NCBI GenBank assembly: GCA_017303805.1
Contig: JAFLBQ010000001.1
Location: forward strand, 310,001-374,000
Length of the DNA: 64,000 nucleotides
Direction: 5' to 3'
DNA from: Cytophagales bacterium
Lineage (GTDB): Bacteria > Bacteroidota > Bacteroidia > Cytophagales > Cyclobacteriaceae
Below, in pieces: positions 1 to 64,000 of the stretch. A program made the translations under genes and the position numbers. Positions within the stretch are counted from its first letter, which is position 1, and each line of letters opens with the position of its first letter. The notes below the pieces were generated by a model that saw only the letters and a list, made by a program, of their open reading frames with translations, ran no database searches and was not told the origin of the DNA.

Positions 1-1288
1 GGTTGGTAACAAGGTACCAGATAAGCAAGATGGGGATGGTAAAAATTGTGATGGAGAATACATTAAAAATATCGAAGGAGTTAATTAAAACAATAATGCC
101 CCCGGCCAACGCGCTTGCCAACGCGGTTACCGTGCCTTCAATTTTGGTTTGTGTATCAATGCTAATGGAGCGGTCAATGGGTACGTAAAAGAATTTAAAG
201 GTAGGCTCGTCCAATGCTTCGCGCAGCGAGTTAATAAAGAGCTTACTCATGGCAATGGCAATGAAAAAGAATGTAATGGTACTTTTTTCGCCTGTAGTAA
301 AATCGTAGCCAAAATAAGTTCCAAGCCCAATGGCTGCACCGGTAAAAATTAAAAGCACAATGGGGTTTATAAGCAGCGAAATGCGCAGGCCATAATCCTG
401 GTTCAACCGGTCGGTAACAAACGTGGTAAACAAGAAACTGAAAATAACCACGGTGCCCTCAAACAAACTAAGAAACGTAGCCACCTGCTGGTCGTCCATC
501 TTTCCATCGTTTGTGTACTGATTGGTGGTTGCGTTAAAAAATGCATAGTCCACAAACCGCAGGGCTATTAATGAAATAACAATGAATAGCGATAGCGTAA
601 CAATGTAGCGGTTTCCTAAGAATTGAGTGATGGTCAGTTTTTTGATTTCTGATTCACTCTTGATGGCCGTTCTTCCTGCTGAGAGATATTTTCTTGAAAG
701 AATAACAAACAAGACGAGATATCCGATAATACTTACCAGGCCTATGGAGTAAAGCGACTCGGGCGTAATACCATAGGAAAGCATAATGGGGATTGCAAAA
801 AAAGCCAACACGGCTGCTATATCGGTTCCAACGTCAACACTGCCCACCAGGCGTTTGGAAACGCGCACGTTGAACATGCGGTTAAACGAGCCCCAAAAAA
901 CCAGTTGAATAATAAAGGTAAAGGGCAGAATGAGGGTAAACCCGAAGTAGAATAACTGTGTTGTATCTTCCACGTAGTCTTCGCCAAACTCGATAAAAGC
1001 GGTAAAGGCAATTACCAAAAGCAGGTTAAAAACAGCAAGGGCCGTGAATGGTATCCGGCCCTGAAGAAAGTTGTAGAGTAAAGTAATTATAATGCCTATT
1101 CCTCCCGAAAGCGCCAGCGCTTCGGGCAGTTGTATTCGTTCGTCAAAGTGGGAAAGAAAAAGGGTTTGCGATGCTACCGCCACCGTAGCTAAAAACAAGC
1201 CCATCAGAAAGCTCATTATCAGCAATAGCGAAACCTGGCCGGTTTCTTCAGGCTCTACATCCAACAGTTTCCACAGGCGGTTAAGCAT
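1..1288 (-). CDS. ATP/ADP translocase-like (TLC/MFS-type) membrane protein, 3' end missing
   Basis: Reading the minus strand from the ATG at 1288 gives an open frame of about 429 codons that runs off the left edge without a stop. The protein starts MLNRLWKLLDVEPEE and then alternates long hydrophobic segments with short loops, at least ten likely transmembrane helices. A loop around the middle reads FFNATTNQYTNDGKMDD and is followed by a helix with FLSLFEGTVVIFSF. This pattern (short cytosolic lead, 11-12 helices, an F..N....D loop before a helix with FxGxxxxxS) resembles the Npt1/Npt2 nucleotide transporter-like proteins of Bacteroidota, which often carry HEAT repeats or a cyclic-nucleotide domain at the C terminus; any such domain would lie outside the window. 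Substrate is unknown. A generic MFS transporter is the alternative. The coding call is strong, the family call moderate. Confidence 0.65.
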   Translation of the reverse strand, partial: MLNRLWKLLDVEPEETGQVSLLLIMSFLMGLFLATVAVASQTLFLSHFDERIQLPEALALSGGIGIIITLLYNFLQGRIPFTALAVFNLLLVIAFTAFIEFGEDYVEDTTQLFYFGFTLILPFTFIIQLVFWGSFNRMFNVRVSKRLVGSVDVGTDIAAVLAFFAIPIMLSYGITPESLYSIGLVSIIGYLVLFVILSRKYLSAGRTAIKSESEIKKLTITQFLGNRYIVTLSLFIVISLIALRFVDYAFFNATTNQYTNDGKMDDQQVATFLSLFEGTVVIFSFLFTTFVTDRLNQDYGLRISLLINPIVLLIFTGAAIGLGTYFGYDFTTGEKSTITFFFIAIAMSKLFINSLREALDEPTFKFFYVPIDRSISIDTQTKIEGTVTALASALAGGIIVLINSFDIFNVFSITIFTIPILLIWYLVTN

Positions 1289-1485
1289 AGGGCAGCAATA
1301 AATCTCTAAATTTTAAACAATTCAGCGAAAAAACCTATTCAATTAACAGTTGATTTAACTTGTGTTACTTATTGATTAATAGTTGGTTGATGTAAGACTA
1401 ACGTAAGGATTAAATCCGCTGAACGAAAAAATCCGATCACGCCATAAATCAGGTTGCAATTAATAAAGTAAGTGCTTGCGCTAAA

Positions 1486-2676
1486 TTATTTTCGAAAGAG
1501 CAGCGAGCTATCGCCATAACTTAGAAACCGGTAGTTGTTGCTGAGGGCCTCTTCGTATATTTTTTGCCAATGAGTGCCAACGAAGGAAGCCACCAACAAG
1601 ATGAGCGTGGAGGCTGGCTGGTGAAAGTTGGTGATGAGTGCGTCAACCACCCGGAACCTGTAGCCCGGTACAATATAAATGGCGGTTTCACCTGCTACTG
1701 TGTCTGTTTGGGTCCGTTCCATGCAGGCCAGCACCTGTTGCAGGGCTTCGTGCCGGGTAATTTCTTGCGGCAACGTGTAGGCATCGTGCTGCGAGATGTG
1801 GAACTCGGCCTGCGGGTTTGTTTTAAGTTTTACTCCAAACCAGTACACACTTTCCAAGGTACGCACCGAGGTAGTGCCAACTGCCACCGAAAGGGTGTTG
1901 GTGAGCATGGCTTCCACATTGGCGCGCGAAACCACCAACTGTTCCTGATGCATGGTGTGCTCCAGGGCGTTTTGGGTTTTTATCGGCAGAAAAGTTCCGG
2001 CACTTACGTGAAGGGTAAGAAATTCCTTTTTTATTCCGACTTGTTCCAGTTGGTTCAGTACGGCTTGCGTAAAATGAAGGCCGGCCGTAGGTGCCGCAAC
2101 CGCTCCGTCATGCCGGGAGTATAAAGTCTGATACGTTTCTTTGTCGGCCGGTTGCACCGGCCGGTTTAAGTATGGTGGCAGCGGTACAACTCCGCAAAGA
2201 GAAACTAGTTCGGCAAACGTATGGCTGCTATTCCAGGTAAACTCAACTATACCTTCAGCCCGGTTAATCAGGCGGGCTTCCAATTCAAATTCAGCATGCA
2301 AAAAATGTAGCAACGTATTATCGGGCCAGCGTTTTAAATTGCCAATAGTACAGTGCCAGCGGCAGGTACCGGTTGCTACCATGGCTTGTTGCACAAGGTG
2401 CGATGGCGCCACGGGGTTCAACAAAAAAATTTCAATAGTGGCTCCGGTTTGTTTTTTAAAATGAAGCCGGGCCGGAATTACCCGGGTGTTATTAAAAAAC
2501 AAAGTACTTGCTGCCGGTAGGTGTGTAATCAGGTTGCTAAACGTATCGTGATTGATTGTTTCATTTCGGAAAACCAATAATTTGGATTGATCGCGCTGTG
2601 GCAATGGAAAACGGGCAATGCGATCGTCCGGCAACTCATAAAGGTAATCCTGCAGAGAGACTATCGGTTTGGTCAT
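1486..2676 (-). CDS. queA: S-adenosylmethionine:tRNA ribosyltransferase-isomerase
   Basis: QueA transfers and isomerises the ribosyl group of AdoMet onto 7-aminomethyl-7-deazaguanine in tRNA, giving epoxyqueuosine. The protein opens with YELPDDRIARFPLPQRDQSKLLVF, a QueA signature, and later has FFNNTRVIPARLHF, GAVAAPTAGLHFT, HVSAGTFLPI and TTSVRTLES, all conserved in the family, ending in a C-terminal LITNFHQPASTLILLVASF block. The frame is open up to 2883, but the first 69 residues of that longer version show no similarity to the family and overlap the divergent menC start. The ATG at 2676 (MTKPIVSLQDYLYELP) is therefore chosen, giving 396 residues, normal for Bacteroidota QueA. It is monocistronic here and divergent from menC. 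Confidence 0.95.
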   Translation of the reverse strand: MTKPIVSLQDYLYELPDDRIARFPLPQRDQSKLLVFRNETINHDTFSNLITHLPAASTLFFNNTRVIPARLHFKKQTGATIEIFLLNPVAPSHLVQQAMVATGTCRWHCTIGNLKRWPDNTLLHFLHAEFELEARLINRAEGIVEFTWNSSHTFAELVSLCGVVPLPPYLNRPVQPADKETYQTLYSRHDGAVAAPTAGLHFTQAVLNQLEQVGIKKEFLTLHVSAGTFLPIKTQNALEHTMHQEQLVVSRANVEAMLTNTLSVAVGTTSVRTLESVYWFGVKLKTNPQAEFHISQHDAYTLPQEITRHEALQQVLACMERTQTDTVAGETAIYIVPGYRFRVVDALITNFHQPASTLILLVASFVGTHWQKIYEEALSNNYRFLSYGDSSLLFRK

Positions 2677-2716
2677 AAATCCATGCAAAGGTATTAAACA
2701 CCCGTGGTCGTGTGTA

Positions 2717-2724
2717 AATATTTG
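2717..2724 (+). promoter_or_regulatory. candidate -7 element for menC
   Basis: AATATTTG followed by GCC lies 26 bases before the menC ATG. It matches seven of eight positions of the Bacteroidota TAnnTTTG -7 box and resembles the ATATTTGC boxes before thrS, infC and ychF. No clear -33 TTTG is seen. Confidence 0.3.
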
Positions 2725-2749
2725 GCCATCTTCACCCTGATTTTTTTCT

Positions 2750-3835
2750 ATGGCACTAAAGGCGCAACTCCGCAAACAGATTTTTGAGTTCTCTTTCAAC
2801 GCGCGCACTTCGCGTGGGGCTATGAAAGACAAGACCTCATGGTTCATTCTGCTTACCGATGAGGCTAAAAGTATTACCGGCACAGGCGAATGTGGTCCCT
2901 TGCCGGGATTAAGTCCGGAACTTACGGAAAGCTTTGAAGCTACATTGAATCAACTCATTGCATGGATAAATGAAAGCCATTTGCAAGGATTAGAGCTCCC
3001 CAACCTTCAGGCTGCGGGCAAGTGGGTAGAGAATAACCTGGCGGAGCAGTTCCGGAGTTCGTCAATTATTTTTGCGCTGGAAACAGCCCTGCTTGATCTG
3101 GCCACCGGTGGGCAAAAAGTTTTGTTCGATAATAGTTTCAGGAGGGGCGTTCCTGTTCCAATCAATGGTTTGATTTGGATGGGCGGCCTCGATTTCATGC
3201 TTCAGCAAATTGAAATAAAAATCCGCGATGGATTTACGTGCCTAAAACTAAAAGTAGGTAGCCATGATTTTGAAAAAGAATGCGATGTGCTGCAATACAT
3301 TCGCAGAAAGTACTTTCGTGAAAACATTACGATACGGTTAGATGCGAACGGGGCATTTAAACCCGAAGAAGCGCTGGATAAGCTTCATCGGCTTGCGCGA
3401 TTTGAAATCCATTCTATTGAACAACCGCTTAAACCAGGCCATCACTCTTTACCGGAACTTTGCCTCCAATCGCCTATTCCTATTGCGTTGGACGAAGAGT
3501 TGATTGGAGTTACCGGGCAGCAAAAGAAGACCGAACTTCTTCATCGCGTTAAGCCGGCTTACATAATATTAAAACCAACCTTACACGGTGGCCTTTCCGG
3601 TTGTGCCGAGTGGATTGAGTTGGCCGAAAAGGCCGGGATTGGTTGGTGGTTAACCTCGGCTCTGGAAAGCAACCTCGGGTTAAATGCCATTGCACAGTTT
3701 ACGGCAAACTACCCGATTACAATTCCGCAAGGGCTGGGCACGGGAATGATTTATACCAACAATCTGGAAGGGCCGCTGCTAGTTGAGCGCGGCAACCTTT
3801 TTGCCGATTCAGGCGGTTCCTGGGCTGATTTCTAA
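2750..3835 (+). CDS. menC: o-succinylbenzoate synthase
   Basis: MenC dehydrates SHCHC to o-succinylbenzoate in menaquinone biosynthesis and belongs to the enolase superfamily. The barrel motifs are present in order: CLKLKVG (KxK catalytic lysine), IRLDANGAF (metal Asp), SIEQPL (metal Glu), IALDEEL (metal Asp) and YIILKPTLHGG (second catalytic lysine), followed by LTSALESNLGLNAIAQ, typical of the muconate lactonising subgroup. Length 361 fits the family. Generic dipeptide epimerase is the main alternative fold-mate, but the men genes 1.2 kb downstream make MenC the natural reading. It stands apart from the other men genes and on the opposite strand, with its start only 74 bases from the queA start. 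Confidence 0.93.
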   Translation: MALKAQLRKQIFEFSFNARTSRGAMKDKTSWFILLTDEAKSITGTGECGPLPGLSPELTESFEATLNQLIAWINESHLQGLELPNLQAAGKWVENNLAEQFRSSSIIFALETALLDLATGGQKVLFDNSFRRGVPVPINGLIWMGGLDFMLQQIEIKIRDGFTCLKLKVGSHDFEKECDVLQYIRRKYFRENITIRLDANGAFKPEEALDKLHRLARFEIHSIEQPLKPGHHSLPELCLQSPIPIALDEELIGVTGQQKKTELLHRVKPAYIILKPTLHGGLSGCAEWIELAEKAGIGWWLTSALESNLGLNAIAQFTANYPITIPQGLGTGMIYTNNLEGPLLVERGNLFADSGGSWADF

Positions 3836-3860
3836 AAAATAACCCTTAAAACTAATTTTT

Positions 3861-3940
3861 TTAGCTAATTATTTGCTTTAGTAGTTTTATAAGGCTTATT
3901 TAGCTAAAATTATTAGTCAATGTGCGATTTTAAGCTAAAA
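3861..3940. promoter_or_regulatory. cluster of TTAGCTAA palindromes, candidate operator
   Basis: The perfect palindrome TTAGCTAA occurs at 3861-3868 and again at 3900-3907, where it extends to the ten-base palindrome TTTAGCTAAA (3899-3908). A near copy, TTTAAGCTAAA, lies at about 3929-3939, just inside the next small gene. Spacing is about 39 and 31 bases. The block sits in an AT-rich stretch directly upstream of the small gene and XRE/S24 repressor pair, so an autoregulatory operator is a reasonable inference. Confidence 0.45.
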
Positions 3941-4177
3941 TTAGAGACCAAAAGACTGCAATCGGGCCGGTTTCAGGTAAACTTTAGTACCGGGCTCACC
4001 GATGGTTATTATGGCTATCTACTGGCCGAACCACAAACTGCAGTAAGTGACATTATTTCGAAAATTAATCGGCACATAACTGCTTTCGATAACTCGGAAA
4101 GATACTTGCAACGCAACCTTTTTTCGTTGGGAAATCGCCAGGTAAACTCTGGCCGGATTTTAATTTTTAAACGCTAA
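3920..4177 (+). CDS. small hypothetical protein upstream of LexA-like repressor
   Basis: An 85-residue protein starting MCDFKLKLETKRLQSGRF and ending ILIFKR. It has no signal peptide, transmembrane segment or motif that I recognise; the central part (GYYGYLLAEP, ISKINRHITAF) looks like a small alpha/beta domain. It ends five bases before the start of the XRE/S24 regulator and shares its upstream palindromes, so the two are probably co-transcribed. It could be a partner or antagonist of the repressor, but nothing in the sequence proves this. Confidence 0.6.
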   Translation: MCDFKLKLETKRLQSGRFQVNFSTGLTDGYYGYLLAEPQTAVSDIISKINRHITAFDNSERYLQRNLFSLGNRQVNSGRILIFKR

Positions 4178-4182
4178 TTAAA

Positions 4183-4962
4183 ATGGTAAAACTAAATGAG
4201 AACATCCGCATTCTGCGCAGGCGCCTGTCGCTTACACAAGATCAGTTTGCACAAAAGTTAGGCATTAAGCGCTCGTTGGTAGGCGCTTACGAAGAAGGCC
4301 GGGCCGAACCGCGCTTAGAGTTACTTCAAAAAATGGCCGACCTGTTTTCCATTTCGGTAGATCAGTTAATTGGACAGGATTTTTCTGCGGCCGCCCCTGC
4401 CATGGTAAAATCGTACGAGCGCGGTAAAGATGTTGTGGTTGTTACCGTAGATGCAAACCAGAAACACAATATTGAGTTTGTTCCTGTAAAGGCGGCTGCC
4501 GGTTATCTCAATGGTTATGCCGATGTGGAGTATGTGAAGGAGCTACCTCTTTTTAGTTTACCTAACCTAAGGCAAGGTACCTACCGCGCATTTGAGATAA
4601 GTGGCGATTCGATGCTACCCTTAATGCCGGGCTCCATCGTGGTGGGCGAGTATGTCGAAAACCTGCGGCATATTAAAAACGGAAAAACCTACATTCTGGT
4701 AACCGAGCGTGAAGGCATTGTGTACAAACGTGTATTTAATTACCTGGAAGAAAACGGCAACCTGTTTTTGGTTTCGGATAACCGGCAATATGCACCCTAT
4801 CAATTACGCGGTGAAGATGTACTGGAAGCATGGTCTGCAAAAGCCTACATCAGCGTACAATTTCCGGATGTTTCCGAAAACCAAGAGGTTACAGTAGATC
4901 AGTTAGCCAGCGTAGTACTCGATTTACAGAAAGAGATTTTAGACTTGAAATCAAAGAAATAA
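4183..4962 (+). CDS. XRE-family repressor with LexA/S24 self-cleaving domain
   Basis: Residues 1-65 form an XRE helix-turn-helix domain (LTQDQFAQKLGIKRSLVGAYEEGRAEP). Residues about 100-235 form an S24 peptidase-like domain with all elements for LexA-type autoproteolysis: an Ala106-Gly107 scissile pair in VKAAAGY, Ser143 in ISGDSMLP and Lys182 in VYKRV. The spacing Gly-Ser 36 and Ser-Lys 39 is close to that in LexA. A short coiled C-terminal tail (VVLDLQKEILDLKSKK) follows. The family contains SOS and phage repressors; free-standing members are common in Cytophagales and of mostly unknown targets. No phage genes are near, so this is unlikely to be a prophage repressor. Upstream TTAGCTAA sites are the candidate operator. 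Confidence 0.85.
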   Translation: MVKLNENIRILRRRLSLTQDQFAQKLGIKRSLVGAYEEGRAEPRLELLQKMADLFSISVDQLIGQDFSAAAPAMVKSYERGKDVVVVTVDANQKHNIEFVPVKAAAGYLNGYADVEYVKELPLFSLPNLRQGTYRAFEISGDSMLPLMPGSIVVGEYVENLRHIKNGKTYILVTEREGIVYKRVFNYLEENGNLFLVSDNRQYAPYQLRGEDVLEAWSAKAYISVQFPDVSENQEVTVDQLASVVLDLQKEILDLKSKK

Positions 4963-4981
4963 AACTTAGCGGTTTACTTTG

Positions 4982-5015
4982 CCCGACCTTTCTTCTTACA
5001 GAGAAGAGAGGCGGG
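4982..5015. terminator. hairpin between convergent genes
   Basis: CCCG, one base, then CCTTTCTTCT pairs with AGAAGAGAGG (one G-T wobble) and CGGG, with loop TACAG. The hairpin sits between the repressor (ends 4962) and menE (ends 5031), which converge. There is no T tract on either strand, so it is a terminator or mRNA-protecting structure of uncertain strength. Confidence 0.4.
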
Positions 5016-5030
5016 TGAAAGGTTTTGAGT

Positions 5031-6104
5031 TTAAGAATTTGAAATGTTGAATTTCAAGATTTCAATTGTTTGCGGCCGGTTAATCTTTCCGCTTTGTGTA
5101 TAGGCAAATTGTCCAAGCTGGTAAATCGATTTTGGATTTTCGTACCGAGATAAGTTTTGCTCAAGTTCTCGCATTACTAAATCAGTTTTTTCTGCCGAAA
5201 GCGCAGCTTCAATAATCAAAGCTACCGATTCGCCTAACTGTGCATGCGGCAGGCCCGCAATAAAAAATCGATTGGTAATTTTCAGTTTCTCAAACACCTT
5301 AGCAATGAGCGGTTCAACTTTTTCCGGAATAATTTTTACACCACCGGTATTAATCACGCTATCAATTCTTCCAAGCCAGCGAAACTGATTTTTACTTACA
5401 CGTTCAATCAAATCGTTGGTGATTACAGCTTCGGGGCCCAGGTGTGCAGCCGTAACAACCAAACAGCCTCGTTCGTCTGTTTCAATTTCAAAACCCGGAA
5501 GCACCTGAAACGTATTTTCGGTAGTGCTGTTTATTTTTTGAAGCGCTATGTGCGTAAGGGTCTCCGTCATGCCATAGGTGGCAAACATGCCGTTGGTAAA
5601 TGATTGCAATGCGGTGCGGGTTTGCTCACTCAAAGGTGCTCCGCCAATAAGTACATTCCGGATTTTATGGAGCTTTTCATGCTGCGGAGAGTTAAGGATT
5701 GTTTCTACCTGATACGGCACAAGCGCAGTAAAGTCAATTTGAAGATGCGCTACCGATTGAAGCGGATTGGCTTGCGGAGGTGTAACGATTATGTTCATGC
5801 CTGTTTCCATTGCGCGTACCAGCATCATCAACCCGGCTACAAACGCAACATCCAGACAAACCAACGCAGTCTCTTCCGGCTTAAGGTTAAGATACTCCGC
5901 AGTAATGCGCGCGCTGGCCTTTAACTGGTACCGGGTAACTTCTATTCGCTTGGGGGCTCCGGTTGATCCGGATGTTTGTAAAACAAATTTTTCTTTTTCG
6001 TTCAGCCAATCACTACAAAAAATAATGGCTGAAGAAGATTCAGCCACTCCGTTTTTAATTTCGTTGAACGAATAACGTTTACCATTTTCAAGTAACCAGG
6101 GCAT
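5031..6104 (-). CDS. menE: o-succinylbenzoate-CoA ligase
   Basis: MenE adenylates o-succinylbenzoate and joins it to CoA. The protein is a compact AMP-forming ligase of 357 residues: phosphate loop LQTSGSTGAPKRIEV, AMP motif ATYGMTETLTHIAL, and the hinge region LGRIDSVINTGGVKIIPEKVE, followed by a small C-terminal domain ending SGKINRPQ with the catalytic lysine. The N-terminal part of classical ligases is shortened, as is usual for Bacteroidota MenE. It is the last gene of the men operon, 15 bases after menB, and converges on the XRE/S24 repressor. Confidence 0.9.
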   Translation of the reverse strand: MPWLLENGKRYSFNEIKNGVAESSSAIIFCSDWLNEKEKFVLQTSGSTGAPKRIEVTRYQLKASARITAEYLNLKPEETALVCLDVAFVAGLMMLVRAMETGMNIIVTPPQANPLQSVAHLQIDFTALVPYQVETILNSPQHEKLHKIRNVLIGGAPLSEQTRTALQSFTNGMFATYGMTETLTHIALQKINSTTENTFQVLPGFEIETDERGCLVVTAAHLGPEAVITNDLIERVSKNQFRWLGRIDSVINTGGVKIIPEKVEPLIAKVFEKLKITNRFFIAGLPHAQLGESVALIIEAALSAEKTDLVMRELEQNLSRYENPKSIYQLGQFAYTQSGKINRPQTIEILKFNISNS

Positions 6105-6119
6105 GGTTGCGTAAATACG

Positions 6120-6944
6120 TTATGGAAACTTAGGAAACTTAGAGAAGTCGGGTTCTCTTTTTTCCAAAAATGCATTCTTCCCTTCTTTGGCTTCATCGCT
6201 AAGGTAGTATAGCAACGTTGCATTGCCTGCCAACTCCTGGATTCCGGCCTGGCCATCCAGTTCGGCATTGAATGCACACTTGAGCATCCGAATTGCCAGC
6301 GGACTTTTCTTAAGAATTTTTTTAGCCCACTCCACGTAAGTTTCTTCCAGCTTTTCTAACGGAACAACTTTATTTACCAAGCCCATATCAAGCGCTTCCT
6401 GTGCATCGTATTGGTCGCACAGATACCAGATCTCGCGGGCTTTTTTCTGACCCACAATCCGGGCAAGGTAAGAAGCACCAAAACCGCCATCAAAACTTCC
6501 TACTTTGGGGCCGGTTTGACCGAAGCGCGCATTCTCGGCAGCGATACTCAGGTCGCACACAACATGCAACACATGGCCGCCACCAATAGCCCAACCGGCC
6601 ACAGCCGCTATTACCGGTTTGGAAATAGAGCGAATAATTTTTTGCAGGTCGAGCACATTGAGCCGGGGAACGGTGTCGCTGCCCACATACCCGCCATGGC
6701 CGCGTACACTCTGGTCGCCTCCACTGCAAAATGCTTTGCCTCCTTCGCCAGTAAGAATAATTACTCCTACCGATGCGTCTTCGCGGCAAAGTAACATGGC
6801 ATCAATCATTTCCTGAACGGTAAGCGGTGTAAACGCATTGTGTACTTCAGGCCGGTTAATGCTTATGCGGGCAATGCCCTCGTATTTGTGAAACAGAATC
6901 TCTTTGTATTCTTTAACAGATTTCCAATCGTATTTAAGTTGCAT
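6120..6944 (-). CDS. menB: 1,4-dihydroxy-2-naphthoyl-CoA synthase
   Basis: MenB closes the ring of o-succinylbenzoyl-CoA to give DHNA-CoA. It is a crotonase-fold protein of 274 residues with [20 protein letters not shown] near the N terminus, the oxyanion segment [39 protein letters not shown], and [21 protein letters not shown], the last being a MenB hallmark that separates it from enoyl-CoA hydratases. Its ATG lies inside the end of menD (11-base overlap), which implies translational coupling. Confidence 0.96.
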
Positions 6945-8658
6945 AGCTCTTTTTTATTACTTGTTTAAAATCGTTGAAAGCAATTAACGCTTGTTGCTGA
7001 GTGCTTTTTATTTCTAAAATTTTTGTTGACCCATCAAAAATAAAAAACTCACGCAATGCTTCGGTAAGTTCTTCTTTACTGCCGGCCGTTAAGTATGTGT
7101 GGTTAAATTCTTGTGCCAGATGCCGGGCGCTTAGGGCTTGATGTGTAACAAAAAATTCATCTTTCTGTGGTACTGCGCCCGGGCCATCGATCAAGTTGAA
7201 AATTACTCCACCCTGGTTATTAAGTACTACCACGCGCAGGTTGGGCATTTTGTAATTGTGCCAAAAAGCATTTCGATCGTAGAAGAAGGCAAGATCGCCA
7301 GTTAGAAGTACTTGGGGCGTGTTGCTGCTGAGCGAATGGCCCACGGCCGTGCTGGTACACCCGTCAATACCGCTGGTGCCTCGGTTGGCGTAAACCTGAA
7401 TGTCTTTTTGTTGTGCTGTTAATCCAACCAGGTTAAGATAGCGCACCGACATACTATTTGCAGCGTGTAAATTGATGTGCGCGGGTAAGTTTTTTAAAAT
7501 AGTTTGAACTGCATCAAGCTCGTGAAAGCCGGTTGTGGCAAAGTAATTTTTGTAGCCTTCACGGGTAGCTTGTTCAACCGCTTGCCATTGGGCAAAATAG
7601 TGTTGGTTTTTCGAATCTTGTCGTTCGGAATGCTCAATGGTAAGTTGATTAAAGAAGTCAAGCGGATGGCATGCTATTGTTTTGGTAAGCGATTGAAACG
7701 GGTCGGGCACATACCCGCCCGGTTGAATATGCCAATGCTCTACGGGTGCGTAGCTTCGTAAAAACTGTTTGAGGTTTTTTGAGATTACCGATTTACCAAA
7801 AGTAATTAGCAATTCAGGTTGTAGTGCGGCCTTCAAGTTTTCGTTTGCATGAGCAAGAAAAACATCGGCCAACCGAACAGTTTCTTCTGCCGGATGAAAA
7901 TTTGAGATTACATCGCCCAACAGGGCAGCCCCGTGTTGTTTACAAAACCGGCTAACACCTTGTAACAAGGCTGTGTGCTTTTCTTGCTGGCCGGCAACTA
8001 CCATTATTTTAGCGTACTGACTTAACTTATTGCGAATACCAGCCAGGCTTTCGATAGTAAGCGTGGGGTTCGTTTTTTCGAGAGTTGTTACTTTCAGATT
8101 TTTACTGAATGTGATCGCTTCTCCGGCAGCCGGGTAGAGCGGTTCACGAAGTGGCACATTGATGTGTACCGGTCCGGCCGGAAAAGTGGTGGAAAGCAGT
8201 ATGGCTTCATTTACCAGCCGCTGAATGTGCCATATCGAATCGGAATGATTGGTGGCAGTGGGCAAGCTATAGGCATGTTTTACATGGGCCCCATAAATAT
8301 TTTCTTGCCGGATGGTTTGCCCATCCCATTGGTCAATCCACTCCGCGGGCCGGTCGGCAGTAAAAATTAAAAGCGGAATTTGTTGATAGAAGGCCTCGGC
8401 TACAGCCGGTGCAAAATTATAAGCGGCACTTCCTGATGTACAAACCAACACCGTTGGTGTTTGTGTTTGCTGTGCTATTCCAAGTGCCACAAATGCTGCG
8501 CTGCGTTCATCGCTGAAGGTGCGGGATTGAATGGCAGGATGCGAGGTAAAAGCAAGTGTGAGTGGTGCACAGCGCGAACCCGGACACACCACCGCTTGCT
8601 GAATGCCGTGCGCAGCGCAAATAGCAGCGATATCAAAGATGGGTTGGTACGCGCTCAC
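6934..8658 (-). CDS. menD: SEPHCHC synthase (2-oxoglutarate decarboxylase type)
   Basis: MenD is the thiamine diphosphate enzyme that adds the succinyl semialdehyde unit of 2-oxoglutarate to isochorismate. The N-terminal block [18 protein letters not shown] with the catalytic Glu in [13 protein letters not shown], then [19 protein letters not shown] and [18 protein letters not shown], and the C-terminal cofactor segment [16 protein letters not shown] with NNQGGVIFN are all typical. Length 574 is normal. The start is GTG, inside a GTGA overlap with the menF stop, so menF and menD are translationally coupled. Confidence 0.96.
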
Positions 8659-9797
8659 ACTGTAAAAAGTTTTTTCAGGTTTTCCATTTTCACCTCGGTC
8701 TCGCGAAATTCTTCGGCTGCATCCGAATCTTGCGTAACACCCGCACCGGCATAAATCCTAACCCTGTCAGCAAACAACTGGGCGCACCGCAGGTTTACAA
8801 ATACCGTAGAGGTTGCATTAATGTTAATCGGGCCAAGGTACCCACTGTAAAACTCACGGTCGTACCCTTCCATGGTCTGCAGGAAATCAAGTGCCGGGGC
8901 CAAAGGCATGCCACATACAGCGGAGGTAGGGTGAAGCAGTTTTAGCATGACCGACCCAAGTTGTGGAAAGTTGGTTGCTTCCATATCCACTTCGTAATCG
9001 GTTTTTAAATGCATTACGTTACCGGCTACGGTAGTGCGCGGGCCGTGCTCTTCGTATTCGCGCAAGCGTATTTTTTTAAAGCAATTAATGATGTAGCGAC
9101 AAACCAAAGCTTGCTCTTCAATTTCTTTTTGAGTCCAGGCTACGTTTTTCAAATTTACTGCGGGCGAATAGGGCAGGGTGCCCGCCAAGGCAACCGTTTT
9201 GAATTTGTTGTTGGCAACACTTACCAGCAGCTCCGGTGTGGCGCCTATCCAGGTTCCGGTTTGTGGCGATGATACAAATGATACCAAAGCCTGCGGATGG
9301 TTTTCGCAGAGCTGATTAAAGATTTGCAAAACGTTAACCCGAGGCGAATAGGAAAAGTCGGAATAGCGCGATGGAACGATCTTTTCCAGTTGGCCGGATT
9401 CTATTTGTGCAAGGCTCTGTTCTACCAGTTGGGTATAACCTAGTGTTGGATTATTTTTTGGTGTGCTAGTGTAGAGGTCAGTGGTAGTAAACGATCTTAC
9501 TTCTGATACTACATTTCCTTCCACTAAATGCCCGTTTTGGAAATGTAAAATAGTATCGGCCGGAAAAATTGTTTTAGGTTCGATGGGTAGAAACGGAGCA
9601 AAAACAAAACCTTTAGTGCCGCCTTCCAACGTTACTTCGGTTTCTTCAAAAACCTGTGCGGAGGTGATCAGAAATTTTTCGTCTGCACCAGGAGTTTTCC
9701 ACAAACAAAAGCTATGCTTTTTCTGAAGGGCCACAGCAATGTGCGAAGAAATTATTTCTGTTTCCTGTAAAGTCTGAAGAGTAGCTTGTTCCTGCAT
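8655..9797 (-). CDS. menF: isochorismate synthase
   Basis: A chorismate-binding family enzyme of 380 residues that would isomerise chorismate to isochorismate, the first committed step of menaquinone synthesis. The conserved C-terminal half shows KIVPSRYSD, GATPELLVSV, LAGTLPYSP, VAGNVMHLKTDYE, LHPTSAVCGMPLAPALDFL and YSGYLGPIN, then the metal site segment YAGAGVTQDSDAAEEFRETE. Context with menD and menB separates it from anthranilate, aminodeoxychorismate or entC-type enzymes. It begins nine bases after the upstream thioesterase gene. Confidence 0.94.
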   Translation of the reverse strand: MQEQATLQTLQETEIISSHIAVALQKKHSFCLWKTPGADEKFLITSAQVFEETEVTLEGGTKGFVFAPFLPIEPKTIFPADTILHFQNGHLVEGNVVSEVRSFTTTDLYTSTPKNNPTLGYTQLVEQSLAQIESGQLEKIVPSRYSDFSYSPRVNVLQIFNQLCENHPQALVSFVSSPQTGTWIGATPELLVSVANNKFKTVALAGTLPYSPAVNLKNVAWTQKEIEEQALVCRYIINCFKKIRLREYEEHGPRTTVAGNVMHLKTDYEVDMEATNFPQLGSVMLKLLHPTSAVCGMPLAPALDFLQTMEGYDREFYSGYLGPININATSTVFVNLRCAQLFADRVRIYAGAGVTQDSDAAEEFRETEVKMENLKKLFTV

Positions 9798-9806
9798 CGT
9801 TATTCG

Positions 9807-10232
9807 TTAGCGCTTATCCAACACAGCCATGGTAATGCGACTTATGCATATCAATTCATGATTGGTGTTTACAATTTTTATTTCCCATACCTGGGTACGT
9901 TTGCCTATGTGAACCGGCCGGGCCGTTCCGGTAACGAAACCTTCGCGCGTACTTTTAATATGGTTAGCATTTATTTCAAGACCGACACAGTACTGTAACT
10001 TCGAGTCCACGCAACAAGTGGCAGCCACGCTCCCTAAAGTTTCGGCCAGGCTTACCGAGGCGCCTCCATGCAACAAGCCCAAGGGTTGATGTGTGCGGCT
10101 ATCCACCGGCATGGTGGCTTCCAAAAAGTCTTCACCCAATTGGGTAAACACAATACCCAGATGTGCAACCATCGTATTCACCGAAAGGGCGTTTAGCGTT
10201 TCAAGGGTAATTCCGGTTTTAAAAATGGACAT
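9807..10232 (-). CDS. hotdog-fold thioesterase, probable DHNA-CoA thioesterase
   Basis: A 141-residue single hotdog domain protein with the PaaI/YdiI family signature HQPLGLLHGGASVSLAETLGS, where the Glu is the catalytic base, and GLEINANHIKSTREG. It is the first gene of the men operon. Family members of this type hydrolyse DHNA-CoA to DHNA (MenI) and the gene order strongly supports that role; broader acyl-CoA or phenylacetyl-CoA thioesterase activity cannot be excluded. With it, the operon covers chorismate to DHNA except MenH. Confidence 0.85.
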   Translation of the reverse strand: MSIFKTGITLETLNALSVNTMVAHLGIVFTQLGEDFLEATMPVDSRTHQPLGLLHGGASVSLAETLGSVAATCCVDSKLQYCVGLEINANHIKSTREGFVTGTARPVHIGKRTQVWEIKIVNTNHELICISRITMAVLDKR

Positions 10233-10265
10233 GCAGTTGAACGAATGGGTTAAGACTTAATTTCC

Positions 10266-10273
10266 TATTTTTG
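10266..10273 (+). promoter_or_regulatory. -7 element before histidine phosphatase gene
   Basis: TATTTTTG is a full match to the Bacteroidota TAnnTTTG box and is followed by CGCCC, as at the tRNA-Ser and ychF promoters. It lies 41 bases before the proposed TTG start. No good -33 TTTG at the usual spacing. Confidence 0.5.
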
Positions 10274-10313
10274 CGCCCAATTTAAAACAGATAAGTTTAA
10301 TCTTAGTTAGATT

Positions 10314-10982
10314 TTGGCAGGTAAAAAAATATATCTCATCCGGCACGGCCAAACCGACTTTAACCTGCGGGGTATTGTGCAAGGAAGCGGTGTGGATTCT
10401 TCTTTAAATGAGAAGGGGCGGGCCCAGGCACACGCTTTTTTTGAGATGTACCAGCACATTGCATTTGATATGATTTATGTTTCCACGCTTAAGCGTACGC
10501 TTCAATCGGTGGCTGGCTTTGTGGAGAAAGGTATTGCGTATGAGCGCTTGCCCGGCCTTAATGAAATTAGCTGGGGAGCAAAGGAGGGGCAGCCGATAAC
10601 CCCGGAAGAAGATGCCTATTACCATTGGATGCTGGACCAGTGGCGGTTAGGGAACACCCACGAGCGCATTGAGGGCGGGGAGAGCCCGGAAGAGGTGGCC
10701 GGCAGACAAGCGGAAGCGTTGCAATTAATTTTGAGCAGAGAAAATGAGGAGCACGTTTTGATTTGCATGCACGGGCGCGCTATCAGAATTTTATTATGCC
10801 GGTTGCTCAACTATCCCTTGCGAAGCATGGATATGTTTGAGCATGAGAATCTGTGCTTGTACAAGTTAGAGCAAACAGGTAGTACGTTTACCGTACGTAA
10901 CTACAACGATACAAGCCATCTTACCAGACTGGTGCAGGCAGAAAAGTCGGCTTCAGGTCTTTCGGTTGACTGTGTTCAATGA
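10314..10982 (+). CDS. histidine phosphatase family protein
   Basis: A 222-residue phosphoglycerate-mutase-like protein. The N-terminal catalytic motif is YLIRHGQTDFN with the phosphorylated His, the acid Glu is in GLNEISWGAKEG, and the second His is in CMHGRAIRILL. Members act on a range of phosphorylated small molecules, and the substrate here cannot be told. The start is TTG at 10314 (TTG GCA GGT AAA); no ATG is available close upstream and the RHG motif begins only eight residues in, so a TTG start is accepted. Its last 30 bases overlap the convergent TPR gene. Confidence 0.88.
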   Translation: MAGKKIYLIRHGQTDFNLRGIVQGSGVDSSLNEKGRAQAHAFFEMYQHIAFDMIYVSTLKRTLQSVAGFVEKGIAYERLPGLNEISWGAKEGQPITPEEDAYYHWMLDQWRLGNTHERIEGGESPEEVAGRQAEALQLILSRENEEHVLICMHGRAIRILLCRLLNYPLRSMDMFEHENLCLYKLEQTGSTFTVRNYNDTSHLTRLVQAEKSASGLSVDCVQ

Positions 10983-12458
10983 TTCTAATTCCGACCGTGC
11001 TTTGCTGTCGATGCTGTGTTTATACTCATGCTTAGGAAAGCTTAGCGCGAGTTCAAAATATTTTTTTGCTGCGGCAAAGTCTTTTTGTTCCTTGGCAATG
11101 TAACCTAATTGCAAAGCCGAGTTGGCACCAAAATACCACGGGTTTAGTTGAGTCATATCAATGCTTTGCTGATAAAAAATTTTGGCCGCGGCCAGCTCGC
11201 CTGTGCGATGAGCTAAGCGGGCTTTGCGGTAATAATATTCCGTTTGCTCTTTTGGGGTAGTTAAATCGGCCAGCGTTATAGAATGCAACACCTGTGCGGC
11301 TTCTTTGAAGTACCCGCCATCAATACCAAAACGCACTTTTGTCAACTTTTTATTAGGCAAGGCTCCGGTTTCAAGTTGCGCGGCTGCATTGCGGTCGGGT
11401 TCGGCTTTTGCAGTACCCGTTACTTTAGCTTTATCAAAATAGGATTGCGCATGCTTTGCATCGTTTAACAACCAATAGTTAAGTGCAATTTTATAGTGCG
11501 CATCTTTTTTAAAGCTAACGCTCGGGTAGTTTTGAATAAACTGCTTAAAGGCGTTAATCGAAGCATTGTACTCACCTTTTTGAAGTAGAATTTCGCCCCG
11601 CAGGTAATCGATTAAATGCAATGGTAAACCATCCGGGTCAGCATCCACGCGGTCAATTAATTCTAATGCATCTTCGCTGTGGGCATCCTTAACCAACATG
11701 TTAATGGCCACAAATAAAAACAGCCTGTTGTTGGGCTGCTCTTGCAAACATTGTAATATACCCGCGGCTGCTTCTGCAAATTGTTGATTCAAAAAACCTT
11801 TTACGGTAAAGTACAGCGCGGTTGCTTCGGTTTTTAGCGATGAGCCGGAGGTTCGCAGTTCTGTAAGATATAATTGGCCTGTTGTAACCGAGCCTTTCAA
11901 TCCCAACATATTCATAAACCATTGGTATTTTTCGGGCACGGCACCTACCATAATTTGAATTACACCTGCAGTCTTTTTTATCGGAATAAAATCAGGAAAT
12001 TTTTTCTGACACTCAGCGGCTAACTGGTTGGCTTTGCGAATGGCTACAATCGCATTGAACTCCTGGCCCAGATTGAAGTAACAAAAACCACGTTGCAGAT
12101 AAAGTTCTGCTTGTAAAAAAATAGTTTCTGCAGTGGCAGTTTGGCTCTCCAGGTATTTTAACCGTTGCTTAAAGCGATCGTCAAATTTTGTGAACAATGC
12201 ATTGTCGTCCGTTATTAAAACCTGTATGGTTTCGTTTAACGTTTCGATGTAAAGCTTGTGGAGGGTATTGCCTTTGTTTACAGACAGGATTTCGCTGGCC
12301 TTTGCCGGTTGAAGACTCAACACCAACTCATAGGCTTTGTTGAGATCAGCATCAAATTTCCAAAGTTTGTCGGCAGCCTGGCCAGACCAACTCAACAAAA
12401 AAAGGCAAGTTGATAAACCTGCCCTTTTTAAAATTTGTGGTAGAAACAATTTATTCAA
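10953..12458 (-). CDS. exported tetratricopeptide-repeat protein
   Basis: After a basic start and hydrophobic stretch (AGLSTCLFLLSWSGQA, a signal peptide ending near AADK) the protein is a chain of helix pairs with TPR character, for example AELYLQRGFCYFNLGQEFNAIVA, LRGEILLQKGEYNASINAFKQF and LQLGYIAKEQKDFAAAKKYFELAL. The frame is open back to an ATG at 12521, but that part overlaps the end of the upstream coiled-coil gene and reads as an implausibly long basic lead. TTG at 12458 (overlapping the upstream TAA, as TTGAATAA) or TTG at 12449 gives a normal signal peptide, so 12458 is preferred. Likely a periplasmic or outer-membrane-associated scaffold; no enzyme domain is seen. Confidence 0.75.
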   Translation of the reverse strand: MNKLFLPQILKRAGLSTCLFLLSWSGQAADKLWKFDADLNKAYELVLSLQPAKASEILSVNKGNTLHKLYIETLNETIQVLITDDNALFTKFDDRFKQRLKYLESQTATAETIFLQAELYLQRGFCYFNLGQEFNAIVAIRKANQLAAECQKKFPDFIPIKKTAGVIQIMVGAVPEKYQWFMNMLGLKGSVTTGQLYLTELRTSGSSLKTEATALYFTVKGFLNQQFAEAAAGILQCLQEQPNNRLFLFVAINMLVKDAHSEDALELIDRVDADPDGLPLHLIDYLRGEILLQKGEYNASINAFKQFIQNYPSVSFKKDAHYKIALNYWLLNDAKHAQSYFDKAKVTGTAKAEPDRNAAAQLETGALPNKKLTKVRFGIDGGYFKEAAQVLHSITLADLTTPKEQTEYYYRKARLAHRTGELAAAKIFYQQSIDMTQLNPWYFGANSALQLGYIAKEQKDFAAAKKYFELALSFPKHEYKHSIDSKARSELESLNTVNRKT

Positions 12459-13242
12459 CCTTTTTAGCTCTTTTAGCGGGAGCTGCTTTTTTTGGTTTGG
12501 GTTCTTCTTCCATCGAACCAAGATCTACATCGGCCAAAATGCGACCCGAGTGTTCATCGATAACAATCTTCTTTTTTTCGCGGATCTCAGCAATTTTTTG
12601 AGGCGGGATAATAATATTACACCCTTCGGCTGCCCCGCGCACTACGCGCACCACGGCCAACCCATTCGATAGGCTGCTGCGTAAGCGGCCGTAGTGTTTC
12701 AGAAGTTTATCTTCAATTTTTTTCACGGCCTTTTCACGCTCGGCCAGCAATTTTTTCTCTTCCTCCTGGCTTTCGCCCAAAATACCCTGAAGTTCGTCTT
12801 TCTTCGTCTTCAGGTCTTCTTCCTTATCCTTAATTACAGCTTCAATACCAGCTATTTCGGCCTTTTTTGCATCAATCTTTTCTTTGGCCTCTTTAATTCG
12901 CTTTTCGCAAATCTGTACTTCAAGTTCCTGCAATTCTATTTCTTTGGTAATCGCATCAAACTCGCGGTTATTCTTTACGTTCTTTTGCTGATCGTTGTAT
13001 TTTTTAACCAGCTTTTCGGCCTCTTTAATACCCTCTTTATTCTTCTTGATAGCGTCTTCCAGTTCTTTCTGTTCGGCTTCAAACCGGGCCAGGCGGGTGC
13101 GGTAGCCCTCCATTTCGTCTTCCAGGTCCTGAACCTCATCGGGCAAATCGCCCCTCAATTTCTTGAGTTCGTCCAGTTTTGAGTCTATCGATTGTAGTTT
13201 TACTAAGGCTTCGAGTTTTTGTGCAACTGTTTGATTTTCCAT
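12451..13242 (-). CDS. coiled-coil protein of the C4-type zinc ribbon family with degenerate ribbon
   Basis: A 263-residue protein. Residues about 5-185 are a long charged coiled coil (SIDSKLDELKKLRGDLPDEV and onward). Residues 200-238 (VVRGAAEGCNIIIPPQ, then VIDEHSGRILAD) line up with the C-terminal zinc ribbon of this Bacteroidota family, but three of the four expected cysteines are gone: the pairs read A205..C208 and D229..S232. The tail is lysine-alanine rich. The function of the family is unknown; a role in a ribosome or nucleic-acid related scaffold is only a guess. It lies between the nif3-like gene (three bases upstream) and the TPR gene and looks operonic with both. Confidence 0.82.
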   Translation of the reverse strand: MENQTVAQKLEALVKLQSIDSKLDELKKLRGDLPDEVQDLEDEMEGYRTRLARFEAEQKELEDAIKKNKEGIKEAEKLVKKYNDQQKNVKNNREFDAITKEIELQELEVQICEKRIKEAKEKIDAKKAEIAGIEAVIKDKEEDLKTKKDELQGILGESQEEEKKLLAEREKAVKKIEDKLLKHYGRLRSSLSNGLAVVRVVRGAAEGCNIIIPPQKIAEIREKKKIVIDEHSGRILADVDLGSMEEEPKPKKAAPAKRAKKVE

Positions 13243-13245
13243 TAC

Positions 13246-14349
13246 TTAGAGGTAACTAATTGGATTGGTAACAACTTTTGAAAAAGCGATTGCAAAAGTA
13301 GGAAAATTTTCTTTCAAAAACGCACCCAGCAAGTCTTTCGTAAACTGCTCGCTCTCGTAATGCCCAATGTCAGCAATCAGGATTTTGCCATCTGCATCGA
13401 AGAATTCGTGGTATTTAAAGTCAGCCGTAACGAACGCATCGGCCCCGCTGGCTATTGCCCGCGAAAGTAAAAAGCTACCCGAGCCTCCGCATATCGCCAC
13501 TTTACGAATGGCGGAAGTGGGCAAAGCCGTGTGCCGCACGCAATCAGCCTGCATTTTTTGCTTTACATGCTGTAAAAACTTCCCGGGCTCCAGCGCCTCG
13601 GCTAACTCACCCACCAGCCCACTGCCAACCTCTTGGTTTTCATTCTCCAAAACCGATAGATAGTACGCAACCTCTTCGTAGGGATGGCTCGATTTAAGCG
13701 CACCAATAACCCGATCTTTAGCCACCACTGGCAAGATTACTTCTACCCGCACTTCCGAAGCTCGCTCCAGCACCCCCGTGGTTCCTTTAAAGGGTTTTGC
13801 GTGTGCTTGGGGGCGGTACGTGCCTTCGCCCACCAGGTTAAAACTGCAGTCTTTATAATTTCCAATCTGCCCGGCACCGGCATCAAATAATTTTTGTGTT
13901 ACCTGCTCGGCATGGTTGGCCGGAATAAATGTTACCAGTTTTAAGAGAGTAGCCGGCTTTGGCGCCAGTATGCGCAGGTTTTGTAACCCTAATTGCTCGG
14001 CTATTTTATGATTAACCCCGGCATGCACATTGTCCAGGTTTGTGTGAATTGCATAAATGGCCACATTGTTTTGAATGGCTTTAATGAGGGTGCGTTCTAC
14101 ATAATTTCTACCCGTTAATTTTTTTATTGCCCTAAAGAGAATGGGATGATGTGCCACAATCAGATTGCAGTTTTGTTGAATCGCTTCTGCTACCACAGCC
14201 TCGGTGCAATCTAACGTTACCAATACGCCCGTAACCGGTGCATGAGGGTTGCCGGTAATCAGCCCACTGTTGTCGTAGTCTTCCTGGTATGCAAGTGGGG
14301 CAAATTGTTCCAACCGCGTGGTAATTTCTTTTATGCTGATTGTAGCCAT
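13246..14349 (-). CDS. Nif3-like dinuclear metal centre protein (YbgI/YqfO type)
   Basis: A 367-residue Nif3 family protein. It has the N-terminal half motif ITTRLEQFAPLAYQEDYDNSGL, metal ligands in IVAHHPILF and AIHTNLDNVHAGVN, the inserted PII-like domain in the middle (LLKLVTFIPANHAEQV), and C-terminal ligands in VTADFKYHEFFDADGKILIADIGHYESEQF. The biochemical role is unsettled; proposals include a GTP cyclohydrolase-like or metal-chaperone function. The ATG at 14349 (MATISIKE) is chosen over one eight codons upstream because it starts at the conserved family N terminus. Confidence 0.9.
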   Translation of the reverse strand: MATISIKEITTRLEQFAPLAYQEDYDNSGLITGNPHAPVTGVLVTLDCTEAVVAEAIQQNCNLIVAHHPILFRAIKKLTGRNYVERTLIKAIQNNVAIYAIHTNLDNVHAGVNHKIAEQLGLQNLRILAPKPATLLKLVTFIPANHAEQVTQKLFDAGAGQIGNYKDCSFNLVGEGTYRPQAHAKPFKGTTGVLERASEVRVEVILPVVAKDRVIGALKSSHPYEEVAYYLSVLENENQEVGSGLVGELAEALEPGKFLQHVKQKMQADCVRHTALPTSAIRKVAICGGSGSFLLSRAIASGADAFVTADFKYHEFFDADGKILIADIGHYESEQFTKDLLGAFLKENFPTFAIAFSKVVTNPISYL

Positions 14350-14366
14350 TGGTTTATGTACTTTTG
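14340..14366 (+). promoter_or_regulatory. candidate lpxK promoter
   Basis: TTG at 14340-14342 and a full TAnnTTTG box (TACTTTTG) at 14359-14366, separated by 16 bases, lie 33 bases before the lpxK ATG. The spacing is a little short for the Bacteroidota consensus. It overlaps the start of the divergent Nif3-like gene. Confidence 0.45.
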
Positions 14367-14399
14367 AACCCAAAATAACGAAAGATCGGGCACAGCTTT

Positions 14400-15452
14400 A
14401 TGTCTTTATTCAGGTACTTGTGGTGGCCTTTTGCGGTGTTGGTGGATGGAGTTACCAGGCTACGCAATCATCTTTATGCTATCGGACATAAAAAGTCTTT
14501 TGAGTTTGCTACGGTGGTTATCAGCATTGGTAATCTCAATGTGGGCGGTTCTGGTAAAACGCCAATGATCGAATACCTGATCCGGCTATTGAGCCCGCAC
14601 TATAAAATTGCAACCTTAAGCCGGGGCTATGGCCGCAGCACGCGCGGCTTTCGCATTGCAGGCACGCAAGATAATGCCACTACCCTTGGCGATGAGCCTT
14701 ATCAACTCTACAAAAAGTTTAATTCCATTTATGTAGCCGTAGGCGAAGAGCGGGCATTGGCAATTCCTACCATTTTAAATGAATGCCCCGATGTACAGGT
14801 GATTTTATTAGACGATGCGTTTCAGCACCGGGCAGTGGTTCCTCAGTTTTCTGTGTTGGTTACCGATTTCCATAAACCGTTTTTTACTGATTATCTGTTG
14901 CCTATGGGGCGCTTGCGCGAAGCCCGCGTGGGGGCAGCCCGGGCCGATGCACTGGTAGTAACCAAGTGCCCGCCATCGTGGCAACACAGCCAAACCGTAA
15001 TTGGTGCAAGCGTTAAAACCTATGCACCTGGTAAGCCCTTGTACTTTGCAACTATTGCTTATGGGCAACCTGTGCCCTTGGGTACTTCTTCAAAACTCTC
15101 GGCAAATGTGGTGCTGGTTACCGGCATTGCCAATGCAAAACCTTTTGTTGATTATGTGGCGCAGCGATATAAAATCAAAGCGCACGTTCAGTTTGCCGAT
15201 CATCATCGGTACACGCAAGGTAACATTCAAAAAATAAATTTACAGGCTGCCGGGTGCAGCATTATTACCACCGAAAAAGATATGGTGAAACTGATTGCCC
15301 CAGCCCTGCAGCCATTGGTGGACGAGGCCAATTGGTTTTATTTGCCGATGAGTATGGAGTTTGCCGAAAATGGTTCAGAATTTGATGCCCAGGTACTTGC
15401 CTTGGTGGCAGAAAAGGCCGAACAGGTAAATACGTTTTCACAAGATCTTTAA
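14400..15452 (+). CDS. lpxK: tetraacyldisaccharide 4'-kinase
   Basis: LpxK phosphorylates the 4' position of the lipid A disaccharide on the inner membrane. The 350-residue protein has a short hydrophobic N-terminal anchor (FRYLWWPFAVLVDGV), the Walker A variant GNLNVGGSGKT at residues 44-54, SRGYGRSTRGF, DEPYQLYKKF, the metal motif LLDDAFQHRAV and the C-terminal FADHHRYT and TTEKDMVKL, all diagnostic. It is followed after 15 bases by a putative porin gene, so envelope genes are grouped here. Confidence 0.96.
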   Translation: MSLFRYLWWPFAVLVDGVTRLRNHLYAIGHKKSFEFATVVISIGNLNVGGSGKTPMIEYLIRLLSPHYKIATLSRGYGRSTRGFRIAGTQDNATTLGDEPYQLYKKFNSIYVAVGEERALAIPTILNECPDVQVILLDDAFQHRAVVPQFSVLVTDFHKPFFTDYLLPMGRLREARVGAARADALVVTKCPPSWQHSQTVIGASVKTYAPGKPLYFATIAYGQPVPLGTSSKLSANVVLVTGIANAKPFVDYVAQRYKIKAHVQFADHHRYTQGNIQKINLQAAGCSIITTEKDMVKLIAPALQPLVDEANWFYLPMSMEFAENGSEFDAQVLALVAEKAEQVNTFSQDL

Positions 15453-15467
15453 CCGATACCCTAGCGC

Positions 15468-17456
15468 GTGCGTTTGCTGATTATTTCTTTGTTGATACTA
15501 ATGGTGGTTACAGCAGCAGCTCAGGAGGTGCCGGTGTCGAAAAGGCAACGCATCCTGCAATCGGATACCAGCCGCAGAGTAAATGTACCTGCTAACGCAT
15601 CGAATCCTACTTCAAAACCCAGTGGTAAGTTTTCGCAAATAGTGGATGACTCCACTAAAAATGTGTATGGCCCTAAAACCACCTTATGGATTACCGAAAG
15701 CGATATTTACCAGAATAAGAATAACTACCAGCCGCTGGATACAGCCATCGAGAATTATCACCGCTGGACATTCATTCAAAAGCTTGAGAATTTTTATCAC
15801 GACCTTGGCAATGTAGGAACCTCGCTTAATCCGATTTTTCCATTAGCACCTACTCAGATTGGCGCCAACCCGGGGTACTCCACCTATGCGCCTTACTTTA
15901 ATTTGGCAGAGCCGCGGTATTTCGATTCTAAATCACCTTATACGCGCATCTTACTGGTTTGGGGTGGCGATGGCCGGGCTAAGACGCACATAGAATTTAC
16001 ACGCAACATTAACCCCCGCTGGAATTTCGGTTTTAACTACCGGCCCGTGTTAGTTGATAAGCAAATTTTACGCACCGGTAAGGGCGATCGGCAAACTATT
16101 AGCCACTATTACGATCTATATACTTCCTATAAATCTAAAGACGAACGCTACCAACTGCTGGCCTCGTACAGACGCATGCGCCACCGGGTTTTTGAAAATG
16201 GTGGTATTTACCTGGTTCGCAACACAAGCTTTTCGGGGTATTTTGACGCCAGCGCACAGCCGTACCTTACCCGGGCGCAGTCCGAAGAAATGCGAAAAGT
16301 AATTCACGTGTTTCAACAGTATCAGTTGGCTTCGCCTTTGCAACTGTATCATAAATTCGATTTGGTGCGGCAACGAAACTTGTTTATCGATGATGCCACC
16401 AGCGAAAGCAATTACAATTCTTATTTTCTGTACACCAATCCGGACAGCGATATTAACACGACTGCAGTAAATGAGGGCACATATTTTAATACGGTGGCTA
16501 ACGAGTTTGGGGTAAAAGGGAAGGCGGCCTTTTTCTATTACAGTATGTACTACCGGATGCGGGCCTATAACTCGTCTAATAAATATTTGGATAATTTATC
16601 GTTACCCTACAACCGCAACGGCATTGAAAATTACGCAGGTGGCCAAATTGCATTTCGGTTCGATTCGGTGAACGAGTTGTCGGGCCAGGCCGAGTATCTT
16701 CTAAATAAAAATTACCGGTTGCATGCAAAGCTGCGAACACCCTGGTTAGATGCTACGGGCACCAGCGCGTTGGTAAGGCCCGGGTTTTTACCGTTAGCCT
16801 ATCGCGGAAGCCACCATGAGTGGTTCAACGACTTTGCCGATCCGTTTGTAAATCAACTATCGGCATTTCTTAAAGTTAAATGGGGCCGCTTCTTTATTTC
16901 GCCTGGGGCAAGCTATACTGCGTTAAGCAATTATATTTATTACAAGGAAAACGAAACAGCAAACCAACCGGCCGTAGTTGCCGCACAATCCAATGGCAAC
17001 CAACAGATTTTTGTTCCGGAGGTAAAAATGAGCGTACGGTTTTTCAGGCATTTGTATTGGCGGCCACAAGTACTTTACACTTCGTTTTTAAATAATGCCG
17101 ATAATGCTTTGCGCATACCCAAGTGGTTTGCCAACTCGCAATTGGCTTATGAAAATATTCTATTTAAAGGAAACCTACAGGTGCAAATTGGCATAGATGC
17201 CCATTGGCGTTCGGCTTACACCGCGCTGGGCTACGATCCGGCCATTCAGCAATTTTATGTGCAGGATAAAACAACCGTGCCTGCTTTTCCATTAGTAGAT
17301 GTTTTCTTTAACGGAAAATTTAAACGCGGTCGGTTTTTTGTAAAATACCTAAATCTGCAGCAAGCAGCTACCGGCCTCGGTTATTTGCCAACGCCCACCT
17401 ACAGAGGGCAGGGCCCAATTCTTGATTTTGGATTCGACCTAATCTTATTTGATTGA
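15468..17456 (+). CDS. putative porin, outer membrane beta-barrel
   Basis: A 662-residue protein starting at GTG with signal peptide MRLLIISLLILMVVTAAAQ. The segment about 75-170 (LDTAIENYHRWTF, FYHDLGNVGTSLNPIFPL, YFDSKSPYTRILLVWGGDGR) is the hallmark of the Bacteroidota putative porin family, and the rest is a chain of amphipathic aromatic-rich strands typical of large barrels, ending in FGFDLILFD. Solute specificity is unknown. It is 15 bases downstream of lpxK, and its stop shares a base with the next gene's start. Confidence 0.88.
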   Translation: MRLLIISLLILMVVTAAAQEVPVSKRQRILQSDTSRRVNVPANASNPTSKPSGKFSQIVDDSTKNVYGPKTTLWITESDIYQNKNNYQPLDTAIENYHRWTFIQKLENFYHDLGNVGTSLNPIFPLAPTQIGANPGYSTYAPYFNLAEPRYFDSKSPYTRILLVWGGDGRAKTHIEFTRNINPRWNFGFNYRPVLVDKQILRTGKGDRQTISHYYDLYTSYKSKDERYQLLASYRRMRHRVFENGGIYLVRNTSFSGYFDASAQPYLTRAQSEEMRKVIHVFQQYQLASPLQLYHKFDLVRQRNLFIDDATSESNYNSYFLYTNPDSDINTTAVNEGTYFNTVANEFGVKGKAAFFYYSMYYRMRAYNSSNKYLDNLSLPYNRNGIENYAGGQIAFRFDSVNELSGQAEYLLNKNYRLHAKLRTPWLDATGTSALVRPGFLPLAYRGSHHEWFNDFADPFVNQLSAFLKVKWGRFFISPGASYTALSNYIYYKENETANQPAVVAAQSNGNQQIFVPEVKMSVRFFRHLYWRPQVLYTSFLNNADNALRIPKWFANSQLAYENILFKGNLQVQIGIDAHWRSAYTALGYDPAIQQFYVQDKTTVPAFPLVDVFFNGKFKRGRFFVKYLNLQQAATGLGYLPTPTYRGQGPILDFGFDLILFD

Positions 17457-18049
17457 TGGAAAAGCACGTGTTAGGATTAGAATTACCAACTGATCCGCGC
17501 TGGGTTAATATTGCCGAAAAAAACCTTGCTGAAATTCTGATTGATCATGCGTATTGCGAGCAGAAAGCGGCATCGAGTTGTATTTCGTTAATTGTAAACT
17601 ACCCGGAAAAAACCGAACTGGTTGAAATGCTTTCCCCGGTAGTTGCCGAAGAATGGGCGCACTTTGAGCGCGTGCTGGAGCAAATGAAGAAGCGCGGGTT
17701 TACGTTAGGCCCACAGCGAAAAGACGAGTACGTGGAGCAACTACAGAAAGTACTGAAGAAGGGCGGCAGCCGCGAGCAGCAATTAGTAGAGAAACTTTTG
17801 CTGAATGCATTGATTGAGGCCCGCAGTTGCGAGCGGTTTCGTTTGCTATGGAAAGAGATAGCCGATGCCGAGTTAAGCACTTTTTACTATGAGCTGATGG
17901 TATCGGAAGCCGGACACTATAAAAACTTTTTGCGGCTGGCCAAGTCGTATATGGATGCAACAGTAGTGGAGAACCGGTGGCGCGAAATTCTGGAACAAGA
18001 GGCTGTTATTCTTAAAGGCATGGAAGTACGCGGAGACCGCATGCATTGA
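17456..18049 (+). CDS. miaE: tRNA 2-methylthio-N6-isopentenyladenosine-37 hydroxylase-like
   Basis: A 197-residue ferritin-like diiron protein. Ligand motifs appear in order: ILIDHAYCEQKAASS, VVAEEWAHFERVL, LLNALIEARSCERF and LMVSEAGHYKNFLRLA, matching the MiaE pattern of two E-ExxH sets. MiaE hydroxylates the isopentenyl group of ms2i6A in tRNA. The ATG at 17456 overlaps the TGA of the porin gene by one base; an in-frame TTG one codon earlier is less likely. Confidence 0.88.
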   Translation: MEKHVLGLELPTDPRWVNIAEKNLAEILIDHAYCEQKAASSCISLIVNYPEKTELVEMLSPVVAEEWAHFERVLEQMKKRGFTLGPQRKDEYVEQLQKVLKKGGSREQQLVEKLLLNALIEARSCERFRLLWKEIADAELSTFYYELMVSEAGHYKNFLRLAKSYMDATVVENRWREILEQEAVILKGMEVRGDRMH

Positions 18050-19321
18050 TCAGGTCTTTTGCTTTTTCTTTTTTGCAGCCGGAAATAAGATGTTATTTAA
18101 AATCAACCGGTAGCCAGGCGAGGTGGGGTGTAAATTCAAATCGGTAGGTTCTTCACCCACGGTATGCTGGTAGTCTTCCGGATCATGCCCGCCATAAAAC
18201 GTCCAAAAACCTTTTCCAAAAACACCGTGCAGGTATTTGGTTTCTTTTATGTCGGCATTCTCGCCCATTACTACCACATCGGGTTTAATAAGTCTTTTTT
18301 TGAATCCGGTAGTCTGGCCATAAAAGCCTTTTATTACCCGGGTGTGATTTTGTGTAAGCATGGTAGGGATAGGATCCCACTTGGCTGAAAACTGAAACAA
18401 GTTAAAGTAGTCGTTATCCTGTCGCAGCCCGCGGTCGGGAAAATTATTATCAATGTCGGAGAATTCGTATTGATACGGGTCGCGCACCAACCTGAAATCG
18501 GTGAAGGCAAACGTGTTTTCGAAGTTTAGTTTTTCCTGGGCTTGCGGATCGGCCGCATCGCCATCGTACATGCGCTCGCAAATATCCACACCTTCGGCAG
18601 CCAATGCAATGTCGTACGTGTCAGTGGCCGAGCACATAGCAAACATAAATCCGCCACCGGCAACAAATTCTTTTATTCGCTTTACTACGGCAAGCTTCAA
18701 TTGCGATACTTTATGAAAGCCAAACCGGCTGGCTGTTTCTTCGGCTTCTTTTTGTTGCTCGATGTACCATGGGTAGTTGGCGTAGTTACTGTAAAACTTT
18801 CCGTATTGTCCAGTAAAATCTTCGTGGTGAAGATGCAACCAATCGTATTTGGGCAACAGGTCGTTAAGTACTTCATCATCAAAAATTACATCGTATGGAA
18901 TTTCGGCATAACTCAGCACCAGCGTTACGGCATCGTCCCACGGTTGTTTGGTTTTAGGCGAGTACACCGCAATGCGCGGGTACTTCTCCAGTTTCATAAT
19001 ATCGTAGTTGGCGGCCGGGCTGGCTATTTCGGTAACAATCGCGTTTACTTTAGCTTCTGAAATAATTTCATAACTCACCCCGCGCACTACCAGCTCGCTT
19101 TGAATTTTGGGGTTGTACTTGCACATAAAGCTGCCTCCGCGGTAGTTCAGCAACCACTCCACTTCAATGTCGTTTTTCAGAATCCAGTAGGCTATGCCAT
19201 AGGCTTTCAAGTGGTTGGTCTGCTTTTCATCCATAGGGATAAAAATAGAATTGGCCACGGCCTGTACAGAAAGACCCAAAATCAATAACAAAAACCCAAA
19301 TCTTGCCGTTAAACCCCTCAT
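18050..19321 (-). CDS. conserved exported protein with glutamine-amidotransferase-like fold
   Basis: A 423-residue protein with a signal peptide (FGFLLLILGLSVQAVANS). The mature part reads IFIPMDEKQTNHLKAYGIAYW, then WLLNYRGGSF, RIAVYSPKTKQPWDDAVTLVLSYAEIPYD, and FVAGGGFMFAMCSATDTYDIALAAEG, a class I amidotransferase/ThuA-like core in which Cys sits after a GGGFMFAM strand. The end has FYGGHDPEDYQH and LNLHPTSPGYRLILNNILFPAAKKKK. From memory this family is labelled asparagine synthetase B in many Bacteroidota genomes, but it has none of the N-terminal Cys nucleophile, PP-loop or length of AsnB, and it is exported. Function unknown. Confidence 0.85.
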   Translation of the reverse strand: MRGLTARFGFLLLILGLSVQAVANSIFIPMDEKQTNHLKAYGIAYWILKNDIEVEWLLNYRGGSFMCKYNPKIQSELVVRGVSYEIISEAKVNAIVTEIASPAANYDIMKLEKYPRIAVYSPKTKQPWDDAVTLVLSYAEIPYDVIFDDEVLNDLLPKYDWLHLHHEDFTGQYGKFYSNYANYPWYIEQQKEAEETASRFGFHKVSQLKLAVVKRIKEFVAGGGFMFAMCSATDTYDIALAAEGVDICERMYDGDAADPQAQEKLNFENTFAFTDFRLVRDPYQYEFSDIDNNFPDRGLRQDNDYFNLFQFSAKWDPIPTMLTQNHTRVIKGFYGQTTGFKKRLIKPDVVVMGENADIKETKYLHGVFGKGFWTFYGGHDPEDYQHTVGEEPTDLNLHPTSPGYRLILNNILFPAAKKKKQKT

Positions 19322-19387
19322 TTATTATGTGAATTTTGTAACAATTAGTACCTGGCCGTTGTCTTACCGTTTTAGTGATTAAAGATA

Positions 19388-19395
19388 TACTTTTG
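19388..19395 (+). promoter_or_regulatory. -7 element before ABC permease gene
   Basis: TACTTTTG fully matches TAnnTTTG and lies 57 bases before the permease ATG. The -33 region has no good TTTG at normal spacing. Confidence 0.4.
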
Positions 19396-19451
19396 AAAAC
19401 GAAATCTGCCAAAAGCGGTTTCTTCAGCAACCAAATAACGTAAATGTCCGC

Positions 19452-20687
19452 ATGAATTTAGTCGAAAATGTGAAAGAAGGCCTGCGCTCGGTTAAGGCCA
19501 ACATGCTGCGCTCGGTGCTAACCGCCCTTATCGTAGCTATCGGCATTACTTCGCTGGTTGGTATATTAACGGCCATCGATGGCATTGAGTATTCTGTTAA
19601 TGAAAGTCTGTCATCGTTAGGGGTAAACACCTTTGAGATTTATTCGAAGTGGAACCGCGGCACCAATCAGGATGGGGTAAAGGAAAAGGTTTACCCACGG
19701 TTAACGTTGCAGGAAACTCTGAAATTTATTGAGCAATACCCGGTACAATCTTCCATTTGCCTGCAGGCCCGCTTAACCAACCTGGCCGAAGTAAAGCACG
19801 GGTCGGTAAAAACAAACCCCAATGTAGATGTGCGCGGAGTAAATGATGAATACGTTGCCATTAAGGGTTTAAATATTCAGGAGGGCCGCAATTTTTCCAA
19901 GTTCGAAATTCAGAATGGGAGCAAGGTTGCCATCTTAGGCTATAAACTGGCAGTAGCGTTATACGGCAGCAATCCAAAACCAATCAACACTTCTATTTCT
20001 TTTAAAGGCACCCAGTTTAAGGTAATTGGGTTGCTAAAAGAGAAAGGCGATTTTTCCGACAACAATTACGACAACATGGTAATTATTCCGATTCTCGTTG
20101 CTAACCAAATGGCGGCCGGGCAACCGCTTAATTACCGGCTAACGGTGGGCATTCAGGATATGAAGGAAGTGGATTTTGCGATGGGCGAAGCTACCGGGTT
20201 GATGCGCAAGATTCGTAACGACCGGGTGGGCAATCCTAATTCTTTCGAATTGGAAAAGAGCCAATCGCTGGCCGAGGAAATGGAAAACATAACCAACGGG
20301 TTGCGCTTTGGTGGATTTGGTGTGGGCTTTATTACGTTGCTGGGTGCTTCCATTGCCTTAATGAATATTATGTTGGTTTCGGTTACGGAGCGTACCCGCG
20401 AGGTGGGTGTACGTAAAGCATTGGGCGCAACCCCGAGGCGCATCCGCCAGCAGTTTGTAATTGAAGCCATTGTGGTTTGTGTGCTGGGCGGTATTGCGGG
20501 CATCTTGTTAGGGATACTTATCGGAAATGTGATTGCCCGCTTCATGAATATTACCGTTTTTGTATTGCCTTGGTTCTGGATGCTGGTAGGAATGGTGATT
20601 TGTATTGTAGTGGGTTTGCTCTCGGGTTATTACCCCGCACACAAAGCTTCTAAATTAGATCCCATAGAATCGTTACGATTTGAGTAA
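19452..20687 (+). CDS. MacB/FtsX-type ABC transporter permease
   Basis: A 411-residue protein with one N-terminal transmembrane helix (VLTALIVAIGITSLVGILTAI), a periplasmic MacB-like domain (about 45-270), and three C-terminal helices with the FtsX family segment VTERTREVGVRKALGATPRRIRQQF. The end GYYPAHKASKLDPIESLRFE is the classic MacB C terminus. Partner ATPase and adaptor genes are not adjacent, so it may use subunits encoded elsewhere. Substrate unknown; related systems export peptides, lipoproteins or toxins or act as mechanotransmitters. Confidence 0.9.
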   Translation: MNLVENVKEGLRSVKANMLRSVLTALIVAIGITSLVGILTAIDGIEYSVNESLSSLGVNTFEIYSKWNRGTNQDGVKEKVYPRLTLQETLKFIEQYPVQSSICLQARLTNLAEVKHGSVKTNPNVDVRGVNDEYVAIKGLNIQEGRNFSKFEIQNGSKVAILGYKLAVALYGSNPKPINTSISFKGTQFKVIGLLKEKGDFSDNNYDNMVIIPILVANQMAAGQPLNYRLTVGIQDMKEVDFAMGEATGLMRKIRNDRVGNPNSFELEKSQSLAEEMENITNGLRFGGFGVGFITLLGASIALMNIMLVSVTERTREVGVRKALGATPRRIRQQFVIEAIVVCVLGGIAGILLGILIGNVIARFMNITVFVLPWFWMLVGMVICIVVGLLSGYYPAHKASKLDPIESLRFE

Positions 20688-20690
20688 ACA

Positions 20691-20722
20691 CACAAATGCC
20701 TTCTGTTAAGAAGGCATTTGTG
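20691..20722. terminator. perfect 14-bp stem between convergent genes
   Basis: CACAAATGCCTTCT pairs perfectly with AGAAGGCATTTGTG around the loop GTTA. It lies four bases after the permease stop and nine before the end of the convergent isomerase-like gene. There is a modest T-rich run after it on the plus strand (GTTTGATTATT), so it probably ends both transcripts. Confidence 0.75.
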
Positions 20723-20731
20723 GTTTGATTA

Positions 20732-21769
20732 TTAGCTCAACGCTTGTTTACAAAACTCCAGGCACTTCTTTACTTCTTCAATAGGTGTGGAGCCTTCCGG
20801 TATTTTGTATTCTAATTCTATTGTAACCGGAAAGTTGTATTTGTTATCGCGGATAAGGCGCAACGCATCGGGTAACGGAGTATCGCCTGTTCCCCACACC
20901 AGGTTTTCGCCACCGTTGGCTTTGGTTTTACGATCTTTCATGTGCATGCTCACAATCCGATCGTGCTTTTGCCTGATAATATCCAGCGGGTTATCATTAC
21001 CCGCAGCAACAAAATGTCCAAAGTCAAGATTCAATGCGTTGGCTTTTGATTGGGCAAGGGCTGTATCCCAAAAGGTAAAGGTTTGCTGCTCGTGGCCATG
21101 GTAGCCCACTTTCATTCCATATTTTTCAGCAGCCTTACCCAACTTAAGGGTGTGGGCATCGTTGGCCGGATGCTCTAAGGTTACGTGCGAGGCCCCCAGT
21201 GCTTTTGCAGCCCGCAAGCCATAGTCTATTTCGGCATCGCTGTTATTCATACCAAAGGCATCCGGTTTAAATGCATAAATTTCTATGCCCGCTTTCTTAT
21301 AGGTTTTTCCAAGTTCTTCAAATTTTGCAATGGGTGCTTTCAGTCGCCAGGCAGCTATTTCTTCCCGATAGACTTTATTTTTTGCTTCTACATCGGCAAG
21401 GGTTTTCTTTTCATCTTCGGTAAGTTCTTCCTTCAGTTGGCGTTTGCGCCAAATGGGTAACAGCGTGCTAAAGTTTACCGGATTTTTTGGAGCGCCCGCA
21501 AAAGATTCGGCCGGCCCACCCATTAATTCAATGTTGGTAATACCGCACTGGCGAATATATTCTAATGTAGCCTCGGCACTTTGGTCGGGCAGATCTCGAA
21601 ACGAATATGTAATTAGGCCTACGCGTACTCCTTTAATAGTAGAGCCCGCGGTGCCCGCGTTAAAAATCAGGTTGGGGAAACCAAAACTATTTTTGGCCGC
21701 CAGTACCGAACCGCCCACCAGCGCAGTGGCCATGCCTATGAATTTACGTCTTGATGTTTTTGTTTTCAT
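20732..21769 (-). CDS. Tat-exported sugar phosphate isomerase/epimerase-like protein
   Basis: A 345-residue xylose-isomerase-like TIM barrel protein. The N terminus carries a twin-arginine signal (SRRKFIGMATALVGGSVLAA). The barrel begins GVRVGLITYSFRDLP and has IELMGGPAE, TLEHPANDAHT, VGYHGHEQQTF, LDFGHFVAAGNDNP, VSMHMKDRK and a C-terminal VTIELEY, with His, Glu and Asp positions typical of the metal site. Periplasmic members are common in Bacteroidota sugar loci, often next to dehydrogenases; the exact substrate is unknown. It is the last gene of the minus-strand run with the PQQ-type dehydrogenase and GH3. Confidence 0.87.
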   Translation of the reverse strand: MKTKTSRRKFIGMATALVGGSVLAAKNSFGFPNLIFNAGTAGSTIKGVRVGLITYSFRDLPDQSAEATLEYIRQCGITNIELMGGPAESFAGAPKNPVNFSTLLPIWRKRQLKEELTEDEKKTLADVEAKNKVYREEIAAWRLKAPIAKFEELGKTYKKAGIEIYAFKPDAFGMNNSDAEIDYGLRAAKALGASHVTLEHPANDAHTLKLGKAAEKYGMKVGYHGHEQQTFTFWDTALAQSKANALNLDFGHFVAAGNDNPLDIIRQKHDRIVSMHMKDRKTKANGGENLVWGTGDTPLPDALRLIRDNKYNFPVTIELEYKIPEGSTPIEEVKKCLEFCKQALS

Positions 21770-21808
21770 GCGTTAAGCGTTTTAATTTTTAAAATCAGAA
21801 ATCACTTT

Positions 21809-24712
21809 TTAGTTGCCCTCCGGCAGTTTGTTTTGAAATTGGATCTCCACCATTTGCACCAGAATTTTATTTTCTCCGGCTGCAGGGTTTTTAAACACAA
21901 AGTACACATCGTGGGTGCCTTGCACATTTGTTACCGGAATTTTTACAGCCACCGACATAAACCTGCGCAAGGCATTGAAGTCAATGGTGGCCGCACTGAT
22001 TGCGGGGCCAGGTTGAGATGTTTTTTGTGGCTTCTTGCTGTTTTGCTGTTGCTGCATTTGCTGCATAGCCGTACGGAAGTCCACATCTTTGGGTACAATC
22101 TGCTCCGATTGGCCAAGAAGCGGCCCATCTACACCATCGAGGTGAACTTCTACTACACCGCCCAGCGCTCCGGAACGTGGTTGGGCTTGTAACAGCAATT
22201 CTATTTGCTGAATGTGGGTGAAGTCGATGTTTTTATAGCCGAGGTATGATTGATTACCCACCATAGAAAAAGATCGTGAAGGCGTGGTGAGTACCTGTGT
22301 GCCGGAGGCAACATCGGCAAGTTCCGGATCGAGCACCGGGTTACGCAAGGCAATTATTTTTTCTGAGGCGATGGGCTGCATGTCCGCAGTTCCTTTATCC
22401 TTATACGCTACGCGCAGCAAGTAACCGCCACGCTTATTGTCGTTAGCGGGGGCGGTAGTAACAAACGATCCCTTAAGTGGAATTGCTTTTGCAGCCTGTG
22501 GTTTGCTATCGGCAAGACTCATAATGTAGCTAACCATGCTGGCGGCCTGGTCGGGTCTTATTTGCGGATGTGCGGCCATGGCATGGTCGCCCCATACACC
22601 GCCACCACCAACAATAATTTTTTCGGCCAGTTTTTCCTGGGCCGGTTTATTGCCTTTGTATTTAGCGGCTACATCCAGGTAAGAAGGGCCCACCGACTTT
22701 TTATCTAGTAAGTGGCACGAACGACAGTCGCTTTTATTAATCTGGTTTAATCCAACCGAAAAAGTGGTCCATTCATCGGTGCTTTTATGGGAGGCAGCAA
22801 TTTCAATCAGGTCGAAGCCCTCGGGTGCATAATCGAAATTAACCGCCACTTCGTTAGGTTGTATTCCCTTGCCAACGCTACCATCTTCTTTGTCTGTTAC
22901 GGTTATTTCATAGTCCAGCTTACTTCCTTCAAAATAAAAAGTTTTATTACCACCACGGACTGCGATATCCACAACGGGTGCATCGTTACCGGCTTTCACC
23001 TCCAGGAATGCCGAATTTTTTTCGCCTTTGGTGTCGGTAACGGTAAATACAATTTTATAAACCCCGGCTTTTTCTAATGTAAGTGTGGGGTTTGCATCGG
23101 TAAGAGTTTGCGAAAAACCATTGTCAGAACTTATTTTCCATTCGTAGGCAAGTGCATCCTGGTCGTATTGATCGTAGTCGGTAGTGCCTTGCGATGAAAG
23201 ATTAACTGTTAACGGCAAAGCACCAGCTACCGGATTGGCATTGGCAACAACAATCGGTTTTCGGTTTCCACCGTTATATTCAATTTTAACAATGCGGGCG
23301 TTGTCGTTACCTCTAAACCAGGCCGAGCCGTATTCCAACACATACAAATCGCCTTCGGGCCCAAACTGCATATCGATAGCACTGCTAAAATTTTCCTTTG
23401 GAAGAAAGCGTTCCATGCTCGTAAAGTTTCCATCCTTATCCATGCTTACAGCCATTATCCAACCGCGCATAAATTCGGTTATCAGCCATTTGCCTTCGTA
23501 ATAGGCAGGGAAGGGGCGCGGGGCATTTTTAAAATCAGCTTTGCGGAATACAGGGCCACCGGTGGCGCTGCGCCCGGAGCTACCCACCAACGGAAATTCA
23601 TCGGAAGCTGCATACGGATACCAGATAAACGCACTTTGTGGCGGAGGTAAATTTTCCAGCCCGGTGTTATTGGGCGATTTGTTTACAGGCTGCGCAACAT
23701 TAAACTTTTCGCCTACTTTTTCCAGGGCATAATCATAATGGGTGTAGGGTATGTTGTTGCCAACAAAATAAGGCCATCCGAAAAAGCCGGCTTTGCGGGC
23801 CTGGTTAAATTCATCGTAGCCACGCGGCCCGATAATGGAATCGCGAGAAGCATCCGGTCCTACTTCGCCCCAATAGATGTATCCACTTTTACTGTCAATT
23901 GAAATGCGCCACGGGTTGCGATGGCCCATAGTATAAATTTCGGGGCGGGTTTTATCGGTTCCACTAGCAAACAGATTTCCTTTGGGGATGGTGTAAGTAC
24001 CATCGGCTTCGGGATGGATGCGTAAAATTTTGCCCCGCAAGTCATTTGTATTTCCGGCAGTGCGCTGGTCGTCCCAACTTTCGCGGCCGGGTCGTTCGTC
24101 AAAGCCGGCTGTACCGTTGGCCGGATTGCCGGTGTTGTTGCCTACCGTTAAATACAGGTTGCCGTTTGCATCGAAGGCCATGCCACCACCAGTATGGCAA
24201 CAGGTTTCGCGCTGGGTGGGCACTTCTAAAATTATCTTTTTGGTTTGCGCATACAACGAGTCGCCATGTAATTCCCATCGGGCTAACACATGCTTCGGTT
24301 CTGCCGGATCAGCATAGTACATAAAGATCCAATGATTTTTTTCGAAGTCGGGATCGGCAATTAAACCCATCAGGCCTTCTTCAGCTTCCGTTACGCGGCC
24401 TTCTTTGCTGGTGTACTTGGTGTTTACCGCAAGGGTGGCAAGTACTTTCACTTCGCCCGTAGCAGGATCAAATGCTTTCAGGTTTCCCTTGCGTTCTGCC
24501 AACAAAATGCGGCCATCTTTCAGAAAGGCCATTACCATGGGTTCGTCTAATTGACCGGGTTGGGTTAACACCGAGCGCACAAACCGGTTTTCTTCCGGGC
24601 GCTCTGTTAAAATGGTTTCTTCTTTCGGGCCGCAGGCAAGCAGTACCGAAAGGAACAGCAAAGCTTTAAAACCGTTTTGTTTTTGTTGAGGTAAGGTGGC
24701 GAGGGTATGCAC
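21809..24712 (-). CDS. PQQ-type sugar dehydrogenase / PKD / cytochrome c / CBM lipoprotein
   Basis: A 967-residue multidomain lipoprotein. The lipobox is LLAC near residue 27. Residues about 35-480 form a six-bladed soluble glucose/sorbosone dehydrogenase propeller (MVMAFLKDGRILLAERKG, TCCHTGGGMAFDANGNLYLTVG, DLRGKILRIHP, GHRNPWRISID). A PKD domain follows (AGALPLTVNLSSQGTTDYDQ), then a c-type cytochrome with CRSCH, and a C-terminal carbohydrate-binding-like beta sandwich (LLQAQPRSG, VEVHLDG, VKIPVTNVQGTHDVYFVF). It would oxidise a sugar at the cell surface or in the periplasm and pass electrons to its own haem. It lies 24 bases downstream of the GH3 gene, with which it probably shares an mRNA. 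Confidence 0.88.
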   Translation of the reverse strand: MHTLATLPQQKQNGFKALLFLSVLLACGPKEETILTERPEENRFVRSVLTQPGQLDEPMVMAFLKDGRILLAERKGNLKAFDPATGEVKVLATLAVNTKYTSKEGRVTEAEEGLMGLIADPDFEKNHWIFMYYADPAEPKHVLARWELHGDSLYAQTKKIILEVPTQRETCCHTGGGMAFDANGNLYLTVGNNTGNPANGTAGFDERPGRESWDDQRTAGNTNDLRGKILRIHPEADGTYTIPKGNLFASGTDKTRPEIYTMGHRNPWRISIDSKSGYIYWGEVGPDASRDSIIGPRGYDEFNQARKAGFFGWPYFVGNNIPYTHYDYALEKVGEKFNVAQPVNKSPNNTGLENLPPPQSAFIWYPYAASDEFPLVGSSGRSATGGPVFRKADFKNAPRPFPAYYEGKWLITEFMRGWIMAVSMDKDGNFTSMERFLPKENFSSAIDMQFGPEGDLYVLEYGSAWFRGNDNARIVKIEYNGGNRKPIVVANANPVAGALPLTVNLSSQGTTDYDQYDQDALAYEWKISSDNGFSQTLTDANPTLTLEKAGVYKIVFTVTDTKGEKNSAFLEVKAGNDAPVVDIAVRGGNKTFYFEGSKLDYEITVTDKEDGSVGKGIQPNEVAVNFDYAPEGFDLIEIAASHKSTDEWTTFSVGLNQINKSDCRSCHLLDKKSVGPSYLDVAAKYKGNKPAQEKLAEKIIVGGGGVWGDHAMAAHPQIRPDQAASMVSYIMSLADSKPQAAKAIPLKGSFVTTAPANDNKRGGYLLRVAYKDKGTADMQPIASEKIIALRNPVLDPELADVASGTQVLTTPSRSFSMVGNQSYLGYKNIDFTHIQQIELLLQAQPRSGALGGVVEVHLDGVDGPLLGQSEQIVPKDVDFRTAMQQMQQQQNSKKPQKTSQPGPAISAATIDFNALRRFMSVAVKIPVTNVQGTHDVYFVFKNPAAGENKILVQMVEIQFQNKLPEGN

Positions 24713-24736
24713 GTAACTAATATTTAAGTGATTGGT

Positions 24737-27049
24737 TTAATTTTTCTTGTACCGCTTTACACGGTCATCGGCAATAACTCCCTTCCAGTTTAATCCAAAA
24801 GCAAAATCGTATTTATTGCCCAACTCATCCACATAGCATTCCAGATCGTGGGGTACATCTTCGGCTTGTTGCTCTACTGTTTGCATAGTGGCCGGCATTT
24901 GAAAAGGTAACAAGGCCGAAGGTTCTGCGGCCCCGGTTAGTAAATCCAGCAGGGCCTGATCCTGCACTCCGAAATGAACCAGCAATGCATTGGCTTGCTT
25001 TTCAAATTCAGCTACGATCATAGGCGTGTTTAAATTAATAACTACAATCACCGGCTTGCCTTTCATTTTTTTGTAGGTATCGGTAACCATTAGTAAGTCG
25101 GTGTAGTTAATTGCTTTGTTCTTCTTGTTTTTGTACGAGCGATTGGTAATTTTCTCCAGCGGATCGCCACCGGCCAGGCTGGTGGCGCGGGCAGTGGTGG
25201 CGGTGTATTGGTTGTATTGTAAAGATATTGGAATGTAACCGTTACCACCCTGCTCGGCATCGGCCTTGCTGTAGCCAATACCCGTTTCGGGGCTGTTGAT
25301 AAACACCAATGCATAATCAGCTTCTTGCGGATTTTCGGTTACCTCAAAGTACTTCTTCGTTATATCCTGGTTAACCGGGTATTCCAGTTTTTCAGGGGTT
25401 TCCATGCCTAAAAAATTTCTTCCGGACGGAGTAAACTTTTTAGGAATAAACACCCTTTTGTTTTTTTCGAGCGGCAATAGGTTGCTTTTGTTTTTCAACA
25501 GGACGGCAGATTTAAGTTGCGCTTCGTATCCGGCCTTCATAAACTCCGGGTTGCCTGCAATGGCTTTCGATTCTTCAGGGTTCAAATAGGGGTTTTCGAA
25601 AAGGCCGGTGCGAAAAATATTTTTAAGCAAACGCACGGCAGATTGTTCAAACCGGTTGCGCATAAATTCTTCACCATGCTCTTTCACACCCAATTGATAA
25701 GCCTCCAATACCGGCTTTACTTCGTTGTTACCGCCAAACTGATCCACCCCGGCCATTAAGATTTTGTAATGGCGTTCGGCAATAGATAATTGCTCAACAC
25801 CCCACGGTTTGCCGGTAATAAAAACATCAATGGCTGTTTCGTCTCCCGTTATCAGCCAATCGGTGCACACTACGCCATCGTACTTATATTTTTCGCGCAG
25901 CAAATCGGTAATCAGGTATTTGTTGTAGCTGTTGCCTACGTTCTCGTTGTTCTTTACATCCTGGTTATACGAAATGGTATAGTAAGGCATTACTGCCGAT
26001 GCCATTTTGGTTTTACCGTTCAGGTGAAATGCACCTTCGGTAAATGGCTGCAGGTGTTCGTTAAAGTTGTTGCCGGGATACACAGCATACTTACCTACCC
26101 CGTAATGCGCATCGCGGCCGGCTTCGCCCGAGCCGCCCCCGGGCCAGTGTTTCACCATGGCATTCACACTTTCATAACCCCAACCATCTGCTATTTCTTT
26201 TTCGGGTGCAGATGTTTGAAACCCATCGATGTAGGCGCGCCCTATGTCGGTGCTCAGTTTTGAATCTTCGCCAAATGTGCCGCTGGTGCGGTACCAGCGC
26301 GGGTCTGTAGCAATATCTACCTGTGGCGATAGCGCGGTGGTAATACCCAACGCCCGGTATTCTTTAGAGGCAATCGTTCCAAATTCCTCAACCAAATCGG
26401 CCGAAAAAGTAGCAGCAAGGCCTAATGAGCCAGGCCACATCGAAATTTTACCTCCGGCACCGGCATTGTACTCGGCATTGGCAATGGTGCCGTGGCGTGG
26501 GTCTGAACTGTTGTTGGCCGGTATGCCTAAATCGATTCCTTCTACCAACGCCTGCACGTTGTTGTTCCATTTGGCAGCAACCTCCGGGCTTTCTACTGAG
26601 GTTATCAATATATGGCGCAGGTTATCTCTTGTTAAAAACTCTTTTTGCTGATCGGTTAGGTCAAATGCATTTAATCCACTTTCGGCTAATGGTTTACCAT
26701 TGTAGGTGGAGGCAAAAAATCCACGACTCGCACCCGGCACAGCCTGGTGGCGGCTGTACAACATTAAGCCGGCAATCTGCTCGGTAGTCATTTGGGCTGC
26801 CAAATCATTAGCCCGTACATCGGCCGGCAGGCGCCAATCTTCATAAGGATCCAACATTCCGTTTTTGTTAAGATCTTTAAAGGCCAACCGATCTACCGTT
26901 AAAATGGTTACTCCGGATTGCGGTGCATACCCCAGCGTTTTACCGCCCGGATTTGTTACCAGTTTAAAACCCTGTTGTTCGGTTTCCGTCCACCGGGGCC
27001 CGCAGGCAACCAGCAATCCGGCAAGGCCAAGCACCAACGTATTTTTCAT
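24737..27049 (-). CDS. glycoside hydrolase family 3 lipoprotein
   Basis: A 770-residue GH3 protein. The ATG at 27049 is chosen because it begins a lipoprotein signal (MKNTLVLGLAGLLVACGP); an ATG 16 codons upstream only adds a charged lead. The N-terminal barrel has AAQMTTEQIAGLMLYS, HWPGGGSGEAGRD (where K is replaced in the usual KHF motif by KH W P context) and the nucleophile region YDGVVCTDW. The second domain is GSAVLLKNKSNLLPLEKN-like (SAVLLKNKSNLLPL) and the end has LLPFQMP, reminiscent of the FGYGLSY end region. Likely a beta-glucosidase or beta-xylosidase class exo-enzyme on the outer membrane or in the periplasm. It is divergent from the Nudix-type regulator. Confidence 0.9.
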   Translation of the reverse strand: MKNTLVLGLAGLLVACGPRWTETEQQGFKLVTNPGGKTLGYAPQSGVTILTVDRLAFKDLNKNGMLDPYEDWRLPADVRANDLAAQMTTEQIAGLMLYSRHQAVPGASRGFFASTYNGKPLAESGLNAFDLTDQQKEFLTRDNLRHILITSVESPEVAAKWNNNVQALVEGIDLGIPANNSSDPRHGTIANAEYNAGAGGKISMWPGSLGLAATFSADLVEEFGTIASKEYRALGITTALSPQVDIATDPRWYRTSGTFGEDSKLSTDIGRAYIDGFQTSAPEKEIADGWGYESVNAMVKHWPGGGSGEAGRDAHYGVGKYAVYPGNNFNEHLQPFTEGAFHLNGKTKMASAVMPYYTISYNQDVKNNENVGNSYNKYLITDLLREKYKYDGVVCTDWLITGDETAIDVFITGKPWGVEQLSIAERHYKILMAGVDQFGGNNEVKPVLEAYQLGVKEHGEEFMRNRFEQSAVRLLKNIFRTGLFENPYLNPEESKAIAGNPEFMKAGYEAQLKSAVLLKNKSNLLPLEKNKRVFIPKKFTPSGRNFLGMETPEKLEYPVNQDITKKYFEVTENPQEADYALVFINSPETGIGYSKADAEQGGNGYIPISLQYNQYTATTARATSLAGGDPLEKITNRSYKNKKNKAINYTDLLMVTDTYKKMKGKPVIVVINLNTPMIVAEFEKQANALLVHFGVQDQALLDLLTGAAEPSALLPFQMPATMQTVEQQAEDVPHDLECYVDELGNKYDFAFGLNWKGVIADDRVKRYKKN

Positions 27050-27144
27050 CTGTTTAAAATTTTTTGTTTCAAAGTCGTAATGGAATGATCGGCTCAATGC
27101 TTTTTGGAAAAAAAAGCTATCGCCATTTCACAAACCTGTTTTTC

Positions 27145-27165
27145 AATGTGTAAGATATACACAAT
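27145..27165. promoter_or_regulatory. inverted repeat in divergent GH3/regulator intergenic region
   Basis: TGTGTA at 27147-27152 and TACACA at 27158-27163 form an inverted repeat around AGATA. It sits about 70 bases before the regulator's ATG and 100 before the GH3 ATG. A TATTTTAG sequence (27172-27179), similar to a -7 box, follows it. The position fits an operator for the Nudix-type regulator; this is inference from position and symmetry. Confidence 0.4.
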
Positions 27166-27233
27166 AGTATGTATTTTAGCCGGCCGGATCAACGTCTCGC
27201 TCACTAATTTGATGACCGGCTTTTAAAAAAACT

Positions 27234-27980
27234 ATGGCTAAAAGGGAATTGCCATTTCAATCGCGGCAGGAATTTCACGAAGAAGGACACCGGGTGTTTT
27301 TACCACACCTTTCGGTGGATTGCGTGATTTTCGGTTTTCACAATGATGCACTTAAAGTTTTGCTGCTGAAGTGGAAGCAAGGCCCCTGGTGTTTGCCGGG
27401 TGGCTTTATCAAGCACCGCGAATCGATTGATCAATCGGCCAATAGGATTCTAAAAGAGCGCACAGGTTTGGACTCTATTTTCCTAGAGCAGTTTTACGCT
27501 TTTGGCGACCCCGCGCGTGAAAAAGGCAAGCGAGTGAAAGGTGCATGGATTGGCAAAAGATTTATTACCATCGGGTATTATGCGTTGGTGGAGTATTCGC
27601 AGGTTTTTCCGCAACCGGATTTGCTAAGCAGCGAATGCCGCTGGTGGGACGTGGACGAAGTGCCGGAATTAATCTACGATCACAAAGAGATTATGAACAA
27701 AGCGCTTTACACATTACGCCTAAGTTTAAACGACCACCCGGTTGGGTATAACCTGCTGCCGGAAAAATTTACCATGCCGCAACTACAAAAATTATACGAA
27801 ACCATTTTGGGCGAGCCGCTCGATCGCAGGAATTTTCAAAAGCAAATGCTTAGCCTCAACCTGCTCATTCGCTTAAAGGAAAGAAAAACGGGGGGTGCAC
27901 ACAAAGCTCCGTTTCTATATAAGTTTGACAAGAAAAGATATAGTAGTGCCTTGCAAACCGGACTGCGGATTTCTTTCTGA
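27234..27980 (+). CDS. Nudix-domain transcriptional regulator (NrtR/AraR-like)
   Basis: A 248-residue protein. Residues about 25-150 form a Nudix fold (LSVDCVIFGFHNDALKVLLL, GPWCLPGGFI). The Nudix box at 57-79 keeps Gly57 and Glu63 and Arg71, but the metal-binding REUxEE core reads RILKER, so the first and last Glu of the core are lost and catalysis is unlikely. Residues about 165-240 form a winged helix (FTMPQLQKLYETILGEPLDRRNFQKQML). This is the architecture of NrtR and of the Bacteroides arabinose regulator AraR, which bind a sugar metabolite and control transport and catabolism genes. Here it is divergent from GH3 and close to other carbohydrate genes, so a local sugar regulator is likely. 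Confidence 0.87.
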   Translation: MAKRELPFQSRQEFHEEGHRVFLPHLSVDCVIFGFHNDALKVLLLKWKQGPWCLPGGFIKHRESIDQSANRILKERTGLDSIFLEQFYAFGDPAREKGKRVKGAWIGKRFITIGYYALVEYSQVFPQPDLLSSECRWWDVDEVPELIYDHKEIMNKALYTLRLSLNDHPVGYNLLPEKFTMPQLQKLYETILGEPLDRRNFQKQMLSLNLLIRLKERKTGGAHKAPFLYKFDKKRYSSALQTGLRISF

Positions 27981-27982
27981 AC

Positions 27983-29566
27983 TTACTTTTGTTTGAGTGC
28001 TGCGGCAATTGCTTTTTCTGCCAGCGGAGCCATTACCTTATACCCTTGCAGGTTGGGGTGCACGCCATCGTAGCCCAGCTCTTGTTGCAGCCCGTTGCGC
28101 TCGTCTTTCATAGCGGTGTGGTAGTCCAGGTACACCAGTTTGTTGGCCTCGCAATACGCTTTTAACATGTTATTCAGAGCTACTACTTTTTGAGCGGGCT
28201 CCATACCGGGCCGCCAGGGAAAGTCGTAGGCCGGAATAACCGAAGACACCACCACCTTTATTCCGTTTGCTTTGGCCAGTTGAATCATGGCAATGATATT
28301 ATCGCGGGTTTGCTCTAACGTAATTGGCCCGGTGTTACCAGCAATGTCGTTAATGCCGGCCAGCAACACCACCACTTTGGGTTTTAGGTTTATTACATCT
28401 TGCTGAAACCGCAAGAGCATTTGCGGAGTAGTTTGCCCGCTAATACCGCGATTGATGTACGGCTTACCTTCCCAAAAACTTTTATCCACGCGGCTCCAAC
28501 CTTCGGTAATAGAGTTACCCATAAATACAATCCGGTTTTCTGAATTTTTTGGTAGTCCGGCCATGGCGTTTTCTTGTTGGTATCGTTTTAGATTAGCCCA
28601 GTCTGGGCCTTCAAAGTTTTTCTTTACCCAACGAAGGCAGGCATCAATCCATTGTTCTTTCGCTTCCGGATTGTACATGCCGTAGCCGTGGCCACCTTTT
28701 TCATAGATAAAAGTTTCTACTGCAACTTTATTTTGTTGCAACGCGGCCACAAATGCCAACGTGTTGCCTACCGGCACCACATCATCGGTAAGGGGTGCGG
28801 TAATAAATACGGCTGGGGTTCGGGGTGTTACTTGCAGTTCGGCCGAGAATTTCTTTACATCCGTTTCAGTCATTCCGGATTCAAAATACTTTTTGGAGTT
28901 TTTAACTATCGGGTTCGGGGTAGTACCACCGATCAGATTCATGCGCGAGCCGTGGTGCGTAAGACTATCGCCAAAGGTTATTACCGGATAGTTCAAGATC
29001 AGAAAATCAGGCCGCAGGCTTGTGTGGTTTGGATTTTCTATGTAATCTTTTTCAAAGTGCGTGGCAGCGGTTGCAGCAAGATGTCCTCCGGCTGATGAAC
29101 CGAGGATTCCGATTTTAGCAGGATTGATTTTCCATTCGTTGGCATTTTCTCGCACCATTTGAATGGCACGCTGTGCATCTTGCAGCGGTGCGATGCGTTT
29201 GTCTTGCATCGTTTCTTTTCGCGGCAAGCGATATTTTAAAACGAAGGCCGCAATGCCGGCTTCATTGAACTTTCGAGCCATGTCGTACCCTTCGTGGCTG
29301 GTAGCCAGAATGGAGTAACCCCCTCCCGGACAAATAACTATTCCGATACCGGTAGCTTTCTCCGCAGGCGGCAGAAATGCGGTTAGCGTGGGTGTTATTA
29401 CTCCATGCAGAATATCAATTTTATTGGCGCCCACGTTGTGTGTTACCGAGGTATCGATAGCCACAGCAGATGGAACTGCATTTGGAATGTTTTTATAAAG
29501 TGCCAGTTCGGTTTGTGCGAATGCACCGGTGCACAGCACGACCAGAAAAAACAGAATCAACTTCAT
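27983..29566 (-). CDS. double esterase: alpha/beta hydrolase fused to SGNH hydrolase
   Basis: A 527-residue exported protein (signal peptide MKLILFFLVVLCTGAFAQ). Residues about 45-320 are an alpha/beta hydrolase of the BD-FAE/esterase-lipase type: oxyanion CPGGGY, nucleophile Ser158 in GSSAGG, Asp at 261-262 in LTDDVVP and His293 in GGHGYG. Residues about 345-527 are an SGNH domain: Ser352 in FMGNSITEGW, GIND in LLAGINDIAG, and DGVHPN with the Asp/His pair. Such pairs of esterase domains remove acetyl or feruloyl groups from plant polysaccharides such as xylan or pectin. It ends two bases from the convergent Nudix regulator and lies next to a rhamnosidase. Confidence 0.9.
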   Translation of the reverse strand: MKLILFFLVVLCTGAFAQTELALYKNIPNAVPSAVAIDTSVTHNVGANKIDILHGVITPTLTAFLPPAEKATGIGIVICPGGGYSILATSHEGYDMARKFNEAGIAAFVLKYRLPRKETMQDKRIAPLQDAQRAIQMVRENANEWKINPAKIGILGSSAGGHLAATAATHFEKDYIENPNHTSLRPDFLILNYPVITFGDSLTHHGSRMNLIGGTTPNPIVKNSKKYFESGMTETDVKKFSAELQVTPRTPAVFITAPLTDDVVPVGNTLAFVAALQQNKVAVETFIYEKGGHGYGMYNPEAKEQWIDACLRWVKKNFEGPDWANLKRYQQENAMAGLPKNSENRIVFMGNSITEGWSRVDKSFWEGKPYINRGISGQTTPQMLLRFQQDVINLKPKVVVLLAGINDIAGNTGPITLEQTRDNIIAMIQLAKANGIKVVVSSVIPAYDFPWRPGMEPAQKVVALNNMLKAYCEANKLVYLDYHTAMKDERNGLQQELGYDGVHPNLQGYKVMAPLAEKAIAAALKQK

Positions 29567-29672
29567 ATAGTTCTTTTATATCATGTATATACTGCCATTG
29601 AATCATTTCGAGCGTGTGAAGGTATTACATGGCCGGTTCAATTTGCAGCCTCAAAATGTAAAAGGCACAGAT

Positions 29673-32390
29673 TTATTTTTTGGCGCTGAACCAGTACTTG
29701 CCCGAACCAACCGTAACTTTTACATACCCGCCTTCTTCGCTCTTTATCGAGATGTCTTTAACTGAAGTGAGGGGTTTGCCGCTTTCGGTAACAGCGGTTC
29801 GGTTGCTGGCCGGTATATAAACGGTAGCTTGCGTATTCGCGGGTATCTCCACTTCAAGTGTCAGGGCGGTGTCAGTTGTTTTCCATGCCGATTTAACCAG
29901 GCCGTAGCCAGTGTTGTATTCCGATGCGGCTTGGGTAAGCCGGTTATCCAAATGGGGTTTGATTACGATTCGTTTATAGCCCGGAGTGTTTTCTTCCGTA
30001 TCAATACCCGTAACAACGCGGTACATCCAATCGCCAATGGCTCCATAGGCATAGTGATTGAAAGAGTTCATGCCCGGAGTTTGAAATGTTCCATCGGGCT
30101 TAATACCATCCCACCGTTCCCAAATGGTGGTGGCACCCATCTTAACCGGGTAGAGCCACGAAGGATACGTCTCTTGCAACAACAAAGAATAAGCAACCTC
30201 ATCGTACCCAAAGCGACTGAGTACATGGCATAAGTAAGGTGTGCCCAAAAAGCCGGTGGTTAAGTGGTTGCCATAGCTCTTTACATTCTCTACAAGTTTT
30301 TCGGCAGCCTGAGCGCGCAGGTTTTCCGGGAGCATGTCGAAATTTAGCGCCAGTACATACGCGGTTTGGGTACTGCTTACCAGACGGCCGTTGGCTGTCA
30401 CATACTCTTTCATAAAGGCATCTTTTACTTGCTGAAGCAGTGCAGCATACCTGGTAACGTCCTCTTGCCGGCCCAACACTTTAGCGGTTTTTATTACCAA
30501 CTCGGTAGAGTGCGCAAAAAAACATTGAGCAATCAAGTATTTGTCGGTAACGGCCGAGCGGCCATCGTTGTCATCAAAAGGGCGATAAAACAACCAATCG
30601 CCAAAATGGAATCCTTTGTTCCACAAGTAGTTTGTACTGTTGCGTTCCATATAACCTACCCATGCTTTCATGCTGTTGTATTGATCTTGCAAAATGCGGG
30701 TATCGCCATAGGCCAGGTACATGTTCCAGGGAATTATAGTTGCCGCATCGGCCCAACCGGCAGAGCCACCGGCCCGCATGGGGCCAAACGACCGGATAAC
30801 ATCGGGTATCACAAACGGAACATTGCCGTTTTCCTGTTCGGCTTCCAGGTCCTTCAACCACTTCGAAAAGAAATTATGCACATCGAAATTAAAGGTAGCT
30901 GTGCGCGAGAAGGCTTGCGCATCGCCTGTCCAGCCCAGGCGCTCATCGCGCTGGGGGCAGTCGGTGGGCACATCCAGAAAATTGCCGCGCTGGCCCCATT
31001 GAATGTTATGTTGCAATTGGTTGATGAGGGGATGCGAACTTGTAAAGTTGCCAGTGCGGGGCATATCCGAATACAACGCAACGGCAGTAAAATTTTCGGG
31101 TTTAATTTCTCCGGTAAAGTCTATGCGTAGATACCGAAAGCCCTGAAACGTAAAATGCGGTTCAAAAAATTCTTCGCCACTTCCTTTCAAAATGTATTCA
31201 TTCTTTTGTTGCGCAGGCCGTAGGTTCTCGGTGTAAAAGTTTCCGTCTTTATCCAATACCTCGGCATGGTAGAGTGTAATTCTGTCGCCCGCTTTACCGC
31301 TTACTCTAACTTGTACCCAACCAACCAGGTTTTGGCCAAAGTCCAGCACGCGCTCGCCTTTAGGTGTGGTTATATATTGAATGGGTTTGAAGGTTTCTTT
31401 TTTCCGAATGGGTTCGTTGTAGGTAGCCACCAGTGGAGGTAGGCCATCGGTTTTAATGGTTACAGGCTTCCATGAAGCATCGTTATACGCGCCAGTATTC
31501 CACCCGGTTTTTTCGTTGCGTGCATCAATCGTTTCGCCATGATAGATTTCAGAACTTACAATAGAACCGAAGGCAGTTTTCCAGGTAGCATCGGTGCCAA
31601 TGGTTTCGCGGGTTCCATCGGCATATTCAATTTCAATTTGCGCTAACAAGGCTAAATCCTTTCCATAAAAATTTTTCTGTCCGGAAAATCCAATAAACCC
31701 ACGGTACCAGCCGCTGCCTAATACCGCTGCCAATGCATTGGTGCCTGTGGTAAAGTGGTTTGTAACATCGTACACCTGGTATTGCAATCGCTTGGAATAG
31801 GTTGTCCAGCCGGGGGTAAGGTAGGCATCGCCAATGCGTTTGCCATTAATATAGGCTTCGTACAAACCCAGGGCCGTTATATAGGCAGTTGCCGAAACAA
31901 TTTTTTTGGTGATAGTAACCGATTTGCGAAAGTAGGGGCTGGGTCGGTTAACGGTATCTTCTTCAGTGGCTTTAACCCAACTTGCTTTCCAATCGGAAGG
32001 TTGCATCAATCCCATTTGCCAGAAGGCCGGCTCGCTCCATGCCGAAACTTTGCCGGTATTATCCCACGCGCGCACCTGCCAGAAATATTTTTTTCCCGAA
32101 ACCAACGCAGGACCAGCATAGCCAACAAACTGCGATTGATCGGAATTTACTTTTCCACTCGCCCAAACTGTTGCTTTGGGTAAATTGATTGCTGCATCGC
32201 TTACGCGGATTTCGTAGGCTGCCTGCACTATATTTCGATTAGCGGATTGAAGCTGCCAGCTAAAGCGCGGGGCTACATCAATACCCAGTGGGTTTTTCTG
32301 ATTTTCGGTTAACGGATTTTTGATTTGCACCTGGGTATTTCCGGCAAGAGAAGCACACAGTAAGCTTAGTGTAAGAAGAAGGTTGCGCAT
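29673..32390 (-). CDS. alpha-L-rhamnosidase, GH78
   Basis: A 905-residue exported protein (MRNLLLTLSLLCASLAGNTQ). The domain order is that of GH78: an N-terminal fibronectin-like part (NPLGIDVAPRFSWQLQS), the Bac_rhamnosid_N region (AYINGKRIGDAYLTPGWTTYSKRLQYQ), a second sandwich (RVLDFGQNLVGWVQVRV), the (alpha/alpha)6 barrel with VPTDCPQRDERLGWTGDAQ that holds the catalytic acids, and the C-terminal sandwich after AYGAIGDWMYRVVTGI. It releases terminal rhamnose from pectic or other polysaccharides or glycosides. Together with GH3 and the double esterase it points to a rhamnose-bearing acetylated substrate. Confidence 0.95.
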   Translation of the reverse strand: MRNLLLTLSLLCASLAGNTQVQIKNPLTENQKNPLGIDVAPRFSWQLQSANRNIVQAAYEIRVSDAAINLPKATVWASGKVNSDQSQFVGYAGPALVSGKKYFWQVRAWDNTGKVSAWSEPAFWQMGLMQPSDWKASWVKATEEDTVNRPSPYFRKSVTITKKIVSATAYITALGLYEAYINGKRIGDAYLTPGWTTYSKRLQYQVYDVTNHFTTGTNALAAVLGSGWYRGFIGFSGQKNFYGKDLALLAQIEIEYADGTRETIGTDATWKTAFGSIVSSEIYHGETIDARNEKTGWNTGAYNDASWKPVTIKTDGLPPLVATYNEPIRKKETFKPIQYITTPKGERVLDFGQNLVGWVQVRVSGKAGDRITLYHAEVLDKDGNFYTENLRPAQQKNEYILKGSGEEFFEPHFTFQGFRYLRIDFTGEIKPENFTAVALYSDMPRTGNFTSSHPLINQLQHNIQWGQRGNFLDVPTDCPQRDERLGWTGDAQAFSRTATFNFDVHNFFSKWLKDLEAEQENGNVPFVIPDVIRSFGPMRAGGSAGWADAATIIPWNMYLAYGDTRILQDQYNSMKAWVGYMERNSTNYLWNKGFHFGDWLFYRPFDDNDGRSAVTDKYLIAQCFFAHSTELVIKTAKVLGRQEDVTRYAALLQQVKDAFMKEYVTANGRLVSSTQTAYVLALNFDMLPENLRAQAAEKLVENVKSYGNHLTTGFLGTPYLCHVLSRFGYDEVAYSLLLQETYPSWLYPVKMGATTIWERWDGIKPDGTFQTPGMNSFNHYAYGAIGDWMYRVVTGIDTEENTPGYKRIVIKPHLDNRLTQAASEYNTGYGLVKSAWKTTDTALTLEVEIPANTQATVYIPASNRTAVTESGKPLTSVKDISIKSEEGGYVKVTVGSGKYWFSAKK

Positions 32391-32563
32391 AGGTAGAATT
32401 TGTTAACTGCATGAAGATAGGTATATCCGGGTAATGGTACTATCCTGCACTGTACTGGCGGCAGCTCTTTTGTGTTAGCCATTACCGAGGCCGCGAGTTA
32501 CTGCTTTGCAAGCTGGGTAAACTCTTTTTATGCTCGGGGTAGTAATTGTAGTGCCGGACTGTT

Positions 32564-32571
32564 TATTTTTG
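32564..32571 (+). promoter_or_regulatory. tRNA-Ser promoter -7 element
   Basis: TATTTTTG is a full TAnnTTTG match and is followed by CGCGCCC; it lies 17 bases before the tRNA. A TTG at 32546-32548, 15 bases upstream of it, may be the -33 part. Confidence 0.6.
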
Positions 32572-32588
32572 CGCGCCCACAAAGGAAA

Positions 32589-32677
32589 AGGAGAGGTGCC
32601 AGAGTGGCCGAATGGGACGGTCTCGAAAACCGTTGTCCTGAGTAATCGGGACCGAGGGTTCGAATCCCTCCCTCTCC
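32589..32677 (+). tRNA. tRNA-Ser (anticodon CGA)
   Basis: An 89-base class II tRNA. Acceptor GGAGAGG (32589-32595) pairs with CCTCTCC (32670-32676), discriminator G. The anticodon arm is ACGGT, loop CTCGAAA, ACCGT, with anticodon CGA at 32623-32625. A long variable arm follows, and the T arm is GAGGG, TTCGAAT, CCCTC. The 3' CCA is not encoded in full (GCA then T). It reads UCG codons. Confidence 0.97.
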
Positions 32678-32731
32678 GCATCTAAATGCACAGTTGGACG
32701 TAGAAAGATCTCGACTGTCCGCAACGAGATT

Positions 32732-34666
32732 TTAAGTGCCTATCTGCCGATGTTGAATGCGCACAGCGTTACCAATGGCAAGTAATGCAACGCCCACATC
32801 TGCAAAAACTGCTTCCCACAAGGTGGCAATACCGCCAGCGCCCAACGCCAACACAATCAGCTTTATGCCTAACGCCAACGCTATATTTTGCCATACAATT
32901 CTTTGTGTGGCTTTGCTGATTTTAAGGGCGGTAATAATTTTGGAAGGCTCACTGTTCTGAATCACCACATCGGCAGTTTCAATAGCTACATCGGTACCGT
33001 GCCCCATTGCAATGCCCACATCGCTAAGCGCCAATACGGGTGCATCGTTTATGCCATCGCCCACAAAGGCTACCGGTTTAACCGAGGCCGCTTTAATAGA
33101 TTGTAATTGCTGCATCTTGTCTTCAGGCAGCAGATTGCCCACGGCAGTTGGCACCTGCAAGATGGCCGCAACTTCATTTACTACTGCTTGCTTGTCGCCA
33201 CTTAATATAATAGTGTTTATTCCGGCACGGGTAAGTTGCGCAATGGTAGCTGCGCTGTCCGCTTTAAGTTCATCTGCAAAAGTAATGTACCCGGCAAAGA
33301 CTTTGTCTATCGCCACACAGGCGAGCGTGCTGGTAATGTCATTCAACTGCGTTGGAAACGCAATTCCCAAATGGCTTAACAAGCGGGTGGTGCCTACGGT
33401 CACATGCTGTTGGTTTACAATGCCCGTTATGCCAAGGCCTTTTAGCTCTTGAGGTTGGTTAACCTGAAACGGTGCAGATGCTTGCACGTACTTAATAAGT
33501 GCTTTTGCAATGGGATGGTTTGAACGCGATTGCAGCGCTGCCGCCAATGCCAGCCATTCGGTAGTGGCAACCTGACTTACTACATTTTTAACTACGAAGG
33601 TGCCGTGTGTAAGCGTGCCGGTTTTATCAAAAACAATCGTTCCGGTTTGCGAAAGTTTGTCCAGATAGCTGGCGCCTTTAAACAGAATGCCGTTGCGCGA
33701 ACTGGCTCCAAGCCCTCCAAAGTAGGCAAGCGGAATGGCAACCACCAATGCGCAAGGACATGAAATCACTAAAAAGATTAAGCCGCGGTAGAGCCATTCA
33801 TGAAAGTGATAATCTTTAACAAAGACCCACGGCACCAGTACGATGGTTGCAGCCAGCAGCGCCACGGCAGGTGTATAATAGCGCGCAAACTTGCGTAAGA
33901 AGAGTTCGGTAGGCGCCTTTTTAGAAACTGCGGTTTGCACCATAGTAAGAATGCGCGCCATGGAACTTTCATCAAACGGTCGGGTTACTTTTATTTCAGC
34001 AACCTGTTGTTCGCAAATCATGCCGGCCAACACCGGCTGGCCTTGGGTAAGTAATTTTGGAATGCTTTCGCCTGTAAGGGCGGTTGCATTAAAACTCGCT
34101 TCTGCGGTAAGCAATTCGCCATCCAACGCTACGCGATCACCGGCTTTTACTTGCAGAATTTCGGAAGGCTGCACCTGGGCGGCAGGTATTTTAATGTACT
34201 GGTTGCCGCGAAGAACAGTGGCATTGGCTGGGCGCAGGTCTAACAAAGTTTGAATGTTACGCCTGGCCCGGTGCACGGCCGCATCTTGCAACAATTCGCC
34301 TATGGTATAGAAAAGCATTACGGCTACACCTTCGGGATATTCATTTAAATAAAATGCGCCCACCGTGGCGAGGCTCATCAATAAAAATTCGGTAAAAACT
34401 TCGCCACTCATAACCAGGCGAAAGGCTTTTGCCAATACCGGAATACCAACCGGTGCATAGGCTACTGCATACCATAGCAACCGCACCGAAGGCGTAAACC
34501 AGGGCGCCAGCGTGCTATCAAACAACAGCCCGGTAGAAAGCAGCATCAAACTAACAACAGGCGCAAGCCACGGATGCACCTGAATTTTCGTATCAGAAAC
34601 TTTCTGAGTTTCGTGGCTGTGCGCGGCACAGCATTCGTGTTGGTGTGTTGTTGGTTGCGTGCTCAT
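32732..34666 (-). CDS. Zn2+/Cd2+/Pb2+-type P1B ATPase
   Basis: A heavy-metal exporter of 644 residues. There is no full HMA domain; instead the N terminus is rich in His and Cys (HQHECCAAHSHE). The core has the TM6 metal motif ISCPCAL, the phosphorylation site FDKTGTLTHG, TGES in the actuator domain (ALTGESIPK), HP in SNHPIAKAL and GDGINDAPVLA. Near the C terminus a Lys in ALGIKLIVL and an Asp in AVFADVG correspond to the pair that defines ZntA-like (P1B-2) pumps. The ATG at 34666 (MSTQPTTHQH) is preferred over the one seven codons upstream. No metal-responsive regulator is adjacent. Confidence 0.92.
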   Translation of the reverse strand: MSTQPTTHQHECCAAHSHETQKVSDTKIQVHPWLAPVVSLMLLSTGLLFDSTLAPWFTPSVRLLWYAVAYAPVGIPVLAKAFRLVMSGEVFTEFLLMSLATVGAFYLNEYPEGVAVMLFYTIGELLQDAAVHRARRNIQTLLDLRPANATVLRGNQYIKIPAAQVQPSEILQVKAGDRVALDGELLTAEASFNATALTGESIPKLLTQGQPVLAGMICEQQVAEIKVTRPFDESSMARILTMVQTAVSKKAPTELFLRKFARYYTPAVALLAATIVLVPWVFVKDYHFHEWLYRGLIFLVISCPCALVVAIPLAYFGGLGASSRNGILFKGASYLDKLSQTGTIVFDKTGTLTHGTFVVKNVVSQVATTEWLALAAALQSRSNHPIAKALIKYVQASAPFQVNQPQELKGLGITGIVNQQHVTVGTTRLLSHLGIAFPTQLNDITSTLACVAIDKVFAGYITFADELKADSAATIAQLTRAGINTIILSGDKQAVVNEVAAILQVPTAVGNLLPEDKMQQLQSIKAASVKPVAFVGDGINDAPVLALSDVGIAMGHGTDVAIETADVVIQNSEPSKIITALKISKATQRIVWQNIALALGIKLIVLALGAGGIATLWEAVFADVGVALLAIGNAVRIQHRQIGT

Positions 34667-34769
34667 TACCAGTAAGCCCGAAAGCAAAAGTAAATGCAGA
34701 GTGGGTGCAATAGGGTTGCATCTTATGATTTAATCACACTTGCAACAACGATTCAAGTTGAGGGCAGGC

Positions 34770-35777
34770 TTAGGGCTTAACGAACGCAAGCGTTTGGTTG
34801 CCGGCCAAAACAAGTAAGCTACCGGTACGGGCTTTACGCACCACGTGGTAGCCAGTAGGAGATAGAGGCTGCCAATCTATTCCACGGTTGATAGAAATTT
34901 CTGTACCCGATGGCCCCGTGGTGATAAGTTTCTTTTTATCGAGAAAGAGCACACACTCGCGGTAGCCAGCGGGTGCTGTGTGTGGAGGTGTCCACGATTT
35001 ACCATCGTCAAAACTTACAAAAGCATTTTGGTTGGTGGCCTGCGACTGTGTAAAATCACCGCCCACTACTACCCAGGTTTTTTTGTTGCGATCGAAAGAA
35101 AAGATTCCGGCACTCTCGCTTTGTTGAATGACCGGGGGCTCCATTGTTTTCCAGGTATTACCTTTATCCTTCGAAAGAAATAAGCGCGAAGTTTTTCCAC
35201 CGGTGCTGATAAGTAAATCGGTTTTACCTAAACACCGGATGCCGGTGCCGCTTGCCGCAAAGGAAGCTTCGCCCGGATTTAAGGTGGGACCTTCCAGGGG
35301 CTGCCAGGTTTGTCCACCATCGCTTGTCTTCAAAAGAAATAGTTTATCGGTAAGCGGGTCACCGTAAATAATTCCTTCGCGCTCGTTCCAAAAATCAATG
35401 CCATCGGCAAAGGCATTGCTGTGGCTGTTGGTATAAACCGGTTGCCAGGTTTTACCTCCATCTTGAGTAAGCAATACATGCAATGGCGATCCGGCATTTA
35501 CTACCAGTGCTTTGGTGGCCGAGAAGGCATAGAGCGAGCGAAAGTCGGAGTGCTCGTGTGCTTTTAGTTGCTGAAAATTCCAATCAGTTCCATTGGTAGT
35601 TAATCCCACCCACCCATTTGAACCCGCTACCCAGGCGGTTTGATTGTTCACAACCGACAGCGCGCGAAAAGAAGCCTGCACCGCCACCGGAATTTTATAA
35701 GGTACAATCGTTTGTAAAAACGCGGGGGTGGCGCAACAGAATAGTAGCGCTACAATAAGATTTGGTTTTAACCTCAT
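34770..35777 (-). CDS. Ycf48/BNR-type beta-propeller protein, exported
   Basis: A 335-residue protein with a signal peptide (MRLKPNLIVALLFCCATPAF). The mature chain has repeated sialidase/Ycf48-type Asp-box blades: LTTNGTDW, LTQDGGKTWQPV, KTSDGGQTWQPL, LSKDKGNTWKTM, SFDDGKSWTPP and INRGIDWQPL, about six to seven blades. Such proteins are usually labelled photosystem II stability-like or oxidoreductase in Bacteroidota, without real support for either; a binding or assembly function is more likely. It is divergent from the lipoprotein gene at 35852. Confidence 0.83.
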   Translation of the reverse strand: MRLKPNLIVALLFCCATPAFLQTIVPYKIPVAVQASFRALSVVNNQTAWVAGSNGWVGLTTNGTDWNFQQLKAHEHSDFRSLYAFSATKALVVNAGSPLHVLLTQDGGKTWQPVYTNSHSNAFADGIDFWNEREGIIYGDPLTDKLFLLKTSDGGQTWQPLEGPTLNPGEASFAASGTGIRCLGKTDLLISTGGKTSRLFLSKDKGNTWKTMEPPVIQQSESAGIFSFDRNKKTWVVVGGDFTQSQATNQNAFVSFDDGKSWTPPHTAPAGYRECVLFLDKKKLITTGPSGTEISINRGIDWQPLSPTGYHVVRKARTGSLLVLAGNQTLAFVKP

Positions 35778-35851
35778 AAAAAAATCACTTTCATTTTAAG
35801 CAAGATATAAGCATCTTTAGTAAAAATAAATTTTCAACCTAACCCACTTAC

Positions 35852-36364
35852 ATGAAATTAAATGCAGCAGTAACACTTTTGGCTTGTTGGGCACTTGTAT
35901 TCATCTCCTCTTGCAAAAAAGATGAAGACCCCGAACCTGCGTACGAAGTACAGTCGCGGCTTTTGGCTGGCGCGAAAGGTTCCAGTAAAACATGGAAGTT
36001 AAGTTCCGCCTCTGTAACCTATGGAAGTAATACCGAGGACTTTGAATTTTCAGCTTGTTTTCTTGATAACCGGTATAAGTTTACCAACAATGCCAGCCAG
36101 GATTACGAAGCCAGTGAAGGCGCAACCAAGTGTAACTCCACCGATCCTACCATTGTTGAATCCGGCCATTGGTCGTTTACGCAAGATGGTGGTATTCTAA
36201 TTGTACTTGCTTACGACTATACAAATTCTGATGGTGTATTATTTGCCTACTTTACCCGGCCGGCTACGGTAGTGGAGCTAACCGATACTTCGTTGCGAAT
36301 TGATATTGAAGTGGAATATGAAGGTGACTTGGAAACTTACCACATTAACTTCGAGGCGATTTAA
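35852..36364 (+). CDS. lipocalin-like lipoprotein
   Basis: A 170-residue lipoprotein with lipobox FISSC at about residues 17-21 followed by KKDEDPEP. The mature part starts LLAGAKGSSKTWKLSSASV and continues as a small beta barrel with RYKFTNNASQDYEASEGATKCN and ESGHWSFTQDGGILIV, the pattern of the Bacteroidota lipocalin-like group. Ligand unknown. Its stop overlaps the ATG of the SGNH gene by one base (TAATG), so the two are co-translated. Confidence 0.8.
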   Translation: MKLNAAVTLLACWALVFISSCKKDEDPEPAYEVQSRLLAGAKGSSKTWKLSSASVTYGSNTEDFEFSACFLDNRYKFTNNASQDYEASEGATKCNSTDPTIVESGHWSFTQDGGILIVLAYDYTNSDGVLFAYFTRPATVVELTDTSLRIDIEVEYEGDLETYHINFEAI

Positions 36365-36999
36365 TGAACCTGTTGGGTAGATGGTTAATTTTGCTGAGCA
36401 TGATTAACAATTTGAATGCTCAAGATGCTGTGCGCTACCTGGCGTTGGGCGATTCGTACACCATAGGCGAAAGCGTTACAGAAGCCGAACGATGGCCTAA
36501 CCAGTTGGCAGCAAAACTGAAAATCGGTAAGCCTGAAATAATAGCTACCACCGGCTGGCGCACCGATCAGTTGCAAGCAGCCATAGCAGATGCTAAGTTG
36601 AAACCAGATTACGATCTGGTTTCACTTTTAATCGGAGTTAACAACCAGTATCAGGGCAAACCGGTTGCCGTGTATGAAAAACAGTTTGAAGAATTAGTTC
36701 AAACTGCTATACAGTTAGCGAAAGGCAAACACCAGCATGTGGTGGTGGTTTCTATTCCCGATTATGGCTATACTCCGTTTGGCAAAGAAAAGCAGGAAAA
36801 AATAAGCAAGGAGTTGGATGTGTATAACGAAATAGGAAAGCGCATTGCGTTGCGCTATGGAGCGCGCTGGTTCGATATTACTCCTGTGTCGCGCAACGGA
36901 CTAACGGATTCATCGCTGGTGGCTTCCGATGGGTTGCATCCATCCGGTAAAATGTATGCCCAATGGGTGGAGATAATCCTGAAGGAGCTAAAATTTTAA
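36364..36999 (+). CDS. SGNH/GDSL hydrolase, exported
   Basis: A 211-residue protein with a signal peptide (LILLSMINNLNAQ) and SGNH blocks: block I YLALGDSYTIGE with the Ser nucleophile, block II in TTGWRTDQL (Gly), block III LIGVNNQYQG (Asn), and block V ASDGLHPSG with Asp and His. It is coupled to the upstream lipoprotein gene and its end overlaps the convergent TesA-like gene by four bases. Substrate unknown; acyl or acetyl esters are likely. Confidence 0.88.
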   Translation: MNLLGRWLILLSMINNLNAQDAVRYLALGDSYTIGESVTEAERWPNQLAAKLKIGKPEIIATTGWRTDQLQAAIADAKLKPDYDLVSLLIGVNNQYQGKPVAVYEKQFEELVQTAIQLAKGKHQHVVVVSIPDYGYTPFGKEKQEKISKELDVYNEIGKRIALRYGARWFDITPVSRNGLTDSSLVASDGLHPSGKMYAQWVEIILKELKF

Positions 37000-37607
37000 A
37001 TCAATTTTTCAAAGACACTCCTCAGATTGGTGGCAATAATTTTATGACCCTCCGGGTTCGGATGAATGCCATCCGCCTGGTTAAGTTTCGGATTGCCGGC
37101 AACCCCGTCTAAAAGAAAATGAATTAATACCGCATTATTTTTTCGGGCCAGGTCGGGGTAGATATTCTGAAATTCCTCGGTATAGGCTTTACCCATATTG
37201 GGCGGCACCATCATACCGGCCAAAACAATTTTACAATCGGGGTATTTGGCTTTCACCTTATCGATAATGCTTTGTAAATTTTTTTTTGTTTGATCGAGCG
37301 GCAGCCCACGCAAGCCATCGTTGGCACCCAGTTCTAACACAAAAATGTCGATGGGCTGCCGCAAGATCCAATCGATGCGGCTCAATCCTCCAGCCGAAGT
37401 TTCACCGCTTAATCCGGCATTTACAACTTTCACTTTTCTTTCTGCTTTATTCAGTGCTGTTTCCAGCAAAGCCGGAAAGGCCTCTTCGGGCGCAAGCCCA
37501 TAGCCTGCCGTAAGGCTATCGCCAAAGAACAAAATGTTTTTGGGTGCGGGCGGATAAAAAAAGCCCATTAACAAAACAATAAGAACCGGATAGTTACCGA
37601 CTACCAT
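36996..37607 (-). CDS. tesA: TesA-like arylesterase / lysophospholipase (SGNH)
   Basis: A 203-residue SGNH hydrolase with an N-terminal signal or anchor (YPVLIVLLMGFFYP). The four blocks are ILFFGDSLTAGYGL, NAGLSGETSAGG, VLELGANDGLRG and QADGIHPNPEGH, which match TesA/arylesterase closely. It is divergent from an ABC ATPase and FtsX-type permease, the same trio as tesA-ybbA-ybbP in Gammaproteobacteria. That arrangement supports the TesA assignment and suggests a link to acyl-group or lipid handling at the envelope. Confidence 0.9.
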   Translation of the reverse strand: MVVGNYPVLIVLLMGFFYPPAPKNILFFGDSLTAGYGLAPEEAFPALLETALNKAERKVKVVNAGLSGETSAGGLSRIDWILRQPIDIFVLELGANDGLRGLPLDQTKKNLQSIIDKVKAKYPDCKIVLAGMMVPPNMGKAYTEEFQNIYPDLARKNNAVLIHFLLDGVAGNPKLNQADGIHPNPEGHKIIATNLRSVFEKLI

Positions 37608-37686
37608 AATATTTATGTATTGTTGAAAATCTAAAACAAGTTAACGCAATAAACGATTTTAACTTTAGATCGTTTACCAAATAATC

Positions 37687-38361
37687 ATGCCAGAAACCGT
37701 ATTGCAGGCCGAGGGCCTCTCAAAAATTTACCATTCGGCAGAGCGCCAATTGGTAGTATTGGATCACGTATCGTTCGAAGTTCAGCAGGGTACCACCAGT
37801 GCCATCATTGGCCCTTCGGGTAGTGGAAAGACAACCTTGCTTGGCTTATGTGCCGGGCTTGATATTGCCAGCAGGGGCACCGTTTCGCTAATGGGATTTA
37901 AGTTGAATGCCATGAATGAGGACGACCGGGCTTACCTGCGCAACCAGTACATTGGGTTTGTATTTCAGAATTTCCAATTGTTGCCCACACTTACTGCATT
38001 AGAAAATGTAATGGTGCCGCTTGAGTTGCGTGGCGAGCGCCAGGTGGGTGCAAAGGCAAAAGAACTTTTGGCGCGTGTGGGGTTGGCCGATCGGCTCAAT
38101 CACTATCCATCGCAACTTTCGGGTGGGGAGCAACAACGGGTGGCCATTGCCCGTGCATTTATCAACTCGCCCCGCATTTTGTTTGCCGATGAACCCACCG
38201 GCAATCTGGATGATGAGAATGCACAGCAGGTAACAGATTTGCTTTTTGAAATGAATAGGCAGGAGAATACCACCCTGGTCTTAGTTACGCACAACCTGGA
38301 GTTAGCGGAAAAAACCCAACGCATTCTTCGAATGAAAGGCGGTAAATTAATTGGTGGTTAA
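37687..38361 (+). CDS. ybbA: ABC transporter ATP-binding protein, YbbA-like
   Basis: A 224-residue ATPase of the LolD/MacB family: Walker [12 protein letters not shown]-loop [18 protein letters not shown], signature [15 protein letters not shown], Walker [13 protein letters not shown] and the H-loop LVTHN. The permease gene follows 48 bases later and the TesA-like gene is divergent, which supports the YbbA assignment. It would drive a type VII (mechanotransmission) ABC system rather than a classical importer. Confidence 0.92.
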
Positions 38362-38409
38362 ATCGGCAAAGAAGAATGAGCTACGCTAATTTTTATTCGC
38401 AAAAGCAGC

Positions 38410-40986
38410 ATGATTGAATACAGCATAAAGATAAAGCGGGCCGTGCGCCCTTTCTTTCGCGATAGGTGGGTGTGGCAAATGGCCTTGCGTGATGGAAAGA
38501 AAAATTTCGGGCGGTTGTTTTTGTTTGTGGCCTCCCTGATTACGGGTATTGCGGCAGTGGTAGCCATTAGTTCACTTAACTATTCCATGCAGCACGAGTT
38601 AGATCGCAATGCCAAAGAGTTGTTGGGAGCCGATTTGGTAATTCGAAGTACCCGTGCATTCGATTCGGTTGTGCTTAAAAAATTAGATACCGCGCAGCGC
38701 GTTTTTGCCCGGCAGGCCGAAATGCCCTCGATGGTTATGTTTATGAACACCCGGCAAAGCAGGTTAGTGAAGCTAACGGCCCTGCAAGGTGAGTTTCCAT
38801 TTTACGGAGCCATTGTAACACAACCGGGCAACGCACAAACTTTAATGAAGTCGGGCCGGTTTGCCATGCTGGATGAAGCGCTGGCACGCCAGTATCATAT
38901 TAGCTCTGAAGACTCGATTAAAATTGGTAACACTTTTTTTCAGGTGGCGGGTGTGGTCGAAAAATTTCCGGGTGGAGGCGCGCTTACCGCTACGCTCGCA
39001 CCGGCTGTTTACATATCAATGGATGCGCTTGATTCTACCAGGTTAATTCAATATGGAAGCCGGGTTAATTATAACCTATTCATTAAAACACAATCCGATT
39101 CCGACACCGAAGCGGCACTGAAAACAATTAAACCGTGGCGCGATGAATTTGGCCTTGGAGCCGATACCGTAGAAGAACGCAAGCGGGAGTTGGGCGAAGG
39201 CTTCGGCTCGGTGTATCGCTTTTTTTCTTTGCTGGCATTTATTGCACTTATTTTGGGCTGCATTGGGGTGGCCAGTTCGGTACACATTTATGCACGTGAA
39301 AAACGCGATGAGGTGGCTGTGTTGCGTTGCATTGGCTCTTCCGGTTGGCAGGCTTTTAATATATACTTTATTCAAATTGCGGTGTTGGGTATTGCCGGCA
39401 GCCTGGCAGGGGCTGCAGTAGGGGTAGCCATTCAGCAAGTGGTACCCATCGTTTTTGCCAACTACTTGCCCGTTGAACTTCAATTTGGAATTTCGTGGCG
39501 TGCGGCTGGCGAAGGTATCTTTTTGGGTGCTCTCGTTTCAGTTTTGTTTTCCATTCTGCCGTTAGTAGCGGTAAGGTTTGTTCCACCGCTTTCTGTTTTG
39601 CGGGCCGATTTCCTTGCGGGAAGAGTTTTTTCAAAAACCCGGATAACAGCCATTGTACTTATTCTTTTGTTTCCGGTGTTGGCAGCCGCGTATCAAACCA
39701 AAAGTATGGTTATAGGGGTGTTGTTTGCTGTGGGCCTGGTGGTTGCCTTGCTTTGCCTTGCGCTGGTAGCTGCCTTGTTGTTGTGGTTGGTGCGAAAGTA
39801 TTTTCCGGTAAACAGCCGGTTTACGTTTCGGCATGCGCTCTCTAATTTATTCAGGCCCAACAACCAAACACAAGTGTTGTTGGTAAGCATTGGCCTTGGG
39901 GCGTTTATTGTTGCCACGTTAAATATTATTCAAAGCAGTTTGCTTAACCAGGTTGAGTTTAAAGGCAACAGCAACCAGTCGAACACCATATTGTTTGATA
40001 TACAACCACCGCAGCGCGAAGGCGTGCTCAACCTACTCACAAAATATAACTTACATGCCAACCAGGTGGTGCCCATTATTACGTGCCGCATTTCCGAGTT
40101 AAAAGGTAAACCAACCGATCAGTACAAACGTACCGATGCAGATTCGGTGCGTATTCCTAACTGGGCGCTTACGCGCGAGTATCGTGTAACCTACCGCGAC
40201 AGCCTGCACAGCTCCGAGAAGTTAACAAAAGGCAATTTGCAATCTTATAAAAAAGGCGCCCGCGATTCGGTACAGGTAACTATTTCGGAAGGAATGCACG
40301 AAACACTTAAAGTAGGGGTGGGCGACTCGCTGGTGTTTGATGTGCAAGGTGTGCCTGTAAAAGCATTTATCAGTGGCATCCGCAAAGTAGATTGGCCCAA
40401 AGATCCACCCAATTTCATTTTTGTTTTTCCAACCGGTGTATTAAACGATGCCCCGCAAATCTGGGTAGTGGCCACAAAAGTAGATGAACCACAGCAAGCC
40501 ATTTTGTTTCAGCAAGAGCTGGTGTTTGATTATCCGAATGTGTCGCTCATCGACTTGCGCCTGATACTCAGCACGGTTAATGAATTATTTAGCAAAGTAG
40601 GCCTGGTGATTCGCTTTCTTGCCATGTTTAGTATTGTAACCGGCTTGCTGGTGTTGGCAGGCGCTGTTCTTAACAGCAAATTTGCACGCATGAAAGAAAA
40701 TGTATTGTTGCGAACGTTGGGTGCCCGCACTCGCCAAATCACCATCATCACATTAATTGAGTACGGGTATGTCGGCATATTCTCAGCACTCACCGGAATT
40801 TTTCTTGCATTTGCCTCAGGCTGGTTGCTTACAAAATTTTTCTTTGAAGTGGAATTTGCAATTGATGCCATCGAGTTGTGGCTGATTTCGGCAGGGGTAG
40901 TAACCTTAACGGTAGCCATTGGATGGTACAACTCGCGCGAAGTGATTGCCACACCACCCTTGCAAGTATTGCGTAAGGAGAGTTAA
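38410..40986 (+). CDS. ybbP: FtsX-type permease, YbbP-like
   Basis: An 858-residue integral membrane protein with two FtsX modules. After helix 1 (LFLFVASLITGIAAVVAISSL) comes a large periplasmic domain, then a helix trio with YAREKRDEVAVLRCIGSSGWQAF, a further helix block around 395-460, a second periplasmic domain, and the C-terminal trio with FARMKENVLLRTLGARTRQITIITL. This duplicated layout and the length are those of YbbP. It partners the ATPase just upstream. The real substrate of this family is not established. Confidence 0.9.
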   Translation: MIEYSIKIKRAVRPFFRDRWVWQMALRDGKKNFGRLFLFVASLITGIAAVVAISSLNYSMQHELDRNAKELLGADLVIRSTRAFDSVVLKKLDTAQRVFARQAEMPSMVMFMNTRQSRLVKLTALQGEFPFYGAIVTQPGNAQTLMKSGRFAMLDEALARQYHISSEDSIKIGNTFFQVAGVVEKFPGGGALTATLAPAVYISMDALDSTRLIQYGSRVNYNLFIKTQSDSDTEAALKTIKPWRDEFGLGADTVEERKRELGEGFGSVYRFFSLLAFIALILGCIGVASSVHIYAREKRDEVAVLRCIGSSGWQAFNIYFIQIAVLGIAGSLAGAAVGVAIQQVVPIVFANYLPVELQFGISWRAAGEGIFLGALVSVLFSILPLVAVRFVPPLSVLRADFLAGRVFSKTRITAIVLILLFPVLAAAYQTKSMVIGVLFAVGLVVALLCLALVAALLLWLVRKYFPVNSRFTFRHALSNLFRPNNQTQVLLVSIGLGAFIVATLNIIQSSLLNQVEFKGNSNQSNTILFDIQPPQREGVLNLLTKYNLHANQVVPIITCRISELKGKPTDQYKRTDADSVRIPNWALTREYRVTYRDSLHSSEKLTKGNLQSYKKGARDSVQVTISEGMHETLKVGVGDSLVFDVQGVPVKAFISGIRKVDWPKDPPNFIFVFPTGVLNDAPQIWVVATKVDEPQQAILFQQELVFDYPNVSLIDLRLILSTVNELFSKVGLVIRFLAMFSIVTGLLVLAGAVLNSKFARMKENVLLRTLGARTRQITIITLIEYGYVGIFSALTGIFLAFASGWLLTKFFFEVEFAIDAIELWLISAGVVTLTVAIGWYNSREVIATPPLQVLRKES

Positions 40987-40995
40987 CTTTAACCC

Positions 40996-43900
40996 ATGCG
41001 TGCATGGATTACAGCAGGGTGTATAGTTGGCAGTCTCTTAGGCGCGGAGTTAGCGGGGGCTCAACCGCTTGAGTTTATTGAAAACAAGTGCCAATGGCCC
41101 GATGAGGTATTTTATAAAGCACGGGTGCCCGGGGGTTCGGTGCAATTGCAACGCGCAGGTTTTTCCTACACGTTCATCGATCAGCAAAAACTCAATGAGG
41201 TGCATGAACTGAGCCATCGGGCAACGAATGAATCGGATAATAGCAGTTTGAATTTAACCTTGAACGGCCATCGGGTTGACGTTCATTTTAAAGGTGCCAA
41301 TGTTAATTCCAGGCCGCAGGCTTTTGGTATGCTGCCGCACTACTATAATTATTTTATCGGAAGCGACCCTTCAACCTGGGCTTCGAAAGCGCGAACCTTT
41401 CAGCAGGTGTACTACCCCGCATTTTATGAAGGCATTGATTTGAAAGTTTACCAACAAGGCGGAAATCTGAAGTATGATTTTTTTGTAGCAGCAGGCGCAA
41501 ACCCCCATCAAATTGAATTTGAATATGCCGGCATCGATGCAGTTTATGTAATGGATGGAGATCTGCAAGTAGGCGCATCGCAATTTAATTTTATTGAGCG
41601 AAAGCCCGTTGCCTGGCAATGGATAAATGGCATAAAGAAATTTGTGGCGTGCGAGTATGCATTGCACGATAAGAAGGTCTCGTTTTCGTTTCCCAACGGC
41701 TACGATGCCTGTTATCCGTTAACCATCGATCCGCTACTGATATTTTCTACCTACAGTGGCTCTACGGCCGACAACTGGGGCAGTACGGCCACACCTGGCG
41801 AACATGGAAGTTTGTACTCGGCCGGAGTTACAAGCCATAACCTGGGCGGTTTTTTTCCGGCTACTGCGGGTGCTTTTCAAACTTCAATAGGCGGAGCCTA
41901 CGATGTGGCAATTATAAAATACGATTCTGCAGGAACGCATATGCTGTACGCAACTTACTTAGGTGGTTCTTTAGGCGAATCTCCGCACAGTCTTATCGTA
42001 AACGAGAACAATGAATTACTTGTATTAGGCACCACCAGTTCATCTAACTTTCCCACAACGGCCGGGGCTATTGATAATACCTACAATGGGGGAGTAGGGC
42101 TGGTAAATGTAATTCCATACGAAAACGGGTCTGATATTTTTATTTGCAAGCTCAGGGCAGACGGAGCCGTGCTGATGGCAAGTACGTATTTGGGTGGTTC
42201 TGCCAACGATGGCCTCAACCCGGCCACCAGTGCTCTTGTTACCAACTATGGCGATGAGTTGCGTGGCGACATTCTGGTGGATACGAACGGAGATATTTAC
42301 ATCAGCACGGTTACACAGTCCACTGATTTTATTGGTACGAACAGTTTCAGTAATACCTACCAGGGTGGCTTAACCGATGCGGTGGTCATGCACCTAAATT
42401 CCGCGCTTACACAAGTGTACTGGTCGGCATTTTTAGGCGGTTCCGCTACCGATGCTTCGCACACCATTAAGCTGAATAGCGAGGGCGATGTTTGGGTGGC
42501 GGGTGGCACCACCAGCTCAAACTTCCCAATTACAACCGGAGTTTATCAAACCACGCGCGCGGGTGGGGTAGATGGTTGGATGGCGAAGTTGGCGAAAGAT
42601 GGTTCGTCAATTTTAATCAGCAGCTACACAGGCACCCCCCAATATAACCAGGTTTATTTTTTGGATCTGGATGCCGATGAGAATGTATATGTCTATGGCC
42701 AAACCGTGGGCGCTTTTCCGGTAACAGCCGGAGTGTACTCTAATGCAAATAGCGGCCAGTTCTTGCAGAAGTTTGATAAAGATTTAACCACACTTGTCTT
42801 TTCTACGGTGTTCGGTGCCAGTCGCGGTTTCCCTGATATTTCACCCACAGCTTTTTTAGTGAACGATTGTAATAATATCTATTTGAGCGGATGGGGTGGG
42901 GCCATTAATCAAATCCGGGGTTTTTGGAATAGCGGCACCAACGGCATGCCCATCACTTCCGATGCCTATCAAAAAACCACCGCAGGTTCCGATTTCTATT
43001 TTATTGTTTTAACAGCCGATGCATCGGAGTTACTGTACGCCACATTTTTAGGCGGTAACCAATCGCCCGTTCATGTAGATGGTGGTACCAGCCGTTTTGA
43101 TAAAGGCGGTATTGTCTATCATTCCGTTTGTGGTGGCTGTGGCGGTGGGTTCGATGATTTCCCCACTACACCCAATGCGTGGAGTCGCCTTAATAAAAGC
43201 CTCAACTGCAACAACGCAGCGTTTAAATTCGATTTGTCATCATTAAAGGCCCGCATTCAAACCAACAATTTAAAATTTAACATGCCTGGTTTAAACCGCG
43301 TATGCATTCCCAACCCCATCGTATTTCAAAATCTTAGCACCGGAGGAAGATTTTATGAATGGAATTTTGGAGATGGAGGCCAGGCCTTTCGGCAAGACAC
43401 TACATTCCTTATGTACCGTTACCAACAACCCGGCACCTACCGCGTAAAGTTATTGGCAATTGATGCCGGCACATGTGTTGGAATAGATTCTGCGTTTACT
43501 ATGATTTATGTAACGCAGGCTGGCGGAAGTGCCGGACCCGATCTGGAAATGTGCTGGAATGCAGGCACGCAACTAACTGCTTGGGGTGGCAATTCGTACT
43601 TATGGGAAACCTACGACAAGAAATTTACATCTACCGAGCAGTCGCCTCGCGTTAATCCCGAAAAGGATACGGATTATGTAGTTTCCATTAGTGATTCAAA
43701 CGGGTGTACCTTAAAAGATACGGTGCACGTGCGGGTAATTCCGAATGTAGAGTTGGATTTTGATTGGCAAAGAAAGTACGATTGTGTTAACCGACCCACC
43801 CTAGAAGTAGAGAACCGGAGCGAAGCAAACGCAGAAGTGTTTTTTGATTTTGGCGATGGCACCACCTCCGATCTTGACCGTACCCAACATCGCTACACGG

Positions 43901-44244
43901 CCGATGGCACCTATGCAGTAAAAGTGGTTGGTAAAAACGAATTTTGCGTATTTGAAAAAGTAAAGAGCATTCCGGTGTACCAACTTAAAGTGCCTAATGT
44001 TATTACCCCCGATGAATTCCCGGAGAATAACTTTTTTGTAATTCAATACGGCAGCGGCAAGCTTTCAGAATCTTCGATGCAGGCCCGTGTGGTTATTGTA
44101 AACCGATGGGGTAAAAAAGTGCTGGAAAGCAATAACTATCAAGACGATTGGGATGCAGCGAATGTGGAAGCCGGAATCTATTTCTATGAAATTCAAATCC
44201 CTGGCGAGGCTACCTGTAAAGGTTGGCTACAGGTAATTAAATAG
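40996..44244 (+). CDS. large T9SS cargo protein with SBBP-type repeats, PKD and type B sorting domain
   Basis: A 1082-residue exported protein with a signal peptide ending near AGAQ. Residues about 24-245 match the N-terminal domain often preceding SBBP repeats (FIENKCQWPDEVFYKARVPGG, YPLTIDPLLIFSTYSG). Then a beta-propeller-like array follows with repeats of the form ATYLGGS (ATYLGGSLGES, STYLGGSANDG, SAFLGGSATDA, ATFLGGNQSPV). PKD-like domains follow (FYEWNFGDGGQAF; VFFDFGDGTTSD). The end, VVIVNRWGKKVLESNNYQDDWD and GIYFYEIQIPG...GWLQVIK, is a gliding-motility-associated (type B) C-terminal signal. It is probably secreted and surface-attached. It starts nine bases after ybbP. Confidence 0.9.
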   Translation: MRAWITAGCIVGSLLGAELAGAQPLEFIENKCQWPDEVFYKARVPGGSVQLQRAGFSYTFIDQQKLNEVHELSHRATNESDNSSLNLTLNGHRVDVHFKGANVNSRPQAFGMLPHYYNYFIGSDPSTWASKARTFQQVYYPAFYEGIDLKVYQQGGNLKYDFFVAAGANPHQIEFEYAGIDAVYVMDGDLQVGASQFNFIERKPVAWQWINGIKKFVACEYALHDKKVSFSFPNGYDACYPLTIDPLLIFSTYSGSTADNWGSTATPGEHGSLYSAGVTSHNLGGFFPATAGAFQTSIGGAYDVAIIKYDSAGTHMLYATYLGGSLGESPHSLIVNENNELLVLGTTSSSNFPTTAGAIDNTYNGGVGLVNVIPYENGSDIFICKLRADGAVLMASTYLGGSANDGLNPATSALVTNYGDELRGDILVDTNGDIYISTVTQSTDFIGTNSFSNTYQGGLTDAVVMHLNSALTQVYWSAFLGGSATDASHTIKLNSEGDVWVAGGTTSSNFPITTGVYQTTRAGGVDGWMAKLAKDGSSILISSYTGTPQYNQVYFLDLDADENVYVYGQTVGAFPVTAGVYSNANSGQFLQKFDKDLTTLVFSTVFGASRGFPDISPTAFLVNDCNNIYLSGWGGAINQIRGFWNSGTNGMPITSDAYQKTTAGSDFYFIVLTADASELLYATFLGGNQSPVHVDGGTSRFDKGGIVYHSVCGGCGGGFDDFPTTPNAWSRLNKSLNCNNAAFKFDLSSLKARIQTNNLKFNMPGLNRVCIPNPIVFQNLSTGGRFYEWNFGDGGQAFRQDTTFLMYRYQQPGTYRVKLLAIDAGTCVGIDSAFTMIYVTQAGGSAGPDLEMCWNAGTQLTAWGGNSYLWETYDKKFTSTEQSPRVNPEKDTDYVVSISDSNGCTLKDTVHVRVIPNVELDFDWQRKYDCVNRPTLEVENRSEANAEVFFDFGDGTTSDLDRTQHRYTADGTYAVKVVGKNEFCVFEKVKSIPVYQLKVPNVITPDEFPENNFFVIQYGSGKLSESSMQARVVIVNRWGKKVLESNNYQDDWDAANVEAGIYFYEIQIPGEATCKGWLQVIK

Positions 44245-44324
44245 CAACCTGAAATTAAACCTGCCAAATTCCCTTTTATCCGATTCTGCTTTACCCTATA
44301 TTCCTTTTTTTACTCTTTTGTGGT

Positions 44325-44975
44325 ATGATACGTTTACTTATAGGATTGCTATTACTAACTACACTGGCCCAGGCGCAACAGATAGAAGTGAAAGGCGATG
44401 TAACCGATGTGCGCGGCCGCAAGGTAAAGTCGAAGATTGTTTATAAAAGCTACCCCACCGGAGGAATCTCCGGTACGTTAAATGACAGCACTTTCTCGTT
44501 TTCGATTTTTGGATCCAGCAAATACCAGGTTACAGCCGAAGCGCCCGGTTATATTCCGCGTACGGTAATCGTTGATCCTAAAGAAGCCCGCAACGGAGCC
44601 ATCAACAGGAACATCGAACTTACATCAACAGGCGGCACGGTGGTGCTTAACCACCTCATCTTTGCACAAGGCAAGGCCGTAATCGATCCGAAGTCGTATG
44701 CCGAACTGGACGAAGTAGTTGCCATGCTAAAGGAAAATTCCAAAATGGAAATTCAGTTGGAAGGCCATACCGATAACCGGGGTAATGCCGAAGCCAACGT
44801 TGCATTGTCGCAATCGCGCGTGGAGGCAGTAAAAAAATACCTGGTAGCCAAAGGGATTTCAAAAAACAGGGTAATGACCAAAGCATTTGGAGGCTCCAAG
44901 CCCATTGCCACCGAAGACACGGAAGAAGCGCGGGCCAACAACAGGCGGGTAGAGATGCGGGTGTTGAAACAGTAG
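44325..44975 (+). CDS. OmpA-family protein with carboxypeptidase-like N domain
   Basis: A 216-residue exported protein (MIRLLIGLLLLTTLAQAQ). Residues about 20-100 form a small beta sandwich of the carboxypeptidase regulatory or CNA-B kind (VKGDVTDVRGRKVKSKIVYKS, YQVTAEAPGYIP). Residues about 105-216 form the OmpA C-terminal peptidoglycan-binding domain: LNHLIFAQGKAVIDPKSYAELDEV, IQLEGHTDNRGNAEAN, LSQSRVEAVKKYLVAKGI and the final ARANNRRVEMRVL. There is no barrel, so it anchors the envelope to peptidoglycan through a partner or as a periplasmic protein. Confidence 0.9.
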   Translation: MIRLLIGLLLLTTLAQAQQIEVKGDVTDVRGRKVKSKIVYKSYPTGGISGTLNDSTFSFSIFGSSKYQVTAEAPGYIPRTVIVDPKEARNGAINRNIELTSTGGTVVLNHLIFAQGKAVIDPKSYAELDEVVAMLKENSKMEIQLEGHTDNRGNAEANVALSQSRVEAVKKYLVAKGISKNRVMTKAFGGSKPIATEDTEEARANNRRVEMRVLKQ

Positions 44976-44985
44976 GCAGTGCGTT

Positions 44986-45034
44986 TTAAGTCTTAAGTCT
45001 TAAGTCTTAAGTCTTAAGTCTAAAGTCTAACATC
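44986..45034. repeat. heptanucleotide tandem repeat (TTAAGTC)n
   Basis: Five perfect head-to-tail copies of TTAAGTC occupy 44986-45020, followed by two decayed copies (TAAAGTC, TAACATC) to 45034. The array fills the whole space between the OmpA-family gene and the convergent GH1 gene and touches the GH1 stop codon. It is a simple short-sequence repeat and a possible site of slippage variation. Confidence 0.9.
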
Positions 45035-46215
45035 TAACTAGCTTCAATCATTTTATGGTGTGCCAGTCTTTTAAAAATATCTGCGCTTGGCCTTTTGGTA
45101 CGTTGCATTGTTTCGAAGTTACACTCGTATAAACCAAACTTCATGGCCGGGCCCAGGTTCCATTCAAAATTGTCCCAGGCTGTCCACCAAAAATATCCTT
45201 TAATGTCAATGCCGTCTTGTAAGGCCTGGTGTACAATCCGTGCATAATCTACAATTGCTTGTTGGCGCAGGGTATCATTTCCATCGGCCACCCCGTTTTC
45301 GCAAATGATAATCGGCTTATGGTATTTGTTCCAGTACCGATCAATACACGTGCGTAAACCTTCCGGGTGGTACTCCCACATATCGTCATGTTGTTTGCCC
45401 AGCTTTTTAATTTTATGGGGACTGTTCATGTACGTTATCGGCATGGGGTCGTGCGAAACCCGGGCGTAGTAACTCATTCCAAAAAAATCTGCTTGCTCAA
45501 AATGCTGCGGCACCCATTCCATAAACCACCAATCGCTTAAGCGCTCCGGAAACCAACCCAGCAAATTTTCAGAGGTAAACACAATTGAATTGTGTGAGAT
45601 GCCCACCGCGTGCAACGGAAATTTTTTTTTGATGTAGGCATACATAAGATCATGGGCTATGCCCATGTGTTTAATAACGGTAGCTGCCTTGGCGGGATTA
45701 TTTTTAAAAGGCGGAAAGTAGCCGGTAATCCAGCCGTTGCTGGCATACACGTTGGGTTCGTTAAAGGTATTCCACAACGTTACGTGGCATCCAAAGGTAT
45801 CCACCACCTTTTGGGCAAAGTCAACCCAATGGTAAAGGTTTTCTTTTTTTTCCCAGCCTTCGTTTTTCGAAAACCACACGGGGTTAGTAAAGTGATGCAA
45901 CACCAGCATGATTTTAACGCCTCGCTGTTGCAGCATCGCAATAAAATTTTTGTAGTGTGCTACCGTATCCAGATCTAACTCGGCAAAGGGCTGGCGTTGC
46001 AGCTTGCTCCACATTAAACTCATGCGGTAGTAAGGGGCCAGCGCTGCAATCAGGTTGGCATCTTCTTCCAGGCGTTGTTCATGGTCGGTAGTACGATCCA
46101 GTACATACCCATCGTTGGATTTTACATATTGCCAATCGTGCTCAAAGGCAGTTTCGATTTGCGTAGCGGCTGTGCTGGTACCAAAAATAAAGTCTTTGGG
46201 AAAGACGTATTGCAT
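45034..46215 (-). CDS. glycoside hydrolase family 1 (beta-glucosidase-like)
   Basis: A 393-residue protein without a signal peptide, so probably cytoplasmic. It starts FPKDFIFGTSTAATQIE as GH1 enzymes do. The acid/base is Glu153 in WNTFNEPNVYA and the nucleophile Glu305 in IIICENGVAD, where the usual ITENG is CENG. Further GH1 marks are LHHFTNPVWF, GYFWWTAWDNFEWN and the C-terminal GLYECNFETMQRTKRPSADIF. It is about 50 residues shorter than typical GH1 enzymes. Beta-glucosidase, beta-galactosidase or related activity; specificity cannot be read. It overlaps the upstream M15 peptidase gene by one base. Confidence 0.92.
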   Translation of the reverse strand: MQYVFPKDFIFGTSTAATQIETAFEHDWQYVKSNDGYVLDRTTDHEQRLEEDANLIAALAPYYRMSLMWSKLQRQPFAELDLDTVAHYKNFIAMLQQRGVKIMLVLHHFTNPVWFSKNEGWEKKENLYHWVDFAQKVVDTFGCHVTLWNTFNEPNVYASNGWITGYFPPFKNNPAKAATVIKHMGIAHDLMYAYIKKKFPLHAVGISHNSIVFTSENLLGWFPERLSDWWFMEWVPQHFEQADFFGMSYYARVSHDPMPITYMNSPHKIKKLGKQHDDMWEYHPEGLRTCIDRYWNKYHKPIIICENGVADGNDTLRQQAIVDYARIVHQALQDGIDIKGYFWWTAWDNFEWNLGPAMKFGLYECNFETMQRTKRPSADIFKRLAHHKMIEAS

Positions 46216-46964
46216 CAGTTTGATTTTACCGATGCCGTTGTTTGCCGTGCCGAAGTTGCCTGTTCTGCTTCCCAGGCTTGCCAGCTTTCTTCTAACTGTG
46301 CCAGCTCTTCTTCAATGCACTGCGAATTAAATGTTTTAGGAAGATGTGGCGCATAACCCGATGACAACTGATTGCCTGAAAGACCACCTGTCCATTCAAA
46401 ATGTCCGGGGTCGTATAAACTGCGCCACCGGCCGCCCCAGCGCAAACCCAACTGTTCGCCTACGGTTCCAATTTTTTTCCACAGCCTGGTATCATGCCAT
46501 TGCGCAACCGAATCCACTACGGGTACAACATCTACCGCAAGGCCGTATTGATGTTTCGATTTGCCTCCGCCTGAGCGAGTGTATTTTTTACCCATACTCT
46601 TGTATTCATTTTGCTTGGCATGCGTGCGATAGGTTTCTACAACGGCCAGTTCAATTCCTTTAGCCCTGCAAAGCACAATAAGTTGTTTCACCTTCTCACG
46701 AAAGTAAGGGTGCAGGGCATCCAGATCGTTAATCATTACCATGTGGCCACGGTCTTTGCCAAAGGTAAAATTCGGTACCGTGCTCCAGGCCGACCAGGCT
46801 TCCGTAACGGTGGAAGGAATGGGTGCTTGTACCTCAAAGCTCACCAACAGTTCAGCCATCAGGTGTTGCTGTTCGGGCAGGTAAGGTGCATTCGCTTGAA
46901 TTAGCTGGGCCTGAATGGTAAAACTCAAAAACCAAAGATTAAAAAACAGGGCTATTCTTGCCAT
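46215..46964 (-). CDS. M15-family peptidoglycan peptidase (D-Ala-D-Ala carboxypeptidase-like)
   Basis: A 249-residue exported protein (MARIALFFNLWFLSFTIQAQ). The M15 zinc site is complete: His and Asp in KSKHQYGLAVDVV and His in DPGHFEW, with the substrate segment VVETYRTHAKQNE upstream. This is close to the M15C L-Ala-D-Glu peptidases and DdCP enzymes that trim peptidoglycan stem peptides. A Glu/Ala-rich tail follows. Its TGA overlaps the GH1 ATG, which suggests co-transcription though a functional link is not obvious. Confidence 0.88.
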   Translation of the reverse strand: MARIALFFNLWFLSFTIQAQLIQANAPYLPEQQHLMAELLVSFEVQAPIPSTVTEAWSAWSTVPNFTFGKDRGHMVMINDLDALHPYFREKVKQLIVLCRAKGIELAVVETYRTHAKQNEYKSMGKKYTRSGGGKSKHQYGLAVDVVPVVDSVAQWHDTRLWKKIGTVGEQLGLRWGGRWRSLYDPGHFEWTGGLSGNQLSSGYAPHLPKTFNSQCIEEELAQLEESWQAWEAEQATSARQTTASVKSN

Positions 46965-47033
46965 TAATGGTTATCTAAACCACAAATGTATAAAATGTAT
47001 TCAATATGCTTCGTTATCAAAGTGTTACCAATC

Positions 47034-47717
47034 TTAAACCCGAACGCCTGATAGCCCGCCATCGGCATGCAGTACCTGCCCGGTTATCCAGCGCGATGAA
47101 TCTGTTAGCAAGAAAGCGGCAAGTCGCGCAATGTCATTCGGGCTACCGATTTGTTGAAGTGGATGGCGTGCGGCCGAGGCCTTTCTTTTCTCTTCGGTAG
47201 CCAGCAGTTTTTCTGCCAGCGGTGTATCGGTTAATGATGGTGCAATGGCATTCACACGTATTTTGGGAGCCCACTCTGCAGCCAGCGATCGGGTAAGACC
47301 TTCAAGGGCGCCTTTGGCTGTGGCTACTGAAGCATGAAACGGCATGCCTTGTTGTACTGCCACACTAGAAAATAAGACTACCGCAGCGTGATTGGAATTT
47401 TTTAAGAGTGGATAAACTTGTTGCAGCACGCGGATAGCTCCGCTTACGTTAACCTCAAAGTCCGTGCGGAAGTCTTGCAGCGTAAGGCGGTGAAAGGGTT
47501 TGAGGTTGATGGTGCCGGGACAATACGCAACACCATGCAGTACCGGTGGAAGTTGTTCTAAATCGAGCGTGGATTCGATGGAGTAGGGTAGCTGGTGTGG
47601 GTGTGCATTTCTGGAAGTAGAAATAACCTGTTTGCCCTGGTGGGATAATTCCTGAACCAACGCCAGGCCAATACCAGTGCGGCCGCCAACAACTAAAAAG
47701 TTTTGTGTATCTGCCAT
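47034..47717 (-). CDS. SDR-family protein lacking the catalytic tyrosine
   Basis: A 227-residue short-chain dehydrogenase-like protein. The cofactor motif is VVGGRTGIG, the Asn of the active site is in FEVNVSG, the Ser is in LFSSVAVQQG, and the Lys is Lys135 in ASVATAKGALEGL. The catalytic Tyr expected four residues before the Lys is Val131. The C-terminal part (IRVNAIAPSLTDTP, WITGQVLHADGGLSGVRV) is standard. It may bind NAD(P) but have changed or no oxidoreductase activity. It is divergent from the TrmH-like gene; the starts are 45 bases apart. Confidence 0.88.
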   Translation of the reverse strand: MADTQNFLVVGGRTGIGLALVQELSHQGKQVISTSRNAHPHQLPYSIESTLDLEQLPPVLHGVAYCPGTINLKPFHRLTLQDFRTDFEVNVSGAIRVLQQVYPLLKNSNHAAVVLFSSVAVQQGMPFHASVATAKGALEGLTRSLAAEWAPKIRVNAIAPSLTDTPLAEKLLATEEKRKASAARHPLQQIGSPNDIARLAAFLLTDSSRWITGQVLHADGGLSGVRV

Positions 47718-47762
47718 CTTTTAGAACTTTGTTTATCAACAACGGGGCAGCCCAATTGTTTT

Positions 47763-48455
47763 ATGGTTACCGAAGCAGAGAAGAATAAGCTACTTACGCA
47801 GCATCTGGCCAACTATATTACCGATCATAAAAAGGAGTTTACCGAGCGTGTACTTTCGTTGCGCACGCGGTACATTACTGTTGTGCTGGAAGGTATTGTG
47901 CAAGCGCAAAACGCCAGTGCCGTCATTCGCACGTGCGAGTGTCTGGGTGTGCAAGACGTGCACGTAGTTGAAAATGAAACCCGGTATGCTGTAAACAAAA
48001 ATGTGGTAAAGGGTTCGTACAAATGGATTGACCTGATCAAATACCGCACCCACGCTACTTCCGGTACACAACAATGCTTTGAAGCCTTGAAACGGAAGGG
48101 TTACAAAATTCTGGTTACCGATCCGGCCCCGGATGGGAAATCGGTTTTTGAGATCCCGGTAACAGAAAAAATAGCGCTGGTAATGGGCAACGAATTGTAC
48201 GGCATTACAGACTATGCGCGGGCTCATGCCGATGAGAAGGTACATATCCCTATGCAAGGGTTTACCGAAAGCCTGAATATCTCGGTAAGCGCTGCCTTAT
48301 GCCTGCAGGCTTTATTGCCGCGCATCCGAAATTCAGTTTTACCCTGGCAGCTTACTGAAACCGAAAAGGATTTCATCCGATTGCAATGGTACCGTAAAAT
48401 GGTAAGACGTGTTGAAATAATGGAACGCGAATTTCTAAAAACTTTAGTCGGGTAG
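47763..48455 (+). CDS. TrmH-family tRNA/rRNA 2'-O-methyltransferase
   Basis: A 230-residue SpoU-class methyltransferase with the three family motifs: motif 1 VLEGIVQAQNASAVIRTCECLGVQDVHVVE, motif 2 IALVMGNELYGIT, and motif 3 IPMQGFTESLNISVSAALCLQALL, which form the AdoMet-binding knot. The N-terminal (LRTRYITVVLEG) and C-terminal extensions resemble TrmH, which methylates G18 of tRNA. The ATG at 47763 (MVTEAEKNK) is used; an earlier in-frame start only adds a cysteine-rich unrelated lead over the promoter region of the divergent gene. Confidence 0.9.
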   Translation: MVTEAEKNKLLTQHLANYITDHKKEFTERVLSLRTRYITVVLEGIVQAQNASAVIRTCECLGVQDVHVVENETRYAVNKNVVKGSYKWIDLIKYRTHATSGTQQCFEALKRKGYKILVTDPAPDGKSVFEIPVTEKIALVMGNELYGITDYARAHADEKVHIPMQGFTESLNISVSAALCLQALLPRIRNSVLPWQLTETEKDFIRLQWYRKMVRRVEIMEREFLKTLVG

Positions 48456-48486
48456 GTCAACCTTCAAAGACTCATTAAACTTTCAT

Positions 48487-48494
48487 TATCTTTG
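48487..48494 (+). promoter_or_regulatory. -7 element before SanA-like gene
   Basis: TATCTTTG fully matches TAnnTTTG and lies 27 bases before the ATG at 48522. Confidence 0.5.
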
Positions 48495-48521
48495 ATGTGG
48501 CCTTAATCATTTTTTAAACTT

Positions 48522-49172
48522 ATGAAGCTGCGCTGGAGGAAAATCGTGTGGATGACGGGAATAACCGTTGGTATTATTATACTGATTGTGTGGACAACCA
48601 ACCTGTGGGTAATTTCCAGTACGCAAAGCCGGGTGTTAACAGACTACCGCCACCTGCCCGATAGTGGTGTTGCGCTGGTGCTGGGTACCAGCCATCGGTT
48701 GAGCAATGGAGACCCCAACCCATTTTTTCATAACCGCATGGAAACAGCCGCTGCCTTGTACCAACAAGGTAAAATTGTACACTTTATTGTAAGTGGCGAT
48801 AACCGCACCAAGTATTATAATGAGCCACTCGAAATGCAGAAGGCCTTAATTAAATTGGGTGTGCCCGCCACTGCTATTACATTAGATTACGCAGGGTTGC
48901 GAACCCTCGATTCCATTGTGCGATGCAAAGAGATTTTTGGCCAGCAATCCATTACTATTATTACACAACCCTTTCATAGTTACCGCGCCCTGTTTATTAG
49001 CGATTATTACAAGGTAAATGCGGTAGCGCTGGTGGCCAGCGAACCAGAAGACGAGCGGGCGACCCGCGTGTATGCCCGCGAATACCTGGCTCGCGCCAAA
49101 GCCGTATTAGACCTGTACCTGTTGGGTACCGAGCCCCGTCATCTGGGCGACAAAGAACCCATCCAGATTTAG
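48522..49172 (+). CDS. SanA/YdcF-like DUF218 membrane protein
   Basis: A 216-residue protein with one N-terminal transmembrane helix (WMTGITVGIIILIVWTTNLWV) and a periplasmic DUF218 domain: VALVLGTSHRLSNGDPNPFFHNRMETAAALYQQGKI, FIVSGDN, DYAGLRTLDSIVR and IITQPFHSYRALFIS. The order and the TSHRLSNG motif match SanA, which affects envelope permeability (vancomycin exclusion) in Enterobacteria by an unknown mechanism. It is followed after about 100 bases by the DUF5686 gene. Confidence 0.88.
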   Translation: MKLRWRKIVWMTGITVGIIILIVWTTNLWVISSTQSRVLTDYRHLPDSGVALVLGTSHRLSNGDPNPFFHNRMETAAALYQQGKIVHFIVSGDNRTKYYNEPLEMQKALIKLGVPATAITLDYAGLRTLDSIVRCKEIFGQQSITIITQPFHSYRALFISDYYKVNAVALVASEPEDERATRVYAREYLARAKAVLDLYLLGTEPRHLGDKEPIQI

Positions 49173-49277
49173 AAAATTATCGGAAGGCCGCCTGCCGTGG
49201 TGCAACTCCATCGTTTAAATGTTATTTTTGATTTTCCAATCTTCAAATTGTTTTGTGTTGTGGGTAGAACAGACCGA

Positions 49278-51776
49278 TTGAAAGCAATGTTGATTATGCT
49301 GGCCGTATTATTAGGCGGCAGCTTTTATGCATCCGCGCAAGAAACCATTATCTCGGGCAAAGTAACCGATGCGGGTTCAGGCGATCCGATTCCATTTGCC
49401 AACATCGTATTTAAAGGTACTACCATTGGCACCACCACCGACTTTGATGGAAACTTTTTAATTAAGACGGCTAACCCTACCGATACCCTGCTGGCCTCGT
49501 ACATCGGGTACAAAGTCCGGGGCAAATTTGTTCGAAAGGGTGTTAAACAGGTAATCAACTTCCAATTGGTAGAAGAAGTAACCAACCTGCAGGAGGTAAT
49601 TGTGAAAGCCGGAGAAAACCCTGCTTTTGAAATTTTGCGCAAAGTAGTGCGTAACAAAAACAACAACGACAAACGCAAACTAACCGCCTACGAATACGAT
49701 ACCTATACCAAAATTGAAATTGATGTAGATAATATCTCTGATAAGTTTCGCGAACGAAAAATGGTAAAGCGCATTACACAGGTGCTGGACAGTGTGGAGC
49801 GCATTGCAGGCGAAGACGGCAAACCCATCCTGCCCTTGTTCATTACAGAAAGTGTTTCCAAAGTATATTACCGCGATAACCCCTCGCTCAAAAAAGAACA
49901 TATTCTAAAAACTAAAATAAGTGGGGTGGGTGTGGAAGATGGCTCCACGGTTACCCAAATGGTAGGGTCTTCTTTTCAGGAGTATAACTTTTATCAAAAC
50001 TGGCTGAATATACTCTCGAAAGAATTTGTTTCGCCTATTGCCGATGGCTGGCGCATTTATTACGACTACGACCTTACCGATAGTTTATATGTGGGCGAAG
50101 ATTACTGCTACCGCCTCGATTTCTTTCCGCGCAGTCCGCAAGACCTGGCATTTACCGGCACTATGTGGATAACCAAAAAAGATTACGCCCTTAAGCAAAT
50201 GGATGCCAGCATGGGTAAGCAAGCCAATCTTAATTTCATTGAGAAAATCAGGATTCAACAAGAGTTAACCAAAACGGACTTAGGCGCATGGGTGCCCATT
50301 AAAAACCGGGTGTTAATAGACGTAGGGCAGTTGGGTAAAAACAATGCCGGCATGCTGGCAAAATTTTACACCAGCAATAAAAATATTATTACCAACAATC
50401 CCCGGCCACCGGTCTTCTACGAGCGCGCCATCGAAATGGCCGAAGAGGCGCGACTTAAACAAGACGATGCCGCCTGGGACTCTCTTCGCCACGAGCCCTT
50501 ATCGGAAACCGAGCGGAACGTGTACAGAATGATTGATACCCTGCGCAACATACCCATTGTAAAAACCTACACCGATATTTTTAAAGTACTGATAGGCGGC
50601 TACTACAGTATAGGAAAAGTAGAAGTAGGCCCTTACCTCAACTTTGTTACCTGGAATAATATTGAAGGCTGGCGCATTCAAAGCGGATTAAAAACAACGT
50701 ATCAGTTTAGTAAGAAGTGGGTACTGCAAGGACAGTTGGGTTATGGATTTAAAGATGAGAGAATAAAGTACCTTGCTTCGGCACAATATATTTTATCGCG
50801 CCAACGCTGGACAACCCTTTCGTTCAGGGCCCGCAGCGATTTAGGGCGCCTGGGTGTGGACGATGAGAACCTGGCCGACAATCCGATTTTTTTAGCTGCC
50901 ACCCGCTGGGGCTTCTTTCGCAGAGGTTTTTATACCGATGAATACCGTGCAGCCTTTCAACGCGAACTCTTTAAGGGTTACTCGCAACGCGTGTCATTTC
51001 GCCACTGGACGTTTGACCCAACCTTTGACTTTGGCTACTTCAAACCTCCTGGCGGTACGGGCGATCCGATTTTAAGCCGGTTTCAAACTTCGGAGGTAAG
51101 CATCGAATCGCGCTATGCACGCGATGAGGTTTTTTTACAAGACGATAACGACCGCATTAGCCTGGGCACCAATCAGTGGCCCGTACTAACTGTAAAATAT
51201 ACACACGGTTTTAGTGGTGTGTTCGGCAGCGACTTCGACTACGATAAATTGCGCGCTAATCTTACCAAGCGAATTAAAACCGGGCCGTTTGGTGTTGCTT
51301 ACGTTACCGTTACCGGTGAGTATGTTTTTAATCCTATCCCGTATCCATTGCTATCGCTGCACTTGGGCAATCAGTCGCCCATCTATTCTTCGTTTACCTA
51401 TAACCTTATGAACTTTGGTGAATTTGTAAGCGACCGGTATGTATCGGTTCAATACCGGCAATACCTGGAAGGTTTTTTATTAAACCGCATTCCGCTGCTT
51501 AACAAATTAAAGTGGCGGCTGCTGGCAACTTCAAACGTAGTGGTGGGGGGCATGCGCCAATCCAATCGCAACCTGATTGCAGCCACCACGCCCGAGGGCC
51601 AGCCCACGTTGCAAGCAGGCTACTTTAGAAACAGCAAGCCCTATGTTGAGCTGGGTTATGGCGTAGAAAATATTTTTAAAATTTTCCGGATAGATTTTGT
51701 GCATCGCATCTCGTACCTCGATAATCCTGATGCCCGTAAATTCGGAATTTTGTTTTCAGCCTGGCTCCAGTTGTGA
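49278..51776 (+). CDS. DUF5686 outer membrane protein with carboxypeptidase-like domain
   Basis: A protein of about 832 residues. After a signal peptide (MLIMLAVLLGGSFYASAQ) a carboxypeptidase-regulatory-like domain follows (ISGKVTDAGSGDPIPFANIVFKGT), then the DUF5686 region (EILRKVVRNKNNND, DFFPRSPQDLAFTGTMWI) and a C-terminal beta barrel of about 350 residues that ends FGILFSAWLQL. This is a Bacteroidota surface or outer membrane family of unknown role. The frame is open to a GTG at 49197, but that adds 27 unrelated residues. TTG at 49278 gives an n-region with a lysine before ATG 49287; either is possible. Confidence 0.82.
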   Translation: MKAMLIMLAVLLGGSFYASAQETIISGKVTDAGSGDPIPFANIVFKGTTIGTTTDFDGNFLIKTANPTDTLLASYIGYKVRGKFVRKGVKQVINFQLVEEVTNLQEVIVKAGENPAFEILRKVVRNKNNNDKRKLTAYEYDTYTKIEIDVDNISDKFRERKMVKRITQVLDSVERIAGEDGKPILPLFITESVSKVYYRDNPSLKKEHILKTKISGVGVEDGSTVTQMVGSSFQEYNFYQNWLNILSKEFVSPIADGWRIYYDYDLTDSLYVGEDYCYRLDFFPRSPQDLAFTGTMWITKKDYALKQMDASMGKQANLNFIEKIRIQQELTKTDLGAWVPIKNRVLIDVGQLGKNNAGMLAKFYTSNKNIITNNPRPPVFYERAIEMAEEARLKQDDAAWDSLRHEPLSETERNVYRMIDTLRNIPIVKTYTDIFKVLIGGYYSIGKVEVGPYLNFVTWNNIEGWRIQSGLKTTYQFSKKWVLQGQLGYGFKDERIKYLASAQYILSRQRWTTLSFRARSDLGRLGVDDENLADNPIFLAATRWGFFRRGFYTDEYRAAFQRELFKGYSQRVSFRHWTFDPTFDFGYFKPPGGTGDPILSRFQTSEVSIESRYARDEVFLQDDNDRISLGTNQWPVLTVKYTHGFSGVFGSDFDYDKLRANLTKRIKTGPFGVAYVTVTGEYVFNPIPYPLLSLHLGNQSPIYSSFTYNLMNFGEFVSDRYVSVQYRQYLEGFLLNRIPLLNKLKWRLLATSNVVVGGMRQSNRNLIAATTPEGQPTLQAGYFRNSKPYVELGYGVENIFKIFRIDFVHRISYLDNPDARKFGILFSAWLQL

Positions 51777-51810
51777 TGGCCCTAGGTAAGCAACTCAACC
51801 TTTAAACAAG

Positions 51811-51834
51811 TATGGTAAGAAAATACCATATTTG
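51811..51834 (+). promoter_or_regulatory. inverted repeat and -7-like element upstream of thrS
   Basis: TATGGTA (51811-51817) and TACCATA (51824-51830) form a perfect inverted repeat around AGAAAA. The right arm runs into CATATTTG (51827-51834), a -7-like sequence followed by CACC, 21 bases before the thrS ATG. This layout would place a symmetric protein site directly over the promoter. Confidence 0.4.
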
Positions 51835-51855
51835 CACCTCCAAAAAATTAGTTTG

Positions 51856-53793
51856 ATGAGCGAAGTTACTATTACATTACCCGATGGCTCGGCCCGTAAA
51901 TTTGCAGCCGGGGTTAAGGGTATCGAAATCGCGCAAAGCATTAGCGAGGGGCTTGCACGCAACGCCCTGGCCATAGAAGTAAATGGCGAAATCTGGGATT
52001 TGAGCCGGCCTATCACAGGCGATGCAGCCATAAAAATTTTTACGTGGAACGATAAGGGTGGGAAGTATGCCTTCTGGCATTCATCGGCTCACCTTTTTGC
52101 CGAAGCCCTGGAGGCGCTTTACCCCGGTGTGAAATTTGGAATTGGCCCGCCCATAGAAAATGGATTCTACTACGATGTGGATTTAGGCGACCGCCCTTTC
52201 GGGGATGAAGAATTGGCTGCCGTTGAAAAAAAGATGACGGAGCTGGCCAAAACCAACAGCCCATTTGTAAGACGCGATGTTTCCAAGAAAGAAGCCATCG
52301 AGTACTTTACCAGAAAAGGTGATGAGTACAAACTGGAATTAATTGATGGCCTGGCCGATGGATCGATTACGTTTTACCAGCAAGGTAATTTTGTGGACTT
52401 ATGTCGCGGGCCCCACATTCCTGCTACGGGTACAATTAAAGCAATCAAACTACTTAGTGTTGCCGGTGCGTACTGGCGTGGCGATGAGAAGAACAAGATG
52501 CTGAAACGCATTTATGGCATCACATTCCCCAAGCAAAAGGAACTGGACGAGTACTTGCACGTATTAGAAGAAGCCAAAAAGCGCGACCACCGGAAGCTGG
52601 GTAAAGAATTAGAACTCTTTGCTTTCTCAGACAAGGTAGGGCAAGGGCTGCCGCTATGGTTGCCGAAGGGTACCATTTTGCGCGAGCGGCTGGAGCAGTT
52701 TATGCGCAGAGCCCAGATTCGGGCCGGCTACGATCCGGTAGTTACTCCTCACATCGGCAGCAAGCAATTATATGTTACCTCGGGGCATTACGAAAAGTAT
52801 GGCAAAGATTCTTTTCAACCCATACATACACCCGATGAAAACGAGGAGTTCTTGCTTAAGCCAATGAACTGCCCGCATCACTGCGAGATATATAAAGTAA
52901 AACCAAGGTCATACAAAGACTTGCCCATTCGGTTGGCTGAGTTTGGAACAGTATATCGGTACGAACAGAGCGGTGAGTTGCACGGCTTAACCCGCGTGCG
53001 CGGCTTTACGCAGGACGATGCTCATATTTTCTGCCGCCCCGATCAGGTGAAGAACGAATTCATAAAAGTGATTGACCTCGTGTTGTTTGTGTTCAAGTCG
53101 TTGGGCTTCGAGAATTACACAGCCCAGGTTTCGTTGCGCGATGCGGAGAACAAAGCAAAGTACATTGGCGAAGATGCCCTGTGGGAGCGGGCGGAACGCG
53201 AAATTCAGGAGGCAGCCGATGAGCGCGGTTTGAAAACAATTGCAGTAAAGGGCGAAGCCGCCTTTTATGGTCCCAAGCTTGATTTTATGGTAAAAGATGC
53301 CCTCGGTCGTAGCTGGCAGTTGGGCACTATACAAGTTGATTATCAACTGCCACAGCGCTTTGAGTTGGAATACATAGGCTCCGATAACCAAAAACACCGG
53401 CCGGTAATGATTCACCGGGCCCCATTTGGGTCTATGGAGCGGTTTGTGGCTGTGTTAATTGAGCACTGCGCAGGTAACTTCCCACTGTGGCTGGCCCCAG
53501 AGCAGTTGGCGGTGCTGCCAATTTCCGAACGCTTTAACGAGTATGCCCAACAGGTTTTGGATACCCTCAAGAACACCGACATCCGTGGTTTCCTTGACGA
53601 CCGAAACGAAAAGATTGGTCGTAAAATACGCGATGCCGAAGTTAGCAAAGTGCCGTTTATGCTTTTGGTGGGCGAAAAAGAGGCCGCAGAAGGAAAGGTG
53701 GCGGTGCGCAAGCATGGCTTGGGCGACCAGGGTGTAATGGATTTGAAAGAATTTGTTACCCAGTTTGCGGCTGATTTTGCGCTTCCGGCATAA
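51856..53793 (+). CDS. thrS: threonine-tRNA ligase
   Basis: A class II synthetase of 645 residues. It has the N-terminal TGS domain ([16 protein letters not shown]), the editing domain with [16 protein letters not shown] and the Cys/His metal-like site DLCRGPHIP, the catalytic core with motif 2 [39 protein letters not shown] (zinc Cys), motif 3 [18 protein letters not shown], and the C-terminal anticodon domain ([15 protein letters not shown]). The ATG at 51856 (MSEVTITLP) is chosen because upstream in-frame codons run into the promoter. It heads thrS-infC-rpmI-rplT, the usual bacterial order. Confidence 0.98.
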
Positions 53794-53838
53794 GCCTTAA
53801 CCTTTGTATTCAGTATTTTGATAAACGGAAAAAAGGGC

Positions 53839-53846
53839 GATATTTG
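53839..53846 (+). promoter_or_regulatory. candidate -7 element before infC
   Basis: GATATTTG followed by CAGCCCTG, seven of eight matches to TAnnTTTG, lies 58 bases before the infC GTG. It suggests infC-rpmI-rplT may have a promoter of its own in addition to read-through from thrS. Confidence 0.35.
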
Positions 53847-53904
53847 CAGCCCTGTATGCCGAACAGGCTGTTTTTAGTAAAAAGTAAGAATTTAAACCCA
53901 ACGA

Positions 53905-54477
53905 GTGGCAGGATTTCCAGGTAGTGACCGCCCACGGCCCTTCATCAGGGGCCCGCGGAGAGTAGTAGAAGAACCGTATCGTGTAAACGAGCGCATTCTT
54001 GCCCAACGGGTAAGGGTGGTAGGAGAAAACATTAAAGTTGATGTGTACCCTACATCGGTGGCTATTAAAATGGCGCAAGAGCAGGGGCTAGACCTGGTGG
54101 AGATTTCTCCCAACGCAGACCCTCCGGTTTGCAAAATAATCGACTACTCTAAGTTTAAATACGAGCAAAAGAAGAAGCAGAAAGAGATCAAGGCCAACGC
54201 CCAGAAAACAATCCTGAAAGAGATTCGATTTGGGCCTAACACCGATGATCACGACTTTAATTTTAAGGTAAAACATGCCGAGAACTTCCTGAAGGAAGGA
54301 GCGAAGGTGAAAGCCTACGTTCATTTTGCAGGTCGTTCAATTGTGTACAAAGAGCGCGGAGAAATTTTGTTGCTCAAGTTTGCGCAGGCACTGGAAGAAT
54401 TGGGCAAAGTAGAGCAAATGCCTAAGCTGGAAGGTAAGCGCATGTACATGATGGTAGCGCCAAAAGGAAAGAAGTAA
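53905..54477 (+). CDS. infC: translation initiation factor IF-3
   Basis: A 190-residue IF-3 with an N-terminal domain ([51 protein letters not shown]) and a C-terminal domain ([44 protein letters not shown]). The start is GTG: an in-frame TAA lies only three codons upstream and no ATG or ATT is available, so IF-3 here does not use the rare AUU start known from E. coli. The N-terminal lead ([16 protein letters not shown]) is longer than usual and basic. Confidence 0.97.
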
Positions 54478-54494
54478 GTTTAAATAATAAGTAG

Positions 54495-54695
54495 ATGCCT
54501 AAGTTAAAAACCAAGTCAGGGGCTAAAAAGCGGTTTAAGGTTACCGGCACCGGTAAGATTAAGCGCAAGAAAGCATACAAGCGCCACATCCTGACAAAGA
54601 AAGAGACTAAACAGAAAAGAAGATTGGGTAATGCCACCACCGTTAAGAAAGTTGACGAGGGTAACATCAAGCCTATGCTTCCTTATCTCGTTTAA
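54495..54695 (+). CDS. rpmI: ribosomal protein bL35
   Basis: A 66-residue, very basic protein starting [31 protein letters not shown] in outline, the classic bL35 pattern, with [13 protein letters not shown] and the end MLPYLV. It follows infC by 17 bases, as in most bacteria, and binds 23S rRNA in the large subunit. Confidence 0.98.
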
Positions 54696-54833
54696 TCCGT
54701 ACAGTCGGATACCGTTTTTCCTGCGGTACTAACAGGAGTGTTTAGTCTGCCCGCATGTAGCTGGCAGGATGTTTAACCCGGCACTTGGCCTGCAAGATTC
54801 CTACCGGAACGCCAACGCCAAAAAAATTAAGTT
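54696..54833 (+). other. 138-base rpmI-rplT spacer with several possible hairpins
   Basis: This gap is much longer than the few tens of bases usual between rpmI and rplT. Short stems can be drawn: TACCG/CGGTA around a T-rich loop (near 54710-54735), CTGCC/GGCAG (near 54752-54770), and CCGG/CCGG flanking a CTTG/CAAG stem (near 54778-54810). It could be a leader that bL20 binds to control its own synthesis, but no known L20 leader consensus was recognised. Confidence 0.25.
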
Positions 54834-55178
54834 ATGCCACGTTCAGTAAACAGTGTTGCATCAAGAGCCAAGCGCAAGCGCGTGTTGGAACTGGCCAAAG
54901 GGTACTTTGGTCGTAAAAAAAATGTTTGGACTGTAGCGAAGAATGCAGTCGAAAAAGGGTTGGTATATGCCTACCGCGATCGGAAAGCCAGAAAGCGCGA
55001 TTTTCGTGCACTGTGGATTGCCCGTATTAATGCCGGGGTAAGAGTTCACGGTCTTTCGTACTCAGAGTTTATCGGCAAATTGAAAAAATCCGGAATTGAT
55101 TTGAACCGCAAGGTTTTGGCTGACTTGGCCATGAATCATCCGGCAGCTTTCGAAGCTGTTGTGAAAAAGGTGAAATAA
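54834..55178 (+). CDS. rplT: ribosomal protein bL20
   Basis: A 114-residue basic protein with the bL20 pattern: [26 protein letters not shown] in outline, then [51 protein letters not shown]. It is a primary 23S rRNA binder needed early in large-subunit assembly. A strong terminator follows 26 bases after the stop, closing the thrS-infC-rpmI-rplT unit. Confidence 0.98.
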
Positions 55179-55204
55179 TCCTTTCGGATCGCATCAAAAT
55201 TAAG

Positions 55205-55232
55205 CCCCGCTCAGTCGGGGTTTTTTATTTTT
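55205..55232 (+). terminator. rho-independent terminator after rplT
   Basis: CCCCG pairs with CGGGG around CTCAGT, followed directly by TTTTTTATTTTT. A textbook intrinsic terminator. Confidence 0.9.
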
Positions 55233-55237
55233 GGGGT

Positions 55238-55429
55238 ATGTCAAAGTCGAAAAAAATTTTTGCAGGGCTGGCTGCAGTATTTGTTGTGTTGCTATTCTAT
55301 GCAAGTTATGATATCAGTTCCCGAACTACTTTTCCAGGCTCTAAACCACAGCTAAAGGAACGGATTGAAGAGCAATTTTTGAAAAGAGATAGCTTACAGA
55401 AGGACTCAACAAAAGCCATTCAACGATAA
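55238..55429 (+). CDS. small single-pass membrane protein
   Basis: A 63-residue protein starting MSKSKKIFAGLAAVFVVLLFYASYDI: a basic cytoplasmic lead, one transmembrane helix (about residues 8-24), then a charged tail (KERIEEQFLKRDSLQKDS) that can form a helix. Similar tiny membrane proteins occur widely in Bacteroidota with no assigned function. It starts only six bases after the rplT terminator T tract, so its mRNA must begin inside or just before that structure or arise by read-through. Confidence 0.6.
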   Translation: MSKSKKIFAGLAAVFVVLLFYASYDISSRTTFPGSKPQLKERIEEQFLKRDSLQKDSTKAIQR

Positions 55430-55474
55430 ATCCGGCAGGTAGTCAGAATTAGCTGCATCCAATCGGATGAGAAT

Positions 55475-55504
55475 TTTGTGATTTAATACCCTGCTGTACT
55501 TTAG
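55475..55504 (+). promoter_or_regulatory. candidate promoter at the left 73-bp repeat
   Basis: TTTG at 55475-55478 and TACTTTAG at 55497-55504 (seven of eight matches to TAnnTTTG) are separated by 18 bases, close to the Bacteroidota promoter layout. Transcription would start within the first bases of the 73-bp repeat, which ends in a terminator-like hairpin, so a short non-coding transcript is possible. Confidence 0.35.
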
Positions 55505-55574
55505 CATCAGATTAAAGCCAACTATAGACAAGATTATCCCCCGGGGTCCAGGACTTTGGGGGATTTTCTTTTTA
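55502..55574 (+). repeat. 73-bp perfect direct repeat, left copy
   Basis: Identical over 73 bases to 59646-59718. It starts TAGCATCAGATTAAAGCC and its right half forms a hairpin, ATCCCCC pairing with GGGGGAT with an inner GTC/GAC stem, followed by TTTTCTTTTT. This is a terminator-like structure. The copy lies 72 bases after the small membrane protein gene and 106 bases before the sigma factor gene. Confidence 0.95.
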
Positions 55575-55680
55575 AGCCCATCTTGAATTCAGTACATTCG
55601 TTATGCTGAGGCAACCCTTTTTAATTCTGTTCCGTAAAGGGTAAAATTTTTCGAACCTAAACTCTTATTTAAACACCCTT

Positions 55681-56223
55681 ATGCACTTGCTGATACAGGG
55701 CTGCAAGCGTAACGATCGCGATAGCCAGCGTTTGCTCTATCAGCATTATTATTCCTATGCCTTGGCGATTTGTATTCGCTATTCACGCAGTATGGTCGAA
55801 GCAAAGGAAGTAGTTAACGATGGGTTTCTGAAAGTATTTGATAAGATAGATCAGTATAACGCTGATTATCCTTTTAAAGGTTGGTTGAGGAGGATTATGA
55901 TTAACGCTTCGATTGATCAATACCGGAAAGAAATTAAGCATGCACACCAGGCACCGGTAGAATATGCAAATAAAGTGCATGACCAACCAGTAGCGGTCAA
56001 TAACCTGGCGCACGAAGAGTTGATGACACTGGTTCAGCGATTAACTCCTGCTTATCGGGCGGTGTTTAACCTCTACGTAATTGATGGTTACACCCATAAG
56101 GAGATAGGGAAGTTGTTAAATATTTCGGAGGGAACCTCGAAATCGAATTTGTTGAAGGCACGTGAAAATCTGAGAACTATGTTGGAAGGAATGAATGAGA
56201 TGCCGTATGGAAAAGCTAACTGA
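55681..56223 (+). CDS. ECF-type RNA polymerase sigma factor
   Basis: A 180-residue sigma-70 family protein. Region 2 is visible as SQRLLYQHYYSYALAICIRYS, EAKEVVNDGFLKVFDKIDQY and FKGWLRRIMINASIDQYRK, and region 4 as LTPAYRAVFNLYVIDGYTHKEIGKLLNISEGTSKSNLLKAR. No region 1 or 3 is present. Its last 17 bases overlap the next gene, a membrane protein with an anti-sigma-like N terminus, which suggests a regulator pair. It heads a five-gene unit enclosed by the two 73-bp repeats. Confidence 0.93.
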   Translation: MHLLIQGCKRNDRDSQRLLYQHYYSYALAICIRYSRSMVEAKEVVNDGFLKVFDKIDQYNADYPFKGWLRRIMINASIDQYRKEIKHAHQAPVEYANKVHDQPVAVNNLAHEELMTLVQRLTPAYRAVFNLYVIDGYTHKEIGKLLNISEGTSKSNLLKARENLRTMLEGMNEMPYGKAN

Positions 56224-57412
56224 CGAAGAACTGGATTCAGCATTTAAAACGGCTGCCGAAGGCAACACTCCGCCTTATGAGGCTACCGCTTGGGATGCGA
56301 TGATGAAAAAACTGGATGCGCCAAGGCCCATACCAGTATGGAGAAAATGGTCGCCCATAATTTTGGTTGGTGTTCTCGTTTTTTTTAGTGGAGTTTGGGT
56401 TGGCCGCAGCACTGAAGAAAAATCTAGCGAAGTAATCCCGATTGAAAATAAGCTTTCAATAGAAGGCAGAGTAAGTGACAAACAACACCCTATAGCCGAT
56501 AATAATAAAGTGCCGGGAGTAGTCTTAACTGAGGACAAGATTCAAACATCAAGTAGTGACCGATCAATTACCAGATTAAAAGTTAGCTCTGGATCCATTG
56601 ATTTAAAAGAAAAGCAGCAGGAGGAAGTTGATTTGAAATCATTGATAGAAAATGAACAACAAGAAATTCTGGTACAAGAGCTACCCAATTTGCTCGAAAA
56701 TGAACATGTGAATGAATTCTGGGTAGAGCGTCAAAGTGAAAATATCAAAGATGACTCATTGGCAATCACAAAAACTGAAGTTGATTCTCTGAACATTAGC
56801 AAGGAGCTGCATGATAAACCAGGTGGTAGAAGAGTTTATGGGTTGTTTATCAGGCTCCTTGCTTCTCCTGATCTTTCATCTATCAAGTTCGGGCCAACCA
56901 AACTTGGATCCAACATAGGTGTAGTAGGGGAGTTTTCTTTTTCGGATCGGATTTCGATTTCCACTGGAGTACTTCGTGCCAAGAAGAATTATGAATCTTA
57001 CCAGAAGGAAGCTTATGGCTCGAGCGCCCGCCATCTGGTTGGCAGTTGCAGTATTCTGGATGTTCCTGTTAACCTAACTTATTCGTTTCCTTCCAAAAGC
57101 AGGTTTTCGATTTATACAACTGTAGGGGCATCATCTTATATTATGTTGCGCGAAGACTATGTGTACACCATCAAATCCAATACGGGCGACCGGGTATATC
57201 CGTCACAGGCTATTCGCAAAAACAATGAGTGGTTTAAAGTGCTGAATGTTGCGGTTGGCTTACAATACAGAATAGCTCCGCGATGGCACATTCAACTTGA
57301 GCCATTTATAAAAGCACCTTTGGCAGATTTGGGCGAACGTAACGTGCGTCTATCCAGTATTGGAGCGTTTGGTGCACTCCGTTATCAATTAGCAAAAATT
57401 AAAACCCCCTGA
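56207..57412 (+). CDS. membrane protein with anti-sigma-like N terminus and C-terminal barrel domain
   Basis: A 401-residue protein. Residues 1-45 form a cytoplasmic helical segment (LTDEELDSAFKTAAEGNTPPYEATAWDAMMKKLD) like those of Bacteroidota anti-sigma proteins. One transmembrane helix follows (SPIILVGVLVFFSGVWVG, about 49-66), then a long charged, low-complexity linker (about 70-210). The last 190 residues are strand-rich with aromatic ends (GLFIRLLASPDL, ISISTGVLRAKKNYESY, VPVNLTYSFPSKSRFSIYTTVGAS, AVGLQYRIAPRWHIQLEPFIKAPL), typical of the outer membrane beta-barrel fold. One chain would thus touch both membranes or hold a periplasmic sensor. It overlaps the sigma factor gene and is probably its regulator. 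The ATG at 56207 is preferred over one four codons upstream. Confidence 0.75.
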   Translation: MEKLTDEELDSAFKTAAEGNTPPYEATAWDAMMKKLDAPRPIPVWRKWSPIILVGVLVFFSGVWVGRSTEEKSSEVIPIENKLSIEGRVSDKQHPIADNNKVPGVVLTEDKIQTSSSDRSITRLKVSSGSIDLKEKQQEEVDLKSLIENEQQEILVQELPNLLENEHVNEFWVERQSENIKDDSLAITKTEVDSLNISKELHDKPGGRRVYGLFIRLLASPDLSSIKFGPTKLGSNIGVVGEFSFSDRISISTGVLRAKKNYESYQKEAYGSSARHLVGSCSILDVPVNLTYSFPSKSRFSIYTTVGASSYIMLREDYVYTIKSNTGDRVYPSQAIRKNNEWFKVLNVAVGLQYRIAPRWHIQLEPFIKAPLADLGERNVRLSSIGAFGALRYQLAKIKTP

Positions 57413-57414
57413 AT

Positions 57415-58248
57415 ATGAAAGCTAAATCGTTTCACCGGCTAACTGGTGTTGTTGTCTTTGCGTGGTTGTTGATCATTGCGGGTTGTTCCAGCAACGATGA
57501 GCCTAAGCCTATAGACTGTAACGCCACGGATCTTGCAATAACACTATCTACCAAGACTGACCCAGTCGATTGTGGTGTAAGCAATGGATCAATTACGGTG
57601 TCAGCAACTGGTGGTGAAGCACCCTATCAATTTAAATTAAGTACGGGTAGTTACGGAAGTGGCACTACATTCAATAATCTGGGTGCCGGCTCATTTACCT
57701 TTATGGTTAAGGATGCCAATGGTTGCGAAAGGACGCTTGCCGGAATTGTATTATCAGCTCCTTCTTCGCCTGTGGCGGGTGCATCAACTATTTCAAGTCA
57801 TACCAACTGTCTTACTCCAAATGGGTCAATCACAATACATGTAACAGGTGGTACACCTCCATACAAATACAAGATTGGAAGCGGGGCATTCGGCTCGTCT
57901 AATAATTTTTCGGAACTAAAAGCTGGAAGTTACGCAATAACCGTGCAGGATGATGCCGATTGTTCAATAACAATAAATGATGTTGTAGCAAGCAACACCA
58001 ATGTTAGTTACGTAGCTGACATTAAACCTATTTTGCAAACCAGTTGTATAAAGTCGGGTTGCCATAATGGAGATAATGGGGCAGACCGTAATTGGAGTGT
58101 TTTTGCGAACGTAAGGGCAAGTGCCCAGGCAATCAAAACAAGAACCGGAAACAAATCCATGCCAGCCGATATTGCACCCACTGGCTTACCACAAAACCAA
58201 ATTGACCTTATTGCATGTTGGGTTGATAGCGGGGCGCAAGATAATTAA
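57415..58248 (+). CDS. lipoprotein with two SprB-type repeats and a cytochrome-c-like domain
   Basis: A 277-residue lipoprotein with lipobox IIAGC near residue 24. Two SprB-like repeats follow: GVSNGSITVSATGGEAPYQFKLS with FNNLGAGSFTFMVKDANGC, and LTPNGSITIHVTGGTPPYKYKIG with FSELKAGSYAITVQDDADC. The last 80 residues resemble planctomycete-type cytochrome domains (YVADIKPILQTSC, then GCHNG, and SMPADIAPTGLPQNQIDLIACWVDSGA). The haem motif is CIKSGCH, CX4CH rather than CX2CH. The final IDLIACWVDSGA is typical of such cytochromes. It probably carries electrons at the outer membrane. Start is two bases after the previous stop. Confidence 0.85.
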   Translation: MKAKSFHRLTGVVVFAWLLIIAGCSSNDEPKPIDCNATDLAITLSTKTDPVDCGVSNGSITVSATGGEAPYQFKLSTGSYGSGTTFNNLGAGSFTFMVKDANGCERTLAGIVLSAPSSPVAGASTISSHTNCLTPNGSITIHVTGGTPPYKYKIGSGAFGSSNNFSELKAGSYAITVQDDADCSITINDVVASNTNVSYVADIKPILQTSCIKSGCHNGDNGADRNWSVFANVRASAQAIKTRTGNKSMPADIAPTGLPQNQIDLIACWVDSGAQDN

Positions 58249-58252
58249 TGAT

Positions 58253-58786
58253 ATGAGAAATCATATTGCACTGATTCTGGTCTTGATTGCGCACTCTGCT
58301 ATGGGGCAGAAATACACCCTTGAAAAGTCAAAAGTAGTTTTCTTTTCAGATGCGGCTATTGAAGATATCCGTGCAGAGAACTCTAAGGCACTTAGTATTT
58401 ATAATAGCGAGACAAACGAGGTGGTATTCTCCATTCCAATTGCTCAATTTAATTTCGAAAATTCAACAATGCGGGTGCATTTCAATGAAAAATACATGGA
58501 GACTGAAAAACATCCAAATGCAACTTTTCAAGGAAAGTTTAATCAATTCACTTTTGAAAGCGATCAAACTCAGCACGTAGTAGCTACGGGTAAGCTCGCC
58601 ATTCATGGTGTTACCCGTGAGGTTGAGATACCGGGCACTATCCAGGTAACTGAGCAAAGAATTTTAGCCAAAGCTATCTTTATGATAAAGCTCGCAGACT
58701 ATAATATTAAGATACCTCAATTGCTGTGGCAAAAAATTGCGGAACAGGTTGAGGTAACCGTTGAATTCACCTTTAGACCTCAATGA
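58253..58786 (+). CDS. YceI-family exported protein
   Basis: A 177-residue protein with a signal peptide (MRNHIALILVLIAHSAMGQ). The YceI lipocalin-like barrel is recognisable in KVVFFSDAAIEDIRAENSKAL, IPIAQFNFENSTMRVHFNEKYMETEKHPNATFQGKF and GKLAIHGVTREVEIPGTIQV. YceI proteins bind polyisoprenoids or other amphiphiles. The ATG at 58253 is used; a longer frame overlaps the cytochrome gene. Its end overlaps the next start by four bases (ATGA). Confidence 0.9.
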   Translation: MRNHIALILVLIAHSAMGQKYTLEKSKVVFFSDAAIEDIRAENSKALSIYNSETNEVVFSIPIAQFNFENSTMRVHFNEKYMETEKHPNATFQGKFNQFTFESDQTQHVVATGKLAIHGVTREVEIPGTIQVTEQRILAKAIFMIKLADYNIKIPQLLWQKIAEQVEVTVEFTFRPQ

Positions 58787-59643
58787 AAAAAATCCTAATA
58801 GCCTTGTTGATTTCCAACGTAAGTTTCGCGCAAAGCGATTTGTTAAACGAATTAGAAGAGCCGGATTCCAGGCCACAGCCAGTAGCGGCTACATTTATAG
58901 GCAGCCGGTTAGTAAACGGACAAACCATTGAAACCCGGCATAAAGGTGAACTGGAATTTATTTTTGCGCACAGGTTTGGCCGGCTTAATGAAGGTGCCTA
59001 TGAATTGTTTGGACTTGATCGGGCTTTTGTGCGGGTAGGTTTGGAGTACGGTATTACAAATAAGCTTAGCACAGGCTTTGGTCGTAATTCGGTGGACAAA
59101 ACTATGGATGGATACCTGCGGTATAAATTGTTAAGTCAGCAAAAAAATGAAATACCTTTAACCCTAACTGTGTTTACCAATGCGGCAGTCCGAACATCTC
59201 CCCGGACGAAGGATGCTGCATACGATATGCAACTGGAAGACAGAATGTCTTACACTACGCAAATTTTAATAGCCCGGAGATTTAACCCGGTACTGTCGCT
59301 TCAAATCATGCCCACAATGGTTCACCGCAATACGGTTGATCAAAGTCGGGAAAAGAATGACCAGTTTGCCTTGGGATTCGGTGGTCGGTTAAAGATAACA
59401 CGAAGTGTTGCTCTCAATACCGAATACTATTATCGGCTTGGGGTGCCGGTTGCTAATCAATATTATAATGCTTTGGGGTTTGGAATTGATATTGAAACAG
59501 GTGGGCATGTGTTTCAACTCGTGCTCACCAATACCCGTGGGCTAACAGAACGCGCTTACCTAACTGAAACGTCAGGAAATTTCTTTAATGGTGATATCCA
59601 TCTGGGTTTTAATGTAACACGGTCTTTTCCGGTAAAGAGATAA
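58783..59643 (+). CDS. DUF5777-type beta-barrel protein
   Basis: A 286-residue exported protein (MKKILIALLISNVSFAQ). The mature chain matches DUF5777: ATFIGSRLVNGQTIETRHKGELEFIFAHRFGRLNEGAYELFGLD, then VRVGLEYGITNKLSTGFGRN, LRYKLLSQQ and the end HLGFNVTRSFPVKR, with alternating strands typical of an outer membrane barrel. Such proteins are often found next to YceI and cytochrome genes in Bacteroidota, as here, so a joint role in an envelope redox or lipid process is likely but unproven. The right 73-bp repeat begins two bases after the stop. Confidence 0.85.
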   Translation: MKKILIALLISNVSFAQSDLLNELEEPDSRPQPVAATFIGSRLVNGQTIETRHKGELEFIFAHRFGRLNEGAYELFGLDRAFVRVGLEYGITNKLSTGFGRNSVDKTMDGYLRYKLLSQQKNEIPLTLTVFTNAAVRTSPRTKDAAYDMQLEDRMSYTTQILIARRFNPVLSLQIMPTMVHRNTVDQSREKNDQFALGFGGRLKITRSVALNTEYYYRLGVPVANQYYNALGFGIDIETGGHVFQLVLTNTRGLTERAYLTETSGNFFNGDIHLGFNVTRSFPVKR

Positions 59644-59645
59644 GA

Positions 59646-59718
59646 TAGCATCAGATTAAAGCCAACTATAGACAAGATTATCCCCCGGGGTCCAGGACTT
59701 TGGGGGATTTTCTTTTTA
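59646..59718 (+). repeat. 73-bp perfect direct repeat, right copy
   Basis: Identical to 55502-55574. It begins two bases after the DUF5777 stop and its hairpin plus T tract is in the right place to end the sigma operon's transcript. The two copies start 4144 bases apart. Confidence 0.95.
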
Positions 59719-59740
59719 TGGCGGGTTGGGTTAGGTGCCT

Positions 59741-60208
59741 TTATAGTTCTGTGTTCACCTCGCTATAATTTGTTTTCGGCAAGCCTGTTTCTTTAAGTGC
59801 ATTGTAGCCACCTTTAATATTAATAACCTGCTTAATTCCACCGCTTTTAAAAATTGAAGCCGCAATTAACGACCGGTACCCTCCGGCACAATACAGGTAA
59901 TAAGTGCGCCTGGTAGAAAGATTATTCAGATTCTTATAAAGTTCGGATAAGGGTATGTTGTACGCCCCGATAATGTGTTCGCGTTCAAATTCACTTGCTC
60001 TGCGAACATCCAACAAAATACTATCCGAAGCATCGCGAAATAACGTAACGAACGCTGCCGGAGTAATTTCTTCTATCGTATCAATCACGTTGCCTGCGGC
60101 CTTCCAGGCTGCCATGCCTCCTCCCAGGTACCCCAGCACGTGGTCGTAGCCTACCCTTGCCAATCGTGTTACCACCTCCGCTTCGCGCCCGGCATCGCAC
60201 ACAAACAA
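59741..60208 (-). pseudogene. 5'-truncated remnant of MBL-fold/rhodanese protein
   Basis: The 155-residue frame begins abruptly at CDAGREAEVVTRLARVGYDHVLGYLGGGMAAW, which in Bacteroidota is the end of the first rhodanese domain of proteins of about 450-470 residues that start with a metallo-beta-lactamase domain. A second, complete rhodanese domain follows with DVRRASEFEREHIIGAYNIPLSEL and the active-site loop YCAGGYRS (Cys). The metallo-beta-lactamase domain and most of the first rhodanese are missing, and an in-frame TAG lies eight codons before the only plausible start (TTG at 60208). The single rhodanese domain could still fold, so it might survive as a small sulfurtransferase. Confidence 0.75.
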
Positions 60209-60324
60209 CCTTTGAGGTAGTAGCTAAATGGCCATTTCATACGTGGAGGGGTTGGTGCATCGCGGTAAAATTGAGCGAGTTGATTCAAGTAGTCTGTGAT
60301 GCCGGTTAGTCCAACGGATGATTT
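60209..60324 (-). pseudogene. unidentified coding fragment fused upstream of the rhodanese remnant
   Basis: On the minus strand, in a frame different from the rhodanese remnant, the sequence reads like real protein: SVGLTGITDYLNQLAQFYRD followed by APTPPRMKWPFSYYLKG. It starts after a TAA at 60325-60327, has no start codon at a sensible place, and loses protein character where the rhodanese similarity begins. It is probably part of another gene joined to the rhodanese remnant by a rearrangement. I do not recognise the parent family. Confidence 0.4.
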
Positions 60325-60411
60325 TTATCAGGAATAAAAAATGAAGGCTTCAATTAAAAGGGACGCCAAGCCTTTTGGTTGGCTGCCACCGCTTACTTTC
60401 ACCCAACTGCT

Positions 60412-60419
60412 TATATTTG
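60412..60419 (+). promoter_or_regulatory. ychF promoter -7 element
   Basis: TATATTTG is a full TAnnTTTG match followed by CGCCCTG, 24 bases before the ychF ATG. Confidence 0.55.
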
Positions 60420-60443
60420 CGCCCTGATTGTTAAAAATTAGTG

Positions 60444-61541
60444 ATGGGTTTAAAATGTGGTATTGTTGGGTTGCCCAATGTGGGCAAATCCACCTTGTTT
60501 AATGCGATTTCAAACAACAAGGCCGAGGCAGCAAATTTTCCGTTTTGCACGATCGAGCCGAATGTGGGTGTAATTTCAGTGCCGGATGAGCGGCTGAAAA
60601 TTCTGGAAGGACTTGTAAATCCACAAAAGGTAATACCCACCTCTTTTGAGTTTGTAGATATTGCCGGGCTGGTGAAAGGCGCCAGCAAAGGCGAAGGGCT
60701 CGGCAATCAGTTTCTGGCAAACATTCGCGAAGTGGATGCGATTGCCCATGTGGTACGTTGTTTTGAAAACGACAACATTATACACGTAGCTGGTAAGGTT
60801 GACCCCGTTGGTGATAAAGAAGTGATTGACGTTGAACTTCAATTGAAAGACCTTGAATCAGTCGAAAGGAAAATTTCGAAAGTAGAGCGGACAGCCAAGA
60901 GTGGCGATGCAAAGGCAAAAAAAGAGCTTGCCACTTTAATTGCTTATAAAGAAACGCTGCTGGCCGGCAAAAACGCCCGCAGTCTGCAAATGGATGCCGA
61001 AGACAAAAAAGCCATTGAAGACCTGCAATTGCTTACCGATAAGCCCGTGATTTATGTAGCCAACGTGGATGAGGCCTCCGTAACTTCCGGCAACCAACAC
61101 GTTGAAGCCTTGCGCGCCTTGGTGAAGCAGGAGGGAGCCGAAGTAGTGGTAGTGTGTGCGGCTATCGAAGCCCAGATTGCAGAGCTCGAAAGCGAAGAAG
61201 ACCGGAAAGTGTTTTTAGAGGAATACGGTCTGAAAGAGTCTGGCTTGAATCGGCTGATCAGGGCAGCATATAGCCTGCTTAACCTGATTACATACTTTAC
61301 GGCCGGGGAGAAGGAAGTGCGGGCTTGGACTATACACAAAGGCTGGAAAGCTCCCCAGGCTGCAGGGGTTATCCACACCGATTTTGAAAAAGGTTTTATT
61401 CGGGCTGAGGTAATTAAGATACCTGATTATCAGAAGTATAAGAGTGAAGCCGGCTGCCGCGAAGCGGGTAAACTAGCCGTTGAAGGTAAAGAATACGTGG
61501 TGGCAGATGGCGATGTAATGCACTTTCGGTTTAACGTGTAA
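60444..61541 (+). CDS. ychF: redox-regulated ATPase YchF (OBG family)
   Basis: A 365-residue OBG-type P-loop protein: G1 [18 protein letters not shown], switch region [23 protein letters not shown]3 [21 protein letters not shown], and the NVDE motif in VIYVANVDE that replaces NKxD and favours ATP over GTP. A coiled-coil insert and a C-terminal TGS domain follow ([45 protein letters not shown]). It binds ribosomes and is linked to stress and translation control. ATG 60444 is chosen over the GTG one codon before. Confidence 0.97.
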
Positions 61542-61680
61542 GATTTTAGTGCATTTTTACTTAAACTTTTTTGTTTAGTAGTTGGCTTTATTGCTCTGAT
61601 TTGTAGTACCTTAGCTATCCGCAATTTTTTGTAAGGCGGGGTTTTAGAAACCTATTTTTTAGCCCTAAACAGGAAGTACC

Positions 61681-62481
61681 TTGAGAGTCCGGATAGTTTT
61701 TACACTGAAGAACAGGGGTGGTTATGTACCGTTCCATCATCAATTTTTGTTAGCTCAAACTATTAAAGGTTTGATCGTGCTGGGGCGAAACGAAAAGTTT
61801 TTTGCATTCACCCAATATAACTTTTCTGGTTTAAAGGGTCAGATCAAGATCAGCCGCAAGGGCCTTCACTTCTATTCTTCAAAGGTTACGCTGGTATTTT
61901 CTACGTCCGACAAAGAATTTCTGGATTACTTTGTCTCTGTGTTGTTTGCCCAAAAAGATTTGCTGGTTGGCGCCTTGCAACTCAGCCCCGAATCGGTGGA
62001 AACCGAAGAGCCGGTAGCCATTACTGATTCGGTAAAGTTCTTGTGCATTTCGCCCATTGTGCTGGTGCCGGCATCGTTTAACGATGAGAGCGGCAAGCGT
62101 TTTATCAGCCCCGAGTTAGACGAGTTTTCGGACTTGCTTTATGACAGTACCATTGCCCGCATGGAAGCAAGCGGCAAATATACGCCCGAGCAATTGGCCG
62201 ACTTCTACAAGTTTCAGTTAGTAGCCGATAAAGAGTATATTAATCGCATTCAGCAATCGCACAAAAAATTTGCGCGCATTTACCCCCTTTACGATCACGA
62301 CATAAAGTTTGAGGTACGCGGTTATACATTTCCTTTTACCTTGTTTGCACCACAGCCGGTGCAACAATTTGTGTACGAAAACGGGTTAGGCCATTTTTCG
62401 CACAAAGGTTTTGGAATGTTAGATGTTGCCAACGCAGATTCGGTTAAGCATGAGGCCGATCTGGAAGCAACGTATGCTTAG
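61681..62481 (+). CDS. orphan Cas6-fold protein
   Basis: A 266-residue protein with the features of the Cas6 repeat-processing endoribonuclease family. The N-terminal RAMP-like domain has VPFHHQFLLAQTIKGLI followed by FSGLKGQIKISRKGLHFYSSKVTLVFST. The central part has FLCISPIVLVP, and the C terminus the glycine-rich loop GLGHFSHKGFGML (residues 235-247). The catalytic His expected after helix 1 is not obvious; only His19 and His20 at the start of the helix are seen. No CRISPR array or other cas gene is in the window. The start is TTG at 61681. Its end overlaps the convergent T9SS plug gene by four bases. It may be a domesticated RNA-binding protein. Confidence 0.7.
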   Translation: MRVRIVFTLKNRGGYVPFHHQFLLAQTIKGLIVLGRNEKFFAFTQYNFSGLKGQIKISRKGLHFYSSKVTLVFSTSDKEFLDYFVSVLFAQKDLLVGALQLSPESVETEEPVAITDSVKFLCISPIVLVPASFNDESGKRFISPELDEFSDLLYDSTIARMEASGKYTPEQLADFYKFQLVADKEYINRIQQSHKKFARIYPLYDHDIKFEVRGYTFPFTLFAPQPVQQFVYENGLGHFSHKGFGMLDVANADSVKHEADLEATYA

Positions 62482-63737
62482 CGACTGTTAACCGGAAGTT
62501 GGTAATAGCCAACCAATAAATCGGCTTGTGGCCTGAATGGCCGCTGGTACACCAACACCTCGTACAGGTTTTCGGTTTCGAAATGGCTGCCTTCCAGTTG
62601 AAAGCTATCCTGCAAATTTCCTTCTACCCAATACTGATAATCATACCACCCTTGCTTAAGGAACAGGGTTATTTCATAGGCGTTGGCCCGCGCATTATAG
62701 TCCATGCGGCTGGTTGCGGTGCGATCCCAATTATTGAGGGCTCCCAGCAGGTGCACAGTGGCTGCCAGTTTAGCTGAAGCTAATGAGAAGGTAACAAAAA
62801 CATAGTCCGAAGAAACACTCGGGTCGCGATTGTCCTGGTTATCGATTATGTAGCCCCCATTCATATCGCGGTATTGCGCGTAGGCCTGATCCTGGCGGGT
62901 GCGGTCTGTTAAAACCGATAAATGAAATGGACGCTGGCTCCGATCTAATCGGCCGGTATTTCTTCCCGGAAAGTTCAACGACCGGAAATCAACAAACCGA
63001 AATTCGTTACCGGCTTTAAATTGATTGGATTGATCGAAAAAACGGTATTCTAATTCGCGTTTGTCTTCGCGCACAAAACTAGGTTTAACATTAATCCGCG
63101 CATTATCCCACCGTTGATTTTGGCGGATTACCAAACGGATTGCCTCGTAAGGATTTACCACATCAAGCCGCGAATAGTTTAACCGGAAGTTGAGTTGCTG
63201 GTTACTTAATTGCAAATTCCCCAAACCCTGACTTTGGTTATCAGTAAGCAGACCTACTTCATTTGAATAAATCATAAATCGTCTGCTTAGCAGCAAATCA
63301 TTTTTATCCGATTCGCGATAAGCTACCAACACATAGTTGCCGGGTAATTTTACTGCGGGCACTTCAAAATAATAATGAACATAGGGTACCGAAGTTTGGG
63401 TGGACATGTCGTACTCTGTAATGGCGTATTCGTTGTATTCGTTTAAAAACTCCAGGTCTTGCAGGGAGGATTTTGTCCAATCGAAATTGCAATGAATTAG
63501 CCGCACGTAATAATTACTCCGTTGGCCCAGCAGGTCGTCAAATTCCAGTACCAGGTTTTGCCTGTTAACTGCGGCCACCGCGGGTTTTAGTTTATCCAGG
63601 TTTGCAGAGAGGTTAGGGTAGAGTTGCACCGTGCGAATTTCATCTTCATAGCTTTTGTCTGCTAACTCAAGTTTTTTTTGCGAAAACGCTATTTGGGTAA
63701 GAAAAAAAAGACAAAGTGCCAGGGTAAGTCTGAGCAT
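62478..63737 (-). CDS. type IX secretion system plug protein (DUF5103)
   Basis: A 419-residue exported protein (MLRLTLALCLFFLTQIAFSQ). Characteristic stretches are IRTVQLYPNLSANLDKLKPAV, LVLEFDDLLGQRSNYYVRLIHCNFDWTKSSL, DFLEFLNEYNEY-like text (DLEFLNEYNEYAITEYDMS) and the second domain GALNNWDRTATSRMDYN with LFLKQGWYDYQYW. This is the DUF5103 family, whose member was described as the plug that blocks one side of the SprA translocon of the type IX system. It fits the T9SS cargo protein at 40996-44244. It is divergent from the sigma factor gene at 63823. Confidence 0.9.
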   Translation of the reverse strand: MLRLTLALCLFFLTQIAFSQKKLELADKSYEDEIRTVQLYPNLSANLDKLKPAVAAVNRQNLVLEFDDLLGQRSNYYVRLIHCNFDWTKSSLQDLEFLNEYNEYAITEYDMSTQTSVPYVHYYFEVPAVKLPGNYVLVAYRESDKNDLLLSRRFMIYSNEVGLLTDNQSQGLGNLQLSNQQLNFRLNYSRLDVVNPYEAIRLVIRQNQRWDNARINVKPSFVREDKRELEYRFFDQSNQFKAGNEFRFVDFRSLNFPGRNTGRLDRSQRPFHLSVLTDRTRQDQAYAQYRDMNGGYIIDNQDNRDPSVSSDYVFVTFSLASAKLAATVHLLGALNNWDRTATSRMDYNARANAYEITLFLKQGWYDYQYWVEGNLQDSFQLEGSHFETENLYEVLVYQRPFRPQADLLVGYYQLPVNSR

Positions 63738-63822
63738 GGATTTACGGGTTGGAAAATGTTGTACAAAGATGAAAGATTAATCAAATTGTATTCCAACCCA
63801 ACGGGAAAAGCGGGGGTCTATT

Positions 63823-64000
63823 ATGGCAGAACGGTTCATGTTGAACGATCAGGAACTGATTAAGGGATGTGTGCAGGGGAAGAGAGCCTCGCAAGAGGCT
63901 CTCTATTCACGCTATTGCCGTAAAATGATGGTTATCTGCCAACGCTACGCCAAATCCACACTTGAAGCGGAAGATATTCTACAGGAAGGATTCATTAAAG
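63823..64000 (+). CDS. ECF-type RNA polymerase sigma factor, 3' end missing
   Basis: From the ATG at 63823 an open frame of 59 codons runs off the right edge. It reads MAERFMLNDQELIKGCVQGK, then EALYSRYCRKMMVICQRYAKS and AEDILQEGFIK, which is region 2.1-2.2 of an ECF sigma factor. The full family length is about 180-200 residues, so most of the gene, and any anti-sigma partner, lies outside the window. It is a second sigma factor, similar in layout to the one at 55681. Confidence 0.88.
   Translation, partial: MAERFMLNDQELIKGCVQGKRASQEALYSRYCRKMMVICQRYAKSTLEAEDILQEGFIK

Follow-up and report, generated by a model that had tools for sequence, protein, structure and literature searches.

The two identical 73-bp direct repeats that enclose an ECF-sigma operon in the genome of a Cytophagales bacterium (assembly GCA_017303805.1) are probably copies of a small-RNA gene from a family without a match in Rfam, the upstream copy (copy 1) being the ancestral one and the downstream copy (copy 2) a strain-specific duplicate. 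That the 73-mer is an RNA gene at all is very likely. Its sequence looks like the gene for an RNA of about 65 nt, a reading adopted because a -7 promoter box lies at the 5' edge of the element and is followed by 20 unpaired, near-invariant nucleotides and a covarying terminator hairpin. Coordinates throughout are those of the window, the whole 64,000-nt stretch of contig JAFLBQ010000001.1 that was analysed (Table 1).

Table 1. Features of the repeat pair and of the genes around it
Feature	Coordinates	Strand	Remarks
orf63, small conserved ORF, usual neighbour of the element	55238..55429	+	found in 75/92 records with the 20-mer
Predicted primary-sigma promoter of copy 1	55475..55504	+	TTTG 55475-55478 (-33-like), 18-nt spacer, -7 box TACTTTAG 55497-55504
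Copy 1 of the 73-mer, candidate small-RNA gene	55502..55574	+	predicted RNA about 55509-55573; nothing in Rfam at gathering score
Near-invariant 5' segment GATTAAAGCCAACTATAGAC	55510..55529	+	unpaired in predicted fold; candidate for pairing or protein binding
Intrinsic terminator hairpin, then T tract	55530..55570	+	from fold; 13/13 pairs with two-sided changes in 53 diverse copies
ECF-type promoter motif of operon, GGCAACCC...CCGT	55610..55635	+	downstream of copy 1 terminator
ECF-type sigma factor	55681..56223	+	Pfam Sigma70_r2, Sigma70_r4_2, Sigma70_ECF
Protein with C-terminal OMP beta-barrel domain	56195..57412	+	Pfam OMP_b-brl
SprB-repeat protein	57415..58248	+	Pfam SprB
YceI-like protein	58253..58786	+	Pfam YceI
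DUF5777 beta-barrel protein	58783..59643	+	Pfam DUF5777, E 2.5e-89
Copy 2 of the 73-mer, candidate 3'-UTR copy	59646..59718	+	starts 2 nt past DUF5777 stop codon; hairpin identical to copy 1

The repeats and the predicted RNA

The two copies are equal at 73 of 73 positions, which is not a matter of chance, their starts lie 4144 bp apart and all five ORFs of the operon fall between them, as a preliminary description of this DNA had reported. The hairpin with a T tract that it had noted can be read in both copies, and the fold of copy 1 (-25.1 kcal/mol, z -3.5) was equalled in stability by none of 200 shuffled sequences. The genome-wide search that it had proposed yielded only these two strong copies; there was no third at E<=0.001 and, with a covariance model, the next matches in the genome have E>=0.069. 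The preliminary description would have taken many dispersed copies behind unrelated genes as the sign of a common repeated terminator, but two copies in this genome and two to three matches in nine of the 62 genomes of the genus are what was found.

The -7 box of copy 1 differs at one position from TAnnTTTG, which is the Bacteroidota -7 consensus given in PMC7366714. Boxes that deviate from it at one position or none were found at 140 of 150 element copies, compared with about 30 of 150 letter-shuffled upstream sequences, these copies not being independent, as many come from close relatives, and two of an original 152 having been left out for want of a T tract. In 136 of the 150 the best box starts between -12 and -14 from the start of GATTAAAG. 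On this basis copy 1 and most other copies are predicted to carry a primary-sigma promoter box.

The most conserved part of the element is not the hairpin, but the 20 nt at the 5' end, outside it, and the exact 20-mer occurs in 92 genome-contig records. Among 53 diverse copies 91.2% of the cells in the hairpin are paired, against 75.6% after shuffling, and the covariation score is 0.500 compared with 0.215 for shuffled alignments (0 of 500 shuffles as high) and at most 0.144 when the structure was slid, although the test is favoured by its design, the alignment itself having supplied the structure and its sequences being related. This alignment (A2) holds 53 of 57 cluster representatives, with L143, L204, L211 and L213 omitted and the window sequence standing in for L003; a further alignment (A1) holds 39 of 44 matches, without copy 2 of this genome, G006, G024, G035 and one truncated copy from G033. 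Below its gathering score Rfam gave RAGATH-25 matches antisense to the two copies, at 19.7 and 15.5 bits against a gathering score of 49 (E 0.23 and 3.7), which were put down to chance. A coding function was also rejected, since the predicted RNA has no ATG, GTG or TTG among its first 30 nt and species differ by 1-nt indels.

Distribution, genomic address and the origin of copy 2

Within the genus the element is present in 56 of 62 genomes (43 of the 46 of high quality; three of the six without a match are of high quality), although G035 contributes a fragment of 38 nt for which the model gives no confirmation. A single match is found in 47 of the 56 carriers. In the GTDB family a model search of 390 genomes at E<=1e-4 gave 120 with the element, belonging to 18 of 84 genera, and no match in the other 66 genera; matching genomes hold from one to at least 13 copies. 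As the family, phylum and order searches scored 13 to 17 candidates in each genome and applied stricter filters, their copy numbers are lower bounds and weak matches are lost. Five family genomes (G744, G202, G769, G786 and G846) score weakly, between 4e-6 and 6e-5, and may be chance matches. A search of 395 phylum genomes (R2) gave 51 at E<=0.01, only four of which, all from the same family, fall below 1e-10; the next best stands at 5.3e-5 and the weak matches are treated as terminator look-alikes. A search of 291 genomes of the order (R1) gave 12 with a match, including a single genome from outside the family (E 0.009). Named carriers among the matches listed include Ohtaekwangia, Chryseolinea, Dawidia, Chryseosolibacter and Chryseotalea.

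The element has a characteristic address. In 25 of the 29 loci examined it adjoins rplT/orf63 (E<=1e-6), as it does at copy 1, and in 74 of the 75 records in which orf63 was detected it shares the orientation of the closest element and lies no more than 400 bp upstream of it. Of the four loci below threshold, L020 and L024 begin at most 150 bp from the element, orf63 is matched weakly in L025, and L007 is from G031, where the element stands 4 kb from orf63 (L147). In G723 both copies lie beside an rplT-orf63 pair of their own, on separate contigs. On its other side the element is followed, in the loci examined, by the sigma operon, by a portion of that operon or by the next gene; about 1.9 kb separate it from the sigma gene in G019. 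Pairs are frequent among carriers, as tandem units 166-188 bp apart, and there are arrays at steps of about 264 bp in which each copy read has a promoter box.

Copy 2 is a recent addition, since the end of the DUF5777 gene is not joined to an element in any of the 61 other genus genomes; eight of these have more than one match, and their extra copies all lie elsewhere than behind that gene. An assembly artefact was rejected as its origin; the sequence that joins the DUF5777 stop codon to copy 2 is unique and lies within a contig of 818 kb. The preliminary description had argued from perfect identity to recent copying or gene conversion. The recency of copy 2 stands on its absence elsewhere, but the argument from identity alone does not hold, because the single copy of G017 is also identical at 73 of 73 positions, whereas four neighbouring segments are only 47-74% identical between that genome and this one and the third codon positions of the sigma gene 54%. 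Gene conversion is not needed to account for the identity of the copies.

Terminator, leader or cassette

An important consideration is whether the conserved hairpin might be all that matters. Were the element a conserved intrinsic terminator and nothing else, copy 1 would end the rplT-orf63 transcript and copy 2 that of the operon, with no separate RNA function, and both copies do stand at gene ends with a strong hairpin and T tract. Copy 2, moreover, is without a promoter match, the position of the -7 box being occupied by TAAGATAG (59641-59648) with two mismatches. The suggestion of a duplicated terminator in the preliminary description is correct in so far as both repeats hold terminators and copy 2 would serve as that of the operon, but it is incomplete, for the most conserved stretch is unpaired and upstream of the hairpin and a promoter box stands just ahead of the great majority of copies. 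Another terminator-like sequence, furthermore, already lies between rplT and orf63 (55202-55232), and tandem units and arrays are hard to account for by termination; they fit RNA genes better than either a bare terminator or a leader. A terminator without any further role is considered improbable.

A cis-acting leader or attenuator, through which transcription from copy 1 would read past the terminator into the sigma operon when a signal is bound, would suit the position of the element upstream of the operon, part of the operon or an SSS gene in most loci. However, the sequence indicates that the operon is served by a conserved ECF-type promoter of its own, located downstream of the terminator in all 23 loci. 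The motif is present upstream of 23 of 23 orthologous sigma genes (>=60% amino acid identity, that of this genome included; shuffled mean 0.022 per set) and of one of nine more distant ones (below 60%). The leader is also at odds with the arrays, with the six of 92 20-mer records that have no anchor gene near the element and with extra copies in G003, G005, G014, G030, G033 and G713 that stand away from operon and SSS genes; visual inspection of the 5' part reveals no obvious sequence that could pair with the C-run as an antiterminator. All this makes regulation in cis quite improbable. From gene position, the OMP beta-barrel protein may be guessed to be the partner of the sigma factor.

The identical direct repeats could tempt one to see them as recombination or attachment sites at the ends of a transferred or excisable cassette, from which a 4.1-kb circle might in principle leave by homologous recombination as the preliminary description proposed, but this is a misreading with very little probability: in relatives the operon occupies the same position with a single copy ahead of it, this genome is the only one among the 62 of the genus with a second copy there, Pfam finds no recombinase in the five genes (no transposase or integrase having been seen before either) and the element has no match among plasmids, phages or IMG/VR. 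Genomes that lack the five genes and retain one copy, for which the preliminary description had proposed to look, do exist; in the three species G008, G012 and G023 a single copy is followed directly by the next gene.

Possible mode of action and likeness to known small RNAs

Under the small-RNA reading, we infer that a polymerase carrying the primary sigma factor of Bacteroidota would start at about 55509, adjoining ATTAAAGCC, and stop at the T tract to give an RNA of about 65 nt, with a single-stranded and nearly invariant 5' segment of 20 nt and a 3' half forming the terminator hairpin, in which the sequence drifts and the pairing is kept. The terminator of copy 1 would also set the RNA gene apart from the sigma operon. 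The RNA would most likely act in trans, its 5' segment pairing with mRNAs by analogy with the FopS RNAs; this mechanism is mildly favoured, the alternative being a protein that reads the same segment. A wobble-tolerant search for complements of the segment in nine genomes gave 91 matches, 30 of them the elements themselves, and the other 61 compare with 38 in a reversed control. Of these 61 contexts 60 were read individually, the remaining one lying inside a stretch already covered, and no gene turned up more than once with the match at its start codon; the recurring pair (L315, L339) is inside coding sequence. The start regions of 12 neighbouring genes gave no pairing beyond chance, the best being osmC, for which 3 of 50 shuffled seeds were as good.

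Copy 2 would end the operon mRNA, and the release of a further RNA from the 3' end of that mRNA is put forward tentatively. A wider proposal, possible though rather doubtful, is that of an unrecorded small-RNA family of a Cytophagales clade, with at least 13 copies in one genus, which regulates messages through one near-invariant 20-nt 5' segment and of which the ECF-sigma operon has here captured a copy as its 3' UTR; if so, more of the RNA would be made whenever the operon is turned on. To our knowledge, small RNAs are little charted in Bacteroidota beyond Bacteroides and Flavobacterium. The element offers a precisely bounded candidate across 18 genera of one family, with named strains among its carriers, a single invariant segment for testing and lineages that naturally carry one, two or at least 13 copies. 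A literature search that included a 16-nt string of the element returned no earlier report, and surveys of structured RNAs might hold one.

The closest likenesses, drawn from published descriptions, are with small RNAs of Bacteroides thetaiotaomicron. FopS is a group of multicopy paralogous RNAs with sigma-ABfr promoters, comprising intergenic members and one derived from a 3' UTR, and its structure is stated to be deposited in Rfam (PMC11697453); the element has no match at gathering score in Rfam release 15. Shared features are a single-stranded conserved 5' segment with a terminator hairpin (for the element from predicted fold and covariation), a primary-sigma promoter (here the TAnnTTTG box, by sequence) and several paralogous copies per genome, although within this genus there is mostly one. 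The FopS type is marked by pairing with the start regions of susC-type mRNAs and binding by RbpB, and the element differs from it in having one ancestral chromosomal address beside rplT-orf63 and in forming tandem pairs or arrays. GibS (PMC7366714) resembles the element as an intergenic small RNA with a conserved unstructured 5' seed, but has known targets and two seeds. Rfp18 of Flavobacterium (PMC9723704) is likewise a conserved candidate trans-acting small RNA of Bacteroidota, but it has a different architecture and its predicted pairing is via the third stem-loop.

The two copies and their surroundings

The preliminary description of two identical 73-bp repeats was confirmed, the copies being the same at all positions, and a whole-genome search gave no third strong copy in the genome itself. 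By reading of its sequence, the SprB-repeat protein of the intervening operon has a cytochrome-like C-terminal stretch with a CxxxxCH motif. In an ORF at 61681-62481 the C-terminal GHFSHKGFGMLDV stretch is reminiscent of the glycine-rich loop of Cas6 proteins.

Features of the window around the two element copies (gene names thrS to rplT by reading of translations)
Feature	Position	Remarks
thrS, infC, rpmI, rplT		upstream of copy 1
orf63	55238-55429	63-codon ORF, upstream of copy 1
Element, copy 1	55502-55574	20-mer core at 55510-55529
ECF-type promoter motif GGCAACCC...CCGT	55610-55635	between copy 1 and sigma start
Operon	55681-59643	five genes between the copies
ECF-type sigma factor		operon gene
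OMP-domain protein		operon gene
SprB-repeat protein	57415-58248	operon gene
YceI-like protein		operon gene
DUF5777 protein		operon gene
Element, copy 2	59646-59718	
Rhodanese-domain ORF	59741-60208	minus strand, downstream of copy 2
ychF-like gene		downstream of copy 2

The ECF-type motif was present upstream of all 23 orthologous sigma genes, our own included (0.022 expected per shuffled set), and upstream of one of nine more distant ones. The sigma factor thus probably drives its own operon, from downstream of the copy-1 terminator, and the motif offers a way to trace the other genes under its control.

The element and the operon across the genus

The 73-mer was matched at E<=0.001 in 56 of the 62 genus genomes, or 43 of 46 when only high-quality ones are counted. 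A single match was present in 47 of the carriers and two or three in the other nine. Either rplT or orf63 adjoined the element in 25 of 29 loci examined (E<=1e-6). The whole operon lies 3' of it in genomes such as G017, G026 and G014, a partial operon (SprB-YceI-DUF5777) in G007 and G009, and in G008, G012 and G023 the element is followed directly by a sodium:solute-symporter-type gene that elsewhere comes after the operon. The exact 20-mer core, the near-invariant 5' segment, occurred in 92 genome-contig records, 86 of which have one or more anchor genes in the retrieved stretch; orf63 itself was recognised in 75 records, and 74 of them have it on the same strand, at most 400 bp upstream of the closest element. 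Exceptions are G031, where orf63 is 4 kb from the element, and G019, whose sigma gene and element are some 1.9 kb apart. Judged by the locus shared among relatives, the operon has long stood next to a single element and is not a unit that arrived with two. The transferred cassette that the enclosing copies had suggested is not supported, since relatives keep the operon beside a single element; nor is excision of the operon as a circle, and gene conversion is not needed as an explanation.

Copy 2 as an addition in this strain

A 1041-bp query covering the end of DUF5777 with copy 2 and the rhodanese ORF behind it found the DUF5777 end with a whole element in no other genome of the 62, and none of the extra copies inspected in the other eight multi-match genomes lay 3' of DUF5777. 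By these comparisons copy 2 is a novelty of our strain. It starts two bases past the DUF5777 stop codon and has TAAGATAG at the -7 box position, with two mismatches to TAnnTTTG, the Bacteroidota -7 consensus given in PMC7366714 and PMC9723704; the box of copy 1, TACTTTAG, has one. The symporter gene that relatives have 3' of the operon is displaced by 131 kb here (G000 C1:501329). The duplication thus goes together with a rearrangement at the locus, which points to a break in order right behind the operon (window 59718 onwards, G000 C1:369718-501329). The rhodanese-domain ORF beside copy 2 encodes 155 aa, its best genus matches (e.g. G060) falling within open reading frames of some 475-495 aa, and it looks like a C-terminal remnant from the rearrangement.

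A candidate small-RNA family

Copy 1 and its counterpart in G017 are identical at 73/73 positions, the neighbouring segments at 47-74% and the third codon positions of the sigma gene at 54%. Allowing one mismatch, a TAnnTTTG box was found at 140 of 150 sequence-distinct element copies (45 perfect) and in about 30 of 150 letter-shuffled upstream sequences, a count that is not independent because the copies are related; the best box starts 12-14 nt 5' of GATTAAAG in 136. In an alignment of 53 diverse copies, 91.2% of the hairpin's pair cells hold standard pairs, and two-sided changes occur at all 13 pairs. The covariation score reaches 0.500, compared with 0.215 when shuffled and at most 0.144 when slid, controls that are biased in the structure's favour as it was derived from the same alignment. 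The 20-nt 5' segment is nearly invariant and unpaired in the predicted fold, which is beyond what a bare terminator would require. The earlier reading as a duplicated terminator is true, but only half of the story, the other half being the conserved 5' segment and the promoter box.

Two copies were present in 32 of the 92 records with the core and three in one, neighbouring copies being spaced 166-188 bp apart in 31 of 34 cases. G322 carries arrays of five and four near-identical units at steps of about 264 bp (C48:290853-294458; L234, L236, L240, L243), with a promoter-like box at each copy inspected. In G881 and G949 the count is 13 or more, a lower bound set by the 13 candidates scored in each genome. 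These numbers and arrays support the reading as an RNA gene. Taken together, the sequence features make the element a good candidate for a small-RNA family that is new but belongs to a known type. The G723 bin contains two rplT-orf63-element loci on separate contigs (L402, L403; C113, C267), and is perhaps two strains in one bin.

Searches with R2, a model of the element, gave matches at E<=1e-4 in 120 of 390 sampled genomes of the GTDB family (18 of 84 genera), and only four below E 1e-10 in 395 sampled genomes of the phylum, all from the same family. Named carriers of the 20-mer include Ohtaekwangia, Chryseolinea, Pseudochryseolinea, Parachryseolinea, Chryseosolibacter, Dawidia and Chryseotalea, accompanied by numerous MAGs under the labels Cyclobacteriaceae, Flammeovirgaceae, Cytophagales or Bacteroidetes and one labelled 'uncultured Bacteroides'. 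The exact 20-mer was absent from IMG/VR, and a 121-bp stretch had no blastn match in phages or plasmids. Rfam gave nothing at gathering score over 55000-60300; two RAGATH-25 matches, antisense to the copies, fell short of the required 49 bits with 19.7 and 15.5. On five further element loci Rfam gave nothing at E<=1. Surveys of structured RNAs aside, no earlier report of an RNA from this element was found in the open-access papers searched.

PMC11697453 describes FopS, an sRNA family of Bacteroides thetaiotaomicron, as short RNAs made from a primary-sigma promoter, with a stable terminator tail and a single-stranded 5' segment for pairing in the vicinity of start codons. Most likely, by this analogy, a primary-sigma promoter would produce a short RNA from the element, its candidate single-stranded 5' segment would pair near the start codons of target mRNAs, and it would end in a stable terminator tail; an alternative to pairing is that a protein reads the invariant 5' segment. 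Searches for complementarity to this segment yielded no conserved target. Copy 2 would end the operon message and its RNA could be cut from that message; it may be likened to the one FopS member that derives from a 3' UTR (PMC11697453).
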